Made by a program: the position numbers and the translations under genes. Source: Lachnospiraceae bacterium (GTDB lineage: Bacteria > Bacillota > Clostridia > Lachnospirales > Lachnospiraceae). Taken from it: a stretch of 37,837 nucleotides of DNA. The stretch covers positions 1 to 37,837 of the forward strand of contig JAILOK010000136.1 of NCBI GenBank assembly GCA_024690825.1, read 5' to 3'. Positions 1-37,837 of this stretch are shown here, one piece after another. Within the stretch, counting starts at the first letter, position 1. The number at the start of each line of letters is the position of its first letter. The notes under the pieces were generated by a model. That model was not told the DNA's origin and did not search any database. It was given only the letters and a program-made list of their open reading frames with translations.

Positions 1-84
1 CGGTGCGCAATGCGCAGGGTTGACAGATATTTCCTGGCAGATATAGTAGTCGACAAGCAGAGCAAGGATAAATATGATGGCTAA
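1..84 (+). CDS. C-terminal end of an unidentified gene entering from the left edge
   Basis: An open frame runs from base 1 to a TAA at 82-84 and encodes the last 27 residues of a protein, ending VVDKQSKDKYDG. The start lies outside the window. The frame is followed at once by a convincing hairpin terminator, which supports it as the tail of a real plus-strand gene convergent with the giant minus-strand gene. The fragment is too short to recognise a family. Chance openness over 27 codons is possible, so the call is tentative. Confidence 0.4.
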   Translation, partial: RCAMRRVDRYFLADIVVDKQSKDKYDG

Positions 85-97
85 AACCATCGATATA

Positions 98-135
98 ATA
101 AAAAAGGTGATCACTGATTATGTGACCACCTTTTC
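98..135. terminator. Bidirectional intrinsic terminator
   Basis: AAAAGGTGATCAC (102-114) and GTGACCACCTTTT (122-134) form a 13-bp stem with one A-C mismatch and a 7-base loop. On the plus strand the stem runs into TTTTCTTTT. On the minus strand it is followed by TTTTTTATTAT. It can therefore end both the plus-strand gene leaving at base 84 and the giant minus-strand gene that stops at 230. Confidence 0.75.
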
Positions 136-190
136 TTTTGGTGTTATTTTTTTATTTATTTTGCCTGTCTACTTGACAGACCTCAGTTCA

Positions 191-216
191 GTTCTACTGT
201 CCCTCTGACAACTTTT
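191..216. repeat. Degenerate half copy of the GGGACGGTTC palindromic repeat
   Basis: The segment contains TACTGTCCCTCTGACAACTTTT, which matches one side of the palindromic element at 9039-9109 at most positions. No matching opposite arm is present, so it is a decayed or half-site copy. It lies between the giant gene and its terminator. Confidence 0.5.
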
Positions 217-229
217 AATTATATATAAC

Positions 230-3200
230 CTATTTCGAGAAGATCAGCTTCCAGAACTCAGCGACACTTCTTATGCCTATGGTAAAGGTTCCTGTCCTGC
301 TGCCAAAGGCTTTTTTATTATCTCCTATTATGATGATCGTGGCTTTGCCTCTCTCCGTATTGTTCAGATATCCCACAGAATACGCATCCGCAGGCACCGT
401 CACAAGCTCCGAGCCCTTCTTTACCTTCACATCGACCGCAGGCTCAACCGCTTTTCCCGTATACGGCACTTTTTTAAGCAGTTCGTTCGAACTCTGGGTA
501 TATATCTTCGCATCAGTCAGGTTATAGGCATCCTCGGGAAGGGCATTTATCGTGTATTTTCCGGTGGCCGTCTCGTCATCAAACACCTTCTTGCCTGTGA
601 CCTTCACGGTTATCTCGGCGGAAGAGTCAGTCTGGGCCAGCGCGAACTTCTTTCCGGTGATGTTTTCATCTCCGTAGAAGACATTAACCGTATAATTCTT
701 CGGATCGATAAGCACCCCGTCAAGCCTTACGAACACCTGCGGTTTGAGCTTCTCAGGCTTAAGGTAGACGCTGTCGCAGGCCTCTATGACTGCCTTTGAC
801 ATGGGCGCAGGACTGATCTCAAATGTGCCCTTAACGGCTTTCCTTCCCTTGTAGTTTCCTTTGAAGTTTACGGTATACTTTGCATTTTCTCCGGGTTTGG
901 AGTTATTGCTGTATTTTACGGTATAATCCTTACCTTCCGTAAGCTCGGTTTCGTCGGCTTTTATTACAGCAAGCTCAGGCTTTGCGGGACCTGTGAAGCA
1001 ATAGATCTCACCGTCCTCTGCAAGCTCCACGCTCTTTATATCAACTTTGGAGTCGGGCCTGATCTTGAACTTCTTTTTCACCTTTCCATAATAAGAACCT
1101 TTGCCCTTTATCACAGCCTTAGCCGTTCCGGCGTTGATATTTTTGCTGTAGGTCACGGTATAATCAGTGCCGTTTTTCAGCGTATTGCCCTTTCCGTCCT
1201 TTACCACAAGCTCTGTATCGGTAAGGGTCTGGGCCGCGCCGTTAAACACCTTGTATGTTCCCTTCTTTACAGCGGCCGAGATCTTGAATTCCTTCAGCTG
1301 GGCCTTTGTCATCTCCTTTATCGGGATGTCCTTTATCTCGCCGGTAAAGCTGCCCTTGCCTGTGATCGAGACTGTTGCATCCTTTCCTGCCACAGGGTTC
1401 TTCGGATCGGTCGTAAAATCTTTTGAAGTCAGGACATAGTCACCGTAGGTTATCGTGACAGCAGCCTTCTTTCCCTTTTCGGCGATCACGGGATCGATCT
1501 CGATATCATCTGCCGGCTTCCCGTTTCCGTCGCTTATGTCTTTCTGCGTGATGGCAAACTTCAGGGTTTCGCTTCCCTTGAAGTTGCCCTTCAGCGTAAC
1601 TGTTGCCGACGCCTTCTTTGAGCCGGTGACATTTTTATTATTGCTGTAGCTTACCTTATAATCCACATCTTTCTTAAGGATCCTGTCTCCGAAGGTCACA
1701 TACATCGCAGGAGTTATCTTTGATCCCGTATAGATGCAATAGGGCTCTCCTCCGTTGGCATCGCATCTGACTATCTGTCCGTCATCCGGATCATTTGAAA
1801 AGCTTACCGCAAGGACTTCGTCACCGAGCTTTGTCCAGCCGGCATAGAGGGTCATGTTGTCGTTTACCGGATCTGCAAACTCGTATTTCTGTTTGCATTC
1901 CTTATCCTTGTACCAGCCTTCGAACTCAAATCCTGCAGCTAAAGGATTTGCGGGCCTTGTGACCGCTGTACCTTTGACGACGAGTGCATCCTCGGGAGCT
2001 ACCTTTCCATGGCCGTTCAGATAGAAATGTACCATGTAAAGATCGTCTCTTGCCTTATCGGCAATCCTGAATCTGATCTGTCTCTCACCGGTGTATGCAG
2101 CAATGCCCTTGATATATACACAGGCATTTCCGCTTTCGGTGTTGTTGACATATGAAAGGACATAGTCGGTATTCTCGACCAGTGTTTTTCCACCGTCAGT
2201 TACATGGACCGCAGGCTTCTGCTGCTTTCCGTCGTAGGCCACCACATATCTGTCAAGCCATGCCTTCAGTCCGTTTACGTCGATGCTGTTTCCGTCCTTA
2301 TTCTTGCTGCTCTTTCCGTTTAATTCTATGGACTCAACCTTGACGTTCTGCAGCTCGAGATTGCCGCCGTTAAGCTTTATCTCGGCATTTTCTTTGGCAC
2401 CTGTTCCGGTTCCGGTGATCTCCGCATTTCCACCGTTTATACCGGCCATCTTTACGGAAAAGGTCTCGCCCTCCTTTAAGGGGATACTGATGTTTCCTTC
2501 TCCGCTTGCTCCTTTCTCTTTACCCAGACCAAACTCAGCCTGAGGCGACTGGGTCTGAACCTCCATGGCACTTTCGCCGTCCATGGCTTTGAAGGAAAGT
2601 CCGCCGCTGTTACTCTTTATCACTCTGTTTGACTGTGTGGGAGTAAATACTGCCTTTTTGCTGTTTACTGCCTTGGGTCCGATGGCTGTAACCTTCTGCT
2701 CAAATCCGGAATCAACACTCTCGGGATCGATTGAGCCGCTGTTTACATTCACCAGAGGATTTCCTTCAGCATCGGTCACGCTGTAGGAGGGATTGTCTAC
2801 TACCATTGCACGGCATCTTAAGCGGCATCTCAGACGGCATCTTAATCTGCAGCGAAGTCTGCATCTTAAGCGGCATCTCAGGCGGCATCTTAATCTGCAA
2901 CGAAGCCTGCATCTTAAGTTTGCCTGTTTTACTTCTTCGTCACCCGAATTCGGCCAGAGTTCTGCCAGTCTGCTTTCATATTCCTCGGGTTTTTCTTCAA
3001 GAGACGCAAAATGTGATTCGTAATCGTCACCGTATTTATCAGCAAACATCATCCTGCAGCGGAGTCTGCAGCGGAGATTGGTCTGCTTCGTTTCGTTATC
3101 AGAACCTTCGGGATAGAGTGCATTTATCTGTCTTTCAAACTCTGCGGAATTATTGCTCAAAGTCTCGTAAAGTTCTGCGGCCTTTTTGTCCGCAAATGCC

Positions 3201-6200
3201 ATGCGGCAGCGAAGGCGGCAGCGAAGGTTGGCTGATCTGACCTCATCATCACTTCCCGAATATTGGCAGAGCTGATCTACCAGAGCATTGTAACTGACTA
3301 TATCATTTTTATAATCGTCATACTTGCTTTCCGCATACATAAGCCTGCAGCGCAGACGGCAGCGGAGGTTGGTCTCCTTTTTTTCTTTGTCCTCATCACT
3401 GTCTCCCAGACCATCATCAGAATAAAGATCACCGATGGCTCTTTCAAAGTTAGCAGGTGTCATATTCCCGCACCATTCTTCAATCTCATACCCCTGTCTG
3501 AGCATCCGGCATCTTAAACGGCAGCGGAGACGGCACCGGAGATTTGCCTTTTTAATTTCTTCACTTCCGCTGTCGGGCCAGAGTTCAAGAAGCTTATCAT
3601 CCAACTCATTTTCATTTAAGCCGCTGTACTCTTCACTGATCCTCTTTGACAGTTCCTCATAATACATGATCCTGCAGCGCAGGCGGCAGTCTTTGTCCCC
3701 TTCATTCGGCCACCTATTTGTCAAAAGGCTGTTAAATTCGTCAAAGCTTTTGTCCTTATTTTCTGTAAAGAAAGCCACCTCATCATCTGTCACTTCATCG
3801 ATGGTACCGTTTTCATTCAGATGCTGAAGATCCTCATCAAAGATATCAAGTCCGTTCCTGTAGCTTTCACCCTGTTGCTCCTTGTCCCAGTCCCCGGTAA
3901 AGACATAGTCATCCAGATCTGACCATTTTTTATCATCAAGACGAAGCAGATCCCAGAGTCTTTCCGCCCAGGCGTTTGAGTCATACTCTCCTCCGTCCTT
4001 CCAGACAGCAGAGAATACATCGTAAGGAATGTAAGTCAGTACGCAGTCTTTCCCATCACCCGGGTCAGTTCCCCAGTGGATGCTGTCTGTTAAGTCATAA
4101 TGCCAGCCGGTACAGGTACCGTCAGGCTCGGAACGAAGTTCGATATATCTGTCTTCTTCCGGCCAGTTGCTGTCATAAATATGGATGGCAACAGGTCTGG
4201 GTCTTTTTGTTTCATCCTCCAGATCATAACCGTGCATCTCGCTTTCTCTTTCAACCGCGTAGCCCAACACGGCATGGCCTCCCTCGGGGCCGAACATTCC
4301 TATGATCACGGGCTCCGATCTTTCCTGAGAATAGTCTTCCTCTATTGCCTGTACTATCTCTTCAGGAAGCGCATCCAGGGAATAGCAAAACTGTACTCTA
4401 TCGTCATACTGGGATACCTGCATGGCCTCTATGTATTTACGAAGATCCGTTTCTTCCTCCTCATCGTACAGCTGTTCTTTCTTGTCATCCAAGGTATTCC
4501 GGTCGACATCACGCTTAAGATAAAGGTCTACCGGACGAGAGTGTTCTTCACCTCCAAATGCCGTGACCTTCGGTATCGGTCTTTCATTTTGTGATACCGT
4601 GCCGTTATAGTTAAACATACTGCTCGTTGCGGATATGCCGTAGCAGCTTCCACCCCACTCATCATCAAAAAACTTAAAGATGTTGCTTCCGCGCTGTTCT
4701 CCGAAAAGCTCCTGATAGCGCTTTTCGGGTATATGATATTTCCAGTTTTCCTCATATCCAAGACCCTTTGATCCATAGGTATTGATAAAATTATAGGTAT
4801 AATCATCGATACCGTAACCACTCATCGGATAATATTTTGTAGACAAAAAACCAGGCTTCCCGTCAAGACCATCAATCCTGGCATAATCAAAACCATTGTG
4901 TTCCGCGTCATCGATATATTTCGTTCCCTTCATTCCTTTAAGATTAACGCAGCCTTTAAACATATTCTCTGCGCTGTTTACGCTTGCCGGAAAAGAATAA
5001 GACATTCCATCGTAATTCGGAACAACATAAATTTTCCTTAGTTTAGTACATCCGTAAAACATCCTGTTGCAGGATGTAGTAAAAGACAGATTTATTAAGC
5101 TAAAATCAACAACCTCCAGGTTTTCGCAATTTTCAAACATCGAGTCTGTCTCATGAAGAGCGTCATCGTCAGATTCAAAATGCCTAAAAAGCCTGACTCT
5201 TTCAAGAGATTTACAGTTCTTAAACAGATCTTTCACACTTTTGACACCCGGATCTCTGACACCCGGATCTCCCTGGTCTGCGCAGATATCGATCCCACTC
5301 AGATCTGCGTTTTTCAGTGATGTACATCCGCTGAAAAGGCTGTAAAGAGCATCTTTACTTTTGACCTTAATTCCTACTCCCTCATAGCAGTCATCTCTTT
5401 CGAACCTGACAGAGGTGATCTTTTCTTTCATCTGATCATCAAAAAGAGAATTGGCATTGGAATAATAATTGTCATCAATATATGTGCCATGACTTACTCC
5501 GTTACATGTAACAGAATTGGGTACCACCAGATCCGTATCCGTTCCGATATATTCCATGAGATAGACATAAGTACCATTGGCATCTCTTATCATCCAGTTT
5601 CCGTCATCCGTGACCAGGGGTTTTTCTTCTATATCGGAAAAATAACCGCGTGTGCTTCCGTTATATTTATCAAGGACAGCCATTTGTATGCCGACTTTGT
5701 CCTTGTCATATTTATATCCGCTGCCTCCGGACAGCTTTACACATCCCTTGAACATGTCTGTGCCCGCAGCTGTTTCAGGGAAAGCATAACTATTACCGTT
5801 GACATAGATGCCTCTGAGGCTGCTGCAGTCTAAAAACATATACTTGCAGGATTGAATTTCTGAAATACACTCGGCATACAAAGAACTCAGGTCTATCCAT
5901 ACAATAGACGAACAGCCCTTGAACATGCTGTCCAGATTTGTTCCTATATCATAAGGCAATGTTACTGTTTTAAGTGATATACATCCTTCAAACAGACTTT
6001 TTGCATTAATGCGCTCGCCGTATGTAAGATCAACCGTCTCAAGGGATGTCATATCCTTAAACAGTCCATCGTTTATATTATCTTCATAACCAAAATATAA
6101 AGTGTAATCAGGATACTGTTCTATAGATACAGACTTGATCTTTTCCCGTTTTTCCTTATTACCAAAAGTAAAATTACTGCTTAATGCCACACCGTAATTT

Positions 6201-6769
6201 GTATCCTCCGGCGCACCAAAAGCAGATCCGGAAAAATGTACCGGGATAACGACAGATTCTTTGTTTCCAAGATATTCTTTTAACAATATCGGTTCTTCAG
6301 CACCAACATATGCACCAAGCCACTTTTCACCGAATTTATCCGTGATTTCACTCCACACATAGCCATCCGCATCTCCTTCTCCCGTTTTCTCCTCTGTTCC
6401 GTTTTCCGAAACTCCCTCAGGAATTCCGTCTTCCGAGACTTCCTTAGGGATGCCGTCTTCCGATACCTCTCCGGTTTCGGGCGCAGGTTCTTCGGCTGAA
6501 GGCTGTGAAACTTCTTCAGTGGGCGCAGTCTCGGATTCATTTCCGGGTTCCGCCACCTCGTTTACCGGCTCCGTTACTTCATTTACCGGTTCCGTCACCT
6601 CATCTGCCGGCTGTTCAGCTGCCGCAGGCTGCTCTGCCACGGGCTCAGTGCCGTCATCTGCTTCCGATGCAAACACCGCCCCCGAAAACAGCTGCGTAAA
6701 GATCAGGACCAGAGCCAAAAAGCCCGCGATCCTGCGTTTATGTGCTTTCTTATTATCTGTGATCTTCAT
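230..6769 (-). CDS. Giant exported BspA-type LRR protein with papain-like protease domain and LRCR repeats
   Basis: A 2179-residue exported protein. It has a Sec signal peptide (hydrophobic core about 15-33, cleavage near VFA-S), then a Pro/Glu-rich segment with short tandem repeats (about 40-130). Residues about 150-650 hold BspA/DUF285-type leucine-rich repeats (LFxGCxSLKxVxL, MFKGCxxL). A papain-like cysteine protease domain follows: GGSCYG with Cys709, GGHAVLGY with His832 and YDSN (Asp866/Asn868). Residues 1028-1320 contain six clusters of the unit LRCR separated by acidic spacers of 39-46 residues. After a Gly-rich region (about 1370-1480) come an Ig-like module, an InlB/Listeria-Bacteroides B repeat (about 1578-1648, ending TLYAGW) and further Ig-like modules to the end. 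No LPXTG or SLH anchor is visible. RBS AAGGAGG lies 9 bases before ATG. A secreted or surface-associated protease/adhesin is inferred; the role of the LRCR region is unknown. Confidence 0.9.
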   Translation of the reverse strand: MKITDNKKAHKRRIAGFLALVLIFTQLFSGAVFASEADDGTEPVAEQPAAAEQPADEVTEPVNEVTEPVNEVAEPGNESETAPTEEVSQPSAEEPAPETGEVSEDGIPKEVSEDGIPEGVSENGTEEKTGEGDADGYVWSEITDKFGEKWLGAYVGAEEPILLKEYLGNKESVVIPVHFSGSAFGAPEDTNYGVALSSNFTFGNKEKREKIKSVSIEQYPDYTLYFGYEDNINDGLFKDMTSLETVDLTYGERINAKSLFEGCISLKTVTLPYDIGTNLDSMFKGCSSIVWIDLSSLYAECISEIQSCKYMFLDCSSLRGIYVNGNSYAFPETAAGTDMFKGCVKLSGGSGYKYDKDKVGIQMAVLDKYNGSTRGYFSDIEEKPLVTDDGNWMIRDANGTYVYLMEYIGTDTDLVVPNSVTCNGVSHGTYIDDNYYSNANSLFDDQMKEKITSVRFERDDCYEGVGIKVKSKDALYSLFSGCTSLKNADLSGIDICADQGDPGVRDPGVKSVKDLFKNCKSLERVRLFRHFESDDDALHETDSMFENCENLEVVDFSLINLSFTTSCNRMFYGCTKLRKIYVVPNYDGMSYSFPASVNSAENMFKGCVNLKGMKGTKYIDDAEHNGFDYARIDGLDGKPGFLSTKYYPMSGYGIDDYTYNFINTYGSKGLGYEENWKYHIPEKRYQELFGEQRGSNIFKFFDDEWGGSCYGISATSSMFNYNGTVSQNERPIPKVTAFGGEEHSRPVDLYLKRDVDRNTLDDKKEQLYDEEEETDLRKYIEAMQVSQYDDRVQFCYSLDALPEEIVQAIEEDYSQERSEPVIIGMFGPEGGHAVLGYAVERESEMHGYDLEDETKRPRPVAIHIYDSNWPEEDRYIELRSEPDGTCTGWHYDLTDSIHWGTDPGDGKDCVLTYIPYDVFSAVWKDGGEYDSNAWAERLWDLLRLDDKKWSDLDDYVFTGDWDKEQQGESYRNGLDIFDEDLQHLNENGTIDEVTDDEVAFFTENKDKSFDEFNSLLTNRWPNEGDKDCRLRCRIMYYEELSKRISEEYSGLNENELDDKLLELWPDSGSEEIKKANLRCRLRCRLRCRMLRQGYEIEEWCGNMTPANFERAIGDLYSDDGLGDSDEDKEKKETNLRCRLRCRLMYAESKYDDYKNDIVSYNALVDQLCQYSGSDDEVRSANLRCRLRCRMAFADKKAAELYETLSNNSAEFERQINALYPEGSDNETKQTNLRCRLRCRMMFADKYGDDYESHFASLEEKPEEYESRLAELWPNSGDEEVKQANLRCRLRCRLRCRLRCRLRCRLRCRLRCRLRCRLRCRAMVVDNPSYSVTDAEGNPLVNVNSGSIDPESVDSGFEQKVTAIGPKAVNSKKAVFTPTQSNRVIKSNSGGLSFKAMDGESAMEVQTQSPQAEFGLGKEKGASGEGNISIPLKEGETFSVKMAGINGGNAEITGTGTGAKENAEIKLNGGNLELQNVKVESIELNGKSSKNKDGNSIDVNGLKAWLDRYVVAYDGKQQKPAVHVTDGGKTLVENTDYVLSYVNNTESGNACVYIKGIAAYTGERQIRFRIADKARDDLYMVHFYLNGHGKVAPEDALVVKGTAVTRPANPLAAGFEFEGWYKDKECKQKYEFADPVNDNMTLYAGWTKLGDEVLAVSFSNDPDDGQIVRCDANGGEPYCIYTGSKITPAMYVTFGDRILKKDVDYKVSYSNNKNVTGSKKASATVTLKGNFKGSETLKFAITQKDISDGNGKPADDIEIDPVIAEKGKKAAVTITYGDYVLTSKDFTTDPKNPVAGKDATVSITGKGSFTGEIKDIPIKEMTKAQLKEFKISAAVKKGTYKVFNGAAQTLTDTELVVKDGKGNTLKNGTDYTVTYSKNINAGTAKAVIKGKGSYYGKVKKKFKIRPDSKVDIKSVELAEDGEIYCFTGPAKPELAVIKADETELTEGKDYTVKYSNNSKPGENAKYTVNFKGNYKGRKAVKGTFEISPAPMSKAVIEACDSVYLKPEKLKPQVFVRLDGVLIDPKNYTVNVFYGDENITGKKFALAQTDSSAEITVKVTGKKVFDDETATGKYTINALPEDAYNLTDAKIYTQSSNELLKKVPYTGKAVEPAVDVKVKKGSELVTVPADAYSVGYLNNTERGKATIIIIGDNKKAFGSRTGTFTIGIRSVAEFWKLIFSK
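2810..2917 (-). repeat. Nine-unit LRCR array with 48-bp higher-order duplication
   Basis: Nine tandem 12-bp units encode residues 1285-1320. Units 1-4 and 5-8 (read on the plus strand from 2811) line up as two 48-bp blocks with the same order of unit variants and only a few differences. A ninth unit repeats the first variant of the block. This larger periodicity indicates recent expansion by slippage or unequal recombination, unlike the five older two- or three-unit clusters. Confidence 0.85.
2810..3688 (-). repeat. Six in-frame clusters of a 12-bp repeat coding for LRCR, with acidic spacers
   Basis: Clusters encode CRLRCR (3671-3688), three units (3506-3541), two units (3344-3367), two (3203-3226), two (3053-3076) and nine (2810-2917). 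The spacers share a pattern: Met with hydrophobic/aromatic residues, a predicted helix, LYP/LWP, an acidic stretch, then Asn directly before each LRCR run. Codons for the same residue differ freely between clusters (Arg as CGC, AGA, AGG, CGT, CGG; Leu as CTC, CTT, CTG, TTA). The peptide pattern has thus been kept while the DNA diverged. Confidence 0.9.
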
Positions 6770-6847
6770 ATGCTGCGGCCTCCTTAATTACCGTCATAAC
6801 CCCTTCTTTATTTCCGTCATTGTTTTCCCGCGGACTAAAAAATCCAC

Positions 6848-6879
6848 ATTATATACTATTATACGACAAACCCTGCCAA
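6848..6879 (-). promoter_or_regulatory. Possible promoter of the giant surface-protein gene
   Basis: On the minus strand TTGGCA (6874-6879) is followed by TATATA (18-base spacer) or the overlapping TATAAT at 6848-6853 (20-base spacer). A second TATAAT-like box lies about 10 bases upstream of it. The start codon is about 80 bases further on. Spacing is not ideal, so the exact hexamers are uncertain. Confidence 0.35.
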
Positions 6880-6888
6880 AAGAGCAAA

Positions 6889-6924
6889 AAAAGTTGTCAG
6901 AAGTGGACGTTCCTGATAACTTTT
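6889..6924. repeat. REP-like palindrome, degenerate copy
   Basis: AAAAGTTGTCAG (6889-6900) and CTGATAACTTTT (6913-6924) form a 12-bp inverted repeat with one mismatch around a GTGGACGTTC-type centre. It is a diverged member of the family at 7566-7603 and 9039-9109. It begins two bases after the toxin stop codon, where it can also act as a terminator for the toxin-antitoxin operon. Confidence 0.65.
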
Positions 6925-6925
6925 C

Positions 6926-7264
6926 TCAATCATCTTCTTCATTGCTCTCTGTCATGTGAATTCCAAAAAGGACATATAAAAAATCCCGTCTCTGATCAAT
7001 GATCCTGATTATTTTGATTATATCTCCCTCTATTCTGTAAAAAGCGTAGTTCTTATTTGTATATATGCACTTATAGTCAGTTACTATCCCAAATCTTTCA
7101 AAAAGCCTGATGTCTGTTTCGGGATATTTCTTTAATCTCTTCAGATCCCTGAATATGGCTTTCAGAATCTTCTTTTCTGTTTCAACACCAAATTCTTCAT
7201 CCAGGTGTTCTTTGAGTTCCTCCAAATCATTGTACGCTTCGGGTGTTATATCCACCCTCTTCAT
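6926..7264 (-). CDS. Type II toxin, ParE/RelE superfamily
   Basis: A 112-residue basic protein of the RelE/ParE fold. It opens with VDITPEAYNDLEELKEHL, has the central helix with KRLKKYP, then strands with YKCIYTNKNYAFYRIEGD and a final IKIIRIIDQRRD, which is the usual ParE/RelE layout and length. It would act either as a ribosome-dependent mRNA interferase or as a gyrase poison; the sequence alone does not decide. Its ATG overlaps the antitoxin stop codon by four bases (ATGA), so the pair is translationally coupled. The C-terminal tail is somewhat longer than usual (LYVLFGIHMTESNEEDD). It is bounded downstream by a REP-like palindrome. Confidence 0.88.
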   Translation of the reverse strand: MKRVDITPEAYNDLEELKEHLDEEFGVETEKKILKAIFRDLKRLKKYPETDIRLFERFGIVTDYKCIYTNKNYAFYRIEGDIIKIIRIIDQRRDFLYVLFGIHMTESNEEDD

Positions 7265-7506
7265 AGATCCAGCCTCTTTTCAGCATCGTCCAGCGAAATC
7301 CATCCGCCTTTTCTGGCAGATATTTCTCCTTTCTCAAGTTCTGAAAAAAGACTCTTCATGGCACGCAGTTCATCAAATTCTTTCATATCCACAATGGCAT
7401 AATCACCTCTGCCGTTTTTTGTCAGATATACAGGATTACCATAAGCGACCTGCTCAAGAACAGTCTTGTAATTTCTCAGATCCGATACCGGCAAAATATT
7501 TGGCAT
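7261..7506 (-). CDS. Antitoxin, Phd/YefM family
   Basis: An 81-residue protein starting MPNILPVSDLRNYK, the typical Phd/YefM N-terminus that folds as a DNA-binding dimer. It is followed by NPVYLTKNGRGDYAIVDMKEF, the conserved family core, and a C-terminal segment expected to wrap the toxin. A longer frame from a TTG at 7521 exists, but GGGAGGTG sits exactly 7 bases before the ATG at 7506, which fixes the start there. As in other modules of this type, antitoxin precedes toxin and probably represses the operon together with it. Two palindromes overlap the promoter. Confidence 0.88.
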   Translation of the reverse strand: MPNILPVSDLRNYKTVLEQVAYGNPVYLTKNGRGDYAIVDMKEFDELRAMKSLFSELEKGEISARKGGWISLDDAEKRLDL

Positions 7507-7526
7507 ATTATCACCTCCCAAAATTT

Positions 7527-7555
7527 AACATATCATAATGTGATAAATTTGTCAC
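7527..7555 (-). promoter_or_regulatory. Toxin-antitoxin promoter with overlapping palindromic operators
   Basis: Minus-strand GTGACA (7550-7555), a 17-base spacer and TATGTT (7527-7532) make a plausible promoter 20 bases before the antitoxin start. GTGATAAATTTGTCAC (7540-7555) is a near-perfect palindrome over the -35 box. TATCATAATGTGATA (7531-7545) is a perfect 5-bp-arm inverted repeat in the spacer. Such placement fits autorepression by the antitoxin. Confidence 0.6.
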
Positions 7556-7565
7556 CTAATTCCGC

Positions 7566-7603
7566 AAAAAGTTGTCAGAAGAACCGTCCCCCTGTCATCT
7601 TTT
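7566..7603. repeat. REP-like palindromic element, single unit
   Basis: On the minus strand the unit begins AAAAGATGACAG, has the centre GGGGGACGGTTCTT and ends CTGACAACTTTTT. The outer arms pair imperfectly. It starts right at the ATPase stop codon (TGA at 7603-7605), so it may serve as that gene's terminator, and it ends close to the toxin-antitoxin promoter. It is the same family as the copies at 6889, 9039 and 15018. Confidence 0.75.
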
Positions 7604-8910
7604 CATATGAACGCTGCCATATACAACGGCAGTGTGATAATGCCGGCGTCATCTGTTCCGATATTGCCGTCGATAAATTTGTACCCGTAAGTGATGTCTC
7701 TTTTATTTTGGATCAGATATCTGAGTGAATTTGCTCTTGAATTCCCGCTCTTTACTTCTATCGGCACCACCTGACCGTCCTTTTGTATGATCAGATCTAT
7801 CTCCTTTTTCGTTGTCTCGTTTTTATAGAAATACAGCTTATATCCCTTTTTATAAAGCGCATCTGCGACGGCACATTCATACAGTCCGCCCTTTGTATTT
7901 CCCGACAAAGTATTTTCCACTATGTGCTGTTTTATGAAAAAATCCTTCATCGCGATCAGAAGTGATAGATCCGTCGTATAAGCCCTGAAGAAGTCATCTC
8001 TTGCATAATCATCGAGGTCATATCCGACATCCGTCACAACCCTGCAAAGATGCACTATGTCTGCACGAAGCAGCCATTCAATGCTGGAATAGTATTTCTG
8101 GGCTCTCGCGCCGGATTCGATCTCTTTGTACTGAAACTTGTGATTTTCCTTATCCAGAAGCTGCTTTGCAAGCGTCAGATAACACTTTTCCGCCTTGACC
8201 TTTTCCTCTGCCGTAGCATAATGCGCAATGTCGTACTGATACCCTTGAAGGATGCTTCTCTGGACAGTATCCACCTCGCGGAAGTCCTTCGTATCCGCAT
8301 ATTTCTGTACAGCCTCAGGCATCCCTCCGATCGCGATATACTTCCTGTAATATCCCATCATCTGAGCATTGACTGCTTCCGGAATGACACTTTTATTATT
8401 CAGATGATCAAGGAGAGATCCGATCATGTCATCCGATATTCCAAGGCCCCACAGAAATTCCTCAAAATCCAGTCCGTACATATCGATATAATCAATATAT
8501 CCCACAGGGTAAGAAGAAGCGCGTTTATAATCAATGCCCAAAAGAGACCCGGATGCCATGACAACATATCTGTTGTCGAGTGCCCAGAACTTGAGAGATG
8601 TTACAGCCTCCTCACATTCCTGTATCTCGTCAAGAAAGATCATGGTCCTTCCCGGAACGATCTTTTTTTCCGGGTAGCGAAAGCGCATGGCCATGACCAT
8701 ATCATCTACCGTCAGGTCACCGGAAAAGATCTCAGATGCAGAAGGAGTCTGCCTGAAATTGATCTCCAGCAGTTCCTCAAAATTTTCCCTTGCAAACTGC
8801 TCTATTATAAAAGTCTTTCCGGTCTGTCTGGCACCACGGACGATCAGACACTTTTTTTCTTTTGTTTCCATCCAGCTTTTCAGCTGCACCGTTACCTTTC
8901 TTTTCAGCAT
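7603..8910 (-). CDS. AAA_14 / DUF4143 family ATPase
   Basis: A 435-residue protein with an N-terminal P-loop ATPase domain: Walker A GARQTGKT (Lys32), Walker B MIFLDEIQ near residue 93, and a sensor-like VVMASGSLLG. The C-terminal part matches DUF4143, with KKEIDLII and VPIEVKSG, a PD-(D/E)XK nuclease-like pattern (Asp, Glu-x-Lys). These solitary ATPases are common and often multicopy in anaerobes; their function is unknown. GAGG lies 8 bases before the ATG. The gene has its own promoter with three spaced repeats and is enclosed by REP-like palindromes on both sides, which suggests an acquired unit. No partner gene is attached. Confidence 0.88.
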   Translation of the reverse strand: MLKRKVTVQLKSWMETKEKKCLIVRGARQTGKTFIIEQFARENFEELLEINFRQTPSASEIFSGDLTVDDMVMAMRFRYPEKKIVPGRTMIFLDEIQECEEAVTSLKFWALDNRYVVMASGSLLGIDYKRASSYPVGYIDYIDMYGLDFEEFLWGLGISDDMIGSLLDHLNNKSVIPEAVNAQMMGYYRKYIAIGGMPEAVQKYADTKDFREVDTVQRSILQGYQYDIAHYATAEEKVKAEKCYLTLAKQLLDKENHKFQYKEIESGARAQKYYSSIEWLLRADIVHLCRVVTDVGYDLDDYARDDFFRAYTTDLSLLIAMKDFFIKQHIVENTLSGNTKGGLYECAVADALYKKGYKLYFYKNETTKKEIDLIIQKDGQVVPIEVKSGNSRANSLRYLIQNKRDITYGYKFIDGNIGTDDAGIITLPLYMAAFI

Positions 8911-8923
8911 ACAGTCATCCTCG

Positions 8924-9003
8924 TCAACATTTTGAAATATATAAATGTATTGTTTATCAACATTTTGGAACTATAAATTGTATGTCATATCAACATTTTG
9001 GAA
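8924..9003 (-). promoter_or_regulatory. Three 14-bp direct repeats at 33-bp period (operator candidate)
   Basis: TCAACATTTTGGAA occurs at 8957-8970 and 8990-9003, with TCAACATTTTGAA at 8924-8936. Starts are exactly 33 bases apart, about three helical turns, so all copies face the same side of the DNA. The copy at 8990 lies at the transcription start just downstream of the -10 box; the others fall in the leader, the last one close to the ribosome site. This fits a repressor array for the ATPase gene. Confidence 0.7.
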
Positions 9004-9004
9004 T

Positions 9005-9033
9005 AGTATACCATGCAGCAGCCACATGGTCAA
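9005..9033 (-). promoter_or_regulatory. Promoter of the AAA_14/DUF4143 ATPase
   Basis: Minus-strand TTGACC (9028-9033) and TATACT (9005-9010) are separated by exactly 17 bases. Transcription would start near 8998, giving a leader of about 88 bases that contains the repeat array. Confidence 0.65.
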
Positions 9034-9038
9034 ACAAA

Positions 9039-9109
9039 AAAAAGATGACAGAGGGACGGTTCTGGTGACAACTTTTATGACACCAGAACCGTCCCTCTGT
9101 CATCTTTTT
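9039..9109. repeat. Perfect two-unit REP-like palindrome (BIME-like hairpin)
   Basis: The 24-base arm GATGACAGAGGGACGGTTCTGGTG cannot be quoted beyond its ends here: it spans 9044-9067, and its exact reverse complement spans 9081-9104. The flanks are A5 and T5 and the loop is 13 bases. The left arm plus loop reads as a full single unit (compare 7566-7603); the right half is a second unit in opposite orientation. The hairpin is followed by a T-run on either strand, so it probably terminates the minus-strand gene ending at 9117. Confidence 0.85.
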
Positions 9110-9116
9110 AAAAACA

Positions 9117-9386
9117 CTATATCAGGACATCGCCCCTCTTTTTGATCAGTTCGAGAATCCTGCGGTCGTCCGGTTTTTTCCCGTTTGCCTCGTAATACTC
9201 GTAAATGGCGTCCGCGACGGAGGCGCTGATCAGAGCTATCTCTCCGTTGTCGAGCAGGATTGAAAAGCTCCTGACGCCTCCCAGTGAAGATACCTCGATG
9301 CCGGCCTTTTTCAGCTGGATATCGGTATAACCGGTATTTTCGATACTGTCTTCCGTCCTTATGTTGTCATCTTCTTCCATGTTCAT
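9117..9386 (-). CDS. Small protein of unknown function downstream of the M3 peptidase
   Basis: An 89-residue acidic protein I do not recognise. After a polar N-terminus it has a predicted beta-rich middle (VRSFSILLDNGEIALISAS) and a helical end (VADAIYEYYEANGKKPDDRR), with no membrane segment or signal peptide. AGAGGTGAG lies 8 bases before the ATG. It begins 27 bases after the peptidase gene, is probably in the same transcript, and is followed by the perfect palindrome. A second ATG two codons later is an alternative start. Confidence 0.65.
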   Translation of the reverse strand: MNMEEDDNIRTEDSIENTGYTDIQLKKAGIEVSSLGGVRSFSILLDNGEIALISASVADAIYEYYEANGKKPDDRRILELIKKRGDVLI

Positions 9387-9413
9387 GTCTGGCTCACCTC
9401 TTTTCTGTCAGAT

Positions 9414-11420
9414 TCAAAATGTCAAAACATCTTTCCTTCTGTCATCTATTTTTATTGAATTGCCGGATGACCGTTTATCTGCTCCGGATGTCTCTATGAA
9501 CTCGTCGATGAGACTGCCAATGAGCTCCCCTGCGGCTTTGTAGGTGTCATCATCCAAAGGATCCACTCCTGCGATCTGAAGAAGAGATGAGGGAGAATCC
9601 GATGCACCTGCCTTAAGGAAATCGATGTAGGCATCGATCTCTTTCTGCCCGTTATCCTCAACCTGCTGGCATACGGATGCGGCATAGGTGAGGGAGGTCG
9701 CATATTTATATACATAGTAATTGTAATACAGGTGAGGGATCCTCGCCCAGTCGATGCCGTAATCATCCTCGATGGAAACTGCATCACCGTAATACAGCCT
9801 GTTCAGCTCAAGCCATTTTTCAGCCATATCATCCGCATTGAGAGACCCGCCTTCTTCGATCGTCTTGTAGCAGTAATCCTCAAATTCGGAGTACAGACAC
9901 TGACGGATGATCGTCCCCATAAACAGCGTGATCTCCTTATCCAGCCAGTAAAGCTTTTCATCCTTGGTCTTTGCGTTTTCGATCATATATTTGTTGAACA
10001 TGATCTCATTTGAAGTGGATGCCACCTCCTGTGTAAAGATACCGGGTTCGTTATTATATTCATTCTGGTTTTCGGCTGCAAATTCAGAGTAGACCGCATG
10101 TCCCATCTCATGTACCAGAGTACTGATATAATTTTCCGTACCGTCAAAATTAAACATGATAAAGGGTGTGGTCTCATTTCCCTCAAGACTTTCAAAAGCG
10201 CCTGTATCCTTGATCGGTGACGGATAAACATCGATGTGGCTGCTCTTTGCTATCATGTCATAGATACTAAGATACTCATCGCCCCATACACTGACAGCCT
10301 TCCTGCCTTTATTCATCGCATCATCATAAGACATTTCCTTCGTGTCATAGTCCGTGACCGGAATGTTTAGGTCGCACAGGCACATCTCATCAAGATCGAG
10401 TATCTCTTTTCTGGCTTCGTAATACTCGTATATCTTCGGCAGCATATCATGTGAAAAATCAATTATCTTTTCATAGATCTCAGGTTCGACATCGGAATCC
10501 TTTAAGGACGCTTCCAGGCTGGAATCAAAGCCTTTTATCTGCGCATCAGCCCAGTTTGAGCGCATTTTGCCTTCAAGAAGTGCGGCGTAGGTGTTCGCAT
10601 ACGGCTGTCTCATGGCATTTCTTACAGCCGACGCTTCCTTCCTGAATTCATGATCATATTCATTGCTCTGGATTATCCGTGCATACGCCGCATCCGAAAA
10701 GGGTTCTTCTTTTCCGTCCGGATAGGTGAGCGTCGGTTTCGGAACATCGATGTGATCGAAGATATCGTGGACATCTTCACTGTTTTGTGCCCCTGTAAGC
10801 AGTGCCTTTACCCTGCCCGCTTCCTCCGAAAGAACCACAAAATCAGGATCGGTATAATTTCTCAGCGAGTAGGCGTAGGGTTTAAGACTCTCATCCGAAA
10901 AGATCTCCTTCCGTTTCTTTAAGGGCATCTGCATGATCTCAGAATCTTCAAAGGAATATGCAAGAATAACTTTCTGAAACACTTCGTTGTATCTTGCCGA
11001 CGCCTTTTTTGCCCACGAATCCGATGCATCAATAGATCTCAAAAACGAGGTATACATATCAGCCTTTTTCAGGATGGCATCGATCTTCAGATGATCGGGG
11101 TTTTCCAGGTCATTAAGTATGCCCTCAACGCTGTTGAGAGTTCCCTTTATTTCCTCAACCTTCGGGAGCAGTTCCTCGACAAGCTTCATATCATCCTCAA
11201 ATGCTTCCTCATCGGCATAAAGATCGGTCAGATCCCACTCTGTGGGCAGATCCTTGTAAACCTCATCCTCCAAGCCAAACTCTTCCGCTTTTTTTTCAGT
11301 TTCTTTTTCCTTTTTTGATGTCCGTTCCGCCGCAAAAGCCGTATCAATATCAACCCCTGCAAAAAGCATGGAAACGGTGACCAGTGATGCAAGCGCCAGA
11401 CTTACGATTTTTTTGTACAT
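9414..11420 (-). CDS. Exported oligoendopeptidase F-like M3 metallopeptidase
   Basis: A 668-residue M3-family zinc peptidase. The active-site motif is HEMGH (His437, Glu438, His441) within STLVHEMGHAVYSEF, with the downstream Glu-containing helix typical of the M3B/PepF group. Unlike the usual cytosolic PepF (about 600 residues) it begins with a Sec signal peptide (MYKKIVSLALASLVTV..., likely cleaved after AFA near residue 30) and a Lys/Glu-rich linker. It should therefore cut oligopeptides outside the membrane. No lipobox is visible. Its ATG overlaps the stop of the upstream kinase by one base (TAATG), so synthesis is coupled to the kinase. The product may be a regulator of, or respond to, a peptide signal; that is inference. 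Confidence 0.9.
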   Translation of the reverse strand: MYKKIVSLALASLVTVSMLFAGVDIDTAFAAERTSKKEKETEKKAEEFGLEDEVYKDLPTEWDLTDLYADEEAFEDDMKLVEELLPKVEEIKGTLNSVEGILNDLENPDHLKIDAILKKADMYTSFLRSIDASDSWAKKASARYNEVFQKVILAYSFEDSEIMQMPLKKRKEIFSDESLKPYAYSLRNYTDPDFVVLSEEAGRVKALLTGAQNSEDVHDIFDHIDVPKPTLTYPDGKEEPFSDAAYARIIQSNEYDHEFRKEASAVRNAMRQPYANTYAALLEGKMRSNWADAQIKGFDSSLEASLKDSDVEPEIYEKIIDFSHDMLPKIYEYYEARKEILDLDEMCLCDLNIPVTDYDTKEMSYDDAMNKGRKAVSVWGDEYLSIYDMIAKSSHIDVYPSPIKDTGAFESLEGNETTPFIMFNFDGTENYISTLVHEMGHAVYSEFAAENQNEYNNEPGIFTQEVASTSNEIMFNKYMIENAKTKDEKLYWLDKEITLFMGTIIRQCLYSEFEDYCYKTIEEGGSLNADDMAEKWLELNRLYYGDAVSIEDDYGIDWARIPHLYYNYYVYKYATSLTYAASVCQQVEDNGQKEIDAYIDFLKAGASDSPSSLLQIAGVDPLDDDTYKAAGELIGSLIDEFIETSGADKRSSGNSIKIDDRRKDVLTF

Positions 11421-14400
11421 TATTTGGCCTCCTCCAGAATCTTTTTTATATCATCAGCTGTCTTATTAAAAAGTCCCAACAGTTCATCATGTTCCGCGTG
11501 AATGAAATCCTCGTCGTTATTATCCGCAGCCGCCTCCAGAGCCGCAAACCTCTCGGACAAAGCAACTGCTCCTATGGTCTTTGATGTACTCTTTACCGAA
11601 TGTACATAGACCCTGTACTCCTGCCAGTCATATCCTTCAAAGTCTGACTGCAGAGACTTTATGACATTATCCCTGCTGTCCACATATTCCTGAAGGACCA
11701 TACGATAAAGTTCCTTATCGCCGTGGCAGTAGCCGATGCCTGCCTCCATGTCTATGCCGGCTTCTTTCAAAGCCGCGGCCGTTTTATCCGGCGGCTCGTT
11801 CTTATTATCGGAAACCTGCTCCCCATCATTTGACCTGTCGATGATCTTTTCCTTTGGCAGATAGGCAAGAAGCATGCTTTCAAGCGCATCTCCCTCCACG
11901 GGCTTTGTCAGATAATCGGTAAAGCCCTGGGCCATATATCTTTCCTTCGCGCCCCTTATGGCATCCGCCGTCAGGCAGATCACGGGGTTTTCGGCATTCT
12001 TTGCACTGTCGAGCTCACGGATCTTTTTAAGCGTCTCGGTACCGTCCATGCCCGGCATACGCTGGTCCATGAGTATCAGATCATAGGCGTTCTCATCCGC
12101 AAGTTTCAGCGCTTCCGCACCTGAGGAGGCGGTATCGATCTTTACAGCCGTCCTCTTTAAGAGTTTTTCGACCACCATGATGTTCATCTTCGTATCGTCG
12201 GTAACCAGAATATAAGCGTCAGGCGCATAGAGCCTGCCTCTGTTTTTATTATGCTCCGAAGCGGATGAAGCTGTCATGTCCACTTCGCCCACAGGCGAAT
12301 AATCCCTTATCTCCTGCCATATTTCAAAGGAGAAGACAGAGCCTTCGCCGTAAATGCTTTCTACCTTCAGAGTACTGTCCATGAGGGAAAGAAGTTTTGT
12401 CACGATCGACATGCCAAGCCCGGTGCCCTCGATGTTGCGGTTCTTCACCTGATCGAGCCTTTCAAAGGATTCAAAGAGTTTTGACATATCCTCTTTGCGT
12501 ATGCCGATGCCCGTATCACGCACCTCCACGCTCATAAGAACCGCGCTCGTCGTTCTCTCCTCCTGCTTAACGGTAAGAGTCACCGAGCCTTCACGGGTGT
12601 ACTTTACCGCGTTGGTCAGAAGGTTCATGATGACCTGGTTGATCCTCGTATCGTCGCCGAAAAGCTTTGAAGGAAGCTCCGGATCCACATTTACATTTAC
12701 CTCAAGATCCTTGCTGCGGGCCCTTTCGATGATGGAATTGTAAAGGTAGGAAATACTGGATGAAAGGCTGTAGGTTACGGGCACTATCTCCATCTTGCCG
12801 TCCTCGATCTTTGAAAAATCAAGGATGCTGTTTATCAGCTGAAGGAGATTTTTGCCTGAGGTCTCAATATTGCCCGAGTATTCGAGTATGTCCTTATCCT
12901 CCGATTCACGCAGGATCATCTCGTTCATACCGAGGATCGCGTTTATCGGCGTACGGATCTCGTGGGACATGTCCGCAAGGAAGCTGCTCTTGGCCTTATT
13001 GGCTTCATCAGCCGCCTGCTTTTCAAGCTTGAGCGCCCTGGCCTCGTACTCCTGCCTGTTCCTGCTGATGCGCATTTCCTCCATCCTGCGGCCGTAGAAC
13101 TGCTCGTTCCTGTAGCCGAGATAATAAAAGAAGGATATCAGCACAAAGATCACAAAGGATACCGCTATGCTCAATGCCAGCTGCAGATGCACTTCCTCCA
13201 GAAGCTCGCCGTCCCTGACCAGGATCAGCGCATACCACTGATCCATGACGGTCTTTGCAAATACGGTATAGGGTTCACCGTTCATTACCGTCCTGATGGT
13301 GCCGTTTTTCGTGCGCACAAGGTTTTCAAAGATCTCGCCGGAATATTCTTTCCTGAAATCCTTTCCGACGCTATCCCTGTCCATGTGGGCTATGATGGTG
13401 CCGTCTTCGTTTATCACCATGGTCGTGCCCATGCCGTTTATGGAGGTTTCCTCCACGACATCCTGGATATAGTTAACTATGACGTCTATGGCCACGACAT
13501 TGGAACTGTCATACTGCTCTTTATCACCGTAATCAGAGAGCTTGCGGCATACAGTAATGACTACCTCACCCGTCTGGGCATCCACATAGGGCGGCACCAT
13601 GACGGCATCCCCGCCGCCTCTGACTGCCAGATTATACCAGCTGCGCTTTTTCGGATCGTAGCCATCGGGCGGGACCCATTCAAGGCCGTCTAAATATTCG
13701 CCTCTTATCAGTCCGTAGAGCCCGGTAAGGTTTTCGTCGAGAAGTCTTTTGTAGTTTTCCGTCTGGTCAATGAGGAAGGTGAGAATCTTTTCCTGATCCT
13801 CATCTCTTTTGAGCATGGTATCCACGGTATCGGCAGTGACCATGAGGGCCGAGGCCGTAGCGGACAGATAGTTTTCGATCTCGGTTGCGACAAGCCTTGC
13901 CGAATTCACCCCCATCTCATATCTTTCATCAACCGACACTTTGTAAAAGAGTCTTGAAGTATAGATCACCGAAAAGACCATCAGCACCAGACACAAAAGG
14001 ATCGTCGCTATGAAGGTGATCCTGCCGTCCTGCGAATCGAGTTCCTCATCCTTCTGATGAACGCTGCGGTATCTGACAGTTATGACGAATATTATGAGAC
14101 ATATGAGTATCACCAGAACGACCGAAATGAAAAAGAGCGCAACCGCGATCTGAGCGAAGTCCCCCTCTTCCTGCGCAGAAAGGCTTGCCTTCATACGGGA
14201 AGCTATCTGGATCCCCACGATACATCCGCCAAAGATGATAAGCGATGTGGCAACCTGCAGAAGCATCCTGAATCTCATGCCGGACACATTTGTCTCGTTC
14301 AGTGAAACACCCTGCGCTTCGTAATTCTTTTTGATCGAAAGCTCAAAAAAGACCATGCTTAAGTAGCAGGCAAATGCACACGGATAGTAGGGATCCTTCC

Positions 14401-14944
14401 ATTCTTCAAAGTCAAAGCATGATACCGTCCACATGGCATACTGGAATATGATATAGATCACCACATTCAACGCATAATACGGGAAATGCGCCCCGTTCTT
14501 TTTATTTTTCGCATAATAAAGGAGTGACTGCAGACTGATCACCGCCGCCGCGGTAAGGAAGGTTCCCTGCCAGATATTATTAAAGAGGCCTCCGTACTGT
14601 ATATATAATATAAACAGACCGATGTTTACCGGAACCGGTATGAACATCAACGGATGTATGAATCGTTTCGAGCCCTCGTCCCTCATATGGAGAACCGCCA
14701 GAAGCAGCAGAGCATATGCGATGTTCCAGCCAAAATAGGCCATGATGGCGGATACATCCGGATCGTCATGGATGACAAAGGTGTACGCCGCCCAGTAATA
14801 ATCACTTAAAAAATGTGCCAGAAAGAATCCCGTCACATACAGCCAGCCCTTTTTCGGAGTTTCAATGTAACGAAAAACGCTGACGAAAATGCCTATCACG
14901 GCAGCCAACAGCATGACGATGTTTTCTAATGTACTTAAACTCAT
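11420..14944 (-). CDS. Hybrid sensor histidine kinase with CACHE-like sensor, receiver and HPt domains
   Basis: An 1174-residue membrane kinase. Residues about 5-200 form a multi-helix membrane module, followed by further helices (about 228-250, 264-290, 309-330). A large extracytoplasmic dCACHE-like sensor (about 340-590, with PPYVDAQTGEVVITV) is closed by a helix near 600. Then come HisKA (MSHEIRTPINA, His661), HATPase (NLLTNAVKYT, DTGIGI, GTGLGMS), a receiver (LMDQRMPGMDG, Asp960; Lys in TKPVEG) and a C-terminal HPt domain (VHSVKSTSKT, His1115). A full phosphorelay is thus in one chain, with no output domain or separate regulator nearby. Start: AGGTG 5 bases before ATG. It is first in an operon with the exported peptidase. 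Confidence 0.93.
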   Translation of the reverse strand: MSLSTLENIVMLLAAVIGIFVSVFRYIETPKKGWLYVTGFFLAHFLSDYYWAAYTFVIHDDPDVSAIMAYFGWNIAYALLLLAVLHMRDEGSKRFIHPLMFIPVPVNIGLFILYIQYGGLFNNIWQGTFLTAAAVISLQSLLYYAKNKKNGAHFPYYALNVVIYIIFQYAMWTVSCFDFEEWKDPYYPCAFACYLSMVFFELSIKKNYEAQGVSLNETNVSGMRFRMLLQVATSLIIFGGCIVGIQIASRMKASLSAQEEGDFAQIAVALFFISVVLVILICLIIFVITVRYRSVHQKDEELDSQDGRITFIATILLCLVLMVFSVIYTSRLFYKVSVDERYEMGVNSARLVATEIENYLSATASALMVTADTVDTMLKRDEDQEKILTFLIDQTENYKRLLDENLTGLYGLIRGEYLDGLEWVPPDGYDPKKRSWYNLAVRGGGDAVMVPPYVDAQTGEVVITVCRKLSDYGDKEQYDSSNVVAIDVIVNYIQDVVEETSINGMGTTMVINEDGTIIAHMDRDSVGKDFRKEYSGEIFENLVRTKNGTIRTVMNGEPYTVFAKTVMDQWYALILVRDGELLEEVHLQLALSIAVSFVIFVLISFFYYLGYRNEQFYGRRMEEMRISRNRQEYEARALKLEKQAADEANKAKSSFLADMSHEIRTPINAILGMNEMILRESEDKDILEYSGNIETSGKNLLQLINSILDFSKIEDGKMEIVPVTYSLSSSISYLYNSIIERARSKDLEVNVNVDPELPSKLFGDDTRINQVIMNLLTNAVKYTREGSVTLTVKQEERTTSAVLMSVEVRDTGIGIRKEDMSKLFESFERLDQVKNRNIEGTGLGMSIVTKLLSLMDSTLKVESIYGEGSVFSFEIWQEIRDYSPVGEVDMTASSASEHNKNRGRLYAPDAYILVTDDTKMNIMVVEKLLKRTAVKIDTASSGAEALKLADENAYDLILMDQRMPGMDGTETLKKIRELDSAKNAENPVICLTADAIRGAKERYMAQGFTDYLTKPVEGDALESMLLAYLPKEKIIDRSNDGEQVSDNKNEPPDKTAAALKEAGIDMEAGIGYCHGDKELYRMVLQEYVDSRDNVIKSLQSDFEGYDWQEYRVYVHSVKSTSKTIGAVALSERFAALEAAADNNDEDFIHAEHDELLGLFNKTADDIKKILEEAK

Positions 14945-14965
14945 ACTACACCTACAAAAAACGAC

Positions 14966-14994
14966 AACATACCATTAAAAAAATAACACAAAAT
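14966..14994 (-). promoter_or_regulatory. Weak promoter candidate for the kinase-peptidase operon
   Basis: In the minus-strand region upstream of the kinase start, TTGACG is followed 17 bases later by TTATTT in a very AT-rich leader. The -10 match is poor, so this is only a candidate; no better pair is visible between the kinase start and the REP-like element. Confidence 0.25.
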
Positions 14995-15017
14995 GACAAA
15001 TACCGTCAATAATTACG

Positions 15018-15065
15018 AAGATGACAGCGGGATGACAGCGGGACGGTCCTTCTGTCATCTTTTTT
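15018..15065. repeat. REP-like palindromic element with internal duplication
   Basis: AAGATGACAG (15018-15027) pairs with CTGTCATCTT (15052-15061). The left side is partly duplicated (GATGACAGCGG twice, 12 bases apart) before GGGACGGTCC. It lies between the divergent kinase operon and the plus-strand membrane pair and is followed by T6 on the plus strand. Same family as the copies at 7566 and 9039. Confidence 0.7.
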
Positions 15066-15097
15066 AGCCCGGAGGGCGCCGTGTCTGTTGACAGTTA

Positions 15098-15106
15098 TGT
15101 TATAAT
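15098..15106 (+). promoter_or_regulatory. Extended -10 promoter of the small membrane-protein operon
   Basis: TGTTATAAT (15098-15106) is a TGnTATAAT extended -10 box. No good -35 lies at the right distance; the nearby TTGACA at 15089 is too close to serve. Transcription would start near 15113, about 18 bases ahead of AAGGAGG. Confidence 0.5.
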
Positions 15107-15144
15107 TTCAGCAGATGATCTGTATTGATAAAGGAGGTTTGATC

Positions 15145-15546
15145 ATGGCATGTTTTTTGGTTTCGGCTGCCGAGGCGGTCGTAGTTACGGCTATTGAGAA
15201 GAATGCAGAAAAGAAGGAAGCGCACATTGAAGATAAACATGAGGGCAGCGCGGTGAAGGCTGCAAAGATTCCTCTTTCAAGGAAGCTTAAATGGCTGACT
15301 TATCTGCTCTGGGGCGGTGTTGTGATGCTCTGTTTCGAGCATATATGGCACGGCGAGGTCACGCCTTTCTTCCCGTTTTTGACAGCAATGTCCGATCCGG
15401 AGGATACGGCGGAGATGCTGCATGAGATGGCAACTGTCGGAACCGGCATGGCGGTGCTCTTAACCGGTGTATGGTTCGGCATGTGCAAGGTCGCGGACGC
15501 TATCGTGAAACGTCCCGAAAAAGATGTAAAGGAGGATACGGTCTGA
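15145..15546 (+). CDS. Conserved small membrane protein, unknown function
   Basis: A 133-residue protein. The N-terminal MACFLVSAAEAVVVTAI segment is hydrophobic and followed by a charged Lys/Glu stretch (about 25-50), then IPLSRKLKWLTYLLWGGVVML and a second membrane segment near 105-125. The middle contains FEHIWHGEVTPFFPF and DTAEMLHEMATVG. Proteins of this shape occur widely in Clostridia, usually paired with a second small membrane protein; I know of no function. AAGGAGG lies 7 bases before this ATG, so an upstream in-frame ATG at 15115 is not used. It overlaps the next gene by one base (TGATG). Confidence 0.75.
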   Translation: MACFLVSAAEAVVVTAIEKNAEKKEAHIEDKHEGSAVKAAKIPLSRKLKWLTYLLWGGVVMLCFEHIWHGEVTPFFPFLTAMSDPEDTAEMLHEMATVGTGMAVLLTGVWFGMCKVADAIVKRPEKDVKEDTV

Positions 15547-15854
15547 TGACTCTTTTGATAACTGTTTTTGCTGCAGTATTTGTAACTGTGAAATGGTATT
15601 TCAGAAAAGATGATTCCATGAAGCTTGGGATCCTGTGCTTCCTCTACTGGGGTGCATCTCTTATGTGGCTTGTGGATGCGATATTTGAATTTGCCGAGCT
15701 TCGGGCAGACTATTTTGCCCCGGCTTACGAAGACATGATAAACGATGCCTTCCTCGGTCTTTCGGCAGTCGCTTTAGGCCTTGTGATCTGGCTTGTGAGG
15801 CTCCTTATCACCGATCCCAGGAACTCGGTACGCAGGGCTCTGACATCGAAATAA
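15546..15854 (+). CDS. Conserved small membrane protein, partner of the preceding gene
   Basis: A 102-residue protein with three predicted membrane helices: MTLLITVFAAVFVTVKWYF, LGILCFLYWGASLMWLVDAI and LGLSAVALGLVIWLVRLLI. A short acidic loop (FEFAELRADYFAPAYEDM) lies between helices two and three. Its ATG overlaps the previous stop (TGATG), with GGAGG 12 bases upstream, so the two are co-translated and likely form a complex. Family function is unknown to me. It ends two bases from the convergent sugar-reductase gene, with no terminator between. Confidence 0.72.
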   Translation: MTLLITVFAAVFVTVKWYFRKDDSMKLGILCFLYWGASLMWLVDAIFEFAELRADYFAPAYEDMINDAFLGLSAVALGLVIWLVRLLITDPRNSVRRALTSK

Positions 15855-15856
15855 CT

Positions 15857-16810
15857 TCAGATTCTTCCCATCCAGTCATTGAATACATCGGTGAGGGTCT
15901 CGTGCATCGTATACTTCGGTGTGAAGCCGAGAGCCGAGATCCTTGTATTGTCTCCAAGGAGCAACGGTTCATCCGCGACCCTGAACAGTTTCCTGTCCGG
16001 GACGACCTTTGCGTTTGTCCCGGATATTTCTATCAGCATATCTAAGATCTCCGAGATCTTCCATGCCTTTCCGGTACAGATATTTACGGGCACGCCAGGC
16101 TCTCCTTTTTCCATGAGGATCCTCATCGCAGCAACTCCGTCCCTCACATCTATGAAATCCCGCGCAGTTTCAAGATTGCCGACATGGATCTCGGGATCGA
16201 TCACTCCCTTTTTGATGAGAGCCAGCTGGCGGGCAAAATTCTGGATCGCGGTCGCCGGCGGATGTCCCGTTCCGACATGGATGAACATGCGGGGCAGGAA
16301 TACCGTGAGACCAAAGTTCAGGAAATACTGGCGCCCGAGCATTTCAACGCCGACCTTTGACACTCCGTAGGGCGTCCAGGGCGTCAGGAGCCTGTCTTCC
16401 TTTAACGGACAGTCTTCGGGAGTTATATTGCCATATTCGGCAGAGGAACAGGCAAGAAGCACCTTTACATCCTTTCCCGAATCCTTTAATTCCTTAGCGC
16501 AGTAGAGCACATTTAAGGTGCCCTGGTAGTTTGTATTATGGGTCACATATTCGCAATTCCAGGAGTCTCCGTTGAAAGCCTGTGCTGCCATGTGGATGAT
16601 GACATCAGGCTCTATGTCTTTCATTATCTGCATGAGCCTGTCGCGCTCTAAAATGTCGCAGCGGATGATGGATGTGTCCTGGATTGCCGCCATGCGGCTT
16701 GACGCGCTGTTTCTTGCGATGCCGTACACCTCCGCCCCCTCATTTTTATAGCTTTGCATGAAATGCGAGCCGACCATGCCGGTCCCGCCTGTAACGAGAA
16801 CTTTCATCAT
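15857..16810 (-). CDS. GDP-4-keto-6-deoxy-mannose reductase-like NAD(P)-dependent SDR
   Basis: A 317-residue extended short-chain dehydrogenase. It begins MMKVLVTGGTGMVGSHF (GxxGxxG nucleotide-binding motif), has SSAEYG, the catalytic Tyr-x3-Lys in PYGVSK, and ARDFIDVRDGVAAM, which is characteristic of GDP-sugar reductases/dehydratases (Rmd/GMD-like). The probable reaction is reduction of GDP-4-keto-6-deoxy-mannose to GDP-rhamnose, but the substrate is not certain. AAGGAG sits 6 bases before the ATG at 16810. A longer frame to 16873 would encode sequence derived from the inverted repeat there and is rejected. It is the last gene after accDA and the hybrid kinase, and the only GDP-sugar gene in the window. 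Confidence 0.8.
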   Translation of the reverse strand: MMKVLVTGGTGMVGSHFMQSYKNEGAEVYGIARNSASSRMAAIQDTSIIRCDILERDRLMQIMKDIEPDVIIHMAAQAFNGDSWNCEYVTHNTNYQGTLNVLYCAKELKDSGKDVKVLLACSSAEYGNITPEDCPLKEDRLLTPWTPYGVSKVGVEMLGRQYFLNFGLTVFLPRMFIHVGTGHPPATAIQNFARQLALIKKGVIDPEIHVGNLETARDFIDVRDGVAAMRILMEKGEPGVPVNICTGKAWKISEILDMLIEISGTNAKVVPDRKLFRVADEPLLLGDNTRISALGFTPKYTMHETLTDVFNDWMGRI

Positions 16811-16839
16811 ATGTCTCTCCTTATTCGTTTTTGAATTCG

Positions 16840-16886
16840 AGGGGACGCACAATATCACAAATCCCCAGGACAAAAAGTTGTCCCCT
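16840..16886. repeat. Inverted repeat between kinase and sugar-reductase genes
   Basis: AGGGGAC (16840-16846) and GTCCCCT (16880-16886) are inverted, with a second CCCC/GGGG-type interior and AAAAAGTTGTCCCC resembling one arm of the REP-like family. It reaches into the stop codon of the kinase gene (16886-16888). It may be a diverged family member or a separate hairpin acting between two genes of one operon. Confidence 0.45.
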
Positions 16887-19099
16887 TACGGGCTGTATCT
16901 CAATAGTATATCAATAAGCGCGTTATAATCAACCGGCTTGCTGATGTAGTCCTGGAAGCCGAGAGAGAGGTACTCTTCCCTGGAGCCGGCGATAGCGTTT
17001 GCCGTGATGGCAATGACGGGAAGTGTCTCGTACTTTCCGCCCTTTGCGCGGATCTCCTGGAGGGCCTCCACTCCGTCCTTGTCGGGCATGAAATGATCCA
17101 TGAGGACCACATCGTAATCATTTTCGGAAATGAGCTTTATTGCGTCATTTGCGTTTGTCGCGGTATCAAGCTTCAGCTTTGACATGGCAAGGAACTTTTC
17201 GATGACAATGAGGTTAAGCGGCATGTCATCGACCGCAAGGACACGCATATCCGGTGAATTGATGGTGAGACGCTCGACACCGTCCTCTTTGAGGACCTCG
17301 GTGCGCTGCCACGAACCCATCTCCTTTTTGTCTGTCACACGCTGCGGGAGCACCACCGTAAAGGTCGAGCCCTTGCCATAGGTTGAGGAGGCGCTGATCT
17401 TTCCGCTCATCTTTTCCACTACCGCGCGGGTTATGGCAAGTCCGAGACCGGTACCCTGGACATTCCTGTTGCGTTTTGAATCCACCCTTTCAAAGGAATC
17501 AAAGATCTTTTCCATATCCTCCTCCCTGATCCCGATGCCAGTGTCCCTGACTTCAAAGTGCAGCTCTATCTTGTCCGGAGGTGACTGAAAGCCCGAAACG
17601 GATAATGTCACGCATCCGCTCATGGTATACTTGATGCCGTTTGATATGAGGTTTATGAGGATCTGACGGATCCTGTTCTCATCACCGTAGAGACTGTCGG
17701 GAAGACGGGGGTCAGCCTTCACGACAAACTCAATGTTCTTGTTGGCGGCCCGGGTATGCATCATCTGATAAACGCCCCTTATGATGCGGCCGAGCGAATA
17801 TTTTTCATTGGATATCTCGAGCTTCCCGGCCTCGATCTTTTCAAAATCAAGGATGTCATTTACCAGCGACAGCAGCTGGTTTCCGGCCTCGTTTATATAG
17901 CCCGCGTACTCCGCGATCGCAGGCTCCTTTGTCTCTCTTATTATCATCTCGTCCATGCCGACGATGGCATTGATGGGAGTCCGGATCTCATGTGACATAT
18001 TCGCCATGAAATCCGACTTGGCATGGCTTGCCTGTATAGCGCTTTGGCGCGCACGGTCAAGATCTGCCATGGTCCTTTCCATGATGATCAGATTGTTCTG
18101 GAAATCCGTATCATCGATCATCTCGACCACATATCCGATGTAGCGCCTCACGCCCGCCACCCTCTTTCTGATGGTGGTGCGGTAGATGAGATCGTTTATT
18201 GTGATGATCTTTTCATCTTCCTCCAGGCCCTTTGAAGCCATATCCTTGATCCAAACGATGATCGTATTATAGAGCTCTCCGTCCTTTTTGTAGCCGTCTG
18301 TATCCACCCGGATGTCCTTTATCTCCGGAAAGAGCTCCATGGAGTTTTCATTGTAATCCATGAGCCTGAACCTGTTGTCGATGGAGAGGCAGACATAATT
18401 CTTTCTTCTTTCGTAAACGGAAATGATACCCGAGGAAATGGTATAGACCTGGATACGGTATGAGATGTACAGATAGATGATGCCGTAGATCACATAGGCT
18501 GCGGCCAGCAGGTCTATCGGAAGCCCTATCCGTCTTTCTATAATAAAAACAAGCACAGACACTACCACTCCAAGTCCCAGAAACATGGTGGTATGATAGG
18601 TTGCGTTTTTCTTTTTCCTGAAGGCGTAAACAAGGACGGCAACGGACATGAGGGTCTCCAAAAGCAGCAGCATGATATACAGACTATGTCCCGGACCGTA
18701 GGTCTTGATAAGATACGAAGCCCCCTTGTAATCTCCAAGCTTCGCATCCTTATAATAAATTCCGATATAGCCGATGGAATTGATGAAGAAAAGCTGCACA
18801 AGGTTCAGGATGACAAGACCCCAGACCAGGGGTTTTGGCAGTTTCACCTTGCAGAAGGCCGCATAGGAAAGGATCATGATGAAGGGTATAAAACACCCTA
18901 TATATACGATCTTATTGGCTAAAAGAGCCTCCTCTATGGTCCTCGAGACCGCAAGGAAGGTATAACCGAAATTGGCGATGCAGACAAAGATCAGAAGCAT
19001 TATATTGAGCACATTGTGCTGTCTGATGAGAGAAAGCATCATATAAAGCAGGATGCAGGACAGCACCGTGCAGATGACATGATAAATAATAATACCCAT
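16886..19099 (-). CDS. 7TM hybrid sensor histidine kinase with C-terminal receiver
   Basis: A 737-residue membrane kinase. An N-terminal seven-helix module (about 1-225, histidine-kinase 7TM type) leads into a PAS-like region (about 230-340) and then HisKA with MSHEIRTPINAIVGMDE (His370). HATPase motifs are NLISNGIKYT, DTGIGI and GTGLGLAI. A C-terminal receiver has the phosphoacceptor in LMDHFMPDKDG (Asp668) and Lys in SKPVDY. There is no HPt or output domain. It starts directly after the stop of the AccDA gene (TGAATG, no gap) with GGGAG 6 bases before the ATG, so it is translationally coupled to fatty-acid synthesis. The ligand is unknown. Confidence 0.92.
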   Translation of the reverse strand: MGIIIYHVICTVLSCILLYMMLSLIRQHNVLNIMLLIFVCIANFGYTFLAVSRTIEEALLANKIVYIGCFIPFIMILSYAAFCKVKLPKPLVWGLVILNLVQLFFINSIGYIGIYYKDAKLGDYKGASYLIKTYGPGHSLYIMLLLLETLMSVAVLVYAFRKKKNATYHTTMFLGLGVVVSVLVFIIERRIGLPIDLLAAAYVIYGIIYLYISYRIQVYTISSGIISVYERRKNYVCLSIDNRFRLMDYNENSMELFPEIKDIRVDTDGYKKDGELYNTIIVWIKDMASKGLEEDEKIITINDLIYRTTIRKRVAGVRRYIGYVVEMIDDTDFQNNLIIMERTMADLDRARQSAIQASHAKSDFMANMSHEIRTPINAIVGMDEMIIRETKEPAIAEYAGYINEAGNQLLSLVNDILDFEKIEAGKLEISNEKYSLGRIIRGVYQMMHTRAANKNIEFVVKADPRLPDSLYGDENRIRQILINLISNGIKYTMSGCVTLSVSGFQSPPDKIELHFEVRDTGIGIREEDMEKIFDSFERVDSKRNRNVQGTGLGLAITRAVVEKMSGKISASSTYGKGSTFTVVLPQRVTDKKEMGSWQRTEVLKEDGVERLTINSPDMRVLAVDDMPLNLIVIEKFLAMSKLKLDTATNANDAIKLISENDYDVVLMDHFMPDKDGVEALQEIRAKGGKYETLPVIAITANAIAGSREEYLSLGFQDYISKPVDYNALIDILLRYSP

Positions 19100-20731
19100 T
19101 CACATCTCCCTGAAACGAGCGTATCTTTCGCCAATTATCTCTTCAGGCGTCTTTTTGTCCATCTCTTCAAGAAAATCCAGGATCGAACTCTTGAGGTAAT
19201 CCGAAATCTCATCAATAGATTTTTTGACTCCGTTTTCCTGTTCGGGGATCACCTTGTCAACTATCCGCAGTTTAATAAGATCCTCGGCGGAAATATGCAT
19301 CTTTTCGGCAGCCTCCTCGGCACGGGAAGCATCCTTCCAGAGGATCGAGGCGTAGCCTTCGGGCGTAAGGATCGAATAGATGGCGTTTTCAAACATCCAT
19401 ACCTTGTTGCCGACAGCAAGGGCAAGCGCTCCGCCGCTTCCGGCTTCACCGACAATGATCGCAAGCACTGGAACCTTTAGCTTTGACATCAGCGCCAGAT
19501 TCTTTGCTATGGCCTCTCCCTGTCCCCTCTCCTCGGCTCCGACTCCGCAGTAGGCGCCGGGCGTGTTGATGAAGGTGATGATGGGACGGTTGAACTTCTC
19601 GGCCTGCTTCATGAGACGGTAGGACTTCCTGTAGCCCTCAGGCATGGGCATGCCGAAATTTCTCTCGACAGCCTCCTTGATATCATAGCCTCTGTACTCC
19701 GTGATCACGGTGACAGGACGCCCGTTTAAGAGTGCTATGCCTCCGACGACAGACCTGTCATCACGGTATTTTCTGTCTCCCTTAAGCTCGATGAAGATAT
19801 CAAAGATCTTTGAGATATATGTCATGGTGGGCACAAAATCAGAGCTTCGGATGATCCTGACCTTCTCCCACTTGGATTTGGTCCCGGATTTAAAGAGCGG
19901 CGCATTGGCTCCCGAGAGCGAGATGATCTCCTTTATGGTCTCCGCTCCGGTGGTCTTGTATCTGTCGCAGTGCGAATGGATCATGAAGAAAAGTACCTTT
20001 TTCATGACCTTGCGCTCCAAGATACCGTCGATCATGCCATGCTTTTCCATGAATTCAGCGGTCTGGAAGCCGTCAGGCAGTTCCTCTCCTATGGTCTGGC
20101 GGATGACTCTCTTTCCCGCAAATCCGATCTCCGCGCCGGGCTCTGCCGCTATGACATCACCGAGCATTGCAAAACTTGCTGTGACGCCTCCCATGGTAGG
20201 ATCGGTAAGTATCGTACAATAAAGGAGTCCCGCATCTCCGTGCCTTGCCACCGCTGCCGCGGTCTTTTCCATCTGCATCAGGGAAATGAGTCCCTCCTGC
20301 ATCCTGGCGCCGCCCGAGCAGCAGAATACGAACACGGGAAGTTTTTCTTCGGTAGCCCGTTCTATCATGCGGGTGATCTTTTCGCCCACAACATACCCCA
20401 TGCTTCCCATGAGGAATCCCGAATCGCAGACGCCTATGGCAAAGGGGCTTCCGAACATCTCGGCCTTTCCGGTTATGACAGCCTCGTTTAAGCCTGTCGT
20501 CTCCTTTGCCTTTGTCAGTTTTTCGTCATATCCTTCCGCGCCGAGGGTGTTTTTCGTTTCAAGGTCCGTAAACCACTCCTCGAAGGTTCCTCTGTCGCAG
20601 ACAGTCCTGAGTCTTTCGCGCGCGGGTATCCTGAAATAGTATCCGCATTCGGGGCATATGAATCTTTTTCGGCGGAGCTCCGGAAGTTCCCAGGTTCTGC
20701 CGCAGCATTTGCATGTGTATGTGTTTGTCAT
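19100..20731 (-). CDS. accDA: Acetyl-CoA carboxylase carboxyltransferase, fused AccD-AccA
   Basis: A 543-residue single-chain carboxyltransferase. The beta half (about 1-260) has the AccD zinc ribbon (Cys7, Cys10, Cys26, Cys29) and crotonase-fold motifs such as GGARMQEG and MGGVTASFAMLGD. The alpha half (about 265-543) is AccA-like, with FIELKGDRKYRDDRSVVGG, FINTPGAYCGVGAEERGQ and GEAGSGGALALAVG. It transfers the carboxyl group from carboxybiotin to acetyl-CoA, making malonyl-CoA for fatty acid synthesis. Usual bacteria have two separate genes, about 290 and 320 residues. Biotin carboxylase and carrier genes are not in the window. AGGAG lies 9 bases before the ATG. Downstream is a coupled hybrid kinase; upstream a 190-bp palindrome. 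Confidence 0.93.
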   Translation of the reverse strand: MTNTYTCKCCGRTWELPELRRKRFICPECGYYFRIPARERLRTVCDRGTFEEWFTDLETKNTLGAEGYDEKLTKAKETTGLNEAVITGKAEMFGSPFAIGVCDSGFLMGSMGYVVGEKITRMIERATEEKLPVFVFCCSGGARMQEGLISLMQMEKTAAAVARHGDAGLLYCTILTDPTMGGVTASFAMLGDVIAAEPGAEIGFAGKRVIRQTIGEELPDGFQTAEFMEKHGMIDGILERKVMKKVLFFMIHSHCDRYKTTGAETIKEIISLSGANAPLFKSGTKSKWEKVRIIRSSDFVPTMTYISKIFDIFIELKGDRKYRDDRSVVGGIALLNGRPVTVITEYRGYDIKEAVERNFGMPMPEGYRKSYRLMKQAEKFNRPIITFINTPGAYCGVGAEERGQGEAIAKNLALMSKLKVPVLAIIVGEAGSGGALALAVGNKVWMFENAIYSILTPEGYASILWKDASRAEEAAEKMHISAEDLIKLRIVDKVIPEQENGVKKSIDEISDYLKSSILDFLEEMDKKTPEEIIGERYARFREM

Positions 20732-20761
20732 TTTTATCTACTCCTGTGGTCAGTGGCTTAC

Positions 20762-20951
20762 GGTATCCGCATATATATTTTGTTCACGGCTCGGACAGTT
20801 CTAAGCTCCCCTTCGGCCTGACAGACAAAAATGTCTCCGCCGCTGTTCTGCGTGCAAAAAGCGCACGCAGCCTTCGTGCTCGACATTTTGTCAGCCCTCG
20901 GCTCACTAAGAACTGCCGGCTTATTGTTCACAAAACATATATACGGATACC
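20762..20951. repeat. 190-bp imperfect palindrome upstream of accDA
   Basis: The left arm starts GGTATCCGCATATATATTTTG and runs to about 20835; the right arm runs from about 20882 to 20951 and ends CATATATACGGATACC. The arms match over most of their length with small gaps (shared blocks GGTATCCG, ATATAT-TTTTGT, CAGTTCT, ACAAAA-TGTC). The centre holds another hairpin, CTGCGTGC (20848-20855) with GCACGCAG (20863-20870). The whole could fold as a single long hairpin in DNA or RNA. It fills the gap between the aminotransferase gene and accDA; a MITE-like element or leader RNA are both possible. Confidence 0.75.
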
Positions 20952-20973
20952 AGAGCAAATTGATTTGATTTAT

Positions 20974-22083
20974 TTATTCCAAAATTATATCACATATCCT
21001 GTCTATGTCTTCCAGGGACAGGTCCGGGTATATCGGCAGGGTCAGGACTTCCGAGGCAAGTTTTATGGCCTCCGGGGTTTCACCCGGATCGAGCACTCCC
21101 TTGTAGCAGTCAAATTCGCTTGTGAGCGGATAGAAGTACTTTCTTGCAAGGATGTCATGTCCTGCAAGGGCGTCCTTTACCTCGTCACGGGATTTTCCGA
21201 ATACCTTCGGATCAAAGAATACCGGGAAATAAGCATAGTTTGTCCTCACATCCTTCTGAACGGTGTTTAAGCGGATCCCGGCAGTACCCTCAAGTCTTTT
21301 TCTGTATCTTCCGGCACATTTTTCCCTCTTTGCTATATCGTCATCAACACGGCGGAGATTGCAGAGTCCCATGGCCGCACAGAATTCGTTCATCTTGGCA
21401 TTGCCGCCTACGCCGGTTACGGTTTCGGCATTTCTGATGCCGAAGTTTATGAGCCCGTAGAGCGCCCGTCCAAATTCCTCATCATCAAAGCAGACAGCGC
21501 CTCCCTCGATCGTATTATAGACCTTCGTGGCATGGAAGCTGAAAATGGACGCATCACCGAAGGATCCGATGCCCTTCCCCTTATAGGTTTCGCCAAAGGC
21601 ATGAGCGGCATCATAGATGACCTTCAGATTGTGGCGTTTTGCTATATCCTCTATTGCCTCAGTATCGCAGATGTTGCCGTAGACATGCACAGGCACGATG
21701 GCGCAGGTCCTGTCAGTAATAAGATCCTCTATCTTTGACGGGTCGATGGTGCCGGTATCGGGCAGGACATCGCAAAAGACGGGTATGAGCCCGTTCCTTA
21801 CTATGGCATGAGTCGTTGAGGCAAAGGTAAACGGAGTGGTGATCACCTCTCCTTCAAGCTTTAAGGCCGAAAGAGCATACTCAAGCGCCAAATGGCCGTT
21901 CACGGTCAGCTGGATCCTTTCAACACCGAGATAACTTTTAAGCTTTTCCGAAAGCTCACGGTGCTTTGAACCGAAATTCGTAAGCCAGTGAGAATCCCAG
22001 ATCTCCTTTATTTCCTCCATGTATTCATCTACCGGAGGTATGGACGATCTTGTTACAAGAATCTTTTTATCAGAATTTTTCAT
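20974..22083 (-). CDS. DegT/DnrJ/EryC1 family sugar aminotransferase
   Basis: A 369-residue PLP enzyme. The internal aldimine lysine is Lys187 in SFHATKVYNTIEGG, with DAAHAFG ahead of it and TNYAYFPV downstream; length and motifs are typical for nucleotide-sugar 4- (or 3-) aminotransferases such as VioA/DesI. It would convert a keto-deoxy sugar nucleotide to the amino sugar using glutamate. A GTG three codons upstream is in frame and overlaps the previous gene; the ATG at 22083, two bases after the cytidylyltransferase stop, is preferred. It is the last gene of the nucleotide-sugar operon. Exact sugar and position are not determined by sequence. Confidence 0.85.
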   Translation of the reverse strand: MKNSDKKILVTRSSIPPVDEYMEEIKEIWDSHWLTNFGSKHRELSEKLKSYLGVERIQLTVNGHLALEYALSALKLEGEVITTPFTFASTTHAIVRNGLIPVFCDVLPDTGTIDPSKIEDLITDRTCAIVPVHVYGNICDTEAIEDIAKRHNLKVIYDAAHAFGETYKGKGIGSFGDASIFSFHATKVYNTIEGGAVCFDDEEFGRALYGLINFGIRNAETVTGVGGNAKMNEFCAAMGLCNLRRVDDDIAKREKCAGRYRKRLEGTAGIRLNTVQKDVRTNYAYFPVFFDPKVFGKSRDEVKDALAGHDILARKYFYPLTSEFDCYKGVLDPGETPEAIKLASEVLTLPIYPDLSLEDIDRICDIILE

Positions 22084-22085
22084 TT

Positions 22086-22856
22086 TTACCACTTCTTCCA
22101 GGGCGCTTTACCCTCGTTCCAGAGTTCCTCGAGTTTCTTTTTCTCCCTTTGTGTATCCATGCACTGCCAGAAACCGGGATGATAATAACCCATGAGCTGC
22201 CTGTCTTTGACAAGCCGGTTCACCGTCTCCCTTTCAAAGGTCGTGTCATCGCCGTCTATGTAAGAAAAGACATCTCTGTTCAATACCATGAAACCGCCGT
22301 TTACTATGGCCTCGTCGGAATCGTCCTTTTCCCTGAAGGAGGTGATCTCTCCGTCGGGAGAAGATTCCAGGACGCCCTTATTCTGCGCTATGCTCACGGT
22401 GGTTATGGTCGCGGTTTTCCCGTGCGACTTATGAAACTCAAGGAGTCTGTTAAGATCCACATCGCAGACTCCGTCGCCGTAGGTGAGCATGAACATATCA
22501 TCATCAATATACTTTTCAACGCGCTTGATCCTGCCTCCGGTCATGGTATTAAGTCCGGTATCCACCACCGACACCGTCCAGTTTTCCGAAGCATTGTTGA
22601 GGACGCTCATGCTGTTGTGAGCCAGATCAAACTTCACATCGGCGTTGTGCAGGAAGTAGTCTGCAAAAAACTCCTTGATGACATACTGTTTATATCCCGC
22701 AAGAATGATGAAATCATCGTAACCGAACGACGAATAATACTTCATGATATGCCATAATATGGGCTTATCGCCAACCTCTATCATGGGCTTTGGTATCAGA
22801 TGACTTTCCTCGGAGATCCTCGTACCGAAGCCTCCCGCAAGGATAACTACCTTCAT
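22086..22856 (-). CDS. rfbF: Glucose-1-phosphate cytidylyltransferase
   Basis: A 256-residue nucleotidyltransferase that makes CDP-glucose from CTP and glucose 1-phosphate, the first step to CDP-3,6-dideoxyhexoses and CDP-linked branched or amino sugars. It has the signature LAGGFGTRISEESHLIPKPM, then KPILWHIMKYYSSFGYDDF, VVDTGLNTMTGGRIKRV and YGDGVCDVDL; length equals the family's. The usual next enzyme, CDP-glucose 4,6-dehydratase, is not in this window. AAGGAGAG precedes the ATG. It lies 63 bases after the ABC flippase gene and directly before the aminotransferase. Confidence 0.9.
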   Translation of the reverse strand: MKVVILAGGFGTRISEESHLIPKPMIEVGDKPILWHIMKYYSSFGYDDFIILAGYKQYVIKEFFADYFLHNADVKFDLAHNSMSVLNNASENWTVSVVDTGLNTMTGGRIKRVEKYIDDDMFMLTYGDGVCDVDLNRLLEFHKSHGKTATITTVSIAQNKGVLESSPDGEITSFREKDDSDEAIVNGGFMVLNRDVFSYIDGDDTTFERETVNRLVKDRQLMGYYHPGFWQCMDTQREKKKLEELWNEGKAPWKKW

Positions 22857-22919
22857 CGCCTCTCTCCTTTCCCCGGTCAGAAAAAATCAGATTTCCGGTT
22901 CTTCTTTGGTCCTTAAAAA

Positions 22920-24680
22920 TCAGATCCCGAGTTCTTCCTTCGTCTTCATTGAGAGCTTTCCGTTTCTGACCTCATAGATTATATCACAATTCCGGATCGT
23001 GGTAAGCCTGTGCGCTATTATTATCATGGTCTTGCTGCCGGCAAGGGAATCGATGGCCTCCATGACAGCGGTTTCGGTATCGTTATCAAGGGCGGAGGTG
23101 GCCTCATCAAGTATGAGCACCTCAGGATCCCTGAAAAGGGCCCGGGCGATGCCGATCCTCTGCCTCTGGCCTCCGGAAAGCTTCACTCCCATGCTGCCGA
23201 TATTGGTATCAAGGCCATCGGGCTGCTCACGGATAAATTCATCAAGCTGCGCTTCCTTTAATGCCCTCCAGACATCATCATCATTTATATCCTCAGGCGC
23301 CACGCCGAAGGCGACATTTGCCCTCACGGTATCGTCGATCATGTAGATGGTCTGCGGGATATAGCCCACAACCGAATGCCAGGCATGCAGATGCTCATAG
23401 ACATCGATATCATCGGCAAAGATGTGCCCGGTCGCAGGCTTTAAAACGCCAAGGATTATGTCGGCCAAGGTGGTCTTTCCCGAACCTGACGGTCCGACTA
23501 ATGCCACGGACTTGTTTTTCGGGATCTCAAAGGATACACCGTCAATGATGCGTTTTTCGGGTCTTGAAGGATAGGCAAAGCTTATGCCCTCGCATCTGAG
23601 GCCTCTTTGAAGCTCTATCCTTGTCTCGTCCTCATCATCCTCCTCAAGAGCCTGTCTTAAGGACTCTATGGCTTTAAGGTCATTATATACCGCCTCAAGG
23701 GAGGGTTTATTGAACATGATGGTGCCGACATAACCGCTGATACGGTTGAATGACGGAAGCATCCTGATCGCGGCCACAGCAAAGACCGAGATCACGGGGA
23801 TGAAATTTTCCATCTCGCCGCCCAGATAAATACGGATGGCAATAAAGCCCAGAAGACCGCAGATACAGACTGTCTCCATGATCGGGCGTGGGGCGATGCT
23901 AAGGACTGCCTGGCGTCTCTGAACGGATACAGTCTTTTTATAGTTATCATCGTAGCTTTCAAGGAAGTACTTTTCCTTATTGGCGACCTTGATATCCTTT
24001 ATGCCCTGAAAAGCCTGAAGGAGCCACTTGCTTGTAAGCGCGCCAAGTTCCCGGTTTCTCTGGCCGTACTGGGTAAGCTTTTTTCTGAAGATACCCATGA
24101 CCACGAGAAGGAACAGGGCCATCAGTACAAGGATCATAACTGTCGTGCCCACATCCTGCATCAGAAGGAAAGCCACCAGGAAGGCGCAGGTACAGGCTTC
24201 CGTCGCAAGCTGTATAACTGAAAGCACAACATTGAAAAAGCCCGTCACATCGGAGGAGCAGTTCCTGATAAGCTCCGATACATTGTGATCCACATGAAAG
24301 AGGTACTCCTGGCTTAAGTAGCACTGCATGATGCGGTAGGATACCCGTCTCTGATTGTTGTAGGTGTATCGGTACTGGAGATTATACATGAAGAGAATAT
24401 AGATATTTTTGATGATATAAACGGCAATAAGGGCAAGGGCCGCAGCAAGGACATAGGTCCGCACATCCGCTATGCCGAAGGTCTTGCCGATAAACCGCAG
24501 ATATTTATTGGTGTGGATCACCTCGGGGTCAGTGACGATATTGACTAAAGGCAGCACGGCCGAAACGCCCAGGGTCTCAAGAAAGGCCCCTCCTATGATC
24601 ACGAGCATCAGTATGAAGAGCCTGAACTTCTGCCCGCGGTCCAGTATGTAATTGATCTTTTTTAACATGTAAATGCCCAT
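22920..24680 (-). CDS. ABC flippase for lipid-linked oligosaccharide, PglK-like
   Basis: A 586-residue half transporter: six membrane helices in about 1-330 and an ATPase domain from about 355. Walker A is GPSGSGKTT, the signature LSGGQRQRIGIARAL, Walker B VLILDEATSALD, and the H-loop IIAHRLTT. The N-terminal LKKINYILDRGQK and the pattern FLETLGVSAVLPLVNIV are typical for PglK-type flippases that move undecaprenyl-diphosphate oligosaccharides across the membrane. It acts as a homodimer. AGGAGG lies 13 bases before the first ATG, slightly far; an ATG at residue 5 is even farther. It sits within sugar-nucleotide genes, which supports glycan export. Confidence 0.88.
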   Translation of the reverse strand: MGIYMLKKINYILDRGQKFRLFILMLVIIGGAFLETLGVSAVLPLVNIVTDPEVIHTNKYLRFIGKTFGIADVRTYVLAAALALIAVYIIKNIYILFMYNLQYRYTYNNQRRVSYRIMQCYLSQEYLFHVDHNVSELIRNCSSDVTGFFNVVLSVIQLATEACTCAFLVAFLLMQDVGTTVMILVLMALFLLVVMGIFRKKLTQYGQRNRELGALTSKWLLQAFQGIKDIKVANKEKYFLESYDDNYKKTVSVQRRQAVLSIAPRPIMETVCICGLLGFIAIRIYLGGEMENFIPVISVFAVAAIRMLPSFNRISGYVGTIMFNKPSLEAVYNDLKAIESLRQALEEDDEDETRIELQRGLRCEGISFAYPSRPEKRIIDGVSFEIPKNKSVALVGPSGSGKTTLADIILGVLKPATGHIFADDIDVYEHLHAWHSVVGYIPQTIYMIDDTVRANVAFGVAPEDINDDDVWRALKEAQLDEFIREQPDGLDTNIGSMGVKLSGGQRQRIGIARALFRDPEVLILDEATSALDNDTETAVMEAIDSLAGSKTMIIIAHRLTTIRNCDIIYEVRNGKLSMKTKEELGI

Positions 24681-24719
24681 GAAGTCCCGTCGTCCTCCTC
24701 TATGACATTCGGTCGTCTG

Positions 24720-25604
24720 TCAACAGTCATTTCCAAACCGGTCCGTCTCAAGAATTTCGACCGGACCGACGTTTTTATTATACAAAAATGCCTCTTTGTG
24801 GCCTTCAAAAACCTCCGAAGATCTCGGGGGAGATGTCAGGACATAGTCCCGGCGCTCAAGGAGCCTGACGGCTTTGCCTATATCACGCACCTCGTAACAC
24901 ATGTGATAAGGCCCCATGCACCTTGATGCAGGATCGTTTTTATTATCAGGGCAGAAAAGCTTAAGCCGCCCTTCCGTGTAACGGTTTCTCAAAAAAGCGA
25001 GCTTCACTTTGCGGAAGCCGTCATATATGATCTCACCCTCGGGCACCCAGCCAAGCCTGCGGAAGCTGTCGATCGATGCGGCAATATCAGCCACCTCAAG
25101 GCCCACATGATGCGGCCTGCCTCCCCTGTCAAAGAACATCGAAAACTCGATCCTCTCATGCTTCCTGTCTTTTTTTAGGTCCTCCCACTGCGTATTAAGA
25201 AGCGGCGGATGCTCTTTTCCCGAAGGGTCCTTTGCCCCGGGCGTCTCGTAACGGACCTCCTCAAGCTCAAGCTCGTCAAAGCAGTAATCATAGAGGTTCA
25301 TCTCAAGAATATAAGCCAGATCCGATGAATACTGCTCCGTTTCGGCCATATAATAACCCCAGGAAGCGCACCGGTGTATCCAGTCTATATCTTTCAGATA
25401 GATGATCCCCGTGAAGGTGTTGTCCTCATCTATGGCCCAGTATCTCGATCTGTCGCTTCCTTCGGCCGCTGCAAGCCACCTTTTCCAGCCGCCAAGCGTA
25501 AATGCGGAGTTTTCGGGTCTGAAACCTGTTTCGGGCTCGGACCTGCTCCGGTTCATTATTATCTTCAGGTCATCTTCGCTGATCATTCGAAGCGAAACCG
25601 CCAT
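24720..25604 (-). CDS. GNAT-like acyltransferase fused to a glyoxalase/VOC domain
   Basis: A 294-residue two-domain protein. Residues 1-150 resemble the start of amino-sugar N-acetyltransferases of the GNAT fold (RMISEDDL, YLKDIDWIHRCASWGYYM as in PseH-type enzymes). However, the central acetyl-CoA loop and the usual N-x-HxKxGF segment are missing: after ELEEVRYE the chain jumps to a polar stretch. Residues about 160-290 form a VOC domain (HHVGLEVADIAASIDSFRRLGW ... MCYEVRDIGKAVRLL), as in methylmalonyl-CoA epimerase-like or glyoxalase proteins. GGAGG is 9 bases before the ATG. Its position between the epimerase and flippase genes suggests a sugar-modifying role; the reaction is unknown. Confidence 0.75.
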   Translation of the reverse strand: MAVSLRMISEDDLKIIMNRSRSEPETGFRPENSAFTLGGWKRWLAAAEGSDRSRYWAIDEDNTFTGIIYLKDIDWIHRCASWGYYMAETEQYSSDLAYILEMNLYDYCFDELELEEVRYETPGAKDPSGKEHPPLLNTQWEDLKKDRKHERIEFSMFFDRGGRPHHVGLEVADIAASIDSFRRLGWVPEGEIIYDGFRKVKLAFLRNRYTEGRLKLFCPDNKNDPASRCMGPYHMCYEVRDIGKAVRLLERRDYVLTSPPRSSEVFEGHKEAFLYNKNVGPVEILETDRFGNDC

Positions 25605-25625
25605 CTTTATAATCCTCCGGCTGTT

Positions 25626-26195
25626 TTAATACTCAAAGTCACAGCTTTCGTCAAATTCCTTAAAGGACATGAGACGCTGATCCCTCTTTCCCACTGTCAG
25701 CAGGTCAAAGGAATTTACGGGCCAGTCGATCCCGATGTCCGGATCGTCAAACCTGATGCCGGTATCGGTGTCCTTGTCATACTCTCCGGCGCACTTATAG
25801 TTGACAAGGGAATCGTCGGACAAAGACATGAAGCCGTGAGCGCAGCCTTCGGGGATCACAAGACCCGTCCTGTTTTCCTGAGTCAGATACCAGCCTTCCC
25901 ATTTTTTGTAGGTGGGGCTGTCTTTCCTTAAGTCCACCACCACATCATACACCTTACCCCGTATGACATTTACAAGCTTTTTCTGGGGATGATGCAGCTG
26001 GAAATGCATGCCTCTGACCACATTCTTTAAGGAGCAGGTAATAAAATCCTCCGAATCGGCAAAATCAATGCCGTTTTCAGCGAATATCTCCTTCTCAAAA
26101 TACTTTATGAAATTGCCCCTGTTGTCCTCGGACACAAAGGACTGAACGGTATAAACGCCTCCGATGGAGGTTTCTTCGAAAACAAATCTGCTCAT
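25626..26195 (-). CDS. dTDP-4-dehydrorhamnose 3,5-epimerase-like (RmlC family)
   Basis: A 189-residue cupin of the RmlC family. Typical parts are FVSEDNRGNFIKYF, the catalytic His64 in VVRGMHFQ, KLVNVIRGKVYDVVVDLR, and IPEGCAHGFMSL with DPDIGIDWPV near the end; length agrees with the family (about 180-190). It epimerises C3/C5 of a 4-keto-6-deoxy sugar nucleotide. Since the neighbouring gene makes CDP-glucose, the natural substrate may be a CDP sugar rather than dTDP; that is inference, and no rmlA, rmlB or rmlD is present. Its ribosome site TAGGAGG overlaps the stop codon of the upstream ATPase gene, so translation may be coupled to it. Confidence 0.85.
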   Translation of the reverse strand: MSRFVFEETSIGGVYTVQSFVSEDNRGNFIKYFEKEIFAENGIDFADSEDFITCSLKNVVRGMHFQLHHPQKKLVNVIRGKVYDVVVDLRKDSPTYKKWEGWYLTQENRTGLVIPEGCAHGFMSLSDDSLVNYKCAGEYDKDTDTGIRFDDPDIGIDWPVNSFDLLTVGKRDQRLMSFKEFDESCDFEY

Positions 26196-26212
26196 GGTTT
26201 TTACAGTTCCTC

Positions 26213-27661
26213 CTAGCAGTCAAACAAATCATCCAGGTTTAATACCTTTGCTATATGTTCGGTATGCGCCGTTCCTTTTATGCCATCAGAACAGATCATT
26301 ATAAGTTTCAGCGCATCTTTCGTTTGCGTTTCCCGCCGAAAACAATTTATTTTGTTCAATAGATTCTTCTCGTCTTCGGCCGTCAGGGCTATAGGCGTGT
26401 CAGTAAACTTTTCCTCACACAGATCAATTATTCCGTCCGCCCGCTCAATCACCAGATCGATTTGAGCACCATCCTTCTTTTGATCGCTTGTCCATGGGTA
26501 TTCAACCGTTCTGACACCCGATATTCCCAGTGCACCCTTTATCTGCTCGAAATGATATAAACACAACACCTCGAAAGCATGCCCTCTCCAGTTATAATAT
26601 TTTCCGGATTCACTTTTGAAATCTTCAAATCTTTTGACCCTGCCAGTAATATCAGTTTCAAGAAAGTAATAGTAAAAAAGCAAAAACGGATCTACCAACT
26701 GCAGACGAAGAGGATGACCCTTTGCGTGTACATCTGCACTTTCATGAACATATCCACACTTAACCAGATCATCAACAGCCCTGGAAAATGTCCCATGCGG
26801 GATATTTGTCATTTCTTCACATTCTGCTTTAAGCATCCCGTAATATCCGGTCGACAAGCTTCTCATGATGTCATCATACACTGTAGATTTTTTCAGCGTT
26901 GCCTCCAGCAGTTTTTTTGACTCATTACGAAGCAATGCATGATCATCAAATATTAAGGCATCTATATTCTGTGAGAGACTTTCATCAGGATTTAAGAGTT
27001 CAAAAAAATACGGAAGTCCGCCAAATACCATCTGACATTCAGCTATCTGCTTATTCGACCATCCAAATCCCCTGTCATCCATAAACAATTTCGTCTCTTT
27101 AAGGGAAAACGGTTTGAGAAAGATCTGGCATGTGACCCGATCATACAAACTCCCCGAGTCTTCCAAAACATTTTTTATTATCCAGGATGTAGCACTTCCG
27201 CATATTATGAACAGGAAATTATTATTTATTGTCCCGCATCTGTTCCAAAACTCTCCAAAGGCTTCCAGAAAATCCGAGCGAGGCGTAGCAAACCACGGAA
27301 ATTCATCAAAAAAAACGATGCGTTTTCCGTGGGCAGACAGCCGAATATCTTCGGATCCTAATATCCTTTCCAACCTTGAGAAGGCTTCAAACCAGTTCTT
27401 TGGAATCTGTTTTACCGCATCTCCTACTTCGATCAGTCTTTGATGAAATGATTTCAATTGTGTTCGGGTATTGCCGCCTTCTACGCCGGTAGCCCGAAAC
27501 GCAAAGTAATCTGCAAATGTCTGCTCAACTAAATAGGTCTTTCCCACACGCCTTCGACCATATACACAGATCAATTCAGACTTTTTCGTTTTTTCACATC
27601 GTTTAAGTTCGTTAACTTCTTTTTTTCTTCCAATGATCATGTTTGCCATCCAGTTTTTCAT
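26213..27661 (-). CDS. Solitary AAA ATPase with DUF234-type nuclease-like C-terminus
   Basis: A 482-residue protein of the archaeal-type ATPase_2/DUF234 group. It has Walker A VYGRRRVGKTYL (Lys41), Walker B IVFFDEFPW, and sensor IICGSATSWI. A winged-helix-like middle (HGTFSRAVDDLVKCGYV) follows. The end has GAQIDLVIERADGIIDLCEEKF, matching the Asp ... Glu-x-Lys pattern of PD-(D/E)XK folds. The function of the family is unknown. The first ATG (27661) fits the promoter, though ATGs at codons 5 and 8 are alternatives and IIGRKKEV is where most homologues begin. It heads the nucleotide-sugar operon; its stop overlaps the ribosome site of the next gene, yet it has no evident role in sugar synthesis. 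Confidence 0.87.
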   Translation of the reverse strand: MKNWMANMIIGRKKEVNELKRCEKTKKSELICVYGRRRVGKTYLVEQTFADYFAFRATGVEGGNTRTQLKSFHQRLIEVGDAVKQIPKNWFEAFSRLERILGSEDIRLSAHGKRIVFFDEFPWFATPRSDFLEAFGEFWNRCGTINNNFLFIICGSATSWIIKNVLEDSGSLYDRVTCQIFLKPFSLKETKLFMDDRGFGWSNKQIAECQMVFGGLPYFFELLNPDESLSQNIDALIFDDHALLRNESKKLLEATLKKSTVYDDIMRSLSTGYYGMLKAECEEMTNIPHGTFSRAVDDLVKCGYVHESADVHAKGHPLRLQLVDPFLLFYYYFLETDITGRVKRFEDFKSESGKYYNWRGHAFEVLCLYHFEQIKGALGISGVRTVEYPWTSDQKKDGAQIDLVIERADGIIDLCEEKFTDTPIALTAEDEKNLLNKINCFRRETQTKDALKLIMICSDGIKGTAHTEHIAKVLNLDDLFDC

Positions 27662-27685
27662 GTAATGACAGTATCCTCGAACAGG

Positions 27686-27734
27686 ATTATATCATCGTGT
27701 CCAAATATATGCAATATTTCAGCTATATTTGGAC
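27686..27734 (-). promoter_or_regulatory. Promoter and inverted-repeat operator of the DUF234-type ATPase
   Basis: Minus-strand TTGCAT (27709-27714), a 17-base spacer and TATAAT (27686-27691) form a strong promoter, with a predicted start only about 18 bases before the ATG. GTCCAAATATA (27699-27709) and TATATTTGGAC (27724-27734) are perfect 11-bp inverted arms: one in the spacer, one upstream of the -35 box. A related CGTCCAATTT occurs at 27760. This is a good repressor site candidate. Confidence 0.65.
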
Positions 27735-27832
27735 GCAAAGAGCAAAAAAATATAATCTCGTCCAATTTAACGCGAATTTTGATCATTTTTCACTCCGCAC
27801 AGACGATCGGTTTTTCAGGATCTTTTTTCAAC

Positions 27833-28207
27833 TTACAGTTCCTTAACCCACAGTCCGTGGAGATTGCAGTATTCGTAGACGGCAACCGCGCTGTCGCCTG
27901 CAGATAATATAAACTCAGCCGCAGGCTCGTCACCCGGCTTCAGATATCTGACCTGACATCCGTTCTTCGTCTCAAGCGCGATAAACTGGATATAATGCTC
28001 CTCCATCATGGGGTGCTTTACTTCCCCGATCTGAACCTTGACTGCATTCCCTTCCGTCTGCACAAAGGGGACATGCTTCTCATACGCCCCGTCCGTGGCT
28101 CCGGGCTTAAGTTCCTTCATCGGCTCGCCGCAGCAGGATACGGGCACACCCGAATCATTCAGCTTTGTAATGATATTCCCGCAATGCTCACATCTGTAAA
28201 ATTTCAT
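27833..28207 (-). CDS. dfx: Desulfoferrodoxin / superoxide reductase
   Basis: A 124-residue two-domain superoxide reductase. The N-terminal desulforedoxin centre uses Cys6, Cys9, Cys25 and Cys26. The catalytic iron site has His45 (in EKHVPF), His65 and His71 (HPMMEEHYI), Cys114 and His117 (EYCNLHGLW). It reduces superoxide to peroxide without releasing oxygen, an oxygen defence typical of strict anaerobes. GGAGG lies 9 bases before the ATG. It has its own upstream region with TTGACA and short AT-rich repeats, so it is probably transcribed apart from the genes further upstream. Confidence 0.95.
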   Translation of the reverse strand: MKFYRCEHCGNIITKLNDSGVPVSCCGEPMKELKPGATDGAYEKHVPFVQTEGNAVKVQIGEVKHPMMEEHYIQFIALETKNGCQVRYLKPGDEPAAEFILSAGDSAVAVYEYCNLHGLWVKEL

Positions 28208-28216
28208 ATCTGTGGT

Positions 28217-28268
28217 CCTCCTATATACTTTTATATGCTCTTATTATACTCTTATATATTTCTGTCAA
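28217..28268 (-). promoter_or_regulatory. Superoxide reductase promoter region with phased short repeats
   Basis: Minus-strand TTGACA (28263-28268) is followed by four successive 10-11-base units (ATATAAGAGT, ATAATAAGAGC, ATATAAAAGT, ATATAGGAGG), the last supplying the ribosome site. A TATAAT lies only 14 bases after TTGACA, so the true -10 box is uncertain. No clear Fur/PerR-type palindrome is seen. Confidence 0.4.
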
Positions 28269-28282
28269 GCTCTTTTTGCAAT

Positions 28283-28744
28283 CTATTCTTTCTTTTGCAG
28301 AACTCTCACGGCATAGGAACAGACCGGAATGACTCCGCATTTTCTTTTCTCCGCCGCCTCCGTCACCTTAAATACAAGGCGTTTTGCTATTCCCCGGTCG
28401 CTGTATGCCGGATCCACCTCTGTATGATATATGGTGAAGTCTTTCCCGTCATCCCTGTAATCACATTCTCCGATGCAGATTTCACCAAGAAGGGCGATGC
28501 TGCGGAAGTTTTCCTCATCGAGCTCTATCTTTACATCATGATTATACACGATATCAAGAGCCCCTGAAGGACATTTCTTCACGGTCTGCCAGATATCCGG
28601 ATTCTTACCCCTGCTAAGGTCGATCCAGGGTCTCCTCCCAAATTCAAACACCCCGGGACACCCTGTGACACACCTTTTGGCATGAAAGCATTTATCCGAA
28701 TCCCAGAACACGGTTATATCATCATTTTCATAGAGTCTGTGCAT
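28283..28744 (-). CDS. Divergent 4Fe-4S ferredoxin domain fused to a GNAT-like domain (YjdI-YjdJ type)
   Basis: A 153-residue fusion. Residues 1-66 match the Fer4_19/YjdI type: Cys19, Cys25, Cys29 and Cys58 (DSDKCFHAKRCVTGCPGVF ... KKCPSGALDIV) would bind one 4Fe-4S cluster. Residues about 75-153 match the small YjdJ-type GNAT domain (HTEVDPAYSDRGIAKRLV ... VIPVCSYAVRVL). In Escherichia coli these are two adjacent genes; here they are one chain. The function is unknown. The ribosome site is weak (AGGT). It lies 32 bases after D-lactate dehydrogenase and probably shares its transcript. Confidence 0.85.
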   Translation of the reverse strand: MHRLYENDDITVFWDSDKCFHAKRCVTGCPGVFEFGRRPWIDLSRGKNPDIWQTVKKCPSGALDIVYNHDVKIELDEENFRSIALLGEICIGECDYRDDGKDFTIYHTEVDPAYSDRGIAKRLVFKVTEAAEKRKCGVIPVCSYAVRVLQKKE

Positions 28745-28776
28745 AATGGTTACCTACAGCAGCCAAAATTTCTTCT

Positions 28777-29763
28777 TCACACATCATTCCCGGTAGAAAC
28801 GCCTGCCATGGCGTCTTTTAGGTTCTGCAGTGTGGTCTGCGCTATGGCTGCAAGAGCCTCCTTTGTGTAAAAGCCCTGGTGAGAAGTGATCATGACATTG
28901 GGGAAGGAAAGAAGCCTTGATGTGACCGAGTGCTGCATGATCTCATCGGACCTGTCCTCATACACATTTCCCGTCTCCTCTTCATAAACATCAAGTCCCA
29001 CACCCAAAAACTTATTCAGGCGGATCCCCTCAATGAGGTCGTTTGTGCTGATGAGCGCACCCCTTGAGGTATTGATGAGGATCACATCATCCTTCATCTT
29101 TTTGATGGACTCAATATTGATCATATGATAGGTATCATCCGTTAAGGGACAGTGGAGAGAGATCAGATCGGATGTGGCAATAAGCTCATCAAGGCTCACA
29201 TATGTCACATACTCCTTTAAGGCCTCATTTTGGTACATATCATAGGCTATGACCTTCATCCCAAAGCCCCTGCACTGCTCGCACATATAGGCTCCGATCT
29301 TTCCTGTCCCGACGATCCCCGCAGTCTTTCCCCTCATGTTCACCCCGCGGAGGTTCTTTAAGCTGTAATCATTCTCCCTGACCTTGTTGTAAGCCTTGTA
29401 AAGCCTCCTGTTTACCGCAAGGGCAAGACCCATGGCAAGCTCTGCTACAGCCTCCGGCGAATAGGCAGGAACGCGCTTGACCATGATGCCAAGCCTCTTT
29501 GCCGCATCAGTATCCACATTGTTGAAACCTGCACAGCGCATGAGCACCGCCTTCACCCCGGCATTCTTTAGTACCTTTAGGGTCTCCTCACCCACATCGG
29601 CGCTCACAAAGGCACAGACTGCATCATAACCCTTTGCCAGCACGGCACTTTTCGGGTCAAGCTCATGCTCGATATAATCGATCTCCACCTCCGGAAAATC
29701 CGCAAGCTCCGGATCAAAGGATTTCATATCATAGGTTTTTGCTGCGTAAAATAATAATTTCAT
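28777..29763 (-). CDS. ldhA: D-lactate dehydrogenase (D-2-hydroxyacid dehydrogenase family)
   Basis: A 328-residue NAD-dependent enzyme reducing pyruvate to D-lactate. The sequence shows MRCAGFNNVDTDAAKRLG, VPAYSPEAVAELAMGL, the NAD-binding GTGKIG and then HCPLTDDTYHMI. INTSRGALI supplies the substrate-binding Arg, VYEEE the acidic partner, and SHQGFYTKEA the catalytic His. These are the LdhA-type motifs, with length near the normal 330. A strong AAAGGAGGA precedes the ATG. It follows the radical activase by 36 bases. A related 2-hydroxyacid substrate in the pathway of the neighbouring radical enzyme cannot be ruled out. Confidence 0.9.
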   Translation of the reverse strand: MKLLFYAAKTYDMKSFDPELADFPEVEIDYIEHELDPKSAVLAKGYDAVCAFVSADVGEETLKVLKNAGVKAVLMRCAGFNNVDTDAAKRLGIMVKRVPAYSPEAVAELAMGLALAVNRRLYKAYNKVRENDYSLKNLRGVNMRGKTAGIVGTGKIGAYMCEQCRGFGMKVIAYDMYQNEALKEYVTYVSLDELIATSDLISLHCPLTDDTYHMINIESIKKMKDDVILINTSRGALISTNDLIEGIRLNKFLGVGLDVYEEETGNVYEDRSDEIMQHSVTSRLLSFPNVMITSHQGFYTKEALAAIAQTTLQNLKDAMAGVSTGNDV

Positions 29764-29799
29764 CGATAAAGATCCTCCTTTGTTGTAAGTCAGTATCGC

Positions 29800-30651
29800 T
29801 TATATGATCACTACATCCATATTTCCTTCAGCAAGATAGTCCCTGATCTTAATAATATCACTTCTTTTGGGTTCATCAAATCTCCTGAAGGGTCTGCCCA
29901 AAATCTGATATTTTTTTGCAGCCAGATTGTGCACTCCGAATATCTCAACACGAGACGGTCCGAAATCCTGTATCAGTTTTTTTATGAGTACAAGATTATC
30001 ATGATCGTCCGTAAAACCGGGAACTATAGGAACCCTGAAAACGATCCTGTCTTTAATATCTTTTAAAAGATCCAGATTTTTAAGGTAAATATCAACATCC
30101 CCGCCAATCGTCTCCCTGCACAATGTCCTGTCAAGGATCTTCACATCAATAAAACAAAAGTCGGCATACCTCCTGATAAGATCCAACCCCTCATTTTGAT
30201 TATAAAGGCATGTTTCAAATCCGATGCTGATATCATCCTGCTTCAACATTGTGCAGATATCTGCCAGAAAATCCACATGCAAAAGGGGTTCGCCTCCGGA
30301 AAATGTCACACCGCCGCCATTTTCATAATAAATCCGATCCTTCAGGATGATCTCCATCAGTTCTTCCGGCGAATAATAATTCCCAAAAGACCTGACAGCC
30401 CCAACCTGACAATTTTTATACAGCTTCTCTGCTTCAATATAGGCTTTTCCCGGACATTTACTGCTTAGAATACACTCTTTCCCACTCTTAATACACCGCG
30501 TTTCATCCACATAATAAAAAGGAGCATTAATAAGATTTTCGGGATTGGCACACCACGGGCAGTGCAAGGGACAGCCCTTTAAGAAAACCGCAGTTCTGAT
30601 ACCCTCACCATCGTGAAGGCTGAAACGCTGTATATCAAGAAGCTCTTTCAT
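29800..30651 (-). CDS. Glycyl radical enzyme activating protein (radical SAM)
   Basis: A 283-residue radical SAM activase. The cluster motif is Cys27-x3-Cys31-x2-Cys34 in KGCPLHCPWC, preceded by QRFSLHDGEGIRTAVF, a PflA-like hallmark, and followed by GGGVTFSGGEPLL. An inserted segment (about 50-85) has a few cysteines (CIKSGKEC, SSKC, NC) where activases of non-PFL enzymes carry extra ferredoxin clusters, but the pattern here is incomplete. It abstracts hydrogen from the partner's glycine. The ATG lies inside the end of the glycyl radical enzyme gene (17-base overlap), so the two are tightly coupled. Confidence 0.92.
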   Translation of the reverse strand: MKELLDIQRFSLHDGEGIRTAVFLKGCPLHCPWCANPENLINAPFYYVDETRCIKSGKECILSSKCPGKAYIEAEKLYKNCQVGAVRSFGNYYSPEELMEIILKDRIYYENGGGVTFSGGEPLLHVDFLADICTMLKQDDISIGFETCLYNQNEGLDLIRRYADFCFIDVKILDRTLCRETIGGDVDIYLKNLDLLKDIKDRIVFRVPIVPGFTDDHDNLVLIKKLIQDFGPSRVEIFGVHNLAAKKYQILGRPFRRFDEPKRSDIIKIRDYLAEGNMDVVII

Positions 30652-32665
30652 AGCGCTCTGCTCTCTCTATCAGATAGTCCTGATACTCTTCAGGCAGTTG
30701 AACAAAATATGCGTTAAATCCCCATACCCTGACGATCAGATCGGGAAAGTCCTCCGGATTTGCTTTTGCCTTCCTTAATTCATCAGCTGAAATACAGTTT
30801 AACTGCAGCTGAAACATTCCCTGCTTAAATCCCTGCCTGAGCATATAAATAAACTTTTCTCTCTGCATGGTGTCATTGATCAGCGCCGGTGACACAAGCA
30901 TATCGACAACATTGCCATTAAATCCGGCATTTCCATAATCGAGTCCTGCAGCAAAACTGATCAGACCAATATGATCCGATGCATGGTCATTCGAAATATG
31001 GACGGCGAACGGATCGCCCTTCCCTCTTCCATCAAATGAAGCCGGATAATCAGTCGAATTCATGATATAGTGCGGAGAACTCAGGCCGATCTTTACCCTT
31101 CCGTTGAACCTGTTCCTGTATTCCGAAACCATTTTCCGTATTCTTCCCGTTATCATATTTACCATCGAAACAACAGCCGGATCGTCTGTCCCATACATCT
31201 TTGGCATACCCGATAACAGTTCCCTTACATCCGCACGCCCCTTGAAATTACTTCTCCTGATCCTGTCAAGTTCCTGTAATGAAAAAATATGATCCTCATA
31301 AACAAGCTTTTTTATGTTCATGATCGAATTAACGGCATTTCCCATCGCAACCGTCAAAAGTCCGTAATTATTTGATCTTCCTCCGCCACAGGCAGCATCC
31401 ATGTGCCTGGATCTGGCAGAAGAATTAAACAAAGAGATAACCGGATCCTCCTCCCACTCAATACCATCAATATAATCAAGAATCTCTTTTACATGTTTTT
31501 CCAGCCCGTCAAAATAAAGATCCATAAAAGCCTCGAAGGAATCCGGCTCTTTCTCCTTAATACTGCCGGAGATAATATCAAACGCCTCCAGGCAGTTAAT
31601 GGAAACAATATTATTCTGTTCACAGCCCTCACCCGGCATCGGTTCCCAACAGGCCGAAGTCGTATAACCATAGGCCTCCTCTTTTGAATAGCCAAATTCA
31701 AGCATACAGGGTATCACGACATCATCATTTGAGATCAGCGGACTGCCGTTTTCCGCCATAATAAGATCGGTGATCTTTTCCCAGAGCTGATCCGGTGTTT
31801 TGGATGAGATCCTTATGAGAACCTTTGGATCAGGCAGATCCAGTTCCTTTACAGCATCCAAAAACAATCCTGTAAACCTGTTGGTAAAATACCCTCCATC
31901 CTCAGTATTTCCACCTAAGATAATGATCTGCCCCGTATCACCCATGAGCGCATTGCTCTTCAGGCAATAATACTCATGAAGGTTTCGCAGAAAATCCTTA
32001 AGAATCCCTTTTAACTCTTCATCAGTTCTTTTATCATCCGAAAACCTGTCCAATACAAGATCCAGTCTTCCCAGCCCCACCAGAATATGCCCAGTCTGCC
32101 ATTGGATGGCATTTATCAGCAGGATCCTCTGCAAAGCCCCTTCAAGCGTATCCGCCTTTTTGGTTTTCGTATCCTGCAGATTACGAATGATAAGATCCTT
32201 ATTTTTAAGCTCTGACGATCCGACAGACGCAATTATCCTCTCTGTAAAGCTTTCAATATAACCGATCAGAGAATCATTAGACAGTGAAAAAACCTCACCC
32301 TCATTCATTTTCAAATCCTCAAGGGAATTACCGATTATCTTTGAATAATCCACACAACAGTTTCCCAAAATCTTTCCCTTAAGTTTTAATGTGACACACT
32401 CATCTACAGGATAAACAAAGAGACTGTCAGACTGACCCGGTCTGATCCTGACCTTTTCAAGCATCTTGCCGATTGCAGAAACCTTATCCCTGCCTTTGAT
32501 CACATGAATATGCGGAAATTCTTTCAGAACATACTTTAATGCCCTGCCGGTTCCCCATTCACGCTGATGCTTGTAAAAAAGGATGAAAGCATAAAAGCAT
32601 TTTCCCTGAAACAGATTTCCGTATTTTTTATAGATATTTATCAATAATGAAAACAGTTTTTTCAT
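30635..32665 (-). CDS. Compact glycyl radical enzyme of unknown substrate
   Basis: A 676-residue member of the PFL/glycerol-dehydratase superfamily, shorter than the usual 760-850. The C-terminal radical loop is RVWGFNAYF with Gly649. The active-site Cys339 occurs in TTSACWEP, giving the Cys-x-Glu pattern (Cys339, Glu341) of dehydratase/lyase-type members rather than the Cys-Cys pair of formate lyases. Other landmarks are GGNTEDGGYFTNRFT and SNDDVVIPCMLEFGYSKEEAYGY. The N-terminus lacks most of the normal first 100 residues and starts with a basic, aromatic-rich stretch. It overlaps the upstream glycosyltransferase (ATGA) and the downstream activase. The substrate may be a cell-envelope precursor; that is inference. 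Confidence 0.9.
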   Translation of the reverse strand: MKKLFSLLINIYKKYGNLFQGKCFYAFILFYKHQREWGTGRALKYVLKEFPHIHVIKGRDKVSAIGKMLEKVRIRPGQSDSLFVYPVDECVTLKLKGKILGNCCVDYSKIIGNSLEDLKMNEGEVFSLSNDSLIGYIESFTERIIASVGSSELKNKDLIIRNLQDTKTKKADTLEGALQRILLINAIQWQTGHILVGLGRLDLVLDRFSDDKRTDEELKGILKDFLRNLHEYYCLKSNALMGDTGQIIILGGNTEDGGYFTNRFTGLFLDAVKELDLPDPKVLIRISSKTPDQLWEKITDLIMAENGSPLISNDDVVIPCMLEFGYSKEEAYGYTTSACWEPMPGEGCEQNNIVSINCLEAFDIISGSIKEKEPDSFEAFMDLYFDGLEKHVKEILDYIDGIEWEEDPVISLFNSSARSRHMDAACGGGRSNNYGLLTVAMGNAVNSIMNIKKLVYEDHIFSLQELDRIRRSNFKGRADVRELLSGMPKMYGTDDPAVVSMVNMITGRIRKMVSEYRNRFNGRVKIGLSSPHYIMNSTDYPASFDGRGKGDPFAVHISNDHASDHIGLISFAAGLDYGNAGFNGNVVDMLVSPALINDTMQREKFIYMLRQGFKQGMFQLQLNCISADELRKAKANPEDFPDLIVRVWGFNAYFVQLPEEYQDYLIERAERYERAS

Positions 32666-34380
32666 TTTTTGGGATTTCCCCGCCTGTCACGCGCCAATAT
32701 TATCAAAAGATCATTTGTTTTGTCCGAATCCTCATTATACAGATTTTTAACTTCTTTTCCAAATTCCGTTTCATAAAAATCATCCTTTTCAGAAAAACTT
32801 CTCCTGTCTATGAACAGATAGTCCGGCAGATCATGATTTTTGTCATAGTAATCCACCCACTGGTGTCCACAGGTGATCGTGGTGTTGTATTGGGGCTGCA
32901 CCAGCTCACCGTTGAAATAGAAGAAGGAAACAGATTCGGATCCGATATATGCGTATGTTTTGTCACTTTCCGTAATGCTGTTTATATACTCTGTCCCGGC
33001 ATTCTTTGAATCAACAGCCTCTCCGTAATTTCGGATACCGCGCAGGATAGCAGTCTCGCATTCACTTCTTTTTTCAAATATATTGGCAGGCTTCGTGCCA
33101 TCCACACGCACAAAATATGCCTTTGAAAAGATCAGTTCAAAAACAAACAAAGCCACTGCGGCACTCTTAAACACAGCATAAGGATCCCTGCTCAGAGATC
33201 CGTCAGTGTTTTCTGCTTCACAACATGCATAAATAATAAATGCCAGTAAGGAAAGCTCAAGATACAAAGCATTTTCTTTTAATCCAAGATTGGTTCCGGC
33301 AAGGGCTCCGATGTATGTTCCGATACCCATAATAAAAAACAGCCAAAACACCTCAACTTCCTTTTTGTTACCGGGAATAAAAAAGACAGTCATGGGAATA
33401 ATGACCATATATCTTTCCAAAAGACCAAACGGTCCGCTGGGCCTCAATCCGGTCAGATTCAGACCCATGATCAGTATCAACATAAAAACAATGTAAACAT
33501 ACGGTACCGCATTCTTTTTTCCGGACCTTAATAAGGGAATGCTTAATACCACAGGCACAGCAAACAATCCCACACATCTGATCATGGTCTTTACCAACTC
33601 TTTCCTGTTTTGCAAAAAGGAGAAGAGTCCGGAATGATCTCCCGAATCCAATACTCCCCGTATGTTTGATATCAATTCATTCGGAGACATATAACGCAGA
33701 AGCCATATCACCACAATAAGAGCAAGTGCCGCACAGGTACCTAAAAAGATCACTAACGACTTGATGCTTTTTCCTTTTGATCCATATATACGGAAAAGAA
33801 TGATATAAACGATCACAGGAAGAGTGATAACCATGGTCGGGTAGGCAAAAACAGCCAATGCATAAGAAATTCCGGATAATACCAAAGATATAAAAGAATC
33901 CGTTTTCTTTCCCTTCCAGATATCAAACAACAAAAGGACCGATATAACCATAAAAATGACAGCGTTAAACCCGTACTCCATGCTCTGTATTGATCTCGGG
34001 AGAATAGTCGCCACCGCTATCGCCGTCAGAAAAGCGGTTCTTTTGGAATAATATCTGTTAATTACGATAAAACAAAAAGATGCCGTCAAAAACTGGACTA
34101 AGACCGAGCAAATCCTCAGATACAGCATCAAATATGACATATCCGGAGAAAACAGGGCAAACAATCTCACTAAGGGAACTGACAAACACATGCTGGTCTG
34201 ATAAACATCCCATATATCCCTCAGAAGTACCGCTCCTTCACTGATCCTGTATGTCATAAAGATAAGACATTCTTCATCGATATCTTCACCTATACGAATC
34301 TTCAGATATGCTGCCAAAAGTGTAAAGATCATCAATACTATATAAACCTTGCTTTTACTGATCTGAAGAGCTTTTTTCAC
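32662..34380 (-). CDS. Membrane glycosyltransferase of the GT-C type (GT39/ArnT-like)
   Basis: A 572-residue integral membrane protein with about eleven helices over residues 10-420 and a soluble C-terminal domain (about 430-572). The first outer loop has GEDIDEECLIFMTYRISEGA and LRDIWDVYQTS, the Asp-Glu and downstream pattern seen in polyprenyl-phosphate-dependent GT-C enzymes. It probably transfers a sugar from an undecaprenyl-phosphate donor to a surface glycan or lipid on the outer face. It begins with GTG, with AAAGGA 9 bases upstream; no nearby ATG fits. It ends in a four-base overlap with the glycyl radical enzyme. Confidence 0.8.
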   Translation of the reverse strand: MKKALQISKSKVYIVLMIFTLLAAYLKIRIGEDIDEECLIFMTYRISEGAVLLRDIWDVYQTSMCLSVPLVRLFALFSPDMSYLMLYLRICSVLVQFLTASFCFIVINRYYSKRTAFLTAIAVATILPRSIQSMEYGFNAVIFMVISVLLLFDIWKGKKTDSFISLVLSGISYALAVFAYPTMVITLPVIVYIILFRIYGSKGKSIKSLVIFLGTCAALALIVVIWLLRYMSPNELISNIRGVLDSGDHSGLFSFLQNRKELVKTMIRCVGLFAVPVVLSIPLLRSGKKNAVPYVYIVFMLILIMGLNLTGLRPSGPFGLLERYMVIIPMTVFFIPGNKKEVEVFWLFFIMGIGTYIGALAGTNLGLKENALYLELSLLAFIIYACCEAENTDGSLSRDPYAVFKSAAVALFVFELIFSKAYFVRVDGTKPANIFEKRSECETAILRGIRNYGEAVDSKNAGTEYINSITESDKTYAYIGSESVSFFYFNGELVQPQYNTTITCGHQWVDYYDKNHDLPDYLFIDRRSFSEKDDFYETEFGKEVKNLYNEDSDKTNDLLIILARDRRGNPKK

Positions 34381-34438
34381 AATCTGTTTTCCTTTCTCCC
34401 TTATACTCCCTTACGATATCCCCCACCGGCATCAAAAA

Positions 34439-35524
34439 TTATCCCTTATATTTACTTCGTCCGCCATTCAAAATTGCAAACAGGCGCGGCAGATACTTCC
34501 TCACTACTACAGCCGTCCCAAACATTATCACTGAAGCTATAAAAACTCCCCCAAATGTATTGATCATGGCTGAGCCGGTGACCGGCGGAAGGAAAATCTC
34601 AAACAGCTTATTGACAAATCTTTCAACATGAAAATGGATCGCATAGGCAAAGAAGAAGGTTCCGGAAATAACGGGATATTTGAACTTCCTGAAAAAATCC
34701 ACTGCCATCCATAAGCCGATTATTATAATTAATGCCGAGACCGCCGTAAAAAGTCTGTATTTACCATTCTCTTGAAAAAGATAATAAAGTATTATCCCAC
34801 CAGGAAACAATATCCCTCCAAAAAATTCCTGCAATTCTGTCATCTTCAGATTAACCAGCGAAAAATGATGAATTGCCATCCATGCCCCGGCCATAAAGAA
34901 AAACATCCCAAAATATCCTTTTTCATTAAAAAGCCAATCCAAAAACCGGATTTTGGGAACATATACAGTTACGATCAACTGAATACACAGTACCACTACA
35001 CCTAAGTACCTGTTACGAAAAAGACCATATATAACCGGCGAAAGGATAATAAGCACCATTATGCACGCTATATACCAAAACCTCGCATTATACTTATACA
35101 AAAAAATGCCTTCAAACAAACTCCGCCACGTCCAGTCAAAGCCTTCAAACTGATCGCGATGCGCATTAAACACGGATAGCATCGGTGCAGCTGCAGCAAA
35201 AACGGTCCAGATAAGGTTCCATAAAAGATAAGGTATCAGCAAACTGAAAACTCTTTTTTTCAGTGTATTTTTATACCAGCCAAAAAAATCTTTTACACCA
35301 CCTGTTTTCACATTTCTGAACAGCAGAAATCCGGTCATAAAAAAAAACATAGACATAGCTATGATTCCCGAATACTTCAAAGCAAAATCAATTACCGTCC
35401 TGCTGACTGCGGAACAATCCGGATAATCCGAGTATCCGGTAGAATGATTAAGCGTTATCAATACCGCGCAAGCCAGGCGGATATATTCAATTTTCACGCT
35501 TGAACTTTTCTGTATTTCGCTCAA
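34439..35524 (-). CDS. Acyltransferase family 3 membrane protein
   Basis: A 361-residue membrane acyltransferase with about ten helices. The N-terminal EYIRLACAVLITLNHSTGY carries the conserved His of the Acyl_transf_3 family, and KKRVFSLLIPYLLWNL holds the conserved Arg/Pro region. Such enzymes put acetyl, succinyl or similar groups on exopolysaccharides or surface glycolipids. It starts with TTG: GAGAGG lies 7 bases before it and no downstream ATG is suitable, since the conserved His region begins at about residue 14. The gene is 58 bases upstream of the GT-C gene and likely cotranscribed. Confidence 0.85.
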   Translation of the reverse strand: MSEIQKSSSVKIEYIRLACAVLITLNHSTGYSDYPDCSAVSRTVIDFALKYSGIIAMSMFFFMTGFLLFRNVKTGGVKDFFGWYKNTLKKRVFSLLIPYLLWNLIWTVFAAAAPMLSVFNAHRDQFEGFDWTWRSLFEGIFLYKYNARFWYIACIMVLIILSPVIYGLFRNRYLGVVVLCIQLIVTVYVPKIRFLDWLFNEKGYFGMFFFMAGAWMAIHHFSLVNLKMTELQEFFGGILFPGGIILYYLFQENGKYRLFTAVSALIIIIGLWMAVDFFRKFKYPVISGTFFFAYAIHFHVERFVNKLFEIFLPPVTGSAMINTFGGVFIASVIMFGTAVVVRKYLPRLFAILNGGRSKYKG

Positions 35525-35661
35525 ATCTTATCCTCTCAAGGCTGCGAAATTCGGATATGTGATCATTTTTTTTCAGTCTTTCATTTTGGGTTCCGGCCCT
35601 TTCTGCCGAGTAAACCCCCCAGCATAAAAATAGTGTTAGATTCCGGCAGATATCAACCTGA
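35525..35661. other. Intergenic gap between ATPase and acyltransferase genes
   Basis: This 137-base gap holds the ribosome site of the acyltransferase (GAGAGG near 35532). It also has a weak G/C-rich inverted element around 35587-35621 (GGGTTCCGGC with GCCGAGTAAACCC), which may end the ATPase transcript although it lacks a clean T-run. A good promoter is not evident. Confidence 0.35.
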
Positions 35662-36717
35662 TCAATCTTCCATCAATATCCGGTTCTCAACAAATTCCTT
35701 AAAGCGCGGGAGACTTAATGATATCACTCCGCGTTCCCTGACATCAATGATCCTTTTTTCTTTCAAACGGTTTCTTGGAACTGACCATTGGCTGTGAGTG
35801 GATTTAGTGATCTCCAAAAGCTCGGTTACGGGCATGTTGTCTTTTTTTATTATGAAGCTTAAAAACCACCTATCTTTGGGCGCCAGCTCACTCCAGATCT
35901 TTTTGTAGACCTTTTCAAATAACACATCATCCAGGTATCTGAGTACATCATCAGTAAGGATATGTTTGTCAGAATCCCAAAGATACTTTCCCAGAGCCTG
36001 GTACGCGTAGGCATATCCTTTGGTCAGAAAAGCGGCTTTTTGTGCTTCATCAAAGGAAATCCCCAGGGTTTTCATATAATCATCACGGATATATGTAATA
36101 TTAAGGGGTGTCATTTCATATTTGGATGCTCTCCAGAAAAATGTCAGACCATCTGTATTTTCAAGACTTTCTATATCCTCATACAGGCCGGCCGCCAAAA
36201 GATAGATGGGGAGTTCCTTTCGTATGAGTATCTGAAACTCCTGTATGAAATGAATGATCCCCGGAGTTTTGTGTGCCTCATCAATCGAAACCATTAATCT
36301 GACTTTTTTCTTTTTCAATTCTTTCAACAGGACTTCCAATGCATGATCCGCACTGGCGACAGGACTCTTTCGTGACAGTCCGGTCCCTATTCCGAAAGCA
36401 GAAAGATTGAGATTGGTATCCACGAACTCGGTGACAAACCCGACACAACTGTATAACTCCGCCACCAGCTTGACGATCATATCCGAATCCGGGGCCAGAT
36501 TCACAACAACCCAATCCTTTCTGTCCCGGAAATGGCGCTCTATGGCAGTAAGTGTTACGGTTTTGCCTGTTCCCCTTATCCCGGTAAGCTTAAAAGCCTG
36601 CTCGTCCGGTTCATCACTTTCGAAAGCCTCTACGATACTGTCAATAATGCTGTTTCTGCCAAGATATCTCGCCGGTATCTTTCCAAAGCTGATTGTATAA
36701 GGATTCTTTTTTTCCAT
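35662..36717 (-). CDS. AAA_16/ORC-like solitary ATPase
   Basis: A 351-residue P-loop ATPase related to the AAA_16/Orc1-Cdc6-like group. It has Walker A GIRGTGKTV (Lys52), Walker B RLMVSIDEAHK (about 139-149), a sensor region LPIYLLAAGLYEDI, and a C-terminal winged-helix domain (about 280-345) with PVTELLEITKSTHSQW and KRIIDVRERGVISLSLPRF. It probably binds DNA through that domain; function unknown, and no nuclease or phage gene is next to it. The ribosome site is weak (GACGGG). The upstream region has a duplicated 30-bp repeat. Confidence 0.85.
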   Translation of the reverse strand: MEKKNPYTISFGKIPARYLGRNSIIDSIVEAFESDEPDEQAFKLTGIRGTGKTVTLTAIERHFRDRKDWVVVNLAPDSDMIVKLVAELYSCVGFVTEFVDTNLNLSAFGIGTGLSRKSPVASADHALEVLLKELKKKKVRLMVSIDEAHKTPGIIHFIQEFQILIRKELPIYLLAAGLYEDIESLENTDGLTFFWRASKYEMTPLNITYIRDDYMKTLGISFDEAQKAAFLTKGYAYAYQALGKYLWDSDKHILTDDVLRYLDDVLFEKVYKKIWSELAPKDRWFLSFIIKKDNMPVTELLEITKSTHSQWSVPRNRLKEKRIIDVRERGVISLSLPRFKEFVENRILMED

Positions 36718-36759
36718 GTAAACCCGTCTTCTTTACCGTAATATAAAATCAAAAGCTTT

Positions 36760-36828
36760 ATATAATAGTATATAATTTAATATAATTCACGCACAGATAT
36801 ATAATAGTATATAATCCAATATAATTCA
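36760..36828 (-). repeat. Two 30-bp direct repeats upstream of the ORC-like ATPase
   Basis: The sequences at 36760-36789 and 36799-36828 are the same except for two adjacent bases (TT versus CC); they are 39 bases apart. Each copy, read on the minus strand, contains TGAAT and a TATTAT/TATACT box with about 17 bases between, so each could be a promoter. Duplicated promoter or iteron/operator are the likely readings. The repeats lie between the ATPase and the upstream Rieske gene. Confidence 0.7.
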
Positions 36829-36849
36829 ATATAAAACTGTCATATATCT

Positions 36850-37821
36850 CTATTCCTCACTGTTTTTCAGTTCATACCGTTTTCCCCTGTATTCTATGAC
36901 AGGCAGATCGGCAGTCACCAGATTCTCCCTCATGTACAGCTTTGAGGCCTTCGGAAGCTGTGTCTCCACCACCCTTTTGTCCTGCCTCTCCACAATCCTG
37001 TTTGCAGCACTTCCCAAAACAGCGATAATCCTGTTTAATGTCCTGAAGGGTGTGAAACTGTCATAGAACCGCAGTGCGATGATACTGCTTTCATCATCAA
37101 CGGGAATAAAATATGCCAGGATCTGAAGCCTGTCCGATACATGGTTGAGCCACATATTGGGAAAGCGGAATGTCAGGTTTGTGGTTTTGATGATGCTTTC
37201 TTCGGCGCTCTTCGGAGTCTGCCCATAATCTGTCTCATTGTTGGCGCTCGTACGCAGGGTGATGTCATCAAGCCACTCCACCTTCGGTCCGTTTGCAAGT
37301 GTCTTTCCCCCTCGTCCGATGGTAGTCCTGTGGACAAAGGCCAGATGAGACACATCCAGCTGGTTTTCGATCACCCTGGAATAATGCACCCTCCACAGAT
37401 CCTCGATCTCATCATATCCGAATGCCGGATCGGTAATGATATCAAAAACCTCCGGCTCACCGTCAGGCCGGCCATCACCGTACCAGACAAAAATGATATC
37501 CCCGATCTCACGCACCTCATAATGCTTCAGCTGAAACCTTCCGAAATCCTTTGCAGAAGCCTTGCCCTCGGACGGAACACGGACACATTTCCCGGTCAGA
37601 TCATATTCGATACCATGAAACGGGCACTGAATATGTCCATCCTTCACACAACCCCCGCCAAGAGATGCCCCCCTGTGAGCACAAATATCCGTCACACAGC
37701 CGAGATCACCCTTCTCATCCCTGAAAAATACAAGTTCCTCTCCAAACCTTCTTGCAGTAACGGCCTTTCCTCTGCCGACCTTCCGTGATGAAAGCACCGC
37801 ATACCATTGATCCCTTATCAT
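36850..37821 (-). CDS. Rieske non-heme iron oxygenase, alpha subunit type
   Basis: A 323-residue protein with a Rieske 2Fe-2S centre (Cys47-x-His49 in CAHRG, Cys66-x2-His69 in CPFHG). The mononuclear iron site pattern is ENQLDVSHLAFVH (Asp156, His159, His164). It resembles VanA-type single-component oxygenases that hydroxylate or demethylate aromatic or similar substrates using oxygen and an external reductase. No reductase or ferredoxin partner is adjacent. Length is a little below the usual 340-360. GGGAGG lies 5 bases before the ATG. Its presence in an apparent anaerobe is odd; the substrate is unknown. Confidence 0.88.
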   Translation of the reverse strand: MIRDQWYAVLSSRKVGRGKAVTARRFGEELVFFRDEKGDLGCVTDICAHRGASLGGGCVKDGHIQCPFHGIEYDLTGKCVRVPSEGKASAKDFGRFQLKHYEVREIGDIIFVWYGDGRPDGEPEVFDIITDPAFGYDEIEDLWRVHYSRVIENQLDVSHLAFVHRTTIGRGGKTLANGPKVEWLDDITLRTSANNETDYGQTPKSAEESIIKTTNLTFRFPNMWLNHVSDRLQILAYFIPVDDESSIIALRFYDSFTPFRTLNRIIAVLGSAANRIVERQDKRVVETQLPKASKLYMRENLVTADLPVIEYRGKRYELKNSEE

Positions 37822-37837
37822 TGTATCCTCCCGAATT

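Follow-up and report, generated by a model that had tools for sequence, protein, structure and literature searches.

Uniform basic tetrapeptide repeats and acidic spacers in an apparently secreted leucine-rich-repeat protease of Lachnospiraceae

The locus and its repeat-bearing protein

The window analysed here is the whole 37,837-nucleotide stretch of Lachnospiraceae DNA; coordinates refer to it, and all features described lie on its minus strand. An open reading frame of 2,179 residues (230–6769), with an N-terminal signal peptide judged by eye, apparently encodes a large secreted BspA-type leucine-rich-repeat (LRR) protease. The BspA-type LRR region (approximately residues 231–644; 4838–6079) was matched by LRR_5 (E = 1.3e-11; 44.9 bits against a cut-off of 27.7) and by phrog_29123. 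This N-terminal region is what the protein shares with BspA-type LRR surface proteins, and several of the annotated plasmid matches bear the name BspA family. However, among the 17 plasmid records matched, all at below 60% identity, the best 10 lie in the LRR part and end at or before residue 681, short of the array described below. PARCEL repeats (TIGR02167/DUF285), repeats of surface proteins (PMC2996958), supply the only other NCBIfam name listed; the match falls in the LRR part, scores 10.8 bits where the cut-off is 30 and leaves the LRCR region outside it.

The LRR region is followed by a papain-like peptidase domain (residues 660–941; 3947–4792) with WGGSC, GGHA and YDSN motifs (alignments A2 and A4). 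In alignment A4, which has 19 rows, C50, H173, D207 and N209 are invariant, giving the Cys, His, Asn/Asp order of the papain-like cysteine peptidases (C10/SpeB, C39, C70 and IdeS). Matches to these families are weak in both Pfam and fold searches: Pfam returned weak matches for other members and none for the window protein, the fold searches gave no confident match, a PDB sequence search with the window protein returned nothing meaningful, and PADLOC reported nothing for it. Unlike these peptidases, the window protein carries an added array. The GGHA motif is present in all 25 array proteins and the Cys motif in 24, the remaining protein being cut by a contig end; the repeat module thus rides on a peptidase that is, judged from its motifs, apparently active. 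Downstream of the array are a beta-domain that starts AMVVDN and is common to the relatives (2120–2809; alignment A3, with strands in the model) and a Listeria-Bacteroides repeat domain (residues 1578–1643; 1841–2038; PF09479, E = 3.1e-14).

Between the peptidase domain and the beta-domain lie six LRCR clusters, which at residue level contain the 20 Cys counted in an earlier note and 19 full LRCR units. Including the residue before the first cluster, the region spans 2810–3691, preceded by an acidic linker (3692–3946). The clusters, whose residue ranges each include one preceding residue, are CRLRCR (residues 1027–1033, DCRLRCR; 3671–3688), (LRCR)3 (1076–1088; 3506–3541), three of the form (LRCR)2 (1134–1142, 3344–3367; 1181–1189, 3203–3226; 1231–1239, 3053–3076) and a long array, (LRCR)9 (1284–1320; 2810–2917). 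They are separated by acidic spacers of 43 (3542–3670), 46 (3368–3505), 39 (3227–3343), 42 (3077–3202) and 45 (2918–3052) residues, exactly the 39–46-residue range first reported. The claim that each cluster is preceded by Asn holds for five of the six; cluster 1, a single full unit plus CR with the first Leu-Arg missing, is preceded by Asp. In 5,000 shuffles of the protein LRCR occurred 0.006 times on average and at most once, against 19 observed. Residues 1000–1330 had no match in Pfam-A (E ≤ 1), NCBIfam (E ≤ 1) or PHROGs (E ≤ 0.1), in line with the statement that no named domain carries this repeat, and we recognised no paper as being about these repeats.

Array-bearing relatives

The six-cluster layout recurs in a paralogue within the window's own genome, as well as in further Lachnospiraceae genomes, and is therefore not an assembly artefact, a concern that the earlier note had itself raised. 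Sixteen proteins carry xRCR units, 174 LRCR and 82 MRCR in total; Leu and Met are mixed in none of them, and no near-miss unit was seen. In nine further relatives the corresponding position is taken by FRLK, FRVR or FRLR arrays; Val or Leu thus occupies the Cys position in 9 of the 25 array proteins, and Cys is dispensable. Read across these sequences, the core of the repeat is a hydrophobic-basic-hydrophobic-basic tetrapeptide. The main array comprises 6–11 units in the xRCR proteins, to which the window's subfamily adds the five short clusters; the long array has nine units in 7 of the 10 six-cluster proteins. Variant units, YRIK and YRMR, occur in the FRLK protein L101/L102. More distant peptidase relatives that could be read are without the array; the repeat module is lineage-specific.

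Of 48 genomes in the genus, 11 gave a match to an array profile of seven rows (A7), and nine of these hold arrays of the LRCR-protein family; the matched frames in G028 (46 residues) and G036 (63 residues, three stops) contain no such array on reading. In a sample of the family, A7 matched 7 of 397 genomes, two of them (G000 and G099) belonging to the LRCR-protein family. The other five matches lie in frames of 42–118 residues and are taken as chance or as other coding repeats: L166 (genome G415) has FRLQ repeats in a 62-residue frame, L167 and L170 were read as other repeats, and no repeats were seen in L168 and L169. Ten chosen genomes were scanned with an RCR-pair pattern, which hit seven of them; in G000 all 27 matches fall in its two array genes. 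A scan of genome contigs gave 11 loci, nine of the array family and two proteobacterial; of the latter, L040 is Arg-rich by composition and L042 is without an RCR run. Among viral contigs there was one distant peptidase relative, lacking the array, and no match for the cluster region; the peptidase stretch had no match among phages.

Selection on the peptide and letter switches

In the six-cluster proteins the units are identical in all 21 same-type pairs, at 38–90% flank identity, while their codons vary freely. Nucleotide identity of Arg-Cys-Arg is 0.747 between clusters of one protein and 0.725 between genomes. Because codons vary freely while residues stay, selection acts on the peptide, which upholds the conclusion first drawn from the synonymous variation between clusters; that variation was seen here as well. 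A tree built without the array sequences shows at least three switches between Leu and Met, each in all 18–21 units of a protein; the MRCR form requires three changes, a count forced by the starred branches. In the flanks Leu faces Met in just 37 of 860 comparisons. Short repeats are usually kept alike by DNA copying. Here the copies are alike as peptide and their codons have drifted, and some 20 separated copies have switched letter together several times, which makes these repeats an unusually clear example of selection for uniformity.

Charge balance, predicted structure and candidate roles

Across 24 related proteins, linker charge ranges from −21 to −68 and array charge from +16 to +48, with r = −0.95, a correlation that rests on related proteins in which longer linkers carry more charge. 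The suggestion that acidic neighbours balance the basic repeats thereby gains a quantitative match and a testable number. The unit is a hydrophobic-Arg-hydrophobic-Arg/Lys tetrapeptide (LRCR, MRCR, FRLK, FRVR or FRLR), and under the explanation that we favour its basic charge is offset in cis by the acidic linker sequence that precedes and separates the clusters, so that linker and repeats would most likely pack together as an acid–base helical module in which acidic helices hold the cationic repeats. Such a charge-clamped segment might serve for multivalent binding or as a scaffold, holding the peptidase and LRR head on an anionic partner; candidates are a cell-surface polymer, a substrate or another copy of the protein. 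We hold this account tentatively, at a little under even confidence. Packing alone leaves the non-mixing of Leu and Met unexplained.

AlphaFold2 placed all six clusters in long helices that alternate with 11-residue helices. The blocks with the five short clusters had pLDDT values of 80–90 and model residues 341–560 values of 81–92, except for one block at 73; in the nine-unit array pLDDT fell from 66 to 37, and in a model of L044 the long array had values of approximately 36–40. The proposal that each run forms a strand is doubtful given predicted helices at all six clusters, those of the long array at low pLDDT. The short clusters are predicted to be helical; in the long array the alternation of hydrophobic and basic residues, common to all the repeats, would also fit a strand.

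The same model, with its long and 11-residue helices in alternation, also speaks for a purely structural alpha-alpha solenoid spacer, a possible, if doubtful, alternative. By our own reasoning on the stripe geometry, each long helix would carry a stripe of Leu and, on its other side, a stripe of Cys, Val or Leu, with adjacent helices packed stripe on stripe; the repeated interface would make the units uniform, and charge would merely keep the module soluble. However, a four-residue period drifts along a straight helix, the one-array relatives are without helical spacers between clusters, single FRVR, FRLR or FRLK units occur in short stretches near Pro or Gly, and conservative mixing of Leu and Met should be tolerable in a core.

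The wholesale letter switches raise the idea that the tetrapeptide is read in trans. It might be a genome-wide identity tag, the copies of paralogues switching together between LRCR and MRCR without DNA homogenisation; if a partner or assembling paralogues read the tetrapeptide, every copy must carry the same letters. We regard the tag as unlikely. The related proposal, of a motif recognised by a trans-acting partner or by co-assembling paralogues such that all copies in a cell have the same letters, seems slightly less likely still. Besides the three MRCR changes and the rarity of Leu opposite Met in the flanks, the letters follow the genome: all are LRCR in G016 (7/7), G000 (2/2) and G045 (2/2), MRCR in G027 (3/3) and FRLR in G041 (2/2), and the array proteins within G016 and within G027 are uniform although they lie on different branches. 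However, G010 mixes four FRVR proteins with one FRLK protein that is almost identical to the one in G008 (estimated contamination of G010, 5%), MRCR clustering on the tree is not above that in 97 of 500 label shuffles, the genomes are few, and no partner was found.

Charge matching is also compatible with a masked cationic peptide, in which the acidic linker would neutralise a membrane-active repeat that proteolysis then frees. PMC8757834 describes designed cationic beta-strand peptides, [X1Z1X2Z2]n, as tetrapeptide repeats of alternating hydrophobic and basic residues, for example [IRVK]3 and [FRFK]2. The window repeats have the same unit form but are natural, lie inside a large protein with acidic neighbours and are predicted to be helical in the short clusters; should they bind, or be freed in cationic peptide form, they would parallel in nature the designed [X1Z1X2Z2]n antimicrobials. 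By analogy, an anionic prosegment keeps alpha-defensins inactive in their precursor, according to PMC3308943; in the window protein, too, an acidic segment balances a cationic one, but repeats stand in place of the three-disulfide fold. The peptidase domain adjoins the array. Against release, the clusters are spread through the predicted fold, Arg-specific proteases would cut inside such Arg-rich repeats, membrane activity does not need strict uniformity of Leu or Met, and no conserved immunity or export gene was seen by eye beside the array genes at the few loci inspected. We consider this role improbable.

A metal store or disulfide scaffold built on Cys, suggested earlier, is disfavoured as the core role and very improbable. 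The 20 cluster Cys recur at four-residue intervals, as they would along a single face of a helix, and many Cys in helices recall the copper storage proteins Csp1 and Csp3, in which a four-helix bundle holds Cys-bound Cu(I) in its core (PMC7558416); unlike these, the array family includes members with Cys-free arrays, with FRLK, FRVR or FRLR at the same place. A DNA-level repeat without peptide function, arising by 12-bp slippage or gene conversion, or an assembly artefact can be rejected with near certainty. In favour of such a repeat are a local 48-bp repeat in the long array, to which the 24- and 48-bp tandem structure is confined, and the slightly greater likeness of neighbouring units (0.784); against it, codons differ freely at constant residues, other genomes have the same layout, and the nine-unit length of the long array is kept in most six-cluster proteins.

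Cluster layout in the window protein and its relatives

The clusters lie in a 2,179-aa protein encoded on the minus strand of the window (230–6769), with an apparent N-terminal signal peptide (judged by eye), a BspA-type LRR region (LRR_5, E 1.3e-11) and a Listeria–Bacteroides repeat (E 3.1e-14). On reading, the six clusters, 20 Cys and 39–46-aa spacers described in the earlier note were all present; 19 LRCR units are full, and cluster 1 reads DCRLRCR. By comparison, 5,000 sequence shuffles gave at most one LRCR per draw. Searches of Pfam, NCBIfam and PHROG placed no family over the LRCR region, in keeping with the view that no named domain is known to have this repeat. An ILxLIF-type C-terminal tail (for example, EILKLIFSK) is common to the window protein (230–260, minus strand) and loci L021, L023–L025 and L027.

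A second copy, with clusters of 2, 3, 2, 2, 2 and 9 units, occurs on contig C15 of the window's own genome. The cluster region was also matched in 5/48 genomes of the genus and in 2/397 of a family sample, the window's own being counted in both and the other family match, G099, belonging to another genus. The layout therefore recurs across different assemblies, which removes the concern that it is an assembly artefact. Named records with a match are Lachnospiraceae MAGs, two with rumen in their titles. Five array genes lie on contig C54 of genome G016 (L022, L023, L104), and four of these stand side by side on the same strand.

Constancy and variation of the repeat unit

We read 377 units in 25 array proteins, two of which are nearly identical. 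The 16 proteins with LRCR or MRCR contain 174 LRCR and 82 MRCR units (MRCR in four proteins), with Leu and Met mixed in 0/16 and zero near-miss units found. Among ten six-cluster proteins, the window's subfamily, units were identical in 21/21 same-type pairs at flank identities of 38–90%; the 24 LRCR-versus-MRCR pairs had 74–75% unit identity, as expected if the first letter alone differs. Arg-Cys-Arg codon identity was 0.747 between clusters within one protein, 0.744 between proteins within one genome and 0.725 between genomes, versus 0.784 for neighbouring units inside a cluster; unit DNA is therefore hardly homogenized past local slippage. Identical units with differing codons bear out the proposal that selection acted on the peptide. 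The long array has nine units in 7/10 six-cluster proteins and 6, 8 and 10 in the others. Variant units (YRIK, YRMR) in L101/L102, a near-identical FRLK pair, count against strict uniformity.

On a tree built from flanking domains with array columns removed, the MRCR label needs three changes, and starred branches force three; its clustering was no stronger than in 97/500 label shuffles. Leu in the flanks of LRCR proteins stands opposite Met in 37/860 comparisons (pairs not independent). G027 has three array proteins, divided between two branches, and every one is MRCR; all seven of G016, over several branches, are LRCR, as are 2/2 in both G000 and G045. Genome G010, where four array proteins are FRVR and another is FRLK, speaks against a strict rule of one letter set per genome, as does the shuffle result for MRCR on the tree.

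A peptidase-domain search matched 10/48 genus genomes, including a weak match in G004, and nine further array proteins from it use FRLK, FRVR or FRLR (a tenth, L146, was left out of counts). Their main arrays have at least eight units and end in S, A, T, N, Q or E and then M, with V-D or V-E next in most; most repeat the unit once or twice shortly beyond. Because these arrays occupy the equivalent position, the common design is hydrophobic-Arg-hydrophobic-Arg/Lys, with Cys one option at the third place. In 21 loci of more distant peptidase relatives (longest frame; short flanks; region cut in some) no array was found, and the peptidase is followed by a beta-domain. The array looks like an insertion or expansion within one lineage. 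At L166 (genome G415, near base 1506), the array profile matched what reads as a run of FRLQ repeats in a 62-aa frame.

Predicted structure, charge and possible roles

Residues 660–1560 of the window protein were modelled by AlphaFold2 from 23 alignment rows (mean pLDDT 74.5, pTM 0.40) as long helices of 24–33 aa alternating with 11-aa helices, every cluster lying inside a long helix. The proposal that LRCR runs form strands is thus doubtful for the five short clusters (pLDDT 80–90); the nine-unit array is of low confidence (66 falling to 37), and its alternating pattern would fit a strand as well as a helix. The L044 array was drawn helical at pLDDT of about 36–40, too low to mean much. Fold searches gave no match of confidence.

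Charge was summed separately for array and non-array residues from the peptidase end to the last-array end in 24 proteins (near-duplicate L102 excluded; peptidase end shifted some residues onward in L025 and L028). Non-array charge ranged from −21 to −68 versus +16 to +48 for arrays (Pearson r −0.95, Spearman −0.88), with p-values not to be taken at face value, given the relatedness of the proteins and the greater charge of longer linkers. L101 is a helpful case: its 24 units, variants included, run almost without spacers, and its 296-aa acidic linker precedes the array with WTDEDEELY-like repeats, unlike the spacers of LRCR proteins.

We tentatively favour an acid–base segment in which acidic helices would hold the basic repeats, which may bind an anionic partner multivalently or act as a scaffold. 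A plain solenoid scaffold is rather unlikely. Cationic peptides masked by the acidic spacers, as suggested earlier, are improbable; equally so is recognition of the tetrapeptide by a partner. A metal or disulfide role for the cluster Cys, also raised in the earlier note, is very improbable, since some relatives dispense with Cys. The peptidase is likely to be active, given conservation of its Cys motif in 24/25 array proteins (the 25th is cut by a contig end) and of GGHA in 25/25.

Neighbouring genes

Two minus-strand neighbours in the window encode a 112-aa product matching the ParE toxin family (6926–7264; Pfam E 1.7e-8) and an AAA_14 plus DUF4143 protein (7603–8910) matching PADLOC candidate defence model PDC-S01 (E 4e-136). 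On contig C95 of the window's genome, L110 (5237–7390, minus strand) is a relative with the C-terminal half only in its listed frame, which holds neither peptidase nor array; it adjoins an HD-domain-like protein, a near copy of which abuts a G016 array gene (L023, 8515–10431). Beside an MRCR gene, L028 carries a plus-strand 99-aa ORF (12365–12661) that has no Pfam match; its AEVAGG stretch resembles a double-Gly leader.
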